In this document: positions 1 through 38,048 of the stretch, piece by piece
Position numbering within the stretch: the stretch's first letter is position 1
Layout: the number at the start of each line of letters is the position of its first letter
Origin: Rickettsiales bacterium
GTDB lineage: Bacteria; Pseudomonadota; Alphaproteobacteria; Rickettsiales; UBA3002
Length of the DNA: 38,048 nucleotides
Direction of reading: 5' to 3'
NCBI GenBank assembly: GCA_028281385.1
Contig: JANQJY010000099.1
Coordinates: 1 to 38,048, forward strand
Notes under the pieces: model-generated
The model's input: only the letters and a program-made list of their open reading frames with translations
What the model was told of the DNA's origin: nothing
Database searches by the model: none
Program-made: the position numbers and the translations under genes

Positions 1-2
1 CT

Positions 3-161
3 TTTGCCTGTACACCGGAGGCACTGAAAGCACGTCCCGACAATACAACCGGCCTTCACAATGCCTGCATTGCCGGCGATTATACCGATACCGGTCTGCC
101 GGCCACCATCGAAAGCGCGATTACATCCGGAAAGCTGGCAGCACAGTATATTTCAGCGTAA
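3..161 (+). CDS. hpnE: C-terminal end of HpnE-like FAD-dependent hydroxysqualene dehydroxylase (partial)
   Basis: Only the last 52 residues lie in the window; the gene enters from the left edge and stops at TAA 159-161. The fragment holds the motif AGDYTDTGLPATIESAI, the C-terminal FAD-binding signature of the phytoene desaturase/amine oxidase fold. The form with TGLPATIE is typical of HpnE, which removes the hydroxyl group of hydroxysqualene to give squalene for hopanoid synthesis. The family assignment rests on this motif alone. A carotenoid desaturase or another flavin amine oxidase is possible, and the rest of the hopanoid cluster would lie outside the window. Confidence 0.6.
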   Translation, partial: FACTPEALKARPDNTTGLHNACIAGDYTDTGLPATIESAITSGKLAAQYISA

Positions 162-218
162 CGGCAAGCCACCCTTTCCTCTTGTATTCATCGCATAATG
201 ATCTACATAAGCGGGGTG

Positions 219-959
219 ATGAAGAATCGGCAGCCAGAATTAACCCGGCGGACATTGCTTAAAACCCTGTCCATAACGGCCATGGCTGCCATCATTCCTT
301 CATCCGTAATCGCCAAAACCAACCAAGGAGAGACCACCATGCCCTTTACCCTACCCGATCTGCCTTACGGCAAAGACGCGCTGGAGCCGCATATTTCCGC
401 CAACACGCTCGATTTCCATCACGGCAAACACCATAATACTTATGTGGTCAATCTGAACAAACTGGTCGAAGGCACCGAACTGGCTGATGCCTCACTCGAA
501 GAGATCATCATCAAAACGGCGGGAGATGCCTCCAAAGCCGGTATCTTCAACAATGCCGCCCAGGTATGGAATCATACCTTTTACTGGCATTCGATGAAAG
601 CCTCCGGCGGCGGCAAGCCTTCCGGCGAACTCGCTGCTAAAATCGATGCCGATTTCGGCTCGTATGATAAATTCGTCGAGGAATTCAAAACCGCCGGTGC
701 TACCCAGTTCGGCAGCGGCTGGGCTTGGCTGGTACTCGGTAAGGATGGCAAGCTGGCAGTCAAAAAAACCCCGAATGCCGAAAACCCGATGAGTGAAGGC
801 GACACTCCGCTTCTGACTATGGATGTATGGGAGCATGCCTATTACCTCGATTTCCAAAACCGCCGTCCGGATTATATTGGCACGTTTCTGGAGAGTCTGG
901 TTAACTGGGATTTTGCCGCGGAGAATTTTGAAGCCGCCAAGCAAAAAGCTGCTGCGTAA
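219..959 (+). CDS. sodB: Iron superoxide dismutase with possible Tat signal (alternative cytosolic start at 339)
   Basis: This enzyme converts superoxide to hydrogen peroxide and oxygen. Counting from the internal Met at 339, His27 in the DFHHGKHH motif, the His of NHTFYW and the Asp and His of [11 protein letters not shown] are the four metal ligands. The Gln in [13 protein letters not shown] marks the iron type. The 206-residue form from ATG 339 has the normal SodB length and a strong AAGGAG at 325-330, 8 bases upstream. The frame stays open further up to ATG 219. This adds 40 residues with a twin arginine (TRRTLLK), a hydrophobic stretch and a VIA-K cleavage-like site, which looks like a Tat signal peptide. 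Both starts may be used: a periplasmic and a cytosolic form. A terminator follows at 984-1009. Confidence 0.93.
339..341 (+). promoter_or_regulatory. Internal start codon of sodB with strong ribosome binding site
   Basis: AAGGAG at 325-330 lies 8 bases before ATG 339, ideal spacing. The product would begin [17 protein letters not shown], exactly where ordinary cytosolic iron SODs begin. This is the best ribosome binding site in the gene. The upstream ATG 219 has only a weak G-rich stretch (GCGGGG) before it. Confidence 0.6.
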
Positions 960-983
960 CCTCAGAATAACCTATATCTGATG

Positions 984-1009
984 AAAGGCCGCCTGAGTGC
1001 GGCCTTTTT
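984..1009 (+). terminator. Rho-independent terminator after sodB
   Basis: A 9-bp perfect stem (AAAGGCCGC at 984-992 and GCGGCCTTT at 999-1007) with a 6-base loop ends in a run of T on the plus strand. It starts 24 bases after the sodB stop. The stop codon of the convergent Mth938-like gene (1009-1011) lies in the tail, so the hairpin may separate both transcripts. Confidence 0.85.
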
Positions 1010-1380
1010 CATACCGCCACTAACAGTGCCGCAACCCTGCGCTCTTCTGACATCAGAATATTATAAGTCCGGCAGGCAGCACCGGTATCCATCACATCGA
1101 CACTGATTCCGGCATTGTTCAGCACTTGTTTTATCTCCTGTTTAAGCGGTACGATCGTTTGTCCACAGCCGATCAACAGAATTTCAATATGCTCCGATTT
1201 TGCCAGAATGGATTGAAGATGCTCTGCCCCCAAGGCATCGATATGCTCGATCTCACAGCGTTGGCAATGGTCCGCCATCACGATCTGTGAACCCTGACGG
1301 GTCTCGTTATCAATCGTGAATCCGCCGTCGCCATAACGCTGGATATGGCTTCTCGCTTCGACAAATCCCTGCATCGACAT
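1009..1380 (-). CDS. Mth938/NDUFAF3-like domain protein (DUF498)
   Basis: This 123-residue protein has the Mth938-like fold, seen in the pattern YGDGGFTIDN near residue 16, a central ILLIGCGQTIVPL strand-loop around residue 67, and a C-terminal block (MDTGAACRTYNILMSEERRVAALLVAV) with the TGAA-R-YN-L--E-R-VAA-L pattern. The mitochondrial relative NDUFAF3 helps assemble complex I; the bacterial role is unproven. In alphaproteobacteria this gene typically sits downstream of yajC-secD-secF. Here it follows secD by 14 bases with no secF between. Confidence 0.85.
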   Translation of the reverse strand: MSMQGFVEARSHIQRYGDGGFTIDNETRQGSQIVMADHCQRCEIEHIDALGAEHLQSILAKSEHIEILLIGCGQTIVPLKQEIKQVLNNAGISVDVMDTGAACRTYNILMSEERRVAALLVAV

Positions 1381-1394
1381 GGGAAAAACCTACA

Positions 1395-2981
1395 TCAGAT
1401 CGGCACGGCTTTAGGGCGCGTCCGATGGAACCACACCGCCACCATCATCCGCGTCAGCAGAATGGCCGAGAACATCGAGGACGCAATCCCGATCGACAGC
1501 GTTACGGCAAAGCCTTTGATAGTTCCCGAGCCAAAGGCAAACAGCACCAGTGCGGCGATCAGGGTGGTCAGATTCGAGTCGATAATCGTCCCGAAAGCGG
1601 TTCTGAAGCCATGTTCAATCGACGCCATCACCGATTTGCCGTTACGGATTTCCTCGCGTATACGCTCGAAAATCAACACATTGGCATCGACCGCCATGCC
1701 CATGGTCAGCACGATGCCGGCAATGCCCGGCAGCGTCAGCGTCGCCTGCAACAAGGACAACACGCCGAGGATAATCACAATATTGATCGCCAGCGCGATA
1801 TTGGAAAAGATGCCGAACAGCCCGTAAGAGATCAGCATATATATCATCACCGCGGCAATGGCGATGAGTACCGCCTTTTCACCTGCCACTACCGAGTCCG
1901 CCCCCAGTGACGGGCCGACTGAACGTTCTTCAATGACGGTCAGCGGTGCCGGCAACGCACCCGCACGCAATAGAATCGCCAGTTCATTGGCAGAATCAAC
2001 CGTAAAACTACCCTCAATCATGCCGCGCCCGCCGAGAATCGCACTGCGGATAACCGGTGCGGTAATCACCTTGTTATCGAGCACCACGGCAAAGCGTTTT
2101 CCAACACTCGCCTGCGTGATCTCACCGAATTTTCTGGCACCCAACGCATTGAACTGAAATTCAACAATGGGCTGGCCGCGATCAAAGCTGGCATTGGCAT
2201 TGGTCAGCAATTCACCGCTCAACGCCACGCGCGAAAAGATCGGATAGGTCCCCTGACCACCACGACGCGCCTGCTCCTGCGGATCGGCTGACGGCACAAT
2301 CCGCGTACCCGGTGGCACGATACCGCGTTGTAACTGCTCAGGCGTCACGGTTTCATTAACCAGATGAAAGGTCATCTTCGCGGTCTTGCCCAGCAGGCGT
2401 TTTAACTCTTCCGGATTCTCCACCCCCGGCACCTGTACCAGCACGCGGTCATTGCCCTGCCGCTGAATCGTCGGCTCCTTGGTGCCGGTCTCATTGATCC
2501 GGCGGTTGATGATCTCGATCGATTGCTCCAGCAGTTTCAGCTTCATCGCATCCAGCGCCTTCTGCTCATAGGAAAGTGTCAACTTTCCGGCTTCACGTTC
2601 CATCTGCACATCCGGGTTGATATCGCGGATAAGCGCTTCGATATCCGTCTCACCGTCCACTGTATCTTCACGAATCTCCACACTCACCCGGTCGCCCTTG
2701 GCCAATAGCTGCCGGTAGCCGATCTTGTTTTCGCGCAGTACCGAACGTACCTCATCGCGTGTCATCTCGAAATGCTCTTTGAGGTAGACGTCAAAATCGA
2801 CACGCAGCAACAAGTGCGAACCGCCGCGCAGATCCAACCCCAGATTTACCTTGTCCTTCGGCAACGGATCGGGCAGTGAAGCGATGTGCTCAGAGGTCAG
2901 AATATTGGGGAGTGCCGCAAAGGCAAAGAACAGACACACTGTAACAATCGACAGTATTTTCCACTGCGGGAAATCCAGCAT
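1395..2981 (-). CDS. secD: Protein translocase subunit SecD
   Basis: SecD is an inner-membrane protein that helps the SecYEG channel move proteins by using proton motive force. The 528 residues contain an N-terminal membrane helix (about 8-26), the conserved NLGLDLRGG motif (about 47-55), a long periplasmic domain, and five C-terminal membrane helices with GIVLTMGMAVDANVLIFERIRE around residue 430. The protein ends soon after the last helix (TRPKAVPI), so it is SecD alone and not a SecD-SecF fusion. yajC lies 9 bases upstream. SecF, the usual next gene, is missing here. Confidence 0.97.
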   Translation of the reverse strand: MLDFPQWKILSIVTVCLFFAFAALPNILTSEHIASLPDPLPKDKVNLGLDLRGGSHLLLRVDFDVYLKEHFEMTRDEVRSVLRENKIGYRQLLAKGDRVSVEIREDTVDGETDIEALIRDINPDVQMEREAGKLTLSYEQKALDAMKLKLLEQSIEIINRRINETGTKEPTIQRQGNDRVLVQVPGVENPEELKRLLGKTAKMTFHLVNETVTPEQLQRGIVPPGTRIVPSADPQEQARRGGQGTYPIFSRVALSGELLTNANASFDRGQPIVEFQFNALGARKFGEITQASVGKRFAVVLDNKVITAPVIRSAILGGRGMIEGSFTVDSANELAILLRAGALPAPLTVIEERSVGPSLGADSVVAGEKAVLIAIAAVMIYMLISYGLFGIFSNIALAINIVIILGVLSLLQATLTLPGIAGIVLTMGMAVDANVLIFERIREEIRNGKSVMASIEHGFRTAFGTIIDSNLTTLIAALVLFAFGSGTIKGFAVTLSIGIASSMFSAILLTRMMVAVWFHRTRPKAVPI

Positions 2982-2990
2982 AATAAAACC

Positions 2991-3389
2991 CTACGCTTTT
3001 TTCTTTTTGGATGTAGCGTCTTTGGCTTCCTTTGTCTCGGTTTTTTTATCCTGGCTGTTATCATTGGCGCCGGTCTTGGCAGTAACATTCGATAAGGTCG
3101 ATTTTTCCACCTTGATCTCCAGCTCATCGGCGATTTTGACCATCACCGTCCCGTCATCCGCCACCTTAGTAACTTTACCATGCACACCACCGGCCGTCAC
3201 CACGTTATCACCACGCTTAACCGCTTCGATCATCTTCTGATGATCCTTGTATTTCTTCTGCTGCGGACGGATCAGCAGAAAATAAAAAACAACAAAGACA
3301 AACAGGAGCGGAATAAATCCCGACCATGGATTCGGCTCACCTGCCGCTTGAGCAAAGGCCGGAGAAATAAACAGAAGATCACTCAGCAT
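2991..3389 (-). CDS. yajC: Sec translocase auxiliary subunit YajC
   Basis: This 132-residue protein has one membrane helix (about residues 24-40, GFIPLLFVFVVFYFLLI) followed by the family motif RPQQKKYKDHQKMIEAVKRGD and a small soluble domain (VVTAGGVHGKVTKV). The C-terminal 30 residues are lysine-rich and of low complexity. YajC associates with SecD and SecF in the inner membrane. It lies 5 bases after rpmG and 9 bases before secD, so the three are probably one transcript. Confidence 0.96.
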   Translation of the reverse strand: MLSDLLFISPAFAQAAGEPNPWSGFIPLLFVFVVFYFLLIRPQQKKYKDHQKMIEAVKRGDNVVTAGGVHGKVTKVADDGTVMVKIADELEIKVEKSTLSNVTAKTGANDNSQDKKTETKEAKDATSKKKKA

Positions 3390-3394
3390 GCCAC

Positions 3395-3565
3395 CTACGA
3401 CTTCAGCTTGGTTTCTTTATATTCAACATGCTTGCGCACCACCGGATCATATTTGCGGAAATTCAGTTTTTCCGGCTGTTTGCGCGGGTTACGCTTCTTC
3501 ACATAGAAATGACCGGTTCCCGCCGTACTTTCCAGCTTCACCAGAATATAGTTTTTCTTCGCCAT
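3395..3565 (-). CDS. rpmG: 50S ribosomal protein L33
   Basis: This is a 56-residue basic protein beginning [20 protein letters not shown] and ending [12 protein letters not shown]-like, the usual alphaproteobacterial L33 pattern and length. It lacks the cysteine pairs of zinc-binding L33. The open frame extends four codons further up, but ATG 3565 has a GAGGT about 6 bases before it and matches the family start. It is the first gene of the yajC-secD run, an unusual place for rpmG. Confidence 0.95.
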
Positions 3566-3645
3566 AACATACCTCAAAATCTCAGAGGCAGGACCATAGC
3601 GAACCGCGCAGGCAAGTCAAGCAGATTCCTGCCCGCATCGCTCGC

Positions 3646-3673
3646 TTGACCACCCTTTGCAAACCTCTATGCT
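3646..3673 (+). promoter_or_regulatory. Sigma-70-type promoter of galU, probably leaderless
   Basis: TTGACC at 3646-3651, a 16-bp spacer and TATGCT at 3668-3673. Transcription should begin near 3680, essentially at the galU ATG (3681). The earlier in-frame starts (TTG 3657, ATG 3669) fall inside the promoter, which supports ATG 3681 and a transcript with little or no 5' leader. Confidence 0.6.
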
Positions 3674-3680
3674 GCGGGGC

Positions 3681-4559
3681 ATGACACAAACGATCAAAAA
3701 AGCCGTCTTTCCCGTGGGTGGACTGGGCACACGCTTTCTGCCGGCAACCAAGTCGATGCCCAAGGAAATGCTGCCGGTGGTTGATAAGCCGTTGATTCAT
3801 TATGCCTATGAAGAAGCGGTGGCGGCGGGAATCGAGCAGTTTATTTTCGTCACCGGCCGTAATAAAAACGCCATCGCCAATCATTTCGACAGTTCCTATG
3901 AGCTCGAGCGCATTCTGGACGATAAGGACAAGCAGACCGAACTTACCAAAACCCGCGGCTGGATGCCCGAGGCCGGCAGTATCATTTTCACCCGCCAGCA
4001 GGAACCGCTGGGGCTGGGCCATGCGGTGTGGTGCGCGCGTTACTGGATCGCGGAAGAGGAGCCCTTTGCCGTCATCCTCGCCGATGATCTGATTCTGCAT
4101 GAGACGCCCTGCCTGAAACAGATGGTCGATGCCTATGCACAGGCTCCGGGCAATATGGCAGCGGTAATGAATGTCCCGCGTGAACAGACCGCGCGTTACG
4201 GTATTCTCGATGTCGAGGATGACACTTCGCAGCTCGTCAAAGCCAAGGGTCTGGTTGAAAAACCCGCGCCAGACGAAGCGCCCTCCACCCTGTCGATCAC
4301 CGGACGCTATATTCTGCATCCCTCGATTTTTGCGCAGCTGGAGCATCAGGCCAAAGGCGCCGGCGGAGAAATACAGCTCACCGATGCGATGCATCAGATG
4401 ATCGGCAACGTCGATTTCTACGGCTTCCGCTTTGACGGCACACGCTATGATTGCGGCGAGCATCTGGGCTATGTCGAGGCCAATGTCGCCTATGCGCTGG
4501 CCCGCGATGAACTGCGCGATGAAATAAAAACGCGGCTGAAGCCGTATGTGGAAGGGTAG
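3681..4559 (+). CDS. galU: UTP--glucose-1-phosphate uridylyltransferase
   Basis: GalU makes UDP-glucose from UTP and glucose-1-phosphate, for polysaccharides and lipopolysaccharide. The 292-residue protein starts with the nucleotide-binding motif FPVGGLGTRFLPATKSMPKEMLP and has VVDKPLIHYAYEEA, the GLGHAVWCAR motif, the metal-binding ILADDLI and VEKP further down. These are the standard GalU blocks and the length is usual. No good ribosome binding site precedes ATG 3681; see the promoter at 3646-3673. ugd, which uses its product, follows after a repeat element. Confidence 0.97.
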   Translation: MTQTIKKAVFPVGGLGTRFLPATKSMPKEMLPVVDKPLIHYAYEEAVAAGIEQFIFVTGRNKNAIANHFDSSYELERILDDKDKQTELTKTRGWMPEAGSIIFTRQQEPLGLGHAVWCARYWIAEEEPFAVILADDLILHETPCLKQMVDAYAQAPGNMAAVMNVPREQTARYGILDVEDDTSQLVKAKGLVEKPAPDEAPSTLSITGRYILHPSIFAQLEHQAKGAGGEIQLTDAMHQMIGNVDFYGFRFDGTRYDCGEHLGYVEANVAYALARDELRDEIKTRLKPYVEG

Positions 4560-4588
4560 ACCATGCGGATTGCAATCCCACTCTCACT

Positions 4589-4688
4589 GTCATTCCCGCG
4601 GCTTGTCTCGCCAAAGCAAAGCGACGACGGAAAGCGGGAATTTCGTTGCCATACTGTACAAAGATCCCGGATTAAATCCGGGATGACG
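4589..4688. repeat. Palindromic intergenic repeat A (between galU and ugd)
   Basis: The element starts TGTCATTCCCGC and ends GGGATGAC. Two hairpins are visible: ATTCCCGC (4592-4599) with GCGGGAAT (4634-4641), and a 21-base palindrome at 4664-4684 with 10-bp arms (ATCCCGGATT). The core TGTCTCGCCAAAGC (4604-4617) recurs in repeat D and, in the slightly changed form CGTCTCGCCAAAGC, in repeat E. Confidence 0.75.
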
Positions 4689-4696
4689 AGGTAAAG

Positions 4697-6046
4697 ATGC
4701 GGATCGCATGCATAGGAACGGGATATGTCGGGCTGGTCAGCGGCGTCTGTTTTGCCGAGCTTGGCTATCATGTAACCTGTGTCGACAGGCTGGAAGCAAA
4801 GATCGATGCGCTGAATAACGGCGATATCCCGATTTACGAGCCGGGACTTGAGGCATTGGTCGAGAAAAATACCGCCACCGACCGGCTGGCCTTTACCACC
4901 AATCTGGAACAGGCGGTCCGCCAGGCGGATATTGTCTTTATTGCCGTCGGCACGCCTCCCAGTGCGGAGACCGGTAAGGCGGATCTGTCCTATGTTTTCG
5001 CAGCAGCAGAAGAGATTGCCGGTGCGCTGGACGGTCATACGATCATCGTCACCAAATCGACCGTGCCGGTAGGCACCAATGCCAGAGTCAAAGAGATCAT
5101 TGCTACGGTCAATCCCAAAGCCGAATTCAATATCGCCTCCAACCCGGAATTTCTGCGCGAGGGCTCGGCCATTGATGACTTCATGAAACCGGATCGTATC
5201 GTCGTCGGCGTGGACTCGGAAGAAGCAGGCCATCTGCTCGCCGACCTTTATCAACCACTGACCAATAAAGGCTATCCCCTGCTCAGGACCGATATCGAAA
5301 CGGCGGAGATGATCAAATATGCCTCCAACAGTTTTCTCGCCACCAAAATCGCTTTCATCAATGAAATGGCCGATATCTGTGAACAGGTCGGCGCCAATGT
5401 CGAACTGGTCGCCAAGGGTATGGGTATGGATGAGCGTATCGGTGACCGATTCCTGCGTCCGGGGCCGGGCTTCGGCGGCTCCTGCTTTCCCAAGGATGCG
5501 CAGGCACTGGCGAGGCTGGCGGATGAACATGGGGTCGATCCAAGAATCGTCAATACGGTCACGGATTATAACCTCAACCGCCGTCACAGTATGGCGGATC
5601 GTGTAATCCACGCATGTGAGCACGAGGTGAAAGGTAAGACCATCGCCATATTGGGGCTGACCTTCAAGGCCAATACCGACGATATGCGCGAAAGCCCGAG
5701 CCTGGCGATCATTTCCACATTGCTTGAGGCCGGGGCCCGCATCCAGGCCTATGATCCGGAAGGGATGGACAACGCCAGACAGTTACTACAGGGTGATATC
5801 AGCTGGTGTGAGTCGCTGTATGATGCCGTCACCGACGCCGACGCCTGCACCATCGTCACCGAATGGGATGCATTCCGCCAGATGGATCTGGGTAAGGTCT
5901 ATGCGCTGATGAAAACCCCGCTTATCATCGATTTACGCAACCTGTTCACTCCACAGGATATGGCGAATAAAGGCTTCCGCTATTATTCGATCGGGCGCAA
6001 ACCCGCCTTCCCCACCGCAACGGAACCACTGGCAAAAAGCGCCTAG
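4697..6046 (+). CDS. ugd: UDP-glucose 6-dehydrogenase
   Basis: Ugd oxidises UDP-glucose twice with NAD+ to UDP-glucuronate, a precursor of acidic polysaccharides or lipid decorations. The 449-residue protein begins with the Rossmann motif CIGTGYVGLVSG. It carries GTPPS near residue 87, STVPVGT, NPEFLREGSAIDDF, and the catalytic cysteine in GFGGSCFPKD (about residue 263). The C-terminal NAD/UDP-binding part (LGLTFKANTDDMRESPSL) is complete. It follows galU, the source of its substrate, and its stop overlaps the convergent thioredoxin-like gene by 4 bases. Confidence 0.97.
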   Translation: MRIACIGTGYVGLVSGVCFAELGYHVTCVDRLEAKIDALNNGDIPIYEPGLEALVEKNTATDRLAFTTNLEQAVRQADIVFIAVGTPPSAETGKADLSYVFAAAEEIAGALDGHTIIVTKSTVPVGTNARVKEIIATVNPKAEFNIASNPEFLREGSAIDDFMKPDRIVVGVDSEEAGHLLADLYQPLTNKGYPLLRTDIETAEMIKYASNSFLATKIAFINEMADICEQVGANVELVAKGMGMDERIGDRFLRPGPGFGGSCFPKDAQALARLADEHGVDPRIVNTVTDYNLNRRHSMADRVIHACEHEVKGKTIAILGLTFKANTDDMRESPSLAIISTLLEAGARIQAYDPEGMDNARQLLQGDISWCESLYDAVTDADACTIVTEWDAFRQMDLGKVYALMKTPLIIDLRNLFTPQDMANKGFRYYSIGRKPAFPTATEPLAKSA

Positions 6047-6609
6047 GCCGCCGAGCTTTTCGTCTTCCATTTGATCGAGCAGCCGACCGACGGGTTTTGC
6101 GGACGTTCGGTCTTGCCGGTCTCCGCGACTTCCTTCATCGCCAGAAACAACTCACGCTCAGGGTTTTCGATGATATTCGACCAGGATTGGTCCAGCCGGC
6201 CGCGATACTGCAACTCCAGCTTCTTGTTGAATCCGAAGAAATCCGGCGTACACACCGCGCCGTAGGCCCGTGCTATTTCCTGGGTGTCATCAATGACGTA
6301 CGGAAAGGTCATCTGTCTTTCATCGGCAAACTGTTGCATATTGTCAAAGGAGTCATCGGGATAATTTTCCGTATCGTTAGGCATGATGGCAATACTGCCA
6401 ACCCCAATCTCCTCCAATTCCTTGGCGGTACTGACAATGCGGTCCATCTGCTTTTGCACATACGGGCAATGATTGCAGATAAACATCAACCACAGACCAT
6501 TCGGTCCGCGCGCATTCTCAAGTGAATAGGTCTTGCCATCCACGCCTTTGAGCGAAAAATCCGCCGCCTTCCAGCCGATCACCGCCTGGGGAGTTTCCAA
6601 TGCCACCAT
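6043..6609 (-). CDS. Thioredoxin-fold redoxin family protein (peroxiredoxin-like)
   Basis: A 188-residue thioredoxin-fold protein with the motif CNHCPYV (Cys45 and Cys48), preceded by NGLWLMFI and followed by PYVQKQMDRI. It continues with IAIMPND, a FPYVIDDTQEIARAYGAVCTPDFF block and a C-terminal GCSIKWK. This is the AhpC/TSA-like redoxin subfamily with a C-x-x-C pair, whose substrate is unknown. No signal peptide is seen, so it is probably cytosolic. A strong AGGAGG lies about 8 bases before ATG 6609. It has its own spacing from the flippase gene upstream (35 bases). Confidence 0.88.
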   Translation of the reverse strand: MVALETPQAVIGWKAADFSLKGVDGKTYSLENARGPNGLWLMFICNHCPYVQKQMDRIVSTAKELEEIGVGSIAIMPNDTENYPDDSFDNMQQFADERQMTFPYVIDDTQEIARAYGAVCTPDFFGFNKKLELQYRGRLDQSWSNIIENPERELFLAMKEVAETGKTERPQNPSVGCSIKWKTKSSAA

Positions 6610-6644
6610 GATGATACCCTCCTTTTTGCGCCGTTATCATAGCG

Positions 6645-7565
6645 CTATGCTTTCGTTTGGCAAGGATTCATCTTACTTACGGAATGCAGGAAGGGTAGTC
6701 CCAGACACGCACTGACAACCGTCATCGCGAACATCAACAGTGAAATGGTGACCCCGAGCCCTGGATCGAGCTCGCTATGCGTAAAGCGGTTGATCAGTTC
6801 CGCGCCGTAGAAAAAGGTAAATTCCCGAATGCCCAGCCCGCCGACGGTCACGGGAATCATCCCGGCGATCGAAGCCAATTGAAACAGCAAGATATATTCG
6901 GCCATAAACTGTCCGTCACTCATGCTCCACCACAACACCAGCATGCTCATTACTGTAAAACCCTGTACCAGAATGGAATAACCAATCGCACCGAGAGTCG
7001 TCTGAATCGATTCCTTCAATACGAGATGTGCAAAGAAAAAATAGGCCAGCGTACCCATTAACAATGCCACAACCGCCGTGGTGGTGATTGCCAGCGCATC
7101 GATCTTAAACGGCATGAAAAACAGGGTGGCCAGCAAGGTCCAGCACAATACCAGCAGGCCGTTGAAGCGGTTGGACAATTGAATGCGCACGCCTTCTCCG
7201 ACCGGAAAGTCTGCCTTTTTCTTCAACAGATAGACTTTATAGGCATCGCCGCCAATCCCGCCGGGCAGAATCACATTATACACCAGCCCGACATAATAGA
7301 GGATCAGCGAAAAACGGAAGTTCAGCGGTTTGTCGACGCAACGGTAATAATAATTCATCCGCAGCGTGCTGGCGATCTGAGCAACGGTAAAACACACAAA
7401 GGCCAGCAGCAGCATATGAGGCGGGATGGCCATAGCCTGCTGCCAGATGTCCCCTGCATCGATCTGCTGAAATAACAGCCATAACAACAGCGCCGCACCG
7501 GCAAATTTCAGTGCAATAATCACACGCTGCTTTTTCACGGAAAGCTCTGCTATCTCTTCTGCCAT
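6645..7565 (-). CDS. Flippase-like membrane protein (lysylphosphatidylglycerol synthase TM domain family, YbhN/UPF0104)
   Basis: A 306-residue protein with about eight membrane helices. It shows the family features LRMNYYYRCVDKPLNF, YYVGLVYNVILPGGIGGDAYKVYLLKK (about 90-116) and GGLGIREFTFFYG near residue 243. This domain occurs in MprF-type flippases and in stand-alone proteins that may move lipids or lipid-linked sugars. The true substrate is unknown. The start ATG 7565 directly abuts the photolyase stop codon, so the two are co-transcribed and probably coupled. Confidence 0.8.
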   Translation of the reverse strand: MAEEIAELSVKKQRVIIALKFAGAALLLWLLFQQIDAGDIWQQAMAIPPHMLLLAFVCFTVAQIASTLRMNYYYRCVDKPLNFRFSLILYYVGLVYNVILPGGIGGDAYKVYLLKKKADFPVGEGVRIQLSNRFNGLLVLCWTLLATLFFMPFKIDALAITTTAVVALLMGTLAYFFFAHLVLKESIQTTLGAIGYSILVQGFTVMSMLVLWWSMSDGQFMAEYILLFQLASIAGMIPVTVGGLGIREFTFFYGAELINRFTHSELDPGLGVTISLLMFAMTVVSACLGLPFLHSVSKMNPCQTKA

Positions 7566-9017
7566 TCACGCAGCATTACGCGCCTGTTTGAACATGGCAA
7601 GCGCTTTATCACGTTGCATGGCGTGATCCACAATCGCAGCCGGATAACCATATTTCCGGCATAACTCAGGCGACGGCTGATGAATCTGTTTGTTCTCCAC
7701 CTCTTTCAGTTCAGGCACATAACGTCTGATATAGGTTCCGTCCGGATCAAATTTCTTACTCTGCAGATATGGATTGAAAATACGAAAATAAGGCTGTGCA
7801 TCGGTGCCGGTAGACGCCGCCCACTGCCAACCACCATTGTTGGACGCCAGTTCATAATCCATCAGATACTGCGCAAAATGTTCCTCCCCCAACCGCCAGT
7901 CCATCAGCAAATCCTTGGTGAGAAAGCTGGCAACAATCATCCGCGCACGGTTATGCATCCATCCGGTGTCTTTCAGCTCGCGCATCGCCGCATCGACAAC
8001 CGGATAGCCGGTCTGCCCGTCCTGAAAAGCCTGCCACTGCGTCTCATCCCGTACCCAATTCAGTGCACCGCGATAGTGTGCCTGAAACTCATGCTCCACC
8101 ACCTCGGGAAAATGATGCAGAATCATCTGATAAAACTCGCGCCAGATCAGTTCATTGATCCAGCCGTCACTGCCATTGCCGGGGTGCTCTATCGCCAGGC
8201 GCAGGCATTCGCGCACCGATATCAGCCCAAACCGCAGATAAGGCGATAATCGGCTGGTTCCTCTATCATCTGAAAGTATATCTCGCCGGTCCTTATAATC
8301 TTTCAGACACTGCCCTACAAACTGTGATAACCGCTTCTGCACATCCTCAACATGCCAGAGGGGTTCTTCCACCAGTTCATAACCGATAACCTGCAGCATC
8401 GCTTCCGCACCGTCTGCCGGATCGATCACACATAGCGGTGTGCTGGAAATACGCGCATAGATGTCATCAAACGGCGCGAAGGGTTTACGGATATTCACTG
8501 TCCGTTCTGTCATATGTTGTTCCGTCAATACGGAACGCCAGCATTTCGCATAAGGCGTAAAAACCTTGTAAGGATCACCGCCCTCTTTGACCGCCTCTTC
8601 AGGATGCAGAATAACATGGTCTAACTGTTGCACAAACCGGCAGCCGGACAGCAGCGTTTGCTTCACCTGCCTGTCACGTGCTTTCGTCTCCGGTTCGAAA
8701 TCCTCTGCACTATAGACGCTACTCACCGGCAATATATCTGCCAATGCCGGTATGAGTTCCTTTGCATCGCCATACAAGACCAGCATCCCCGAATCATGCT
8801 GCCGTAACTGCTCATGCATCCGACAGAGTGTCCGTGCGATAAAGTTCAGACGCCGATCCTGTTTATTCGAGAAGCGCTGCAATATGGCCTTATCAAAAAT
8901 AAAAACCGGCTGAGTAGGCTCATCCTGCTGTAATGCGGCATGCAAGACTGCGTGATCATACAAACGCAACTCACGGCGAATCCAGGATAAAGAAAAAGAA
9001 TCCAACGACGTCGACAC
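7566..9017 (-). CDS. phrB: Deoxyribodipyrimidine photolyase
   Basis: This flavoenzyme uses blue light to split cyclobutane pyrimidine dimers. The 483-residue protein starts with the antenna domain motif LSWIRRELRLYDHAVL. The C-terminal FAD domain shows TGWMHNRARMIVASF, LTKDLLMDWRLGEE, and NNGGWQWAASTGTDAQPYFRIFNP (about 390-415), the class I CPD photolyase signature. The start is GTG 9017, 3 bases after the lipoprotein gene stop, with no clear Shine-Dalgarno. It belongs to the same minus-strand run as the LytM lipoprotein and the flippase-like gene. A cryptochrome-like role cannot be excluded. Confidence 0.95.
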   Translation of the reverse strand: MSTSLDSFSLSWIRRELRLYDHAVLHAALQQDEPTQPVFIFDKAILQRFSNKQDRRLNFIARTLCRMHEQLRQHDSGMLVLYGDAKELIPALADILPVSSVYSAEDFEPETKARDRQVKQTLLSGCRFVQQLDHVILHPEEAVKEGGDPYKVFTPYAKCWRSVLTEQHMTERTVNIRKPFAPFDDIYARISSTPLCVIDPADGAEAMLQVIGYELVEEPLWHVEDVQKRLSQFVGQCLKDYKDRRDILSDDRGTSRLSPYLRFGLISVRECLRLAIEHPGNGSDGWINELIWREFYQMILHHFPEVVEHEFQAHYRGALNWVRDETQWQAFQDGQTGYPVVDAAMRELKDTGWMHNRARMIVASFLTKDLLMDWRLGEEHFAQYLMDYELASNNGGWQWAASTGTDAQPYFRIFNPYLQSKKFDPDGTYIRRYVPELKEVENKQIHQPSPELCRKYGYPAAIVDHAMQRDKALAMFKQARNAA

Positions 9018-9020
9018 AGC

Positions 9021-9932
9021 CTAATTGGTCGAGGCCAGATCCTGCGGCAAGATCAGTTCAGGATCGACTGATGCCTCTCCACGGCGCATGCCGAAATGTA
9101 ATTGCGGCCGTTTTACATGACCGGTCGAGCCGACATAGCCGATCAGGTCGCCCTGTTTTAACTTATCACCTTTTTTTACCAGCAACTCACTGGCATGGCC
9201 GTAGGCCGTCATCCACTGATCCTTATGCAGCAGGATCGCCATATTGCCATAACCTTTCAATTTATTGCCGGCATAAATCACTTTGCCGCCTGCTGCCGCC
9301 CAGATAGGCTCTCCCTCACTCGCTTCAATATTAATGCCGTCATTGATCAATCCGTTCGGCTTAGGTCCATAGCGCGATAGAATCTGCCCGCGTACCGGCC
9401 AGATAAATACCGCTTCTTTCTTGTCGACCTCTACCGTCTTTTTCCGGACGTTGGTATAGACTTCCGGCTTGTCCGAGCGGCTTATCGATGCAAGCGCCGC
9501 CAGTTCGGACAACTCACGCATGGACGGCTTTGCCTTCTCTTTATGTTCTGACGCAGAATAGGTTACCAGCGTGACAGGCTCACTTTCGTCTCTCTTTTCT
9601 TCGATCTCAACGACTCTTATCGCTCTTTCAACTAGATCCGATTGTGCTGGCGCATCATCCACAGCGTTGACGGGTTCGTCCAACTCTTCTATCGCCACCG
9701 AAGGAACCGCTGCCCGCTCAGCATAGCTTGCTCTCTCTTCCTTGTATTTATGGGCTATCTCCGGATCAAGCGCATACTCACGCTGATCCTCCACCTCGAC
9801 TTCTGGCAGCATCCGCGCTTTGGACACCGGTCCTTCACGTCCGTAAAAGAACTGGCTGCGATCCACCACATCTGCTGCCTGCTGCGAACAGGCTGCTAAT
9901 ATCAGTAAAACCATTAACGAAAAACCACGCAT
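9021..9932 (-). CDS. nlpD: NlpD/LytM-family lipoprotein with degenerate M23 peptidase domain
   Basis: A 303-residue protein with a lipoprotein signal (MVLLILAAC, lipobox LAAC, Cys15). A long acidic middle region (about 20-175) has no LysM repeat that I can see, and a C-terminal M23 fold runs from about 180 (FIWPVRGQILSRYG) to 295. The usual H-x3-D zinc site is replaced (NDGINIEA), and the HLH motif reads QLHF. Zinc binding and peptidase activity are therefore unlikely. In E. coli NlpD, similar losses go with activation of cell-wall amidases during division. It lies downstream of pcm, as in many alphaproteobacteria. Confidence 0.85.
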   Translation of the reverse strand: MRGFSLMVLLILAACSQQAADVVDRSQFFYGREGPVSKARMLPEVEVEDQREYALDPEIAHKYKEERASYAERAAVPSVAIEELDEPVNAVDDAPAQSDLVERAIRVVEIEEKRDESEPVTLVTYSASEHKEKAKPSMRELSELAALASISRSDKPEVYTNVRKKTVEVDKKEAVFIWPVRGQILSRYGPKPNGLINDGINIEASEGEPIWAAAGGKVIYAGNKLKGYGNMAILLHKDQWMTAYGHASELLVKKGDKLKQGDLIGYVGSTGHVKRPQLHFGMRRGEASVDPELILPQDLASTN

Positions 9933-9957
9933 ACTGTTCTCTATGGGGTATTTACAG

Positions 9958-9984
9958 GAAAAAGTAAAGGCTGTGAGCGCCTTT
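9958..9984 (-). terminator. Weak terminator-like hairpin between pcm and the LytM lipoprotein gene
   Basis: A 6-bp stem (AAAGGC at 9966-9971, GCCTTT at 9979-9984) with a 7-base loop is followed on the minus strand by ACTTTTT. The stem is short, so read-through into the lipoprotein gene is likely. Confidence 0.4.
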
Positions 9985-9993
9985 CCTCACAAT

Positions 9994-10638
9994 TTATGCC
10001 ACGCCGGAGCATAAAGGGACGAACCGAACGGGCATCAGCAGTTCCTGATGATACGCCTCCCCGCGCTTGGTGATCTTGAGCAGCTCCTGCGCCGATGATG
10101 CGCTTTCGACCGGTACAACCATCATCCCACCGTCACGTAATTGATCGAGTAACGCAAGCGGCAGCTCTTCCGCCGCCGCCGTCACGATAATCCGGTCATA
10201 AGGTGCGGCCGCTTTCCAGCCCTCATTGCCGTCCGCCAGATGGGTGGTGATATTATGCAGTTTCAAACTTTCAAACAGTTTTGTTGCCTTTTCATGCAAG
10301 CCGCGGATGCGTTCTACCGTATGCACGCGCCGCACCAGCTTCGCCAATACTGCCGCCTGATAGCCAGAGCCGGTACCGATCTCCAGCACCATGTGCGACG
10401 GCTCCAGTTCCAGCGCTTCGGTCATGGTTGCCACCACCAGCGGCTGGCTGATCGTCTGGTCATGCGCGATCGGCAGCGCATGGTCCTCATAGGCCTGATC
10501 GACAAAGGAAGGCAGCACAAACTTTTCCCTCGGCACCTCGGCCAGTGCCTTCAGCACGGTCTCATCGCCAATGCCTTCCGCTCTCAGATGGGTTATCAAA
10601 CGCAGACGCGCTGCAGTAAAATCCGTCTCTTCCTTCAT
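9994..10638 (-). CDS. pcm: Protein-L-isoaspartate O-methyltransferase
   Basis: This enzyme methylates damaged L-isoaspartyl residues with S-adenosylmethionine so they can return to aspartate. The 214-residue protein has the family motifs VPREKFV (about 34-40), DQTISQP-VVATMTE, the SAM-binding VLEIGTGSGYQAAVLA (about 78-93), and DRIIVTAAAEELP. The length is normal. Its ATG overlaps the surE stop by 4 bases (ATGA), so translation is coupled to surE, the usual partner of pcm. Confidence 0.96.
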   Translation of the reverse strand: MKEETDFTAARLRLITHLRAEGIGDETVLKALAEVPREKFVLPSFVDQAYEDHALPIAHDQTISQPLVVATMTEALELEPSHMVLEIGTGSGYQAAVLAKLVRRVHTVERIRGLHEKATKLFESLKLHNITTHLADGNEGWKAAAPYDRIIVTAAAEELPLALLDQLRDGGMMVVPVESASSAQELLKITKRGEAYHQELLMPVRFVPLCSGVA

Positions 10639-11408
10639 GCTGCCGCCACTACATCGAAGGCTTCGCGTATGGTTTCCAGCGAGCGGTAATTCGTCAGATC
10701 CAGCATCAGCGGCGTCACCGTCACATAGCCCTGCTTCAGCTGCATATAATCCGCACCCGGATGATCGTCATACGGCTCATCGCATGGTCCGCCGATCCAG
10801 AAATAGGGCCGCCCTTTCGGGTCTTCGCGCCGTTCGAGCTTTTCCCCGATCTTGCGTCGCCCCTGCGGACAAACCTTAATGCCCTGAATCTCCGGCTCGG
10901 GCAGGCCCGGAAAATTAATATTGATCAGATTGCCCTTCGGCCAGCCGACAGCGAGTAATTTACGCACAAGATCAGGGGTAATGGCCTTGGGCGCGTCCCA
11001 TTCCACATGCTCCGGATCATGATATTTGGTACTCAGCGCAATGGATGGAATATCGAGCAGCGTGCCTTCCATGGCCGCGGCAATCGTGCCGGAATAGGTC
11101 ACATCCTCCGCGACGTTCAGACCACGGTTAATGCCGGATAACAGCAGATCAAACTTCCGCTCGGTCTGAATCTGCAGCGTCGCCATCAGCACGCAGTCGG
11201 TCGGCGTGCCCTGTACGGCATAATGCCGCTCATCAATCCGACGCATGCGCAACGGCTCATGCATGGTGATCGAATGGCCCGCCCCGCTCTGTTCCGACTC
11301 GGGTGCAACCACCCACACATCATCCGAAAGTTCCCGCGCGATGGATTCAAGCACGCGCAGTCCTTCAGCGTGAATACCGTCGTCATTGGTCACTAATATT
11401 CTCATCAT
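10635..11408 (-). CDS. surE: 5'/3'-nucleotidase SurE
   Basis: SurE removes phosphate from nucleoside monophosphates and acts in stationary-phase survival. The 257-residue protein starts with ILVTNDDGIHAEGL, whose two Asp residues bind the metal. It also has the loop PESEQSGAGHSIT and the motif LSGINRGLNVAEDVTYSGTIAAAMEG. Two ATG codons are adjacent (11408 and 11405); the exact start is uncertain by one codon. A palindromic repeat (B) separates it from the GIY-YIG gene upstream. Confidence 0.97.
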   Translation of the reverse strand: MMRILVTNDDGIHAEGLRVLESIARELSDDVWVVAPESEQSGAGHSITMHEPLRMRRIDERHYAVQGTPTDCVLMATLQIQTERKFDLLLSGINRGLNVAEDVTYSGTIAAAMEGTLLDIPSIALSTKYHDPEHVEWDAPKAITPDLVRKLLAVGWPKGNLININFPGLPEPEIQGIKVCPQGRRKIGEKLERREDPKGRPYFWIGGPCDEPYDDHPGADYMQLKQGYVTVTPLMLDLTNYRSLETIREAFDVVAAA

Positions 11409-11426
11409 TTATTTTCTTTTCTGTCT

Positions 11427-11511
11427 TAGATCCCTCCACAGCTACGCTGCGTTCGGGATGACGGTTACTGTGTACGTCATTCCGAACGAACCATAGGTTC
11501 GGAGGAATCTA
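11427..11511. repeat. Palindromic intergenic repeat B (between GIY-YIG gene and surE)
   Basis: The element folds end to end. TAGATCCCTCC (11427-11437) pairs with GGAGGAATCTA (11501-11511) with one mismatch. Inside, TTCGGGATGACG pairs with CGTCATTCCGAA (11476-11487), also with one G-T type mismatch. It lies within the 126-base gap 11409-11534, which holds no gene. Confidence 0.75.
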
Positions 11512-11534
11512 TTATCAAGTTCCATAAAGACACT

Positions 11535-11822
11535 TTAAAGGAGTTCCACATATAAATCCTTCCATTCGGGATTTTGTGCCTCAATAAGTGCATTCTTTTT
11601 CTCTCTACGGTAAGCTTTAACCTGTTTTTCCCGGTTAATAGCCGCTTCCATCGTCTCTGCCTGTTCGTAATACATCAGATATTTACATTGATAGCATTTA
11701 CTAAAGCCCTCAATCATCCTTTCCTTATGTTGATAGATACGCTTAATAAGATCAGAGGTTACGCCCACATATAAGACGCTACGGGTATAATTTGTGATAA
11801 TGTATATTGCAGGTGACCTCAT
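11535..11822 (-). CDS. GIY-YIG nuclease family protein
   Basis: A 95-residue single-domain protein. AIYIITN and LYVGVT form the GIY and YIG strands, the Arg of [10 protein letters not shown] and a conserved Glu ([13 protein letters not shown] region) complete the active-site pattern, and it ends with NPEWKDLY, typical of the UPF0213/YhbQ-like group. Small stand-alone members are widespread; their substrate is mostly unknown. The start codon overlaps the serS stop by 4 bases, and the GAGGTGAA before it lies inside serS, so its translation depends on serS. It interrupts the usual serS-surE order. Confidence 0.88.
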
Positions 11823-13096
11823 TTCACCTCAATTACCTTCATGCCTCCCATATAAGGCTGCAATACCTCCGGTATGGCAATCGAACCGTCGGCCTGCTGA
11901 TAATTCTCCATCACCGCGATCAGCGCCCGACCGACTGCCACGCCGGAGCCATTCAGCGTATGTACAAATAACGGATGTTTTTCGCTTTCCCGGCGCATAC
12001 GCGCGTTCATCCGCCGCGCCTGAAAATCGCCACAATTCGACAGGCTGGAAATCTCGCGGTAACAATCCTGTCCCGGCAGCCACACCTCGATATCATAGGT
12101 TTTCTGCGCGCTGAAGCCGGTATCACCGCAGCACAACACCATTACGCGATAGGGCAACTCCAACTTCTGCAAGACCTTTTCGGCACAGGCGAGCATTTCC
12201 TCATGCGCCTGTTGTGAGGCTTCCGGCACGGTGATATTCACCAGCTCCACCTTGGTGAATTGATGCAGGCGAATCATCCCGCGCGTATCTTTCCCTGCCG
12301 AGCCCGCTTCCGAGCGAAAACACGGTGTCAGCGCCGTATATTTTCGCGGCAGATAATCCTCTTCCACAATATGCCCGGCCACGATATTGCTCAGCGGCAC
12401 TTCGGAGGTCGGGATCAGATAATGATCATTCGTGGTTTTGAAAACATCTTCTTCGAATTTCGGTAGCTGGCCGGTACCATACAGCGCATTGGCACGCACC
12501 AGCAACGGCGGTGAGACCTCGGTATAGCCATGTTCCTGCGTATGCAAATCGAGCATGAACTGCGACAGCGCTCGCTCAAGCCGTGCGAGCGGACCGTGAA
12601 GCAATACAAAGCGCGCACCAGACATGTTCGCCGCCGTCTCAAAATCCATTCCATCAACACCCTCACCGAGCGCGACATGATCTTTTACCTCAAAATCGAA
12701 CGGCTTCGGCGTACCCCACAGCGATTTCTCAGCATTCGCCGCTTCATCTTCACCGTCCGGTACATCCTCAGCGAGGATATTGGGCAATACTGATAATGCC
12801 TGCGTAAGCGGCCCATCACCTTCAATGGCCTCTTTCATCTGCGCTATCTGCGTTTTAATCTCCCCTGCACGCTGCATCGCAGCTTCAGCCTCGTCATGCT
12901 TGCCCTGCCCTTTAAGCGCGCCGATCGACTTCGCTACCTGGTTGCGCTCGGTTTCCAGTTCCTGCATCTGCGTAATCTGCACACGACGTTCTTCGTCGAG
13001 TTTCAGCAATACCTCGGCCTGCGGCGCCAGTCCGCGCCGCTTCATCGCCGCATCGAATGCGTCCGGATGCTCGCGTATCCATTTGATATCATGCAT
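11819..13096 (-). CDS. serS: Serine--tRNA ligase
   Basis: This class II synthetase charges tRNA-Ser (and tRNA-Sec where present). The 425-residue protein has the N-terminal two-helix coiled-coil arm (about 30-105) that grips the tRNA. Motif 2 reads [25 protein letters not shown] and motif 3 reads [18 protein letters not shown] near the C-terminus. The length is normal. Its start overlaps the tatC stop by 8 bases, and its stop overlaps the GIY-YIG gene. Confidence 0.97.
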
Positions 13097-13871
13097 TGCC
13101 CGCCTCTTTCATCTTTGTGGCCGCGTGATAGCGCTTTTCCATGACGCCCGCGCTGAGGATGGCCAGTTCATAAAGCAGATACAGCGGAATGAAAAGAGCA
13201 ATCTGGCTAATGATGTCCGGCGGTGTGAGCAGCGCTGCCGCAGTAATGATCGCTACCACCGCATATTTGCGGCTCCCGCGCAGACGCGCCGTTGAAACCA
13301 GCCCGACACGCGCCATCAGTGTCAGCACTACCGGCAACTGGAACGACAGACCGAAGGCGAACAAAATCTGAATGGCCAGCGACAGATACTCCCCGACTTT
13401 GGCTTCCAACTCAATCGGCAGACCGACCGCCCCGCCCGGCGATTCAAAGCCGATAAAAAACTGCCAGGCCATCGGCAGCACGCCGAAATAGGCCAGCGCC
13501 GCTCCGGCGAAAAACAGCACGGGTGAAATAATCAGATACGGTGCCAGCACGTGCTTTTCACGCTTATACAGCCCCGGTGCCAGAAACAGATAGGCCTGTG
13601 TCGCCCAGATCGGAAAGGAGACAAACAACGCGCTATAGGCCGCCAGCTTGATATAGGTGAAGAAGGTTTCGGTCAGGCTGGTGTAAATTAATCGCTTGTT
13701 CCCGCCACTGTCACCAAAAGCAATCGCCAGCGGCTCGGCGATAAAAGCGTAAATCTCCTCTACTACCAGATAGCAGCCAATAAAAGCGATGAACCAGGCG
13801 ATCACGCTCACGGTCACACGATAGCGCAACTCGCGCAAATGCTCGATCAGCGGCGCCTGGGACTGCGCCAT
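13089..13871 (-). CDS. tatC: Sec-independent protein translocase TatC
   Basis: TatC is the signal-peptide receptor of the twin-arginine pathway, which exports folded proteins. From ATG 13871 the product is 260 residues ([19 protein letters not shown]), with the conserved HLRELR motif at once, about six membrane helices, and the conserved [14 protein letters not shown] loop near residue 105. The open frame runs further up, but ATG 13871 has GAGGA at a good distance and gives the usual TatC length; upstream starts would lie inside tatB. The tatB stop is 7 bases upstream. Confidence 0.96.
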
Positions 13872-13878
13872 GGTTTCC

Positions 13879-14208
13879 TCATCCTCCGTCATCATCCGCC
13901 TGTTTCTTCTTATTGTTCTTTTTACTGCTGTCGATATCGTCCAACTCGGAAATATCAAAAATTTCCTGATAGTCGCCATTCTGGTCGATGATATATTTCG
14001 CGCCGTCCTTCAGTTCGCTCTTCAGCGTCTTCACGCCAGACTCATCCATAGCCTTGTCCATCTCCGAGGTAATATCGGCGATGGCCGCGCGAATTTGTTG
14101 AAATAATTGCATTAATGATCGAAACAGCTTCGGCAGATCCTCCGGCCCGATGACCAGAAGACCAACAATGCCGATCAACAACAGTTCGATAAGTGACAGT
14201 TCAAACAT
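13879..14208 (-). CDS. tatB: Sec-independent protein translocase TatB
   Basis: A 109-residue protein with one N-terminal membrane helix (LSLIELLLIGIVGLLVIGPEDLPKLF; the E and GPEDLP are typical of TatB), an amphipathic helix to about residue 60, and a charged tail rich in Lys and Asp. TatB binds TatC to form the substrate receptor. The ribosome binding site GGAGG lies at 14215-14219, directly at the edge of repeat C, 6 bases before ATG 14208. Confidence 0.93.
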   Translation of the reverse strand: MFELSLIELLLIGIVGLLVIGPEDLPKLFRSLMQLFQQIRAAIADITSEMDKAMDESGVKTLKSELKDGAKYIIDQNGDYQEIFDISELDDIDSSKKNNKKKQADDDGG

Positions 14209-14219
14209 GTCATCCCTCC

Positions 14220-14453
14220 GTCATCCTCGGACATCGAGGCAATAAGAAAATGATCCGGTGAATCATTTTCTTGCCGAGAGCAAGGAGGCGTTTTGATCCG
14301 GGGACCCGGCGTCGCCAGAGCAACGCTCCTGCTTTGCCAAGGCGCGTCCACGACTCGTTTGTCAGGAGACAAACGATGTCAAAAATGCCTCCTGGCATTT
14401 TTAACCTAGATTCCCCTATGATTTTTTCTCCTGAAAAAATCCAGGGAATGACA
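14220..14453. repeat. Palindromic intergenic repeat C inside the tat operon
   Basis: This 234-base element fills the gap between tatA and tatB. It starts GTCATCCTCGGACA, as repeat D does, and ends GGGAATGACA. Hairpins: 11-bp arms at 14244-14254 and 14262-14272; 9-bp arms around AGGA at 14355-14376; 9-bp arms around TCCT at 14381-14402; 9-bp arms around TCCT at 14420-14441, flanked by ATTCCC (14410-14415) and GGGAAT (14444-14449). No gene is seen in it. Confidence 0.85.
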
Positions 14454-14464
14454 ATACATTAGCA

Positions 14465-14707
14465 TTATGCATCGGTGTTATCTTTGTCTTTTTTGGCGCT
14501 GTCCGTTACATCCACCGCATCTTCGCCGGAGTCTCTGGTGAGTTTCTTCGCCTCATCCTCTTCGCTTTTCTCGTCCCCTTTCAGCCCGTCACGCAGTGAG
14601 CGCACGCCTTTACCGACATCTCCCATCACCCGCGGCAATTTGCCCGCACCGAAAATGACGAACACGATGACCAGAATTAGTACCAGTTGCCAGATGCCTA
14701 TACTCAT
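14465..14707 (-). CDS. tatA: Sec-independent protein translocase TatA
   Basis: An 80-residue protein with a short N-terminal membrane helix (IWQLVLILVIVFVIF), the FGAGKLP hinge, an amphipathic helix (VMGDVGKGVRSLRDGLKG) and an acidic-basic tail. TatA multimers form the translocation pore or weaken the membrane. GGAG lies 7 bases before ATG 14707. nagZ is 15 bases upstream, where scpA and scpB stand in many alphaproteobacteria. Repeat C separates it from tatB. Confidence 0.95.
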   Translation of the reverse strand: MSIGIWQLVLILVIVFVIFGAGKLPRVMGDVGKGVRSLRDGLKGDEKSEEDEAKKLTRDSGEDAVDVTDSAKKDKDNTDA

Positions 14708-14722
14708 CTCTGTCTCCTACCG

Positions 14723-15739
14723 TTATGCTGCATCGCGCCCTGTTATCAGCGACGCATATTCCGCGCGCAATGCTTCCATGTCCATATCCCGCTTATCCTT
14801 TATCATGGAAAAGGCACGCGTCACACGTTTTTTTGCATGCTCCGTCAATTCCGGCGTATGCGCCGCCACCTGCCGGCGTTGCTCCAACGTCGCATTGCAC
14901 AGCAACACCACATCGCATCCGGCGACAATAGTCTGTTCTGCCAATGTTCCCAACTCGCCTTTCAGTGCCTTCATGGTGATATCATCACTCATCAGCAGCC
15001 CGTCAAACCCGATTTCATTACGAATAAGATCAATCACCGCTTTTGACAGAGTCGCCGGTTGCGTTTTATCGAAAGCGTCATAAACGATATGCGCCGTCAT
15101 CGCCATCGGCGCATCGGCCAGCGCCTTAAAGGGTACGAAATCCTGTTCCCGAAGTACAGCCGCCTCTTCTTTCACGACCGGCAGTTCTTCATGGCTGTCC
15201 ACCAGCGCACGGCCATGACCGGGAATATGCTTGATCACTGGCGACACACCGCCCTCCATCAACCCGTCACACACCGCACGCGCCAGCGGTATGATTGACT
15301 CAGCCTGTGCACCATAGGCACGATCACCAATAATCGCATGCGCGCCATCCACCCTTATATCCAGCACCGGCGCGCAATCAACAGTGATGCCGAGTGCCGC
15401 CAGCTCACAAGCCATTAAACGAGCGTTCAGATAACAGGCACGCACGGCATTCATTTCATCACTGCAAAAATATTCGGCAAAAAAACCGGCCGGTGGAAAT
15501 TCCGGCCAGTGCGGCGGTTTCAAGCGCGCCACACGCCCGCCCTCCTGATCGATCAGAATGGGAACGTCATTATGCTCAACACACTCTTTAAGGGACTGAA
15601 CCAGTGCTTTCACCTGTTCCGGCGATTTACAGTGACGCTGAAACAGGATAAACCCCAGCGGCTGGATATCCTGAAAAAACGACCACTCTTCTTCGGACAG
15701 TTCCGGTCCTTCACAATCGAGTATCAATGCTTTGGGCAT
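14723..15739 (-). CDS. nagZ: Beta-N-acetylhexosaminidase (glycoside hydrolase family 3)
   Basis: NagZ cleaves N-acetylglucosamine from anhydro-muropeptides in cell-wall recycling, in the cytosol. The 338-residue single-domain enzyme has PILIDQEGGRVARLKPPHWPEFP-like sequence near residue 60, the signature KHIPGHG (about 164-170) with the catalytic-loop His and Asp (DSHEELP), and the nucleophile Asp in LLMSDDITMKAL. The start is taken as ATG 15739; the frame also allows TTG 15742. It begins 3 bases after the SPOR gene stop, with little Shine-Dalgarno, so coupling is likely. Confidence 0.95.
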   Translation of the reverse strand: MPKALILDCEGPELSEEEWSFFQDIQPLGFILFQRHCKSPEQVKALVQSLKECVEHNDVPILIDQEGGRVARLKPPHWPEFPPAGFFAEYFCSDEMNAVRACYLNARLMACELAALGITVDCAPVLDIRVDGAHAIIGDRAYGAQAESIIPLARAVCDGLMEGGVSPVIKHIPGHGRALVDSHEELPVVKEEAAVLREQDFVPFKALADAPMAMTAHIVYDAFDKTQPATLSKAVIDLIRNEIGFDGLLMSDDITMKALKGELGTLAEQTIVAGCDVVLLCNATLEQRRQVAAHTPELTEHAKKRVTRAFSMIKDKRDMDMEALRAEYASLITGRDAA

Positions 15740-15742
15740 CAA

Positions 15743-16585
15743 TCAGCGGCCGGCCGGAAAACAATCCTGCCCTTTGGCCTGCAGCTTCTGACAGATTGTG
15801 CCTGCAGCTACTTCCGACGCCAGCCCGCCGACACGCAGGCGATAATAAATGCCCTTACTGCCCAGATCAGCACGCACCACACGATGCGGCAAGCCCTGCA
15901 GGATATCCCTGTTAACGACGCTGATCCTGCGCCATTGCTGCTGCGCCTCCGTCTCGCTGCGAAAAGCGCCGAGCTGAATCTTAAACCCGTTATATTCGGC
16001 CTGACGGCGGGAAATAGCGGGCGCTTCTTTTTTGGGCATCACGACTGTTGTCGTCTCTGAGCGCGACGGGGCATCTTCCTCAAAAGATACCGGCGAAAAT
16101 GGATCAGCCACCAGACTGGGGGCAGCCGCCTTCGGCTTGGTTCTTGGGATGATATGCACTGGCGTAAAATCAACATTCGAGACGGCTTCCATCTCTTTCG
16201 GCTTCGGTTTTGGTTTCGGCTGCAGTTTTTCCTCTACCTGCCTGATTTTCTCCACCACGGGCATCACCGGCTTTTCCGGTTCCGCCATCACCTGCACCTT
16301 TTTCTCCGGCTTTTTGTCTTCTGAAATCGCTTCATAGATAGTTTTATCCTGATGCGCGATTTTCATTCCCCCGCGATCTTCGGGCTGTTCCTTGATGGGT
16401 GTTGTCTCCGCCTCAATGACAATCACCTCTTCATTCTGCATGGAGCGCGTACCGGTATAATAGGCATACCAGGCCAGGGAGAAAAAACCGCCTACGGCGA
16501 GAAACAGGACAATGATCGACATCCAGCGGAACCCTGGGCCGTCCAGATCGTCATATTCATCGTAATCGTCGTAATCCGTACGCAT
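15743..16585 (-). CDS. SPOR domain-containing membrane protein
   Basis: A 280-residue bitopic protein: a short acidic cytosolic start (DDYDEYDDLDG), one membrane helix (about 22-44), a long Lys/Pro/Glu-rich periplasmic linker (about 80-185, with PKPKPKPK), and a C-terminal SPOR domain from about 200 (FKIQLGAFRSETEAQQQW) to 277. SPOR domains bind glycan strands lacking stem peptides at the division site, so a role in septation is likely. It sits between argS and nagZ, the standard alphaproteobacterial place for this gene. Confidence 0.9.
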   Translation of the reverse strand: MRTDYDDYDEYDDLDGPGFRWMSIIVLFLAVGGFFSLAWYAYYTGTRSMQNEEVIVIEAETTPIKEQPEDRGGMKIAHQDKTIYEAISEDKKPEKKVQVMAEPEKPVMPVVEKIRQVEEKLQPKPKPKPKEMEAVSNVDFTPVHIIPRTKPKAAAPSLVADPFSPVSFEEDAPSRSETTTVVMPKKEAPAISRRQAEYNGFKIQLGAFRSETEAQQQWRRISVVNRDILQGLPHRVVRADLGSKGIYYRLRVGGLASEVAAGTICQKLQAKGQDCFPAGR

Positions 16586-16587
16586 GC

Positions 16588-18342
16588 TTACCGTAATTCA
16601 TCGAGCGGGGTTACTCCCAACACCTCTAACCCCGAAGCTACAACGGTTGCGAGGCTTTGCGCAAGCGCTAATCGCGCCGTTGTGAGTTCCGGATTATCCG
16701 GCACAATCAGGCGCAATGACTGTTCGTTATGCCCGACATTCCACAGCCCGTGAAAGGCGGCAGCCAGTTCCTGCAGATAAAAGGCGATGCGATGCGGTTC
16801 ATGCGCTGTGGCAGCGGCTTCCACTATTCTCGGCCACCCGGCCAATTGTTTCAGTAATTGCAGTTCGGCCGGCGTATCAAGCACGGCCAGCTGTTCCAAC
16901 GTCACATGGCGTGAGTGTTCCAGTGCCTCCGGCGCCTGCTCTTCTGCCAACCGCAGCACCGATTTCGCCCGCGCATGCGCATATTGTACATAAAAGACCG
17001 GATTATCCTTCGACTGCTCCTTGACCTTTTCCAGATCGAATTCCATCACCATGTCGTTCTTGCGCGTCAGCATGACAAAGCGCAGCACATCTCTGCCGAC
17101 GGCCTCTGTGACATCGCGCACCGTCTCGAAATTCCCTGCACGTTTCGACATCTTCACCGGCTCGCCGCCACGCAACAGATGCACCAGCTGGCACAGTTTG
17201 ATATCCGCCTCTACCTTCCCGTCACTCAGCGCACCAATCGCCGCTTCGATACGCTTTTTATAGCCGCCGTGATCGGCACCAAGCATATAGACCAGCGAGT
17301 GAAAGCCACGCTCGATCTTATGTTGTGCATAGGCGAGATCGGCGGCGAAATAGGTATAGCTGCCATCCGGCTTTTGCAGCGCACGGTCTACGTCGTCGCC
17401 AAAATCGGTGGATTTGAACAGCAATTGCTCACGCTCTTCCCAATCATCCGGTTTTTTGCCTTTGGGCGGCTCCAGCACCCCGCGATAGATGAGATTCTTC
17501 TGCTTTAATCTCTCAATCGTATGTTCAATGCCTTTTTTGTCATGCAACTCTTCCTGTTCGGAGATGAAGACTTCATGATGAATTCCCAGTTCCGCCAGAT
17601 CTTCGCGGATGAGATTCATCATCTGCGTGATGGCGAATGGTTTGACCTGTGCCAGCCATTCCGTTTCATCCTTATCCAGCAACCCGTCACCAAATTCGGT
17701 TTTCAGCCCTTCACCTACCGGCTTCAAATACTCACCCGGATACAGCCCTTCGGGAATCTCTATCGTCTCGCCGCAGGCTTCGCGGTAACGCAGATGGACC
17801 GAGCGCGCGAGTGTCTCTATCTGCACCCCCGCATCATTAATGTAATATTCCTTGGTCACCGCATAGCCGGCTTTTTCAAGCAGCAGGCAAAGCGCATCGC
17901 CATAAATCGCACCGCGCGCATGGCCGATATGCAATGGTCCGGTCGGATTGGCCGAGACATATTCGACATTGATCTTCTGCCCGGCGCCGATATCGGTATC
18001 GCCGAACGATGTGCCGCGGGTTAAAATCTCCGGAATCACCGCCTGCCAGAATGACGGAACAAAGCGCAGATTGATAAAGCCTGGACCGGCAATGTCTACC
18101 TGCGCAACCCCTTCATAGGCTTCCAGTCCCGGCACCAGCATCTCCGCCAGCGCCCGCGGATTCATCTTTGCCGGTTTGGCCAACACCATGGCGGCATTGG
18201 TGGCCATATCGCCATGCGACGGATCGCGCGGTGGCTCGACGGTAATCGCCTGCGTAGGCAATGCGTCGGGCAACTCACCCTTCGCCTGAAGATCGGCAAT
18301 CACAGACAGAATATGGGTTTTGATGTCATGGAAGTGATGCAT
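16588..18342 (-). CDS. argS: Arginine--tRNA ligase
   Basis: A class I synthetase of 584 residues. It has the N-terminal ArgS domain, the HIGH motif in NPTGPLHIGHARGAIYGD (about 130-147), the KMSK loop VKMSKRAGNF (about 393-402) and a C-terminal DALR anticodon-binding domain. The length is normal. AGGAGG lies close before ATG 18342. Repeat D separates it from dgt upstream; the SPOR gene starts 2 bases after its stop. Confidence 0.97.
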   Translation of the reverse strand: MHHFHDIKTHILSVIADLQAKGELPDALPTQAITVEPPRDPSHGDMATNAAMVLAKPAKMNPRALAEMLVPGLEAYEGVAQVDIAGPGFINLRFVPSFWQAVIPEILTRGTSFGDTDIGAGQKINVEYVSANPTGPLHIGHARGAIYGDALCLLLEKAGYAVTKEYYINDAGVQIETLARSVHLRYREACGETIEIPEGLYPGEYLKPVGEGLKTEFGDGLLDKDETEWLAQVKPFAITQMMNLIREDLAELGIHHEVFISEQEELHDKKGIEHTIERLKQKNLIYRGVLEPPKGKKPDDWEEREQLLFKSTDFGDDVDRALQKPDGSYTYFAADLAYAQHKIERGFHSLVYMLGADHGGYKKRIEAAIGALSDGKVEADIKLCQLVHLLRGGEPVKMSKRAGNFETVRDVTEAVGRDVLRFVMLTRKNDMVMEFDLEKVKEQSKDNPVFYVQYAHARAKSVLRLAEEQAPEALEHSRHVTLEQLAVLDTPAELQLLKQLAGWPRIVEAAATAHEPHRIAFYLQELAAAFHGLWNVGHNEQSLRLIVPDNPELTTARLALAQSLATVVASGLEVLGVTPLDELR

Positions 18343-18355
18343 ATGCCTCCTTTTC

Positions 18356-18542
18356 TGTCATCCTCGGACAAAACGCAAGGCTTGTCTCGCCAAAGCTGCG
18401 TAGCAGCGGCGGCGGAAGGCGTTTTGATCCGGGGATCCATACTTCAAAAATCAGAAGATTTTTGAAGTCAGAAATGCCTACTGGCATTTCTTCCGTAGAT
18501 TCCACTACGATTTTGCCTGCTGACAAAATCCGTGGAATGACA
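18356..18542. repeat. Palindromic intergenic repeat D (between dgt and argS)
   Basis: The element starts TGTCATCCTCGGACA and ends GGAATGACA. CGGACAAAACGC at the left pairs with GCGTTTTGATCCG near 18419. Then come 12-bp arms around AGAA (18441-18468), 9-bp arms around TACT (18470-18491), and 9-bp arms with one mismatch around TGCT (18509-18530), flanked by ATTCCA (18499-18504) and TGGAAT (18533-18538). Its right half is clearly homologous to repeat C. No gene is seen in it. Confidence 0.85.
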
Positions 18543-18551
18543 CCATGTGTA

Positions 18552-19751
18552 TTACGATCTGGCATGCGGGTCGAAAATCCGCTGATGTTCTTCCAGGGCA
18601 AAACGATCGGTCATACCGGCAATAAAGTCTGCCACCACTTCCGCCGTTTTCTGCGTATTCGCACCATCGGTCTGCGCATACCAGACCGGCGGCAGACAGT
18701 CCGGCTCGGCCATGAAAAACTCAAACAGCTCCTTGACCACGCGCCGCGCCTTGCTCGTCATCCGGTTTACCTTGAACTGGCGATACATGTATTTTTTCAG
18801 AAAAGATTTAACCGATCTATTCACTTCCTGCATCTCCGGTGAAAATGCAGCCATCGCCTGTCCGGCATGGCGAATATCGTCAACGGTTTCAATCGTATGT
18901 TTTTCCAGATTGCTTTGCGTCTGCTTATGCACGTCCCCGGCCATACGGTTAATCATCCGGCGGATCACCTCATGCGTTAAACGCTGTACGCCAAGTTCGG
19001 GATAGCGTGCTTGCATCTCGGTAATGATCTCGCCCAGCAGCGGCAGTTCCGTCAACTCATCCAGCGTAAAAAATCCGGCGCGCAGCCCGTCTTCAAGATC
19101 ATGATTATTATAGGCGATATCATCTGACAGCGCGGCGATCTGCGCTTCCAGACCGGCATGGGTATGCAATTCCAGATCCTGCGTATCGCCATATTCCTTC
19201 AGCACGCGCGGCAATTCGCCCGATGGCGGGCCGTTATGCTTGGCAATCCCTTCCAGCGTTTCCCAGGTGAGGTTCAGCCCGTCAAAATCGGCATAACGCG
19301 TTTCCAGCGCAGTCAAAATGCGGATCGTCTGCGCATTATGGTCAAACCCGCCATAGTCGTTCATCGCTTCGTTCAACCCTTCCTCTCCGGCATGGCCGAA
19401 AGGCGTATGGCCCAGATCATGTGCCAGCGCCAGTGCTTCACCCAGATCCTCATTCAGCCGAAACAGGCGGCACAGTGAGCGCGACAGCTGCGCCACCTCG
19501 AGCGAATGCGTCAGCCGTGTGCGGTAATGATCGCCCTCATGATTAACAAACACCTGCGTCTTATATTCGAGGCGGCGGAAGGCGGCGGAATGAATAATGC
19601 GGTCGCGGTCACGCTGAAAGACGCTGCGCATAGCGCATTCCGGCTCGGGAAACACCCGTCCGCGCGACTGCGACGGATGACAGGCATAAGACGCCAGCCC
19701 GTCCTCCATCACCGGTATGGCCTGTATTTTATTCGCTGCTGCCGTTGACAT
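18552..19751 (-). CDS. dgt: Deoxyguanosinetriphosphate triphosphohydrolase-like protein
   Basis: This HD-domain enzyme splits dNTPs into the nucleoside and triphosphate. From ATG 19751 it has 399 residues. It shows the motif SAAFRRLEYKTQVF, the metal-binding HD pattern RLTHSLEVAQ...ALAHDLGHTPFGHAGEEGL (about 80-127), and DDIAYNNHDLEDGLRAG in the second half. The frame opens 12 codons earlier, but those residues are not family-like. It is transcribed divergently from erpA, the common alphaproteobacterial arrangement. Confidence 0.93.
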   Translation of the reverse strand: MSTAAANKIQAIPVMEDGLASYACHPSQSRGRVFPEPECAMRSVFQRDRDRIIHSAAFRRLEYKTQVFVNHEGDHYRTRLTHSLEVAQLSRSLCRLFRLNEDLGEALALAHDLGHTPFGHAGEEGLNEAMNDYGGFDHNAQTIRILTALETRYADFDGLNLTWETLEGIAKHNGPPSGELPRVLKEYGDTQDLELHTHAGLEAQIAALSDDIAYNNHDLEDGLRAGFFTLDELTELPLLGEIITEMQARYPELGVQRLTHEVIRRMINRMAGDVHKQTQSNLEKHTIETVDDIRHAGQAMAAFSPEMQEVNRSVKSFLKKYMYRQFKVNRMTSKARRVVKELFEFFMAEPDCLPPVWYAQTDGANTQKTAEVVADFIAGMTDRFALEEHQRIFDPHARS

Positions 19752-19791
19752 GCGCGTGAACCTACAATGCTTTGTGACTGTCGGCAAGCGC

Positions 19792-19819
19792 TTGTATTTT
19801 TCGTGGAAAAGATTACATT
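19792..19819 (+). promoter_or_regulatory. Possible promoter of erpA-xth
   Basis: TTGTAT at 19792-19797, a 16-bp spacer and TACATT at 19814-19819. The expected start of transcription falls at or next to the erpA ATG (19826). The only purine-rich stretch, GAAGG, touches the ATG and is too close for a ribosome binding site. The -35 match is only partial. Confidence 0.35.
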
Positions 19820-19825
19820 AGAAGG

Positions 19826-20167
19826 ATGACAGATTCAGAGATTAATATTTCCGATTCGGCGGCACAGCGCATCGCCCACCTGCTTGATACCGAGCCGGAA
19901 GGATCAGTGCTGCGCGTATCGGTACTCGGTGGCGGCTGTTCCGGCTTTCAGTATCATTTCGATTTTGATGCCACTCCCCCGGCAGAGGATGATAAAATCT
20001 TTGAAAAAGACGGCGCCAAAGTAGTCATCGACGATACCTCGCTCGATATCATGAAAGGCTCGCTTCTCGATTATGTCGAAACGCTTGGTAGCGCCGCATT
20101 CGAAATCAAAAACCCGCAGGCTGACGCGTCCTGCGGCTGCGGCAATTCCTTCTCCGTGTCGTTGTAA
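19826..20167 (+). CDS. erpA: Iron-sulfur cluster insertion protein (A-type carrier)
   Basis: A 113-residue A-type carrier that passes Fe-S clusters to target enzymes. The three conserved cysteines are present: GGGCSGFQY (about residue 34) and SCGCGNSF (about 105 and 107). The length and the ending NSFSVSL are typical. The position, divergent from dgt and directly before xth, is the usual alphaproteobacterial context. It may be read from a leaderless transcript. Confidence 0.93.
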   Translation: MTDSEINISDSAAQRIAHLLDTEPEGSVLRVSVLGGGCSGFQYHFDFDATPPAEDDKIFEKDGAKVVIDDTSLDIMKGSLLDYVETLGSAAFEIKNPQADASCGCGNSFSVSL

Positions 20168-20953
20168 ATGGTCTCCATTGCCACCTGGAATGTCAATTCC
20201 ATCAAATCACGCCTGGAACATCTGAGCGGCTGGCTGCGCGATGGCGCACCGGATATTCTGCTGCTGCAGGAAACCAAGGTCATCGACGATGCCTTTCCGC
20301 ACATGGAGATCGAAGAGCTGGGCTATAATCTCGCCATTCACGGCCAGAAGACCTATAACGGCGTGGCGATTCTGTCGAAATACCCGATCGACGAGGTCAT
20401 CACCGGCCTGCCCGGCGATGAGGCGGATGAACAGGCCCGTTATATCGAGGCGGTGATCAGCCTCGATAACGGTGCGCTTCGCGTCGCCTCGATTTACGTG
20501 CCTAACGGCCAGTCGGTCGGCTCCGACAAATTCGCCTATAAAATGCGGTTTTTCGAGCGGCTCCATGCGCATGCAAAAACACTGCTATCCTATGATGAGA
20601 CTTTGGTATTAGGCGGGGATTACAATGTCGCACCGGCACCGATCGATGTCTATGACGCCGAGAAACTGGAGGGCAGCGTCTGCTATCATCCGGATGAACG
20701 TGCCAAACTCAGAGCGTTGCTGCATCTGGGCTTGTATGACGCCTATCGGGTAACCCATCCCACTGAGCGGCAATTCAGCTGGTGGGATTATCGCGGCGGC
20801 GCCTATCAGCGCGGTCACGGCCTGCGCATCGATCACCTGCTGCTGAATGCGCAGGCGACAGATCGCCTGCATTCGGCGCAGATCGAAGAGTCACTCCGGC
20901 AGAAGGACAAGCCCTCCGATCATGCGCCGGTGATATGTGAGTTGGCAGCCTAA
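20168..20953 (+). CDS. xthA: Exodeoxyribonuclease III
   Basis: This AP endonuclease/3' exonuclease repairs abasic sites. The 261-residue protein shows the family blocks ATWNVNSIKSRLEHL, ILLLQETKV (metal-binding Glu34), RVASIYVPNG, LGGDYNVAPAPIDVYD (Asp and Asn), and the C-terminal SDHAPVICEL with the catalytic Asp-His. Its ATG follows the erpA stop with no gap and no clear Shine-Dalgarno, so translation is coupled to erpA. The stop overlaps the convergent barrel gene by 4 bases. Confidence 0.96.
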   Translation: MVSIATWNVNSIKSRLEHLSGWLRDGAPDILLLQETKVIDDAFPHMEIEELGYNLAIHGQKTYNGVAILSKYPIDEVITGLPGDEADEQARYIEAVISLDNGALRVASIYVPNGQSVGSDKFAYKMRFFERLHAHAKTLLSYDETLVLGGDYNVAPAPIDVYDAEKLEGSVCYHPDERAKLRALLHLGLYDAYRVTHPTERQFSWWDYRGGAYQRGHGLRIDHLLLNAQATDRLHSAQIEESLRQKDKPSDHAPVICELAA

Positions 20954-21981
20954 AACGTGATTTGCCAACCGACCGTTAATCGTAAATCAGTTTCGAGCTG
21001 CGGCCCGTCCAGATCCTGATAGACCGGCGTGCCGATCTCCAGCGCAAAGCGGTTCCCTGACAACCCCTGCGGACTGTAAGACGCACCGATCAGCGCATCC
21101 ATGCGCGTACCACCGCGCAGATCGGTCCGTGCTGTTGGCACCATCATCGGGTTCAGGTCGCTGTCACGCCCGTCGATATCGCCCCAGTGACGGCCTTCCA
21201 GACGGGTGGACAGGCTCCAGCCCGGCGCGACCCCGACCGACGCCCACAGGTTGGTCTTCGTCACATCGCCCAGACTATAACCTTCGTCATTGCGGCCAAT
21301 GCGGAAGGTATGATTCGCCTGCGCACCCCAGCCCCAGATGTCATATTCTCCGGTATAGGTGATGCCGATCAGCGGATCATAGGTGCCGGAACCCAACTGC
21401 ATCGGATAGGGCAGTTTGGCATTGGCCATCGCCGGTGTGTCGTCGCGCTCGTCGATCGAACCGGTCGGGAAATACAGCCCGGCATTCGCCAGAAAGCTAT
21501 GCGAGATATCGCGCTGATCTTGCCACTGCGCAAACTGATAAGCTCCACTTAGCGATACATCGCCGATGCCGTCGCTGTTGGTGGTGAAACGCTGCCCCAT
21601 GCGCGTGACATGATCCATCTCCAGGCTCGTATAAGGCACCATCCCCATCACCGTCAACTCATCCGTCAGCCCGTACATGAGTGAAACCATATGCATTTCC
21701 ATATCCATCTGCTGCGGTGCGACCATGAAATCCGCCAGCACCTGGGCATCGCTCACGCCGCCCGTGCCACTGCGATTGCCCGACATGCTCATATGGCTGT
21801 ATTTATAACTGGCCATCCATTCTCCCGCCGCATGGACGTGATCGCCCATAATGCCGACAGGCGATTGCAATGCATGACGGTGATGACCGTGATGGTGATG
21901 ATGATGTGCATGCTCGGCCTGTGCCGACATGCCGTATAATACGACCAGCAGTGCCGCCGGTCGACTGAATCGTCGTAACAT
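20950..21981 (-). CDS. His- and Met-rich outer-membrane beta-barrel protein, probably metal related
   Basis: A 343-residue protein with a signal peptide (about 1-22, ending SAQA) followed by a His cluster (HAHHHHHHGHHRH) and GIMGDHVHAAGEW. Then come Met-rich stretches (HMSMSGNR, APQQMDMEMHMVSLMYG) and many alternating amphipathic strands ending in an aromatic residue (VGWQITF), as outer-membrane barrels do. It resembles the family often annotated 'transporter', or related to the phenol meta-pathway barrel. His and Met clusters suggest copper or another soft metal, but transport is not shown. AGGAG lies 8 bases before ATG 21981. The next gene upstream is a DUF2946-like protein, a partner that fits copper handling. 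Confidence 0.75.
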   Translation of the reverse strand: MLRRFSRPAALLVVLYGMSAQAEHAHHHHHHGHHRHALQSPVGIMGDHVHAAGEWMASYKYSHMSMSGNRSGTGGVSDAQVLADFMVAPQQMDMEMHMVSLMYGLTDELTVMGMVPYTSLEMDHVTRMGQRFTTNSDGIGDVSLSGAYQFAQWQDQRDISHSFLANAGLYFPTGSIDERDDTPAMANAKLPYPMQLGSGTYDPLIGITYTGEYDIWGWGAQANHTFRIGRNDEGYSLGDVTKTNLWASVGVAPGWSLSTRLEGRHWGDIDGRDSDLNPMMVPTARTDLRGGTRMDALIGASYSPQGLSGNRFALEIGTPVYQDLDGPQLETDLRLTVGWQITF

Positions 21982-22013
21982 AATGTAACTCCTGACATAG
22001 AAATGATTGAATT

Positions 22014-22111
22014 GTCATCGCGAGGAGCATCGACCCCACGAAGTGGGGACGGGCGACGCGGCAATCCAATCCTGGATTGCTTCGTCAGCCTGAAGGCTGC
22101 CTCGCAATGAC
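22014..22111. repeat. Palindromic intergenic repeat F (between the DUF2946-like and barrel genes)
   Basis: GTCATCGCGAG (22014-22024) pairs with CTCGCAATGAC (22101-22111) with one mismatch. Inside are three short hairpins: CCCCAC-GAA-GTGGGG (22034-22048), CAATCCA with TGGATTG (22062-22079), and CAGCC with GGCTG (22086-22099). This GTCAT-GCGAG type is a widespread proteobacterial intergenic repeat, different inside from repeats C-E. Confidence 0.8.
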
Positions 22112-22121
22112 GGATAGAAAA

Positions 22122-22520
22122 TTACAAGCGTATAACAGGAGGTGCGCGCGTCAGCGGCGTCGCATAATTGCGTGAGTAAACGCTCTCGCTATCCGCCGTG
22201 ACAAATGAGGGTAACGGGTAGGCATAAGACGCCCATTCGATCACACTATCCTGAGGAAGCACCCCCGTCTGCGAGGCAAACAACCCACACATCACGCAGT
22301 CGGATTGCTGGATCACTTCCCCTTCTTCGGGCGTTTCGTCTGACAGGGTAATATATTTGAATCCGAGCGAACTGCAAATCAGAAGCGGCTGTAATGCCTG
22401 ATGATTCTGCGTCAGGCTGACCAGGGACACATAGGCGGGAAACAGGCATTTGACCAGCAGCAGCAGCGCCAGCAGCGCTGACAGACACCGCCCTTCGCCA
22501 TATCGGATTGCATGCCACAT
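22122..22520 (-). CDS. DUF2946-like small membrane-anchored protein
   Basis: A 132-residue protein with an N-terminal membrane helix or signal (about 12-30, CLSALLALLLLVKCLFPAYV), a pattern of LLICSSLGFKYITL in the middle, a cysteine pair in SDCVMCGLFA, and the ending LTRAPPVIRL. This layout (hydrophobic start, C-x2-C, terminal R-x-PP) is that of DUF2946, often found next to copper genes. ATG 22520 has AGGAG 5 bases upstream; the open frame runs 28 codons further up, but those residues look like unselected sequence. It is probably co-transcribed with the barrel gene. Confidence 0.65.
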   Translation of the reverse strand: MWHAIRYGEGRCLSALLALLLLVKCLFPAYVSLVSLTQNHQALQPLLICSSLGFKYITLSDETPEEGEVIQQSDCVMCGLFASQTGVLPQDSVIEWASYAYPLPSFVTADSESVYSRNYATPLTRAPPVIRL

Positions 22521-22589
22521 CATATCTCCTGCTTGTAACTTCCGGCGCGGTCGATGGCAAGCCTTACGAACACATCGCCAACAGAAGGC

Positions 22590-22617
22590 TTGCACATGGC
22601 GCAAAGCCAGCTATAGT
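22590..22617 (+). promoter_or_regulatory. Putative sigma-70-type promoter of parE
   Basis: TTGCAC at 22590-22595, a 16-bp spacer and TATAGT at 22612-22617. Transcription would start near 22624, giving a leader of about 20 bases before ATG 22645 that includes CAGGA. Confidence 0.5.
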
Positions 22618-22644
22618 GCGGCGCTCAGGACACAGTGGTATGGT

Positions 22645-24642
22645 ATGAACGATTTATTTTCAGATAAAAACCGGCAACGCAAGACGGCTGATACTTCCCA
22701 TTATTCCGCCAAGGATATCGAAGTACTGGAAGGGCTCGAACCGGTGCGCCGCCGTCCCGGCATGTATATCGGCGGCAGCGATGAGATGGCCATGCATCAT
22801 CTTGTCAACGAAGTGTTCGACAATGCGATGGACGAGGCCGTCGCCGGTCATGCCACCCGCATTGAAATCGAGATGGACGAGGATAACGTCATCACCATCC
22901 GTGATAACGGTCGCGGCATTCCAATCGATCCGCACCCCAAATATAAAAAGAAGTCGGCGCTGGAAGTCATCATGACCACCTTGCACGCTGGTGGCAAATT
23001 TACCGACAAAGCCTATGAAACCGCCGGAGGATTGCATGGCGTTGGGATCTCGGTGGTGAATGCCTTGTCGGATTATCTGCGTGTCGAAGTCATCCGCGAT
23101 CAAACGCTTTACACCCAAGAATATGAGCGCGGCCACCCGACCACCAAACTGAAAAAGGAAGGCCGTATCAAAAACCGCCGCGGCACCACCATTATTTTCC
23201 GGCCTGATGAAGAAATTTTCGGTAGCAAGGCACAATTCCGGCCGGAGAAACTCTACCGGCTGATGCGCTCCAAAGCCTATCTGTTCCGCGGTGTCGAAAT
23301 CCGCTGGAGCTGTGAAGAAACATTGCTTGCAGGCACAAAAGGCGTGCCAGCAAAAGAGACCATCCATTATCCCGAAGGCTTAAAAGACTTTCTCAAGCTC
23401 GAACTGGCCAATCGGCGGACGATTACCGAACACCCTTTCTGCGGCGAAGCGGAACTGGCCGATGGCAAGGGCCGTGTCGAATGGGCCATGGCCTGGCCAT
23501 TCGATCAGGACGGCATGGCCAACAGCTATTGCAATACCATCCCGACACCCGAAGGCGGCACCCATGAAACCGGTCTGCGCGCGGCATTGAACAAAGGGCT
23601 TAAAGCCTTCGGCGAGATGACCAATAACAAAAAGGTCGCGCAGATTACTGCCGATGATATTATGGGCGGGGCGATTATCATCCTGTCGGTCTTTATCAAA
23701 AATCCGCAATTTCAAGGCCAAACCAAAGATAAACTCGTCTCGAACGAAGCCAACAAGCTGGTGGAAAATGCCATTCGCGATCATTTCGATCACTGGCTCA
23801 GCGGCGATCCGGACAATGCGCAAACCCTGCTGACGCATATCATCCTGCGCGTCGAGGAACGCCTGAAACGCCGCCAGGAAAAAGCCGTGGCGCGCAAGGC
23901 CGCCACGCAGCGCCTGCGCCTGCCCGGCAAGCTCGCCGATTGTACCAGGCAGAATGCCAAAGGCACGGAACTGTTTCTGGTCGAGGGCGATTCTGCCGGC
24001 GGTTCCGCCAAACAAGCGCGCGACCGCGAGATCCAGGCGATCCTGCCGTTGCGCGGCAAAATTCTCAATGTCGCCAGCGCTACTGCCGATAAAATCCGCG
24101 CTAATCAGGAAATCGCTGATATCATTCTGGCACTCGGTTGCGGTTCCGGCAGTCTGTATGACGAAAAGGCACTGCGCTATGAAAAGATCATCATCATGTG
24201 CGATGCCGATGTCGATGGCGCACATATCGCTTCGCTGCTGATGACGTTCTTCTATCAGGAAACCCCGCAACTGATTGCGCGCGGCCATCTCTATCTGGCG
24301 CAACCGCCGCTGTTCCGCATTACCCAGGCTAATAAAAGCTACTACGCCCAAACCGAAGCAGAGAAAGACAAGCTCGTCGCCAAACTGGAAAAAGGACGCG
24401 GCAAGGTCGATGTCGGACGCTTCAAGGGACTCGGCGAAATGACCCCGGCCCAGCTGAAAGAAACCACCATGAACCCGAAAAACCGTATCCTGCTGCGCGC
24501 GATGATTCCGATGGACGAGACGGAAGCGACCGATGAGCGCGTGCATCAACTGATGGGTAAAAAACCCGAATTGCGCTTCAAATTCATCAAGGAACAGACC
24601 GAACTTTACGGCGACCAGGTCACCGAACGACTCGATGTATAA
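22645..24642 (+). CDS. parE: DNA topoisomerase IV subunit B
   Basis: ParE is the ATPase half of topoisomerase IV, which unlinks daughter chromosomes. From ATG 22645 it has 665 residues, the length of alphaproteobacterial ParE and shorter than GyrB (about 800). The GHKL ATPase motifs are EVFDNAMDEAVAGHA, RDNGRGIPIDPHPK and GGLHGVGISVVNALS. The TOPRIM motifs are LFLVEGDSAGGSAKQARDR and IIMCDADVDGAHI. It ends with the usual GLGEMTPAQLKETTMNP and FIKEQTELYGDQV blocks. The frame extends 65 codons upstream over the putative promoter, so that part is not coding. parC is not in the window. Confidence 0.95.
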   Translation: MNDLFSDKNRQRKTADTSHYSAKDIEVLEGLEPVRRRPGMYIGGSDEMAMHHLVNEVFDNAMDEAVAGHATRIEIEMDEDNVITIRDNGRGIPIDPHPKYKKKSALEVIMTTLHAGGKFTDKAYETAGGLHGVGISVVNALSDYLRVEVIRDQTLYTQEYERGHPTTKLKKEGRIKNRRGTTIIFRPDEEIFGSKAQFRPEKLYRLMRSKAYLFRGVEIRWSCEETLLAGTKGVPAKETIHYPEGLKDFLKLELANRRTITEHPFCGEAELADGKGRVEWAMAWPFDQDGMANSYCNTIPTPEGGTHETGLRAALNKGLKAFGEMTNNKKVAQITADDIMGGAIIILSVFIKNPQFQGQTKDKLVSNEANKLVENAIRDHFDHWLSGDPDNAQTLLTHIILRVEERLKRRQEKAVARKAATQRLRLPGKLADCTRQNAKGTELFLVEGDSAGGSAKQARDREIQAILPLRGKILNVASATADKIRANQEIADIILALGCGSGSLYDEKALRYEKIIIMCDADVDGAHIASLLMTFFYQETPQLIARGHLYLAQPPLFRITQANKSYYAQTEAEKDKLVAKLEKGRGKVDVGRFKGLGEMTPAQLKETTMNPKNRILLRAMIPMDETEATDERVHQLMGKKPELRFKFIKEQTELYGDQVTERLDV

Positions 24643-24674
24643 ATATTGATTATTCTTACAGACAAAAAACCTAT

Positions 24675-24746
24675 TTACGCGGCGGCGACAAAGATAATGC
24701 TCAAAATCACCGCTACAGTGCCCATCATAATCTTCATGCTGTTCAT
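24675..24746 (-). CDS. Predicted 23-residue small membrane protein
   Basis: The peptide is MNSMKIMMG followed by a hydrophobic stretch ending IIFVAAA: one probable membrane helix with a short positive N-terminus. ATG 24746 has AAGGAG at 24753-24758 with 6-base spacing. A TTGACA/TATGGT promoter lies just upstream (24770-24797). An in-frame ATG at 24752 touches the Shine-Dalgarno and is a less likely start. I do not recognise a family. Strong expression signals on such a short frame are the main evidence that it is real. It lies in the 206-base gap between parE and the acidic protein gene. Confidence 0.6.
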   Translation of the reverse strand: MNSMKIMMGTVAVILSIIFVAAA

Positions 24747-24769
24747 ACCCATCTCCTTACGACGGCGCG

Positions 24770-24797
24770 ACCATAGAGACAAGACAGGTTTTGTCAA
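24770..24797 (-). promoter_or_regulatory. Strong sigma-70-type promoter of the small membrane protein
   Basis: On the minus strand, TTGACA (24792-24797), a 16-bp spacer and TATGGT (24770-24775). This is the best consensus match I found in the window. Transcription would begin near 24763, giving a leader of about 16 bases that contains AAGGAG. Confidence 0.65.
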
Positions 24798-24848
24798 GAA
24801 AATGTAATAGCTTATTCAGCATTATAATAAGAGCGATTCTAAAGAAAA

Positions 24849-25460
24849 TCAGACATTCTCATTCAGCAACCCATCCACCTCTTCCGGGGTCAGCGGACGC
24901 TCTCCTCCCTCCGGCGATGGCTGAGATGGGTCTTCAGCCGCCTGCACTCCCTGATCGGGAAGAACCGCTGTATCCGATTCATGAGGCACTTGTCCGCTTA
25001 AATCACCGATCGACAGGGGTTCAAACTTTGTTTCGACACGTTCTTCTCCACCTGATTTGACCGTATCAACGAAAAGAACCACTTTTTCACGCGGTTGCGG
25101 CAATCTGGTATCGAATGATATGGTGTCCTCTGTCGATTCGATGGATTCCTCCTCCAGAACCAACCTATTCAACGCCCTGTCCTTGATGATTTTATAAGGT
25201 TCATCAACACCACTTTTTTCAGCTGCCTCATGCGCCGAATCCGCTTCCACGACGATACTTTCTTTTGCGGTTTCATACACGCGGTACATGGTTTTATCTG
25301 AATAAACAAAACGCCGCTTGTTTACAATCAACGGAGACAAATGATGATCAATCACCTCTTGCGATATGACCTCTTCACCCATTTCCTCTTCCATGGGATC
25401 AGTCATATCCGCTATCGCTTGAGCATTCTGCTCATCTGTTTCGTTTAATACGCTTTCCAC
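24849..25460 (-). CDS. Acidic hypothetical protein with FliM-like C-terminal motif
   Basis: A 203-residue acidic protein that I do not recognise. The first 40 residues are Glu/Asp-rich. A compact part at about 48-100 (RFVYSDKTMYRVYE, IVVEADSAHEAAEKSGVDEPYKI) looks like a small alpha-beta domain. The rest is Pro/Glu-rich and probably disordered, ending LTPEEVDGLLNENV. That tail resembles the LSQEEIDALL motif at the FliM N-terminus that binds CheY; this is only a likeness. There are no membrane helices and no Cys. The start is GTG 25460 with GGTGG upstream, overlapping the PAS gene by 16 bases, so the two are probably translated together. Confidence 0.7.
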   Translation of the reverse strand: MESVLNETDEQNAQAIADMTDPMEEEMGEEVISQEVIDHHLSPLIVNKRRFVYSDKTMYRVYETAKESIVVEADSAHEAAEKSGVDEPYKIIKDRALNRLVLEEESIESTEDTISFDTRLPQPREKVVLFVDTVKSGGEERVETKFEPLSIGDLSGQVPHESDTAVLPDQGVQAAEDPSQPSPEGGERPLTPEEVDGLLNENV

Positions 25461-25921
25461 TTCATTCCACCGATAATATAGGCAACCTCAGAACTCTTAC
25501 TATCTTTCGATAAGGGCAGCATGCACGAGCGGAATCGTATTTCCTGATTTTTGGTATTGGTAAATCCGGCTTCTTCAATAGCCGGTTGTTTGGTTTCCAA
25601 TATCTCTTCGAATTTATGAACCAGCGACATATTGGTCGGATAGATCAGCTTCTCGCATATCTCCTTATTTTGCAGGTCATCACCGTAGGCTTCCACCAGA
25701 TCCTGCCCGAGATAAGTGTATTTATAGCCTGCCTCCGTAGCTTGTATATCTTCCACCCGTACCAGAAAACAGGAATCCCAGATATCTTCGATCGCCTCGG
25801 GATCAATCTCTCCTTCACTCGGAAAAGGCCGCTCACCCTTTAATTCCTCCCAGTAGAATAACAACCGCTCATTAATACGTTTATTCTGAACTTTCAATAA
25901 GTTGCTCATTTTTTCCAGCAT
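25445..25921 (-). CDS. PAS_5-type PAS domain protein
   Basis: A single-domain protein of about 158 residues. The pattern LFYWEELKGERPFPSEGEIDPEAIEDIWDSCFLVRVED, then YKYTYLGQDLVEAYGDDLQNK, then a final strand pair (SEVAYIIGGMKW) fits PAS_5 (PF07310), common in alphaproteobacteria; Caulobacter MopJ is of this type. Such proteins sense or relay signals through protein contacts. No output domain is fused, so the overlapping acidic protein may be its partner. ATG 25921 is chosen over GTG 25924; ATG 25909 with GGA upstream is also possible. It starts about 50 bases after folC, so it could be read from the folate operon. Confidence 0.75.
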   Translation of the reverse strand: MLEKMSNLLKVQNKRINERLLFYWEELKGERPFPSEGEIDPEAIEDIWDSCFLVRVEDIQATEAGYKYTYLGQDLVEAYGDDLQNKEICEKLIYPTNMSLVHKFEEILETKQPAIEEAGFTNTKNQEIRFRSCMLPLSKDSKSSEVAYIIGGMKWKAY

Positions 25922-25969
25922 CACTTTGTCCCTACGCTGCTACACTATAGCATGAATCCATAGCGGCGT

Positions 25970-27193
25970 TTAGCGGTTTTTTGCAAGCACATGCCCCGCC
26001 AGATATAGTGAACCGCAGATTAAGGCGTAGGGATACGATATGGTTGAAAGCGCTTCAGAAAGGGACATTGCGGAGCGAACCGGTAGTTCTAATTGTTTTG
26101 CTGCATCGCACAATTGCTCCCTGGACATGCCGGAAGGCTCCTGTGGAATATCGATACAGACAATCTCCGCAGCCATGCCCTGAAAGGCCGAAAGGAAGGC
26201 GGCGGGATCTTTCTGTGCGGTCATCCCTACAATCAGCGTGATGGGTTCATAGTGATGTGCTCTTATCCACCCCGCCAACGCCTGACCGGCCTGTTCGTTA
26301 TGCCCGCCATCCAGCCAGATCTCCGTCTCATTTTCTGCCAGATCGACCAGCAGACCCGCTGTCAGCTTCTGCAAACGCCCCGGCCAGTGAGCCTGAGCGA
26401 CTCCTTCCATGATGTGCGCCTCTTCAACTGAAAACGCTCTACAGTGCGACAAAACCGTTGCCGCCAGCGCCGCATTATCGCGCTGATGCACACCGGCCAG
26501 CACAGGCGACAGTTTATTCCATTGATCGTCTACCAGGATCAATGGTGCAGATTTCTCGCGCGCGACCTGCTCTATGACCTCCAGCGCCTCCGGCAACTGC
26601 CTGCCGACAAAGACAGGACAATGCGGTTTGATGATCCCGGCTTTTTCAAAGGCGATCTTTGCCAGCGTATTCCCCAGAAATGCCTGATGGTCCATCGCCA
26701 CCGGCGTAATCACCGTCGCCAGCGGATCGGCAATGACATTCGTCGCATCGAACCGCCCGCCCATCCCGACTTCCAGCAGCGCCACATCGGCCGGTGTCTT
26801 AGCGAATAGCTGAAATGCCGCCACCGTCAGCGCTTCGAAAAACGTGAGCGGATACTCCTCCGTCAACGCTTTGACCTGCATCAATGTTTTATAGAGTGTA
26901 TCCGCTTCGACCTCCTGTCCGGCAATGACAAACCGTTCCGTCACACTGACCAGATGCGGAGAGCTATAAACATGCACGCTATATCCCGCCGCCTCAAACA
27001 TGGCGCGCATAAAGGCGATGGTCGAGCCTTTGCCGTTGGTACCGGCGACATGGATTACCGGCGGCAGCGACAGATGCGGGTTGCCAACTTCTGCCAGATA
27101 CTGCTCTATCCGTCCCAGAGAAAGATCGATCTCCTTCAACTCCGGATGCATCAGCGAATCCAGCAATGCCTGCATCTGTTCGCTATCGCCCAT
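25970..27193 (-). CDS. folC: Dihydrofolate synthase / folylpolyglutamate synthase
   Basis: FolC adds glutamate to dihydropteroate and lengthens the glutamate tail of folates. The 407-residue protein has the P-loop HVAGTNGKGSTIAFMRAMFE (about 48-67), SPHLVSVTERF, LEVGMGGRFDATNVI (about 143-157), TPVAMDHQAFLG and the C-terminal WLDGGHNEQAGQAL. The length is normal. Its start overlaps the folP stop by 11 bases. Confidence 0.96.
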   Translation of the reverse strand: MGDSEQMQALLDSLMHPELKEIDLSLGRIEQYLAEVGNPHLSLPPVIHVAGTNGKGSTIAFMRAMFEAAGYSVHVYSSPHLVSVTERFVIAGQEVEADTLYKTLMQVKALTEEYPLTFFEALTVAAFQLFAKTPADVALLEVGMGGRFDATNVIADPLATVITPVAMDHQAFLGNTLAKIAFEKAGIIKPHCPVFVGRQLPEALEVIEQVAREKSAPLILVDDQWNKLSPVLAGVHQRDNAALAATVLSHCRAFSVEEAHIMEGVAQAHWPGRLQKLTAGLLVDLAENETEIWLDGGHNEQAGQALAGWIRAHHYEPITLIVGMTAQKDPAAFLSAFQGMAAEIVCIDIPQEPSGMSREQLCDAAKQLELPVRSAMSLSEALSTISYPYALICGSLYLAGHVLAKNR

Positions 27194-27974
27194 CGATCAC
27201 CTCACGCAGTCTGGCGTGCGCCGCTACATCATGCACGCGCAAATAATCGACACCCCGCTGCATCAGCATGGCGGAAAAGGCCAGCGTCAGCTCATCGCGC
27301 TGCGCGGCAGGCGCATCGGTAAACAGCCCCAGAAAGGATTTACGCGAATGACCGACATACAGAGGAACCCCCCCCGGCAACAGCAGGTCACAGGCATTCA
27401 GCAGCGTCAGTGATTGCACCGCCGTTTTGCCGAATCCGATGCCGAGATCAAGCACCAGACGCGAGCGGTCAATTCCCACTCTGTCACACTTACTCAGCAG
27501 CGCTTCGGCCCATGATTGAATCACCGCCATCGGGTCTTCTTCTTCCGCCAGCACCACTGTCTTATCCGCCGGAATGCTCAGCGAATGCATGAATATTACT
27601 TGGCAGTCCGCTGCCCGCACGACCTCCAGCATCGCCTCATCCCGCCCGCCGCCGACATCGTTGATCATATCCACCCCGAGTGTGATCGCCTGCTCTGCCG
27701 TTTGCGGGTGATAGCTGTCCACGCTCACTCCTACTCCCTGAGCGTGACACAAAGCTATGGCCGGTTCCAACACCGGCAGCAGCCGTTTCCATTCCTCTTC
27801 CGCGCTCATCGCAACTGCGCCGGGGCGTGTCGACTCCGCTCCCAGGTCAACGATATCCGCACCATCCGCTATCAACTGTCGCACGTAAGCCAGTACGGCT
27901 TCCTTATCCTGCAACGCTCCACCGTCGGAAAAGGAATCCGGCGTGACATTGACGATCCCCACCAGTTTAGTCAT
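27183..27974 (-). CDS. folP: Dihydropteroate synthase
   Basis: FolP joins p-aminobenzoate to the pterin; it is the sulfonamide target. From ATG 27974 the protein has 263 residues beginning MTKLVGIVNVTPDSFSDGG, the pterin/phosphate loop. It continues with VDLGAESTRPGA, DMINDVGGG, LVLDLGIGFGKT and VGHSRKSFLG. The frame opens 16 codons earlier inside folK, but the chosen ATG overlaps the folK stop as ATGA, which suggests coupling. Confidence 0.96.
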   Translation of the reverse strand: MTKLVGIVNVTPDSFSDGGALQDKEAVLAYVRQLIADGADIVDLGAESTRPGAVAMSAEEEWKRLLPVLEPAIALCHAQGVGVSVDSYHPQTAEQAITLGVDMINDVGGGRDEAMLEVVRAADCQVIFMHSLSIPADKTVVLAEEEDPMAVIQSWAEALLSKCDRVGIDRSRLVLDLGIGFGKTAVQSLTLLNACDLLLPGGVPLYVGHSRKSFLGLFTDAPAAQRDELTLAFSAMLMQRGVDYLRVHDVAAHARLREVIDGR

Positions 27975-28492
27975 GGCATAGGCCCCAGCTTTTCGAGATA
28001 CCGGCTGTCGAGCGTCTGGCACAGGGAGCGCAGCGAGCGGCCACCCAGCATGTCATGTGCGCTGGGATAACACCAGTCCGGCACGACCTCCTGCATCGGG
28101 ATCAGAACAAACGCCCGCTCATGCATATGGGGATGCGGGATAATCAGTTCCGGTGTTTCGATAATCCGGTCTTCATAGGCCAGAATATCCAGATCGATCT
28201 CGCGCGGTGCCCATATGCCGCGCTTCTCCTTGCCAAGCCGTTGTTCAATCTCCTGAAGCACAGCCAGCAATGGCTGAGGTTGAAGTTCTGTATCGATCTG
28301 CACCACCGCATTGACAAACGGAACATTCCAGGCCGGATCGGCTCCCTCTTTCAGCAATGCCGGAGACTCATACAGCGAAGAGGACGCCAGAAGCCGGATA
28401 TCCTCCCGCGCCGATAACACCTCTGCTGCCTGGGAAATATGACGCTCACGCTCGCCGAGATTGCTCCCCAATCCTATATAGGCAATACTCAT
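27971..28492 (-). CDS. folK: 2-amino-4-hydroxy-6-hydroxymethyldihydropteridine pyrophosphokinase
   Basis: FolK transfers pyrophosphate from ATP to the pterin before the FolP step. From ATG 28492 it has 173 residues: AYIGLGSNLGERERHI at the start, SSLYESPAL, FVNAVVQI, and the active-site block RGIWAPREIDLDILAYED followed by IIPHPHMHERAFVLIP. The upstream part of the frame overlaps folB and is not family-like. The chosen start overlaps the folB stop by ATGA. Confidence 0.96.
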   Translation of the reverse strand: MSIAYIGLGSNLGERERHISQAAEVLSAREDIRLLASSSLYESPALLKEGADPAWNVPFVNAVVQIDTELQPQPLLAVLQEIEQRLGKEKRGIWAPREIDLDILAYEDRIIETPELIIPHPHMHERAFVLIPMQEVVPDWCYPSAHDMLGGRSLRSLCQTLDSRYLEKLGPMP

Positions 28493-28905
28493 GAACGAAT
28501 GATCGCACCTTCCGGCAGGTCGCTGTAGGAAAATGCCACTCCCGAAATATCGTAAGGCACCGGCGGTGAACATTTATTGATGCTCAGGGAGACGGCAATG
28601 CCGTCCGCGTCGCTACCGCATCGGTCCTGCAGCGCTTCACGAATCACAGCATGCAGCTGCTGGCACAGATATTCGATCAGGCGAAACTCCCTGCCTTTTA
28701 CATAGTCGATCAGTCGGCGGCAGATATCGTCGTAACACACAAACACTCCCTTATCCGTATCACAGACCTCAAGACGCTCGGCAAAATAAAAACAGATACT
28801 GACTTCCACCGGCTGTTCGGCCAGCCGTTCATGCTTGTCCACTCCCAGCAGCAGCTGTAATCTGAGCCGGTCAACACTCAGCGAATAAGGATAATAATGC
28901 GACAC
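28489..28905 (-). CDS. folB: Dihydroneopterin aldolase
   Basis: FolB makes 6-hydroxymethyl-dihydropterin, the substrate of FolK. The 138-residue protein shows LQLLLGVDKHERLAEQPVEV with the conserved Glu, VCYDDICRRLIDYVKGREFRLIEYLCQQL in the middle, and SINKCSPP with the conserved active-site Lys. The C-terminus is a little longer than usual. The start is GTG 28905 with GGAAG 6 bases upstream. It is first in the folB-folK-folP-folC run and is divergent from pabC. Confidence 0.85.
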   Translation of the reverse strand: MSHYYPYSLSVDRLRLQLLLGVDKHERLAEQPVEVSICFYFAERLEVCDTDKGVFVCYDDICRRLIDYVKGREFRLIEYLCQQLHAVIREALQDRCGSDADGIAVSLSINKCSPPVPYDISGVAFSYSDLPEGAIIRS

Positions 28906-28923
28906 ACTCCGCTTCCTTTTTTA

Positions 28924-28951
28924 TTGGCGTTTTGGCGTAAACTGCTACACA
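28924..28951 (+). promoter_or_regulatory. Possible promoter of pabC
   Basis: TTGGCG at 28924-28929, a 16-bp spacer and TACACA at 28946-28951, 13 bases before ATG 28965. The spacing matches the other promoters found here, but both hexamers are imperfect. AAGG just after it could serve as ribosome binding site. Confidence 0.35.
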
Positions 28952-28964
28952 AGGCAAGCGATTC

Positions 28965-29810
28965 ATGAATGCGTCTTCACAGTCTGTCTGCTTCAACGGC
29001 GAGTTTCTGCCGGCGGGAACACCGTGCCTGCCGCCCGATGATCGCGGGTTCCGCTTCGGCGACGGCGTGTTTGAAACCATCGCTATCCATCACGGCATGC
29101 CTTATCAATGGGATCTGCATATGGAGCGGTTACAGGCTGGGTTAACCGCATTGCGGATAAAGTATAATATTGAACAATTGTTCAAAGAAGTAAAAAAACT
29201 AATAAACAGGAACAAGATTAAACGCGGCTTCCTGCGCATTTCCATCAGCCGCGGAAGCGGGTCACGCGGCTATCGTCCGCTGCCGGACATCACACCCAAT
29301 TGTCTGATGGAAACCCTGCCCTATAACGCACCCAAAACAGACAGCTATCAACTTTGGCATTCCAATTACCGCAAACCGTCCGGCCTGCATTATCCGGTTC
29401 ACTGTAAAACCGCACAGGGCCTGAACAGTACGCTGGCGATCATGGAGGCGGACCAGCATGCCTGTGACGATGCACTGCTACTGAATACTCAGGGATATAT
29501 CAGCGAAACCACGTCAGGCAATCTGTTCTGGATTCAAGAGAATCAACTCCATACCCCATCGCTTGCCTGTGATTGCCTGGAGGGTACTACACGCGCCGCC
29601 ATCATGCGGTTATGGCAGGTGCAGGAAGTAGAAACGGACATTCATGCCTTAGAGAAAGCCGACGCGGTGTTCACCACCAATTGCGCGTTGGGTCTCATGC
29701 CCGTTGCATCACTGGCACCGCAGGACTGGCGCTGGAATACGGCGCACCCGTTATTAGACGAACTCACCACTAAACTGACAGAAGATATCCATGCCCACTG
29801 CGTCAGCTGA
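28965..29810 (+). CDS. pabC: Aminodeoxychorismate lyase (class IV aminotransferase)
   Basis: PabC, a PLP enzyme, releases p-aminobenzoate from aminodeoxychorismate. The 281-residue protein has DRGFRFGDGVFETIAI (about 26-41), the PLP lysine in HCKTAQGLNSTLA (about 146-158), the conserved Glu in GYISETTSGNLFWI, and a C-terminal FTTNCALGLMPVASL. A branched-chain or D-amino acid aminotransferase would share these motifs, but the position next to pabB and the fol genes favours PabC. Confidence 0.87.
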   Translation: MNASSQSVCFNGEFLPAGTPCLPPDDRGFRFGDGVFETIAIHHGMPYQWDLHMERLQAGLTALRIKYNIEQLFKEVKKLINRNKIKRGFLRISISRGSGSRGYRPLPDITPNCLMETLPYNAPKTDSYQLWHSNYRKPSGLHYPVHCKTAQGLNSTLAIMEADQHACDDALLLNTQGYISETTSGNLFWIQENQLHTPSLACDCLEGTTRAAIMRLWQVQEVETDIHALEKADAVFTTNCALGLMPVASLAPQDWRWNTAHPLLDELTTKLTEDIHAHCVS

Positions 29811-29824
29811 CACACATAATGATT

Positions 29825-29893
29825 GTCATTCCTGCAAAAGCAGGAATCTTAATACCGGGTTGAACGAAGATCCCTGCCTGCGCAGGGATGACA
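29825..29893. repeat. Palindromic intergenic repeat G (between pabC and pabB)
   Basis: TGTCATTCC at the left end and GGATGACA at the right. Two hairpins: ATTCCTGC/GCAGGAAT with loop AAAA (29828-29847), and ATCCCTGC/GCAGGGAT with loop CTGC (29870-29889). The right end is 24 bases before the pabB start. Confidence 0.8.
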
Positions 29894-29917
29894 GTATCGC
29901 CAGGAGTGATTCACATA

Positions 29918-31195
29918 ATGCCAGCTGACATGCCACTACAGGACAGGGATGATTTCCTGAAGTATGCAGCCTCCTGTGATTTGGGAAAGGAATGGGTGTT
30001 GCTGCATTCAGGTATGGCGTCACAGGAGAGCGGGCGCTACTCCTATCTCGCCAGCCATCCGGTGAAACATATTACCTCCGACGACCTTACCGCACTGGCA
30101 CCGCATGTATCTGATACACAGTCATGGCATAACAATGCCTGGTTCGGCTATCTCGGCTATGAACTGAAAGACAGGCTGGAGCCGGGCATGACCTGTGCTC
30201 CGTCCATCCTGTCCCTGCCGGCAATGTCTGTGATACGGCCCGCTCATATCACGCGGTTCGATCATCATTCCGGCCGGATGGACTCCTTCGGCGCACCACT
30301 CAAATCCTCTCCCATCAATACGGATGTTGCATTACCCGCCATCACTGCACTGTCTTCCAACATGCACAAGGGTGACTATCTTGCTATCATCCACGCCACG
30401 ATTGAGCGTATCAAGGCGGGCGATTTCTATCAGGCTAATATCACTCGCAAATTTTCCGGAGAGTTTGAATATGCCCCTGATGCGTTTCATCTGTTCCGTC
30501 GTTTATGCGAGACCAGCCCTGCCCCCTACAGCGCGCTTATTCGCACAGGCGACAGTTTCATCCTCTCCTCCAGCCCCGAAAATTTTCTACGTATTGATCC
30601 TTCAGGTCGCGTGGAAAGCCGCCCCATCAAAGGCTCTGCCCCCCGTCACAGCGATCCGGTGCAGGATCAAAAGATACGCAGGCAATTAACGGATAGCCAT
30701 AAGGACCGCGCCGAGAATCTGATGATCGTCGATCTCATGCGCAATGATCTGTCGCGCTGTTGCGAGGCAGGAAGTATTACCGTTTCCGATCTGCAGGAAG
30801 TACACAGCTTTGCCACTATCCATCAAATGATCTCCACCGTCAGCGGACGAAAACGCCGTGACTGCTCAACGCTCGATGTCGTCAGCGCCTGTTTCCCTCC
30901 CGGTTCGATGACCGGCGCGCCGAAAATCAAGGCGATGGATTGGATATCCCGGCAGGAAAAATATCAACGTGGCGTCTATAGCGGTGCGATCGGCTGGTTA
31001 GGCGGTGACGGCTCCTGCGAATTATCAGTGGTGATTCGTACCCTCATCCTGCAAGGCCACCGCTTTGAATTTCAGGTCGGTGGCGGCATTGTCGCCGATT
31101 CCCTACCCGAACAGGAATGGGAGGAAACCCTGATCAAGGCACGCGGCATCTGCCGCGCCATCGGTCTGGATGAACAAAGGCTGCGGGTGCTATAA
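29918..31195 (+). CDS. pabB: Aminodeoxychorismate synthase component I
   Basis: PabB converts chorismate and ammonia to aminodeoxychorismate. From ATG 29918 it has 425 residues, with the blocks IKAGDFYQANITRKF, SRPIKGSAPR, ENLMIVDLMRNDLSR, VHSFATIHQMISTVSG, CFPPGSMTGAPKIKAMDWI and FQVGGGIVADS, all of the chorismate-binding fold. The KAGDFYQAN form fits PabB rather than TrpE. AGGAG lies 11 bases before ATG 29918; earlier starts fall in repeat G. The glutamine amidotransferase PabA is not in the window and is not fused here. Confidence 0.94.
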   Translation: MPADMPLQDRDDFLKYAASCDLGKEWVLLHSGMASQESGRYSYLASHPVKHITSDDLTALAPHVSDTQSWHNNAWFGYLGYELKDRLEPGMTCAPSILSLPAMSVIRPAHITRFDHHSGRMDSFGAPLKSSPINTDVALPAITALSSNMHKGDYLAIIHATIERIKAGDFYQANITRKFSGEFEYAPDAFHLFRRLCETSPAPYSALIRTGDSFILSSSPENFLRIDPSGRVESRPIKGSAPRHSDPVQDQKIRRQLTDSHKDRAENLMIVDLMRNDLSRCCEAGSITVSDLQEVHSFATIHQMISTVSGRKRRDCSTLDVVSACFPPGSMTGAPKIKAMDWISRQEKYQRGVYSGAIGWLGGDGSCELSVVIRTLILQGHRFEFQVGGGIVADSLPEQEWEETLIKARGICRAIGLDEQRLRVL

Positions 31196-31203
31196 CTCGA
31201 TTT

Positions 31204-31424
31204 CATCATTCCGGCTAAGGCGTCAGGCTCGTCTCGCCAAAGCGAAGCAACGGCGGAAGACGCCGCATACCGGAATCCAGAAAAGACTCCCGGCACGTTG
31301 GCCGGGACAGGCTCCGCCAGTAGGCGAAGATCGTCCAAAAAACACGAGTTTGGTCAGTAGACCAAACTCTGCTTCCACTGGATCCCGTGTCCGTCGGTCT
31401 CCTGACCTCCGCCACGGGATGACA
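31204..31424. repeat. Palindromic intergenic repeat E (between pabB and dnaE)
   Basis: The element lies between two convergent genes. ATTCCGG (31208-31214) pairs with CCGGAAT (31270-31276), GGCGTC with GACGCC inside. Further hairpins: CCCGGC/GCCGGG (31289-31306); 4-bp arms around AGTA (31315-31326); 10-bp arms around AGTA (31346-31369); ATCCCGTG/CACGGGAT (31382-31420), enclosing 4-bp arms around TCCT (31396-31407). It ends GGGATGACA. No gene is seen in the 238-base gap. Confidence 0.85.
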
Positions 31425-31433
31425 ATATAAATG

Positions 31434-34400
31434 TCATAACCACTCCACCGCGTCGACCATCGCCAGCGACTGCAATTGCGAAAACGCCTGCGTATTCACC
31501 GCATAACGTTCCGGCAGCCTGATACGAACATCATAGTCAGGAATCCGGCAGCCAAGTGTGATCACCACTGACCCTTTCCCCAGACTCTCCAGCATTTCCT
31601 GCAACTTCTCCACCTCTTCCAACCCGGCCAGTCGGATATCCATCTGGGAACTGCGCTGAAGCGGTTGCGCCTCTTCTATCGGCTCAATCGACTGCGCAAT
31701 CAGTCGTATACCGCTTTCATCTACCTTACCGTCAGCTTTGATCAACAGCATTTGTCCCACTTCAAGCAGATCACGTTTTTCATCCAACAACGCTTCGTCA
31801 AATACCGACACTTCATACGCCCCCGACGCGTCGGACAGCCCGATAAAGGCAAAGCGTCCCTTCTGCGACAGCTTGTTTTTGCGAGAAGTGACAATACCAG
31901 CAACCTTCACCGCGTTATAGTTACCATCCAGTCTGCTTTTCAATTCCACGCTAGGTGTGATACCCGATTTTTCCAGTAACGTGGCATAGCCTTCCAGCGG
32001 ATGCGCCGATAAATAAAAACCGATGGCATCAAACTCATGATGCAGTTTGTCCAGCTGCGGCCATTCTTCACAGTCCGGCAACCGGTGCGTTTGTGATACC
32101 GCTATATCATCCTCACCGAACAGGCTGACCTGCGAACTCTCTCGCTCTTTTGCCGCATTGCTGTTCAGTGCGATAATCATTTCCACCGCCTCATACAAGG
32201 CGTGACGATTGTCATGCAGACTGTCAAACGCCCCGGCCATAATCAGATGTTCCAACTGGCGTCGGTTCATCGCCATCGCATCAATCCGTGTAGCAAAATC
32301 GAAAATGTCCTTGTACGCACCATTCTTTTCCCGTTCTTCGACAATTGCCTTCATTGCCTGTGCACCGACATTCTTAATCGCTGCCAGTGCATAGCGGATG
32401 GCATACTCCTGACGGGTTTTTTCAACAGAAAATGACACGTCCGATGCGTTGATGTCCGGCGGCAATACCTTAATCTTCTGACGGTCCGCCTCCTGTTTGA
32501 ACACATTGAGCTTATCGGTATGATGCATGTCAAACGCCATGGACGCCGCCAGAAATTCCACCGGATAATTCGCTTTCAGATAGGCCGTCTGATAGGCAAT
32601 CAGCGCATAGGCTGCCGCATGCGACTTGTTAAAGCCGTAGCCGGCAAATTTCGCCACCAGATCGAAAATATGCGCTGCATCGTTTTCCTTAACCTTATTT
32701 TCCAGTGCGCCTTTAACAAAAATTTCACGCTGCGCATCCATCTCCGCCTTGATTTTCTTACCCATCGCCCGGCGCAGCAGATCCGCACCGCCCAGCGTAT
32801 AGCCGCCCATGATCTGCGCGATTTTCTGCACCTGTTCCTGGTAGATAATCACGCCGTAGGTTTCCTTTAACACTTCTTCCAGCATGGGATGCAGATAATC
32901 CGGCGTTTCTCTGCCATGCTTGCGCGCAATATAAGTGGGTATATTGTCCATCGGCCCCGGACGATACAGTGCGCCCAGAGCGATCAAATCCTCAAACTGG
33001 TCGGGCTTGAGTTTACGCAGCGCATCCTGCATCCCCGCCGATTCAAACTGAAATACCCCAACCGTATCGCCGTGAGACAACATCTCATAGGTTACCGGAT
33101 CGCCTTCAGGCAGCTTGGCGAGGTCTATGCCGATTCCCCTTTCCGCCAGCAAATGCACACATCGCTGCAGGACCGACAGGGTTTTCAGTCCCAGAAAGTC
33201 AAACTTTACCAGTCCGGAACCTTCCGCATATTTCATCGAATACTGTACCACCGGCATGTCGGATTTCGGATCGCGATACATCGGTACCAACTCATCGAGC
33301 GAGCGATCAGCAATTACCACACCCGCCGCATGCGTCGAGGCATGACGGTACAGCCCCTCCAGTTTCAAAGACAACTCAACCAGCCGATCAACGGTTTCAT
33401 CCTCTTTCATCATGCGCTTTAATTCCGGTTCTATGTCCAACGCCTGCTTGAGCGTTACCGGATTGGCCGGATTATTCGGCACCAGCTTGCAGATTCTATC
33501 AACCTGACCGTAAGGCATCTGCAAGACCCGCCCAACATCACGCAGCACCGCACGGGCCTGCAATTTTCCAAAGGTGATAATCTGCGCCACCTTGTCATGG
33601 CCGTATTTTTGCTGCACATAACGGATCACCTCATCGCGGCGTTCCTGGCAAAAGTCGATATCGAAATCGGGCATCGACACCCGTTCGGGATTAAGGAAAC
33701 GCTCAAAAATCAGCCCGTATTTCAACGGATCGAGATCGGTAATGAGCAGCGACCAGGCCACCACCGATCCGGCACCCGATCCACGCCCGGGACCAACCGG
33801 AATATGCTGCTCCTTCGCCCAGGTGATAAAGTCTGAGACAATGAGGAAATAGCCGGGAAATTTCATGGTGATGATCACATCCAGTTCATAATCCAGCCGT
33901 TCGAAATAAGGCGCAGCTGCCGTTTTCTTTTCCTGATCCGACATGGCATCGGTAAACACATATTCTTCCAGCCGGCGCTGCAGACCTTCGGTTGCCTGCA
34001 GACGCAAGGCTTCCGACTCGTTCAACACATTGCCGTCATCATCTTCCATATGGAAACTCGGCAAAATCGGTTCACGCGAGGGTGAAAAGATCGAACAGCG
34101 TTTCGCAATATGCACCGTATTCTCGAGTGCTTCGGGAATATCGGCGAACAGCAATTTCATCTCTTCGGGCGATTTGAAGCGATGCTCCGGCGTCAGCTTT
34201 CGCCGTTCTTCTTCCGAGACATAGCGCCCATCAGCCACGCAAATTAGGGCATCATGCGCATCATACATACCGCTGTCGGTAAAATAGGCATCATTCGTCG
34301 CCACCAGCGCAATATCCTGCTCGAGCGCCAGTGCGATCAACCCGGCTTCGATTGCCTTATCCTCCGTCATGCCGTGACGCATCAATTCGACATACAACCT

Positions 34401-34910
34401 GTCACCAAAGAGCGTTTTCAGCTGCTCCAGATGATGAGCTGCCTTGTCTCTGCTTCCCTGCAGCAAGGCACGACCGACAGCACCGAACCGTCCGCCCGTC
34501 AGGCATATCAACCCCTCGGAATGTTCTTTTAATACGGCATAATCCATCAGCGGCGCCTGATCATCTGCCGGTTGCAGATAGGACAGGCTGCTGAGCTTCA
34601 GCAGGTTTTTATAGCCGATCTTATCCTTGGCGATCAGTAACAGCTGATCCGGCGGCTGACGCTTGTGTCTGGCATTATCTTCACTCTGCGGCTTAAGAGA
34701 TATGCAACTGCCAATAATCGGCTGTATGCCGGCACGACTCGCCGCCATGGAAAATTCCAGCGACCCGAACAGATTGTCATGATCGGCAATGCCAACCGCC
34801 GGCATATCATGCTTCCGGCACAGCTCGACCAACTCAGGGATACGAATCGCGCCTTGCAACAATGAATAGGCGCTATGCACCCGCAGATGAATGAATGCCG
34901 GATCACTCAT
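31434..34910 (-). CDS. dnaE: DNA polymerase III subunit alpha
   Basis: The replicative polymerase, 1158 residues. The N-terminal PHP domain begins LRVHSAYSLLQGAIRI and has GIADHDNLFGSLEF. The polymerase core has PVGPGRGSGAGSVVAW (about 375) and the catalytic Asp residues in MPDFDIDFCQERRDEVI (about 415-431). The finger part has HAAGVVIAD and RRAMGKK. The clamp-binding motif QVSLFGED lies near residue 930, and an OB-fold domain follows (VAGIVTSRKNKLSQKGRFAFIGL). Length is normal for DnaE1. Its ATG overlaps the lolD stop by 4 bases, the usual alphaproteobacterial order. Confidence 0.98.
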   Translation of the reverse strand: MSDPAFIHLRVHSAYSLLQGAIRIPELVELCRKHDMPAVGIADHDNLFGSLEFSMAASRAGIQPIIGSCISLKPQSEDNARHKRQPPDQLLLIAKDKIGYKNLLKLSSLSYLQPADDQAPLMDYAVLKEHSEGLICLTGGRFGAVGRALLQGSRDKAAHHLEQLKTLFGDRLYVELMRHGMTEDKAIEAGLIALALEQDIALVATNDAYFTDSGMYDAHDALICVADGRYVSEEERRKLTPEHRFKSPEEMKLLFADIPEALENTVHIAKRCSIFSPSREPILPSFHMEDDDGNVLNESEALRLQATEGLQRRLEEYVFTDAMSDQEKKTAAAPYFERLDYELDVIITMKFPGYFLIVSDFITWAKEQHIPVGPGRGSGAGSVVAWSLLITDLDPLKYGLIFERFLNPERVSMPDFDIDFCQERRDEVIRYVQQKYGHDKVAQIITFGKLQARAVLRDVGRVLQMPYGQVDRICKLVPNNPANPVTLKQALDIEPELKRMMKEDETVDRLVELSLKLEGLYRHASTHAAGVVIADRSLDELVPMYRDPKSDMPVVQYSMKYAEGSGLVKFDFLGLKTLSVLQRCVHLLAERGIGIDLAKLPEGDPVTYEMLSHGDTVGVFQFESAGMQDALRKLKPDQFEDLIALGALYRPGPMDNIPTYIARKHGRETPDYLHPMLEEVLKETYGVIIYQEQVQKIAQIMGGYTLGGADLLRRAMGKKIKAEMDAQREIFVKGALENKVKENDAAHIFDLVAKFAGYGFNKSHAAAYALIAYQTAYLKANYPVEFLAASMAFDMHHTDKLNVFKQEADRQKIKVLPPDINASDVSFSVEKTRQEYAIRYALAAIKNVGAQAMKAIVEEREKNGAYKDIFDFATRIDAMAMNRRQLEHLIMAGAFDSLHDNRHALYEAVEMIIALNSNAAKERESSQVSLFGEDDIAVSQTHRLPDCEEWPQLDKLHHEFDAIGFYLSAHPLEGYATLLEKSGITPSVELKSRLDGNYNAVKVAGIVTSRKNKLSQKGRFAFIGLSDASGAYEVSVFDEALLDEKRDLLEVGQMLLIKADGKVDESGIRLIAQSIEPIEEAQPLQRSSQMDIRLAGLEEVEKLQEMLESLGKGSVVITLGCRIPDYDVRIRLPERYAVNTQAFSQLQSLAMVDAVEWL

Positions 34911-35593
34911 CGCTTTTTCTCCGTCAGCGCACCATTCTTCATCGTCACCGTTCGCGTCAGTTTTTTCGCCAAAGTGGTATTATGGGTTGCCATCAGCATG
35001 GCCAGTTTTTTCTCCGAGATAATCTCCATCAACAATGCATAGACCGTCGCCGCCGTTTCGCTATCGAGATTGCCGGTCGGTTCATCCGCCAGCAGCAACA
35101 GCGGATCATTGGCCAGCGCCCGTGCCATCGCCACACGCTGACGCTCTCCGCCGGATAATTCGCCCGGACGATGTGCTACCCGTTCTTTCAGCCCGACGCG
35201 TTCAAGCAGTTCCATTGCCTTGCCACGAGCCACATCATGTGATTTTCCGGCAATCAGCTGCGGCAGCATGACATTCTCCAGCGCTGAAAATTCGGCCAGC
35301 AAATGATGCGCCTGATAGACAAAACCGATAGCGCGTGAGCGCAACGCCGTCACCTTATCGTCATTGCTCAGCGATACGGTTTCTCCCGACAACAAGATGT
35401 CGCCATCATCGGGCGCATCCAGCAGACCGGCGATTTGCAGCAATGTCGTCTTGCCCGACCCGCTCGGCCCGACCAGCGCTACTGACTCGCCCTCACCGAT
35501 GGACAGTGAGACATCCTTCAACACCTCAACGCGCGCCTCTCCTTCACCATAGGATTTGGAGATTTTTTTCAACTGTAAGACGTCATTACTCAT
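34907..35593 (-). CDS. lolD: Lipoprotein-releasing system ATP-binding protein LolD
   Basis: LolD powers the release of outer-membrane lipoproteins from the inner membrane. From ATG 35593 it has 228 residues: Walker A GPSGSGKTTLLQ (about 43-54), the signature LSGGERQRVAMARAL, and Walker B LLLLADEPTGNLDSETA. The longer open frame reaches back into lolC but the extra residues are Arg-rich and not family-like. It overlaps the lolC stop by 8 bases. An unrelated MacB-type export ATPase is unlikely given the partner. Confidence 0.95.
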   Translation of the reverse strand: MSNDVLQLKKISKSYGEGEARVEVLKDVSLSIGEGESVALVGPSGSGKTTLLQIAGLLDAPDDGDILLSGETVSLSNDDKVTALRSRAIGFVYQAHHLLAEFSALENVMLPQLIAGKSHDVARGKAMELLERVGLKERVAHRPGELSGGERQRVAMARALANDPLLLLADEPTGNLDSETAATVYALLMEIISEKKLAMLMATHNTTLAKKLTRTVTMKNGALTEKKR

Positions 35594-36857
35594 AGCGCAA
35601 CGCCTCCGCCGGATGCGTTGCCGCCGCTTTGCGCGCGGGGTAGAGCGTTGCCACAAACGATAATCCGATCGCCAGCAGGAGGATCAACAGCACCTCTACC
35701 GCATCCACCCTGACCGGCAGGCTCGAGAGAAAATAAATATTCTCGACCAGAAGCTGCTGACCGGATATACGCTCGACAAAGTGATGAATATCCTCGAGAT
35801 AGCAGCATAACAGCAGCCCGAGTACCAGCCCGATAGCCGTGCCGATCAGTCCGATCAGACTGCCCGCCGCCCGGAAGATTCTGGCAACGGATTGTCTGGA
35901 TGCCCCCATCGTCCGCAGCACGGCAATCGCCTGCATCTTATCCTGCACCAGCATTACCAGACCGGAGATAATGTTGAACGCCGCCACCAGCACGATCAAT
36001 GTCAGGATAATCACCATCACATTGCGCTGAACCTCAAGCGCATGAAAGATCGATGCGTTGCCGCGCCGCCAGTCATACACCACATGCGATGCTTCCAGTT
36101 CGCTTTGGATCTTCTCCGCCTGCGCTGCCGCCTGTTCATAATCCTTCAGCCTGACCTCGATGTCCGTGACCGCATCGCCTGTGCCGTCTGCTTCACCGGC
36201 CAGTTTGAAATAACGCTGCGCTTCACCCAGAGGCATAATAATCAGCGAGTTGTCATAGGCATGCATGCCGAGTTTGATCGTCGCCAGCACCGGATAGGAT
36301 TTCATGCGCGGCACAAATCCGGCAAAAGTTGCGCGCCCTTTCGGCGATACCAGCGTGATCTCATCGCCGATCGCTACCCCCAACCGTCTTGCCAGCGCTT
36401 CGCCGACGATCAGGCCGTTAAACTCGTACCATTGTTCCAACCCGCCGCCGGTAATGTTGTCGGCAATCAACGCCCGTGTGGTGATAATCTCATCCGGCAA
36501 CGCGATCACCTGCGCACCGTACGCCGCCTGGTTGTTAGTCACCATCACCTGCCCCTTGATTCTGGGAATCGCCGAAATCACCTCCTCCTCTTCCATCACG
36601 GAGGCGATCACCGTGCCATACTCACTCAGCGCACCGGTACGCGAGAGGATGGTAATATGCCCGTCCAGCCCGATAAACATCTGCGTCATCTCATGGCGGA
36701 TACCATTCATCAGCGACGTGACCAAAATCAACGTCGCGACCCCAAGCGCAATACCGATCACCGAAAAGGCCGTAATCACCGAAACGAATCCCGTTTTGCG
36801 TCTGGCACGCAGATAGCGCCAGGCGATCATCCGTTCATGGGGCGCCAGACCGATCAT
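35586..36857 (-). CDS. lolC: Lipoprotein-releasing system permease LolC/LolE
   Basis: A 423-residue inner-membrane permease. It begins ERMIAWRYLRARRKTGFVSVITAFSVIGIALGVATLI, with the first helix, then a large periplasmic domain (about 45-270), then three helices and the ending PARKAAATHPAEALRYE, a hallmark of this family. Only one permease gene is present, as in alphaproteobacteria that use a single LolF-like form instead of separate LolC and LolE. Its start overlaps the proS stop by ATGA. Confidence 0.93.
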   Translation of the reverse strand: MIGLAPHERMIAWRYLRARRKTGFVSVITAFSVIGIALGVATLILVTSLMNGIRHEMTQMFIGLDGHITILSRTGALSEYGTVIASVMEEEEVISAIPRIKGQVMVTNNQAAYGAQVIALPDEIITTRALIADNITGGGLEQWYEFNGLIVGEALARRLGVAIGDEITLVSPKGRATFAGFVPRMKSYPVLATIKLGMHAYDNSLIIMPLGEAQRYFKLAGEADGTGDAVTDIEVRLKDYEQAAAQAEKIQSELEASHVVYDWRRGNASIFHALEVQRNVMVIILTLIVLVAAFNIISGLVMLVQDKMQAIAVLRTMGASRQSVARIFRAAGSLIGLIGTAIGLVLGLLLCCYLEDIHHFVERISGQQLLVENIYFLSSLPVRVDAVEVLLILLLAIGLSFVATLYPARKAAATHPAEALRYE

Positions 36858-38048
36858 GACGGCAAGGATTCCGCCATACGCGCGATGGCGTCATCGGTTG
36901 ATACATCCTGCGTCTCACCGCTGCGGCGGCATTTTAACTCGACCCTGCCTTCCTTGGCGCTGCGCGGTCCGGCAATCACCTGCCAGGGCAGACCGATCAG
37001 ATCCATCGAAGCGAATTTGGCGCCGCCGCGCTGGTCGGTATCATCATACAGCACCGAAATGCCTTTCTCCTGCCATGCGCCGTATAACGTTTCACAAACA
37101 GTGTCGCAAGTCTCGTCGCCGGCGCGGATATTGATCAGGCCGACATGAAACGGTGCGACTGATTCCGGCCAGATGATGCCGTTCTCGTCATGATGCGCTT
37201 CGATAATCGCTCCGACCAGGCGCGAGACGCCAATCCCATGCGCACCCATCTTGACCGGCGTTTCCGAACCGTCCGCCAAAGTGATAGTCGCACCCATAGG
37301 TTCGGAATATTTCTCATCGAAATAGAAAATATGGCCGACTTCAATGCCGCGCGCGGTTTTGAGTTTATCCGCAGGCACCGGGCAATGCTCCGGATCATGT
37401 TTCTCATCCGCTGCCGAATAGAGCGATTTCAATGTTGCAATATCCAGTTCATCCCGGGCGATTTCTTCTTCAAAGGCTTCGTCATAATAAATCTGGCTTT
37501 CACCCGTCTCGGCAATGACCTGAAACTCATGACTCAGATTGCCGCCGATCAGCCCGGTATCGGCCTGAAACGGAATCGCCGACAGTCCCATGCGCGAAAA
37601 AATTTTGAAATAGGTACGGTACATAGCGTCATAGGCTTCCAGATGGCTTGCTTCATCCACCGTGAAAGTATAGGCATCTTTCATCAGGAATTCACGCCCA
37701 CGCATTACCCCGAAACGCGGGCGAATCTCATCGCGGAATTTCCACTGAATATGATAGAGATTGAGCGGCAACTGCTTATAGCTTTTGACATGTTTACGGA
37801 AGATATCGGTCATCACCTCTTCGTTGGTGGGACCGTAAATCATTTTGCGCTCATGCCGGTCGGTGACGATCAGCGTCTCCTTGCCATAATCGCCACGGCC
37901 CGATTCCTGCCACAACTCGGCCGGCTGCATGGTCGGCATCAGCAGTTCGATCGCCCCGGCGCTGTTCATCTCTTCACGGATAATCTGCTCAACCTTTTTG
38001 AGCACGGTAAAGCCCAGTGGCAGCCAGTTATAAATTCCCGCCTGGAGC
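36854..38048 (-). CDS. proS: Proline--tRNA ligase (5' end beyond the window)
   Basis: About 397 residues of ProS are present. The reading frame continues off the right edge: the codons upstream of 38005 read LQAGIYNWLPLGF, a family match, so the GTG at 38005 is not the start. Class II motifs are seen: motif 2 with QIQWKFRDEIRPRFGVMRGREFLMKDAY-like sequence, and motif 3 GAHGIGVSRLVGAI. The large editing insertion of the E. coli type is missing, and the anticodon-binding domain follows directly; this short form is usual in alphaproteobacteria. Roughly 40 N-terminal residues are cut off. Confidence 0.95.
   Translation of the reverse strand, partial: LQAGIYNWLPLGFTVLKKVEQIIREEMNSAGAIELLMPTMQPAELWQESGRGDYGKETLIVTDRHERKMIYGPTNEEVMTDIFRKHVKSYKQLPLNLYHIQWKFRDEIRPRFGVMRGREFLMKDAYTFTVDEASHLEAYDAMYRTYFKIFSRMGLSAIPFQADTGLIGGNLSHEFQVIAETGESQIYYDEAFEEEIARDELDIATLKSLYSAADEKHDPEHCPVPADKLKTARGIEVGHIFYFDEKYSEPMGATITLADGSETPVKMGAHGIGVSRLVGAIIEAHHDENGIIWPESVAPFHVGLINIRAGDETCDTVCETLYGAWQEKGISVLYDDTDQRGGAKFASMDLIGLPWQVIAGPRSAKEGRVELKCRRSGETQDVSTDDAIARMAESLPS

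What the first reader, a model, noticed from the sequence alone, without database searches (positions are those of the whole stretch)
24675..24797. 23-residue membrane protein with near-consensus promoter
A very short frame carries the strongest expression signals I found: TTGACA, 16 bp, TATGGT, then a short leader, AAGGAG and ATG at 6 bases. The product is a single hydrophobic helix with a short positive N-terminus. Standard gene finders skip such frames. It may be a small regulator of a membrane complex, a toxin, or a stress peptide. No antitoxin RNA is evident.
Basis: seen in the sequence. Interest (0 to 1): 0.58.

Follow-up and report, generated by a model that had tools for sequence, protein, structure and literature searches.

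The report
Probable leftover of lost phosphate-binding gene
A tiny 23-residue membrane-helix frame sits where related bacteria carry a phosphate-binding protein gene that this genome appears to have lost, so it is most likely the leftover export signal of that gene rather than a new small protein.

Summary
The elements are in the sequence as described: minus strand, TTGACA-16-TATGGT, AAGGAG, ATG, 23 codons, TAA. The promoter score (10/12) is at chance level for the window. A ribosome-binding site followed by a frame this hydrophobic is not, and its synonymous codons look like those of genes. The peptide has no detectable relative: 0 of 36 relatives and 0 of 342 other genomes of the order, with a search that is weak for 23 residues. 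The neighbourhood gives the explanation. In 7 of the 8 same-family relatives where both genes were found, pstS (periplasmic phosphate-binding protein, with an export signal) follows directly after the gene upstream of the frame, on the same strand; in several it ends against parE, as the frame does. This genome has no PstS, PstC/PstA or PstB match over the cut-offs used. The frame reads like a signal peptide (short positive start, hydrophobic core, Ala-Ala-Ala end) that stops where the mature protein would begin. Best reading: a PstS signal peptide left by deletion, inert or still expressed. Sequence similarity cannot prove this: the peptide is no closer to PstS signals than to other signals. 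Toxin or conserved-regulator readings have no support. Ordinary, with one interesting residual.

The parts
24675..24746 (-). 23-codon frame MNSMKIMMGTVAVILSIIFVAAA plus TAA; signal-peptide-like; proposed remnant of pstS (ATG at 24752 gives a 25-aa form)
   Evidence: position
24753..24758 (-). ribosome-binding site AAGGAG, 6 bases before ATG 24746
   Evidence: read; scan
24770..24797 (-). promoter-like TTGACA-16-TATGGT, 10 of 12; chance-level by score in the window
24849..25460 (-). p203: upstream 203-aa protein without a Pfam match; in relatives its homologue is followed directly by pstS
25445..25924 (-). PAS_5 (PF07310) gene, the synteny anchor used to find relatives
22450..24642 (+). parE-type topoisomerase subunit B, convergent with the frame; its stop lies 32 bases from the frame's stop

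Best explanation
The frame is what is left of the 5' end of a pstS gene: its start signals and signal peptide, cut at or near the signal-peptidase site by a deletion that removed the mature phosphate-binding domain, in a lineage that lost the whole Pst phosphate importer. If it is still transcribed, it would make a Sec-type hydrophobic peptide inserted in the inner membrane with no mature part to release. Shown here: the frame and its signals; pstS in this place and orientation in relatives; no match over the cut-offs used to PstS, PstC/PstA or PstB in this genome. Inferred: that the frame descends from pstS, that a deletion made it, and that it has no important function.
For: Position: in 7 of the 8 same-family relatives with matches to both p203 and PstS (G001, G004, G005, G006, G008, G010, G012), pstS lies directly after p203 on the same strand; in the eighth, G009, they are on different contigs. 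In G001, G004, G008, G010 and locus L115 it fills the p203-parE slot. Identity: Pfam PBP_like_2 at E 2e-30 or better for the 5 slot proteins of this kind scanned. Loss: in the own genome (95.7% complete) 0 matches to PF12849, only a sub-cut-off 18.7-bit match to TIGR02138, 0 to TIGR00972 at 1e-90. A tree of FolP, folC-like, PAS_5 and ParE_C places G001 (pstS in the slot) with G002 (no pstS), and G000 next to both (support 94/94 and 92/92), so the loss looks specific to the G000 line. Architecture: Lys near the start, hydrophobic core, Ala-Ala-Ala end. A DNA alignment of pstS starts puts the TAA where several relatives have the first mature codon CGC/CGT. Codon choice in the frame resembles that of genes (5.9 bits).
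Against: Peptide similarity to PstS signal peptides is not above background: mean score 13.75 for 8 PstS signals, against 18.0, 17.5, 13.5 and 10.5 for the only four non-PstS signals in a control list of 11; the test has almost no power. No trace of the mature domain or of the pstS C-terminus was seen in the 32 bases between the two stops (read by eye). No congeneric genome was available, so the deletion cannot be dated; the tip branch is long (0.45), and an old unselected remnant should have decayed. G002, also without pstS, shows no such remnant. The p203-to-start gap is longer here (102 bases) than in G001 (50).
Confidence: 0.6

Rival explanations
1. A real, independent small membrane protein (de novo or lineage-specific) that is expressed and does something at the membrane, unrelated to pstS.
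For: Ribosome-binding site plus high hydropathy beyond chance; gene-like codon choice; a promoter-like site in front.
Against: No homologue among 36 relatives or 342 other genomes of the order; no Pfam or NCBIfam match for the 23-aa frame; it would be a coincidence that it sits in the slot of a lost secreted protein and ends in a signal-peptidase-like Ala-Ala-Ala.
Confidence: 0.18
2. A pstS-derived signal peptide that has been kept and put to use as a small membrane protein (exaptation).
For: All evidence for the remnant, plus the intact start, frame and codon bias on a long branch. [quoted passage not shown]
Against: No evidence of selection; the frame is seen in one genome only.
Confidence: 0.12
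3. A type I toxin of the Ibs/TisB/DinQ sort (names recalled, DinQ also in the listing).
For: Size and hydrophobicity.
Against: No opposite-strand promoter-like site close to the frame (the plus-strand sites in 23500-26000 lie at 23654 and 25321), no Rfam match, no paralogue in the own genome, no match in phages better than E 0.9 and none in plasmids.
Confidence: 0.03
4. A chance frame in an intergenic stretch, never coding.
For: Short; promoter score at chance level; RNA fold of the stretch not unusual (z -0.88).
Against: Frequency of such frames in resamplings (0.1 per window at hydropathy 2.0 or more, none at 2.6 or more) and third-position G+C.
Confidence: 0.07

Closest known systems
PstS signal peptide (PBP_like_2, PF12849 family)
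   Same: Place, strand, order of genes, positive start, hydrophobic core, small residues at the end
   Different: No mature domain follows; primary sequence not specifically similar to relatives' PstS signals
Small membrane proteins with signal-sequence character (MgrB, MntS, KdpF, CydX as listed in PMC10903887, passages seen)
   Same: Size class, one hydrophobic helix, signal-like pattern
   Different: Those are established proteins with known roles; this one has no detected homologue and lies beside no recognisable partner complex
TimP (38 aa, Salmonella; PMC7667032, passages seen)
   Same: Signal-sequence-like membrane peptide
   Different: TimP is found in other enterobacteria, is longer, and is paired with the sRNA TimR; no such RNA is evident here

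Membership tests
PstS (PF12849) | Periplasmic phosphate-binding domain | tested here: not met
   No domain follows the frame; 0 matches in the own genome
Remnant of pstS | Same place and strand as intact pstS in relatives | tested here: met
   7 of 8 same-family relatives with both genes found; slot filled in G001, G004, G008, G010, L115
Remnant of pstS | Residual sequence homology to pstS | tested here: inconclusive
   Scores equal to those of other signal peptides, four real controls only; loose DNA alignment agrees at the cleavage site
Remnant of pstS | Intact gene absent from this genome, with its pathway | tested here: met
   PstS, PstC/PstA and PstB absent at the cut-offs used; genome 95.7% complete
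Sec signal peptide | Positive n-region, hydrophobic h-region, small residues at -3 and -1 | tested here: met
   Read from the sequence; no SignalP-type program was available
Conserved small membrane protein | Frame conserved in related species | tested here: not met
   0 of 36 relatives, 0 of 342 other genomes of the order; the search has low power for 23 aa
Conserved small membrane protein | Expression | not testable with these tools
   No RNA-seq or Ribo-seq held
Type I toxin-antitoxin | Antisense RNA | tested here: inconclusive
   No opposite-strand promoter-like site near the frame and no Rfam hit; a consensus scan cannot exclude one

The most novel reading that the evidence does not exclude
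A signal peptide freed by deletion of its secreted protein has kept its promoter, ribosome-binding site and frame and now lives on as a stand-alone small membrane protein: the birth of such a protein caught in one lineage, with ancestral-type loci in its sisters.
Probability: 0.12. Interest if true: 0.55.

Novelty: new member of a known kind. Interest (0 to 1): 0.22.

Why it matters
As a remnant it is ordinary, but it is a useful caution: a hydrophobic frame with good start signals is also what a signal peptide left by gene loss looks like, so small-membrane-protein screens should look at what relatives carry in the same place. If it proved to be expressed and constrained, it would be a direct case for the suggestion (PMC10903887, passages) that some small membrane proteins come from signal sequences.

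Tried and rejected
Peptide searches in the own genome, in 36 relatives and in the order (343 genomes with the own one) found only itself; these searches are weak for 23 residues. DNA search with 301 bases of the slot gave, at E below 0.003, matches at query 219-301, the parE end, in six relatives plus a 25-base one in G007; the rest were weak scattered matches. A first scan of parE-downstream short frames used nine loci in the wrong orientation; it was redone (24 loci, one of them the own). There, the only opposite-strand hydrophobic frames with a ribosome-binding site were the frame itself and a 33-aa frame in L035 (G013), score 20, not pursued. Type I toxin, phage and plasmid origin: two weak phage hits at E 0.9 in unannotated Listeria phage records, nothing in plasmids. 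Pfam gave one weak match for the 40-aa form only (DUF2116, E 0.075, below its cut-off), taken as chance; NCBIfam none. The plus-strand 53-aa frame (24646-24807, TTG start) was set aside: no ribosome-binding site and codon choice unlike genes (-4.6 bits). Signal-peptide control set was poor: of 11 'controls', 7 were judged by me from coordinates to be PstS itself. ParE tree alone left G000, G001 and G002 unresolved. G003, which also lacks pstS, shows no short hydrophobic frame behind p203 in the stretch held. One literature search gave nothing; others gave only background.

Full report
Observation. Promoter-like sites of 10/12 number three in the window, against 4.3 (sd 2.2) in 30 resamplings, so the promoter is not remarkable by score. 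The combination of a strong ribosome-binding site with a very hydrophobic short frame is rare (0.1 per resampled window at hydropathy 2.0 or more, none at 2.6 or more in 30). Thirteen of the 19 non-ATG codons end in G or C although the slot is 38% G+C (p = 0.0024), and codon choice favours the window's genes by 5.9 bits. The frame therefore looks coding, now or in the recent past.

Who has it. The window lies in a 2.15-Mb, 120-contig draft genome, 95.7% complete. The relatives in genome contigs are MAGs titled Alphaproteobacteria, Rickettsiales or Pseudomonadota. No other genome of its genus was among the relatives searched (searches list none). The peptide matched only itself in 37 genomes and in 343 genomes of the order. 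It has no match in Pfam, NCBIfam or plasmids, and only E 0.9 matches in phages for the 40-aa form.

What stands in its place elsewhere. On the minus strand the frame follows a PAS_5 gene and a 203-aa gene, p203, and faces parE. ParE_C and p203 were used to find the same place in relatives. Behind p203, on the same strand, G001, G004, G005, G008 and G010 carry a protein of 337-362 aa (the calls give the longest frame) with an N-terminal signal peptide and the PBP_like_2 phosphate-binding domain, read here as PstS. In G006 and G012 PstS also lies directly behind p203. In total that is 7 of the 8 same-family relatives with matches to both proteins; in the eighth, G009, the two are on different contigs. 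Of the remaining five same-family relatives, G011 and G013 have PstS but no p203 match, and G002, G003 and G007 have p203 but no PstS match. In G005 a glycosyltransferase gene lies between pstS and parE. Among additional MAG loci, L115 has p203-pstS-parE, L120 has p203-pstS up to the contig's end, and L117 and L123 have pstS behind PAS_5. In G002 the p203 and parE stops are 2 bases apart with nothing between.

Loss of the Pst system. The own genome has no PF12849 match, one sub-cut-off 18.7-bit match to PstC (TIGR02138, cut-off 196) and no PstB match at 1e-90. G002, G003 and G007 likewise have no PstS, no PstC over the cut-off and no PstB at 1e-90 (weak sub-cut-off permease matches in G003 and G007; G002 and G007 are only 70% and 80% complete). 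All ten other same-family relatives have PstS, and PstC over the cut-off; of the same-family genomes included, the seven with PstS also have PstB. PhoU is not found in G000, G002 or G003, but is present in G007 and absent in G006, so it does not follow the pattern exactly. PHO4 (Pit-type) transporters are not found over the cut-off in any of 19 genomes. A tree of four proteins groups G001 (pstS present) with G002 (absent), with G000 next to them (94/94 and 92/92, below the starred level), which suggests separate losses in G000 and G002; ParE alone did not resolve this.

Reading. The simplest account is that the frame is the start of the lost pstS: start signals and signal peptide, ending Ala-Ala-Ala at the point where relatives' mature protein begins with Arg, followed at once by a stop. 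Between the two stops lie 32 bases at 22% G+C. Whether the peptide is still made cannot be told from sequence.

Limits. Peptide similarity to PstS signal peptides is no better than to the four unrelated signal peptides available; this comparison has little power, since signal peptides diverge quickly. No remnant of the mature domain was seen. The deletion cannot be dated for lack of a congener. An independent small membrane protein (0.18), an exapted signal peptide (0.12), a chance frame (0.07) and a toxin (0.03) remain possible.

Known background. [quoted passage not shown] PMC7667032 (passages) describes the signal-bearing toxic peptide TimP with its sRNA. PMC7549839 (start of abstract in the listing) deals with membrane insertion of the 27-aa YohP. 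What I saw of them does not concern this locus.

Noticed in passing
whole genome of the window (G000): Neither a Pst importer (PstS, PstC/PstA, PstB) nor a PHO4/Pit transporter was found over the cut-offs in this genome; PHO4 was over its cut-off in 0 of 19 genomes. How it takes up phosphate is open.
   Followed up: partly
24849-25460 minus: p203 has no Pfam match but homologues in 21 of 36 relatives at E 0.01; its C-terminal tail (L-[ST]-P-E-E-V-[DE]-[AG]-L-L) is alike in G000, G001 and G002.
   Followed up: partly
24646-24807 plus: A 53-aa TTG frame on the opposite strand, also hydrophobic, without a ribosome-binding site and with codon choice unlike genes.
   Followed up: yes
25970-28573 minus: Cluster of HPPK, pterin-binding (FolP-type) and Mur-ligase-fold (FolC-type) genes next to the PAS_5 gene; the order FolP, FolC-type, PAS_5 is kept in several relatives.
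   Followed up: no
5130 minus: Second short hydrophobic frame with a ribosome-binding site (31 aa, hydropathy 2.11), inside the span of longer frames.
   Followed up: no
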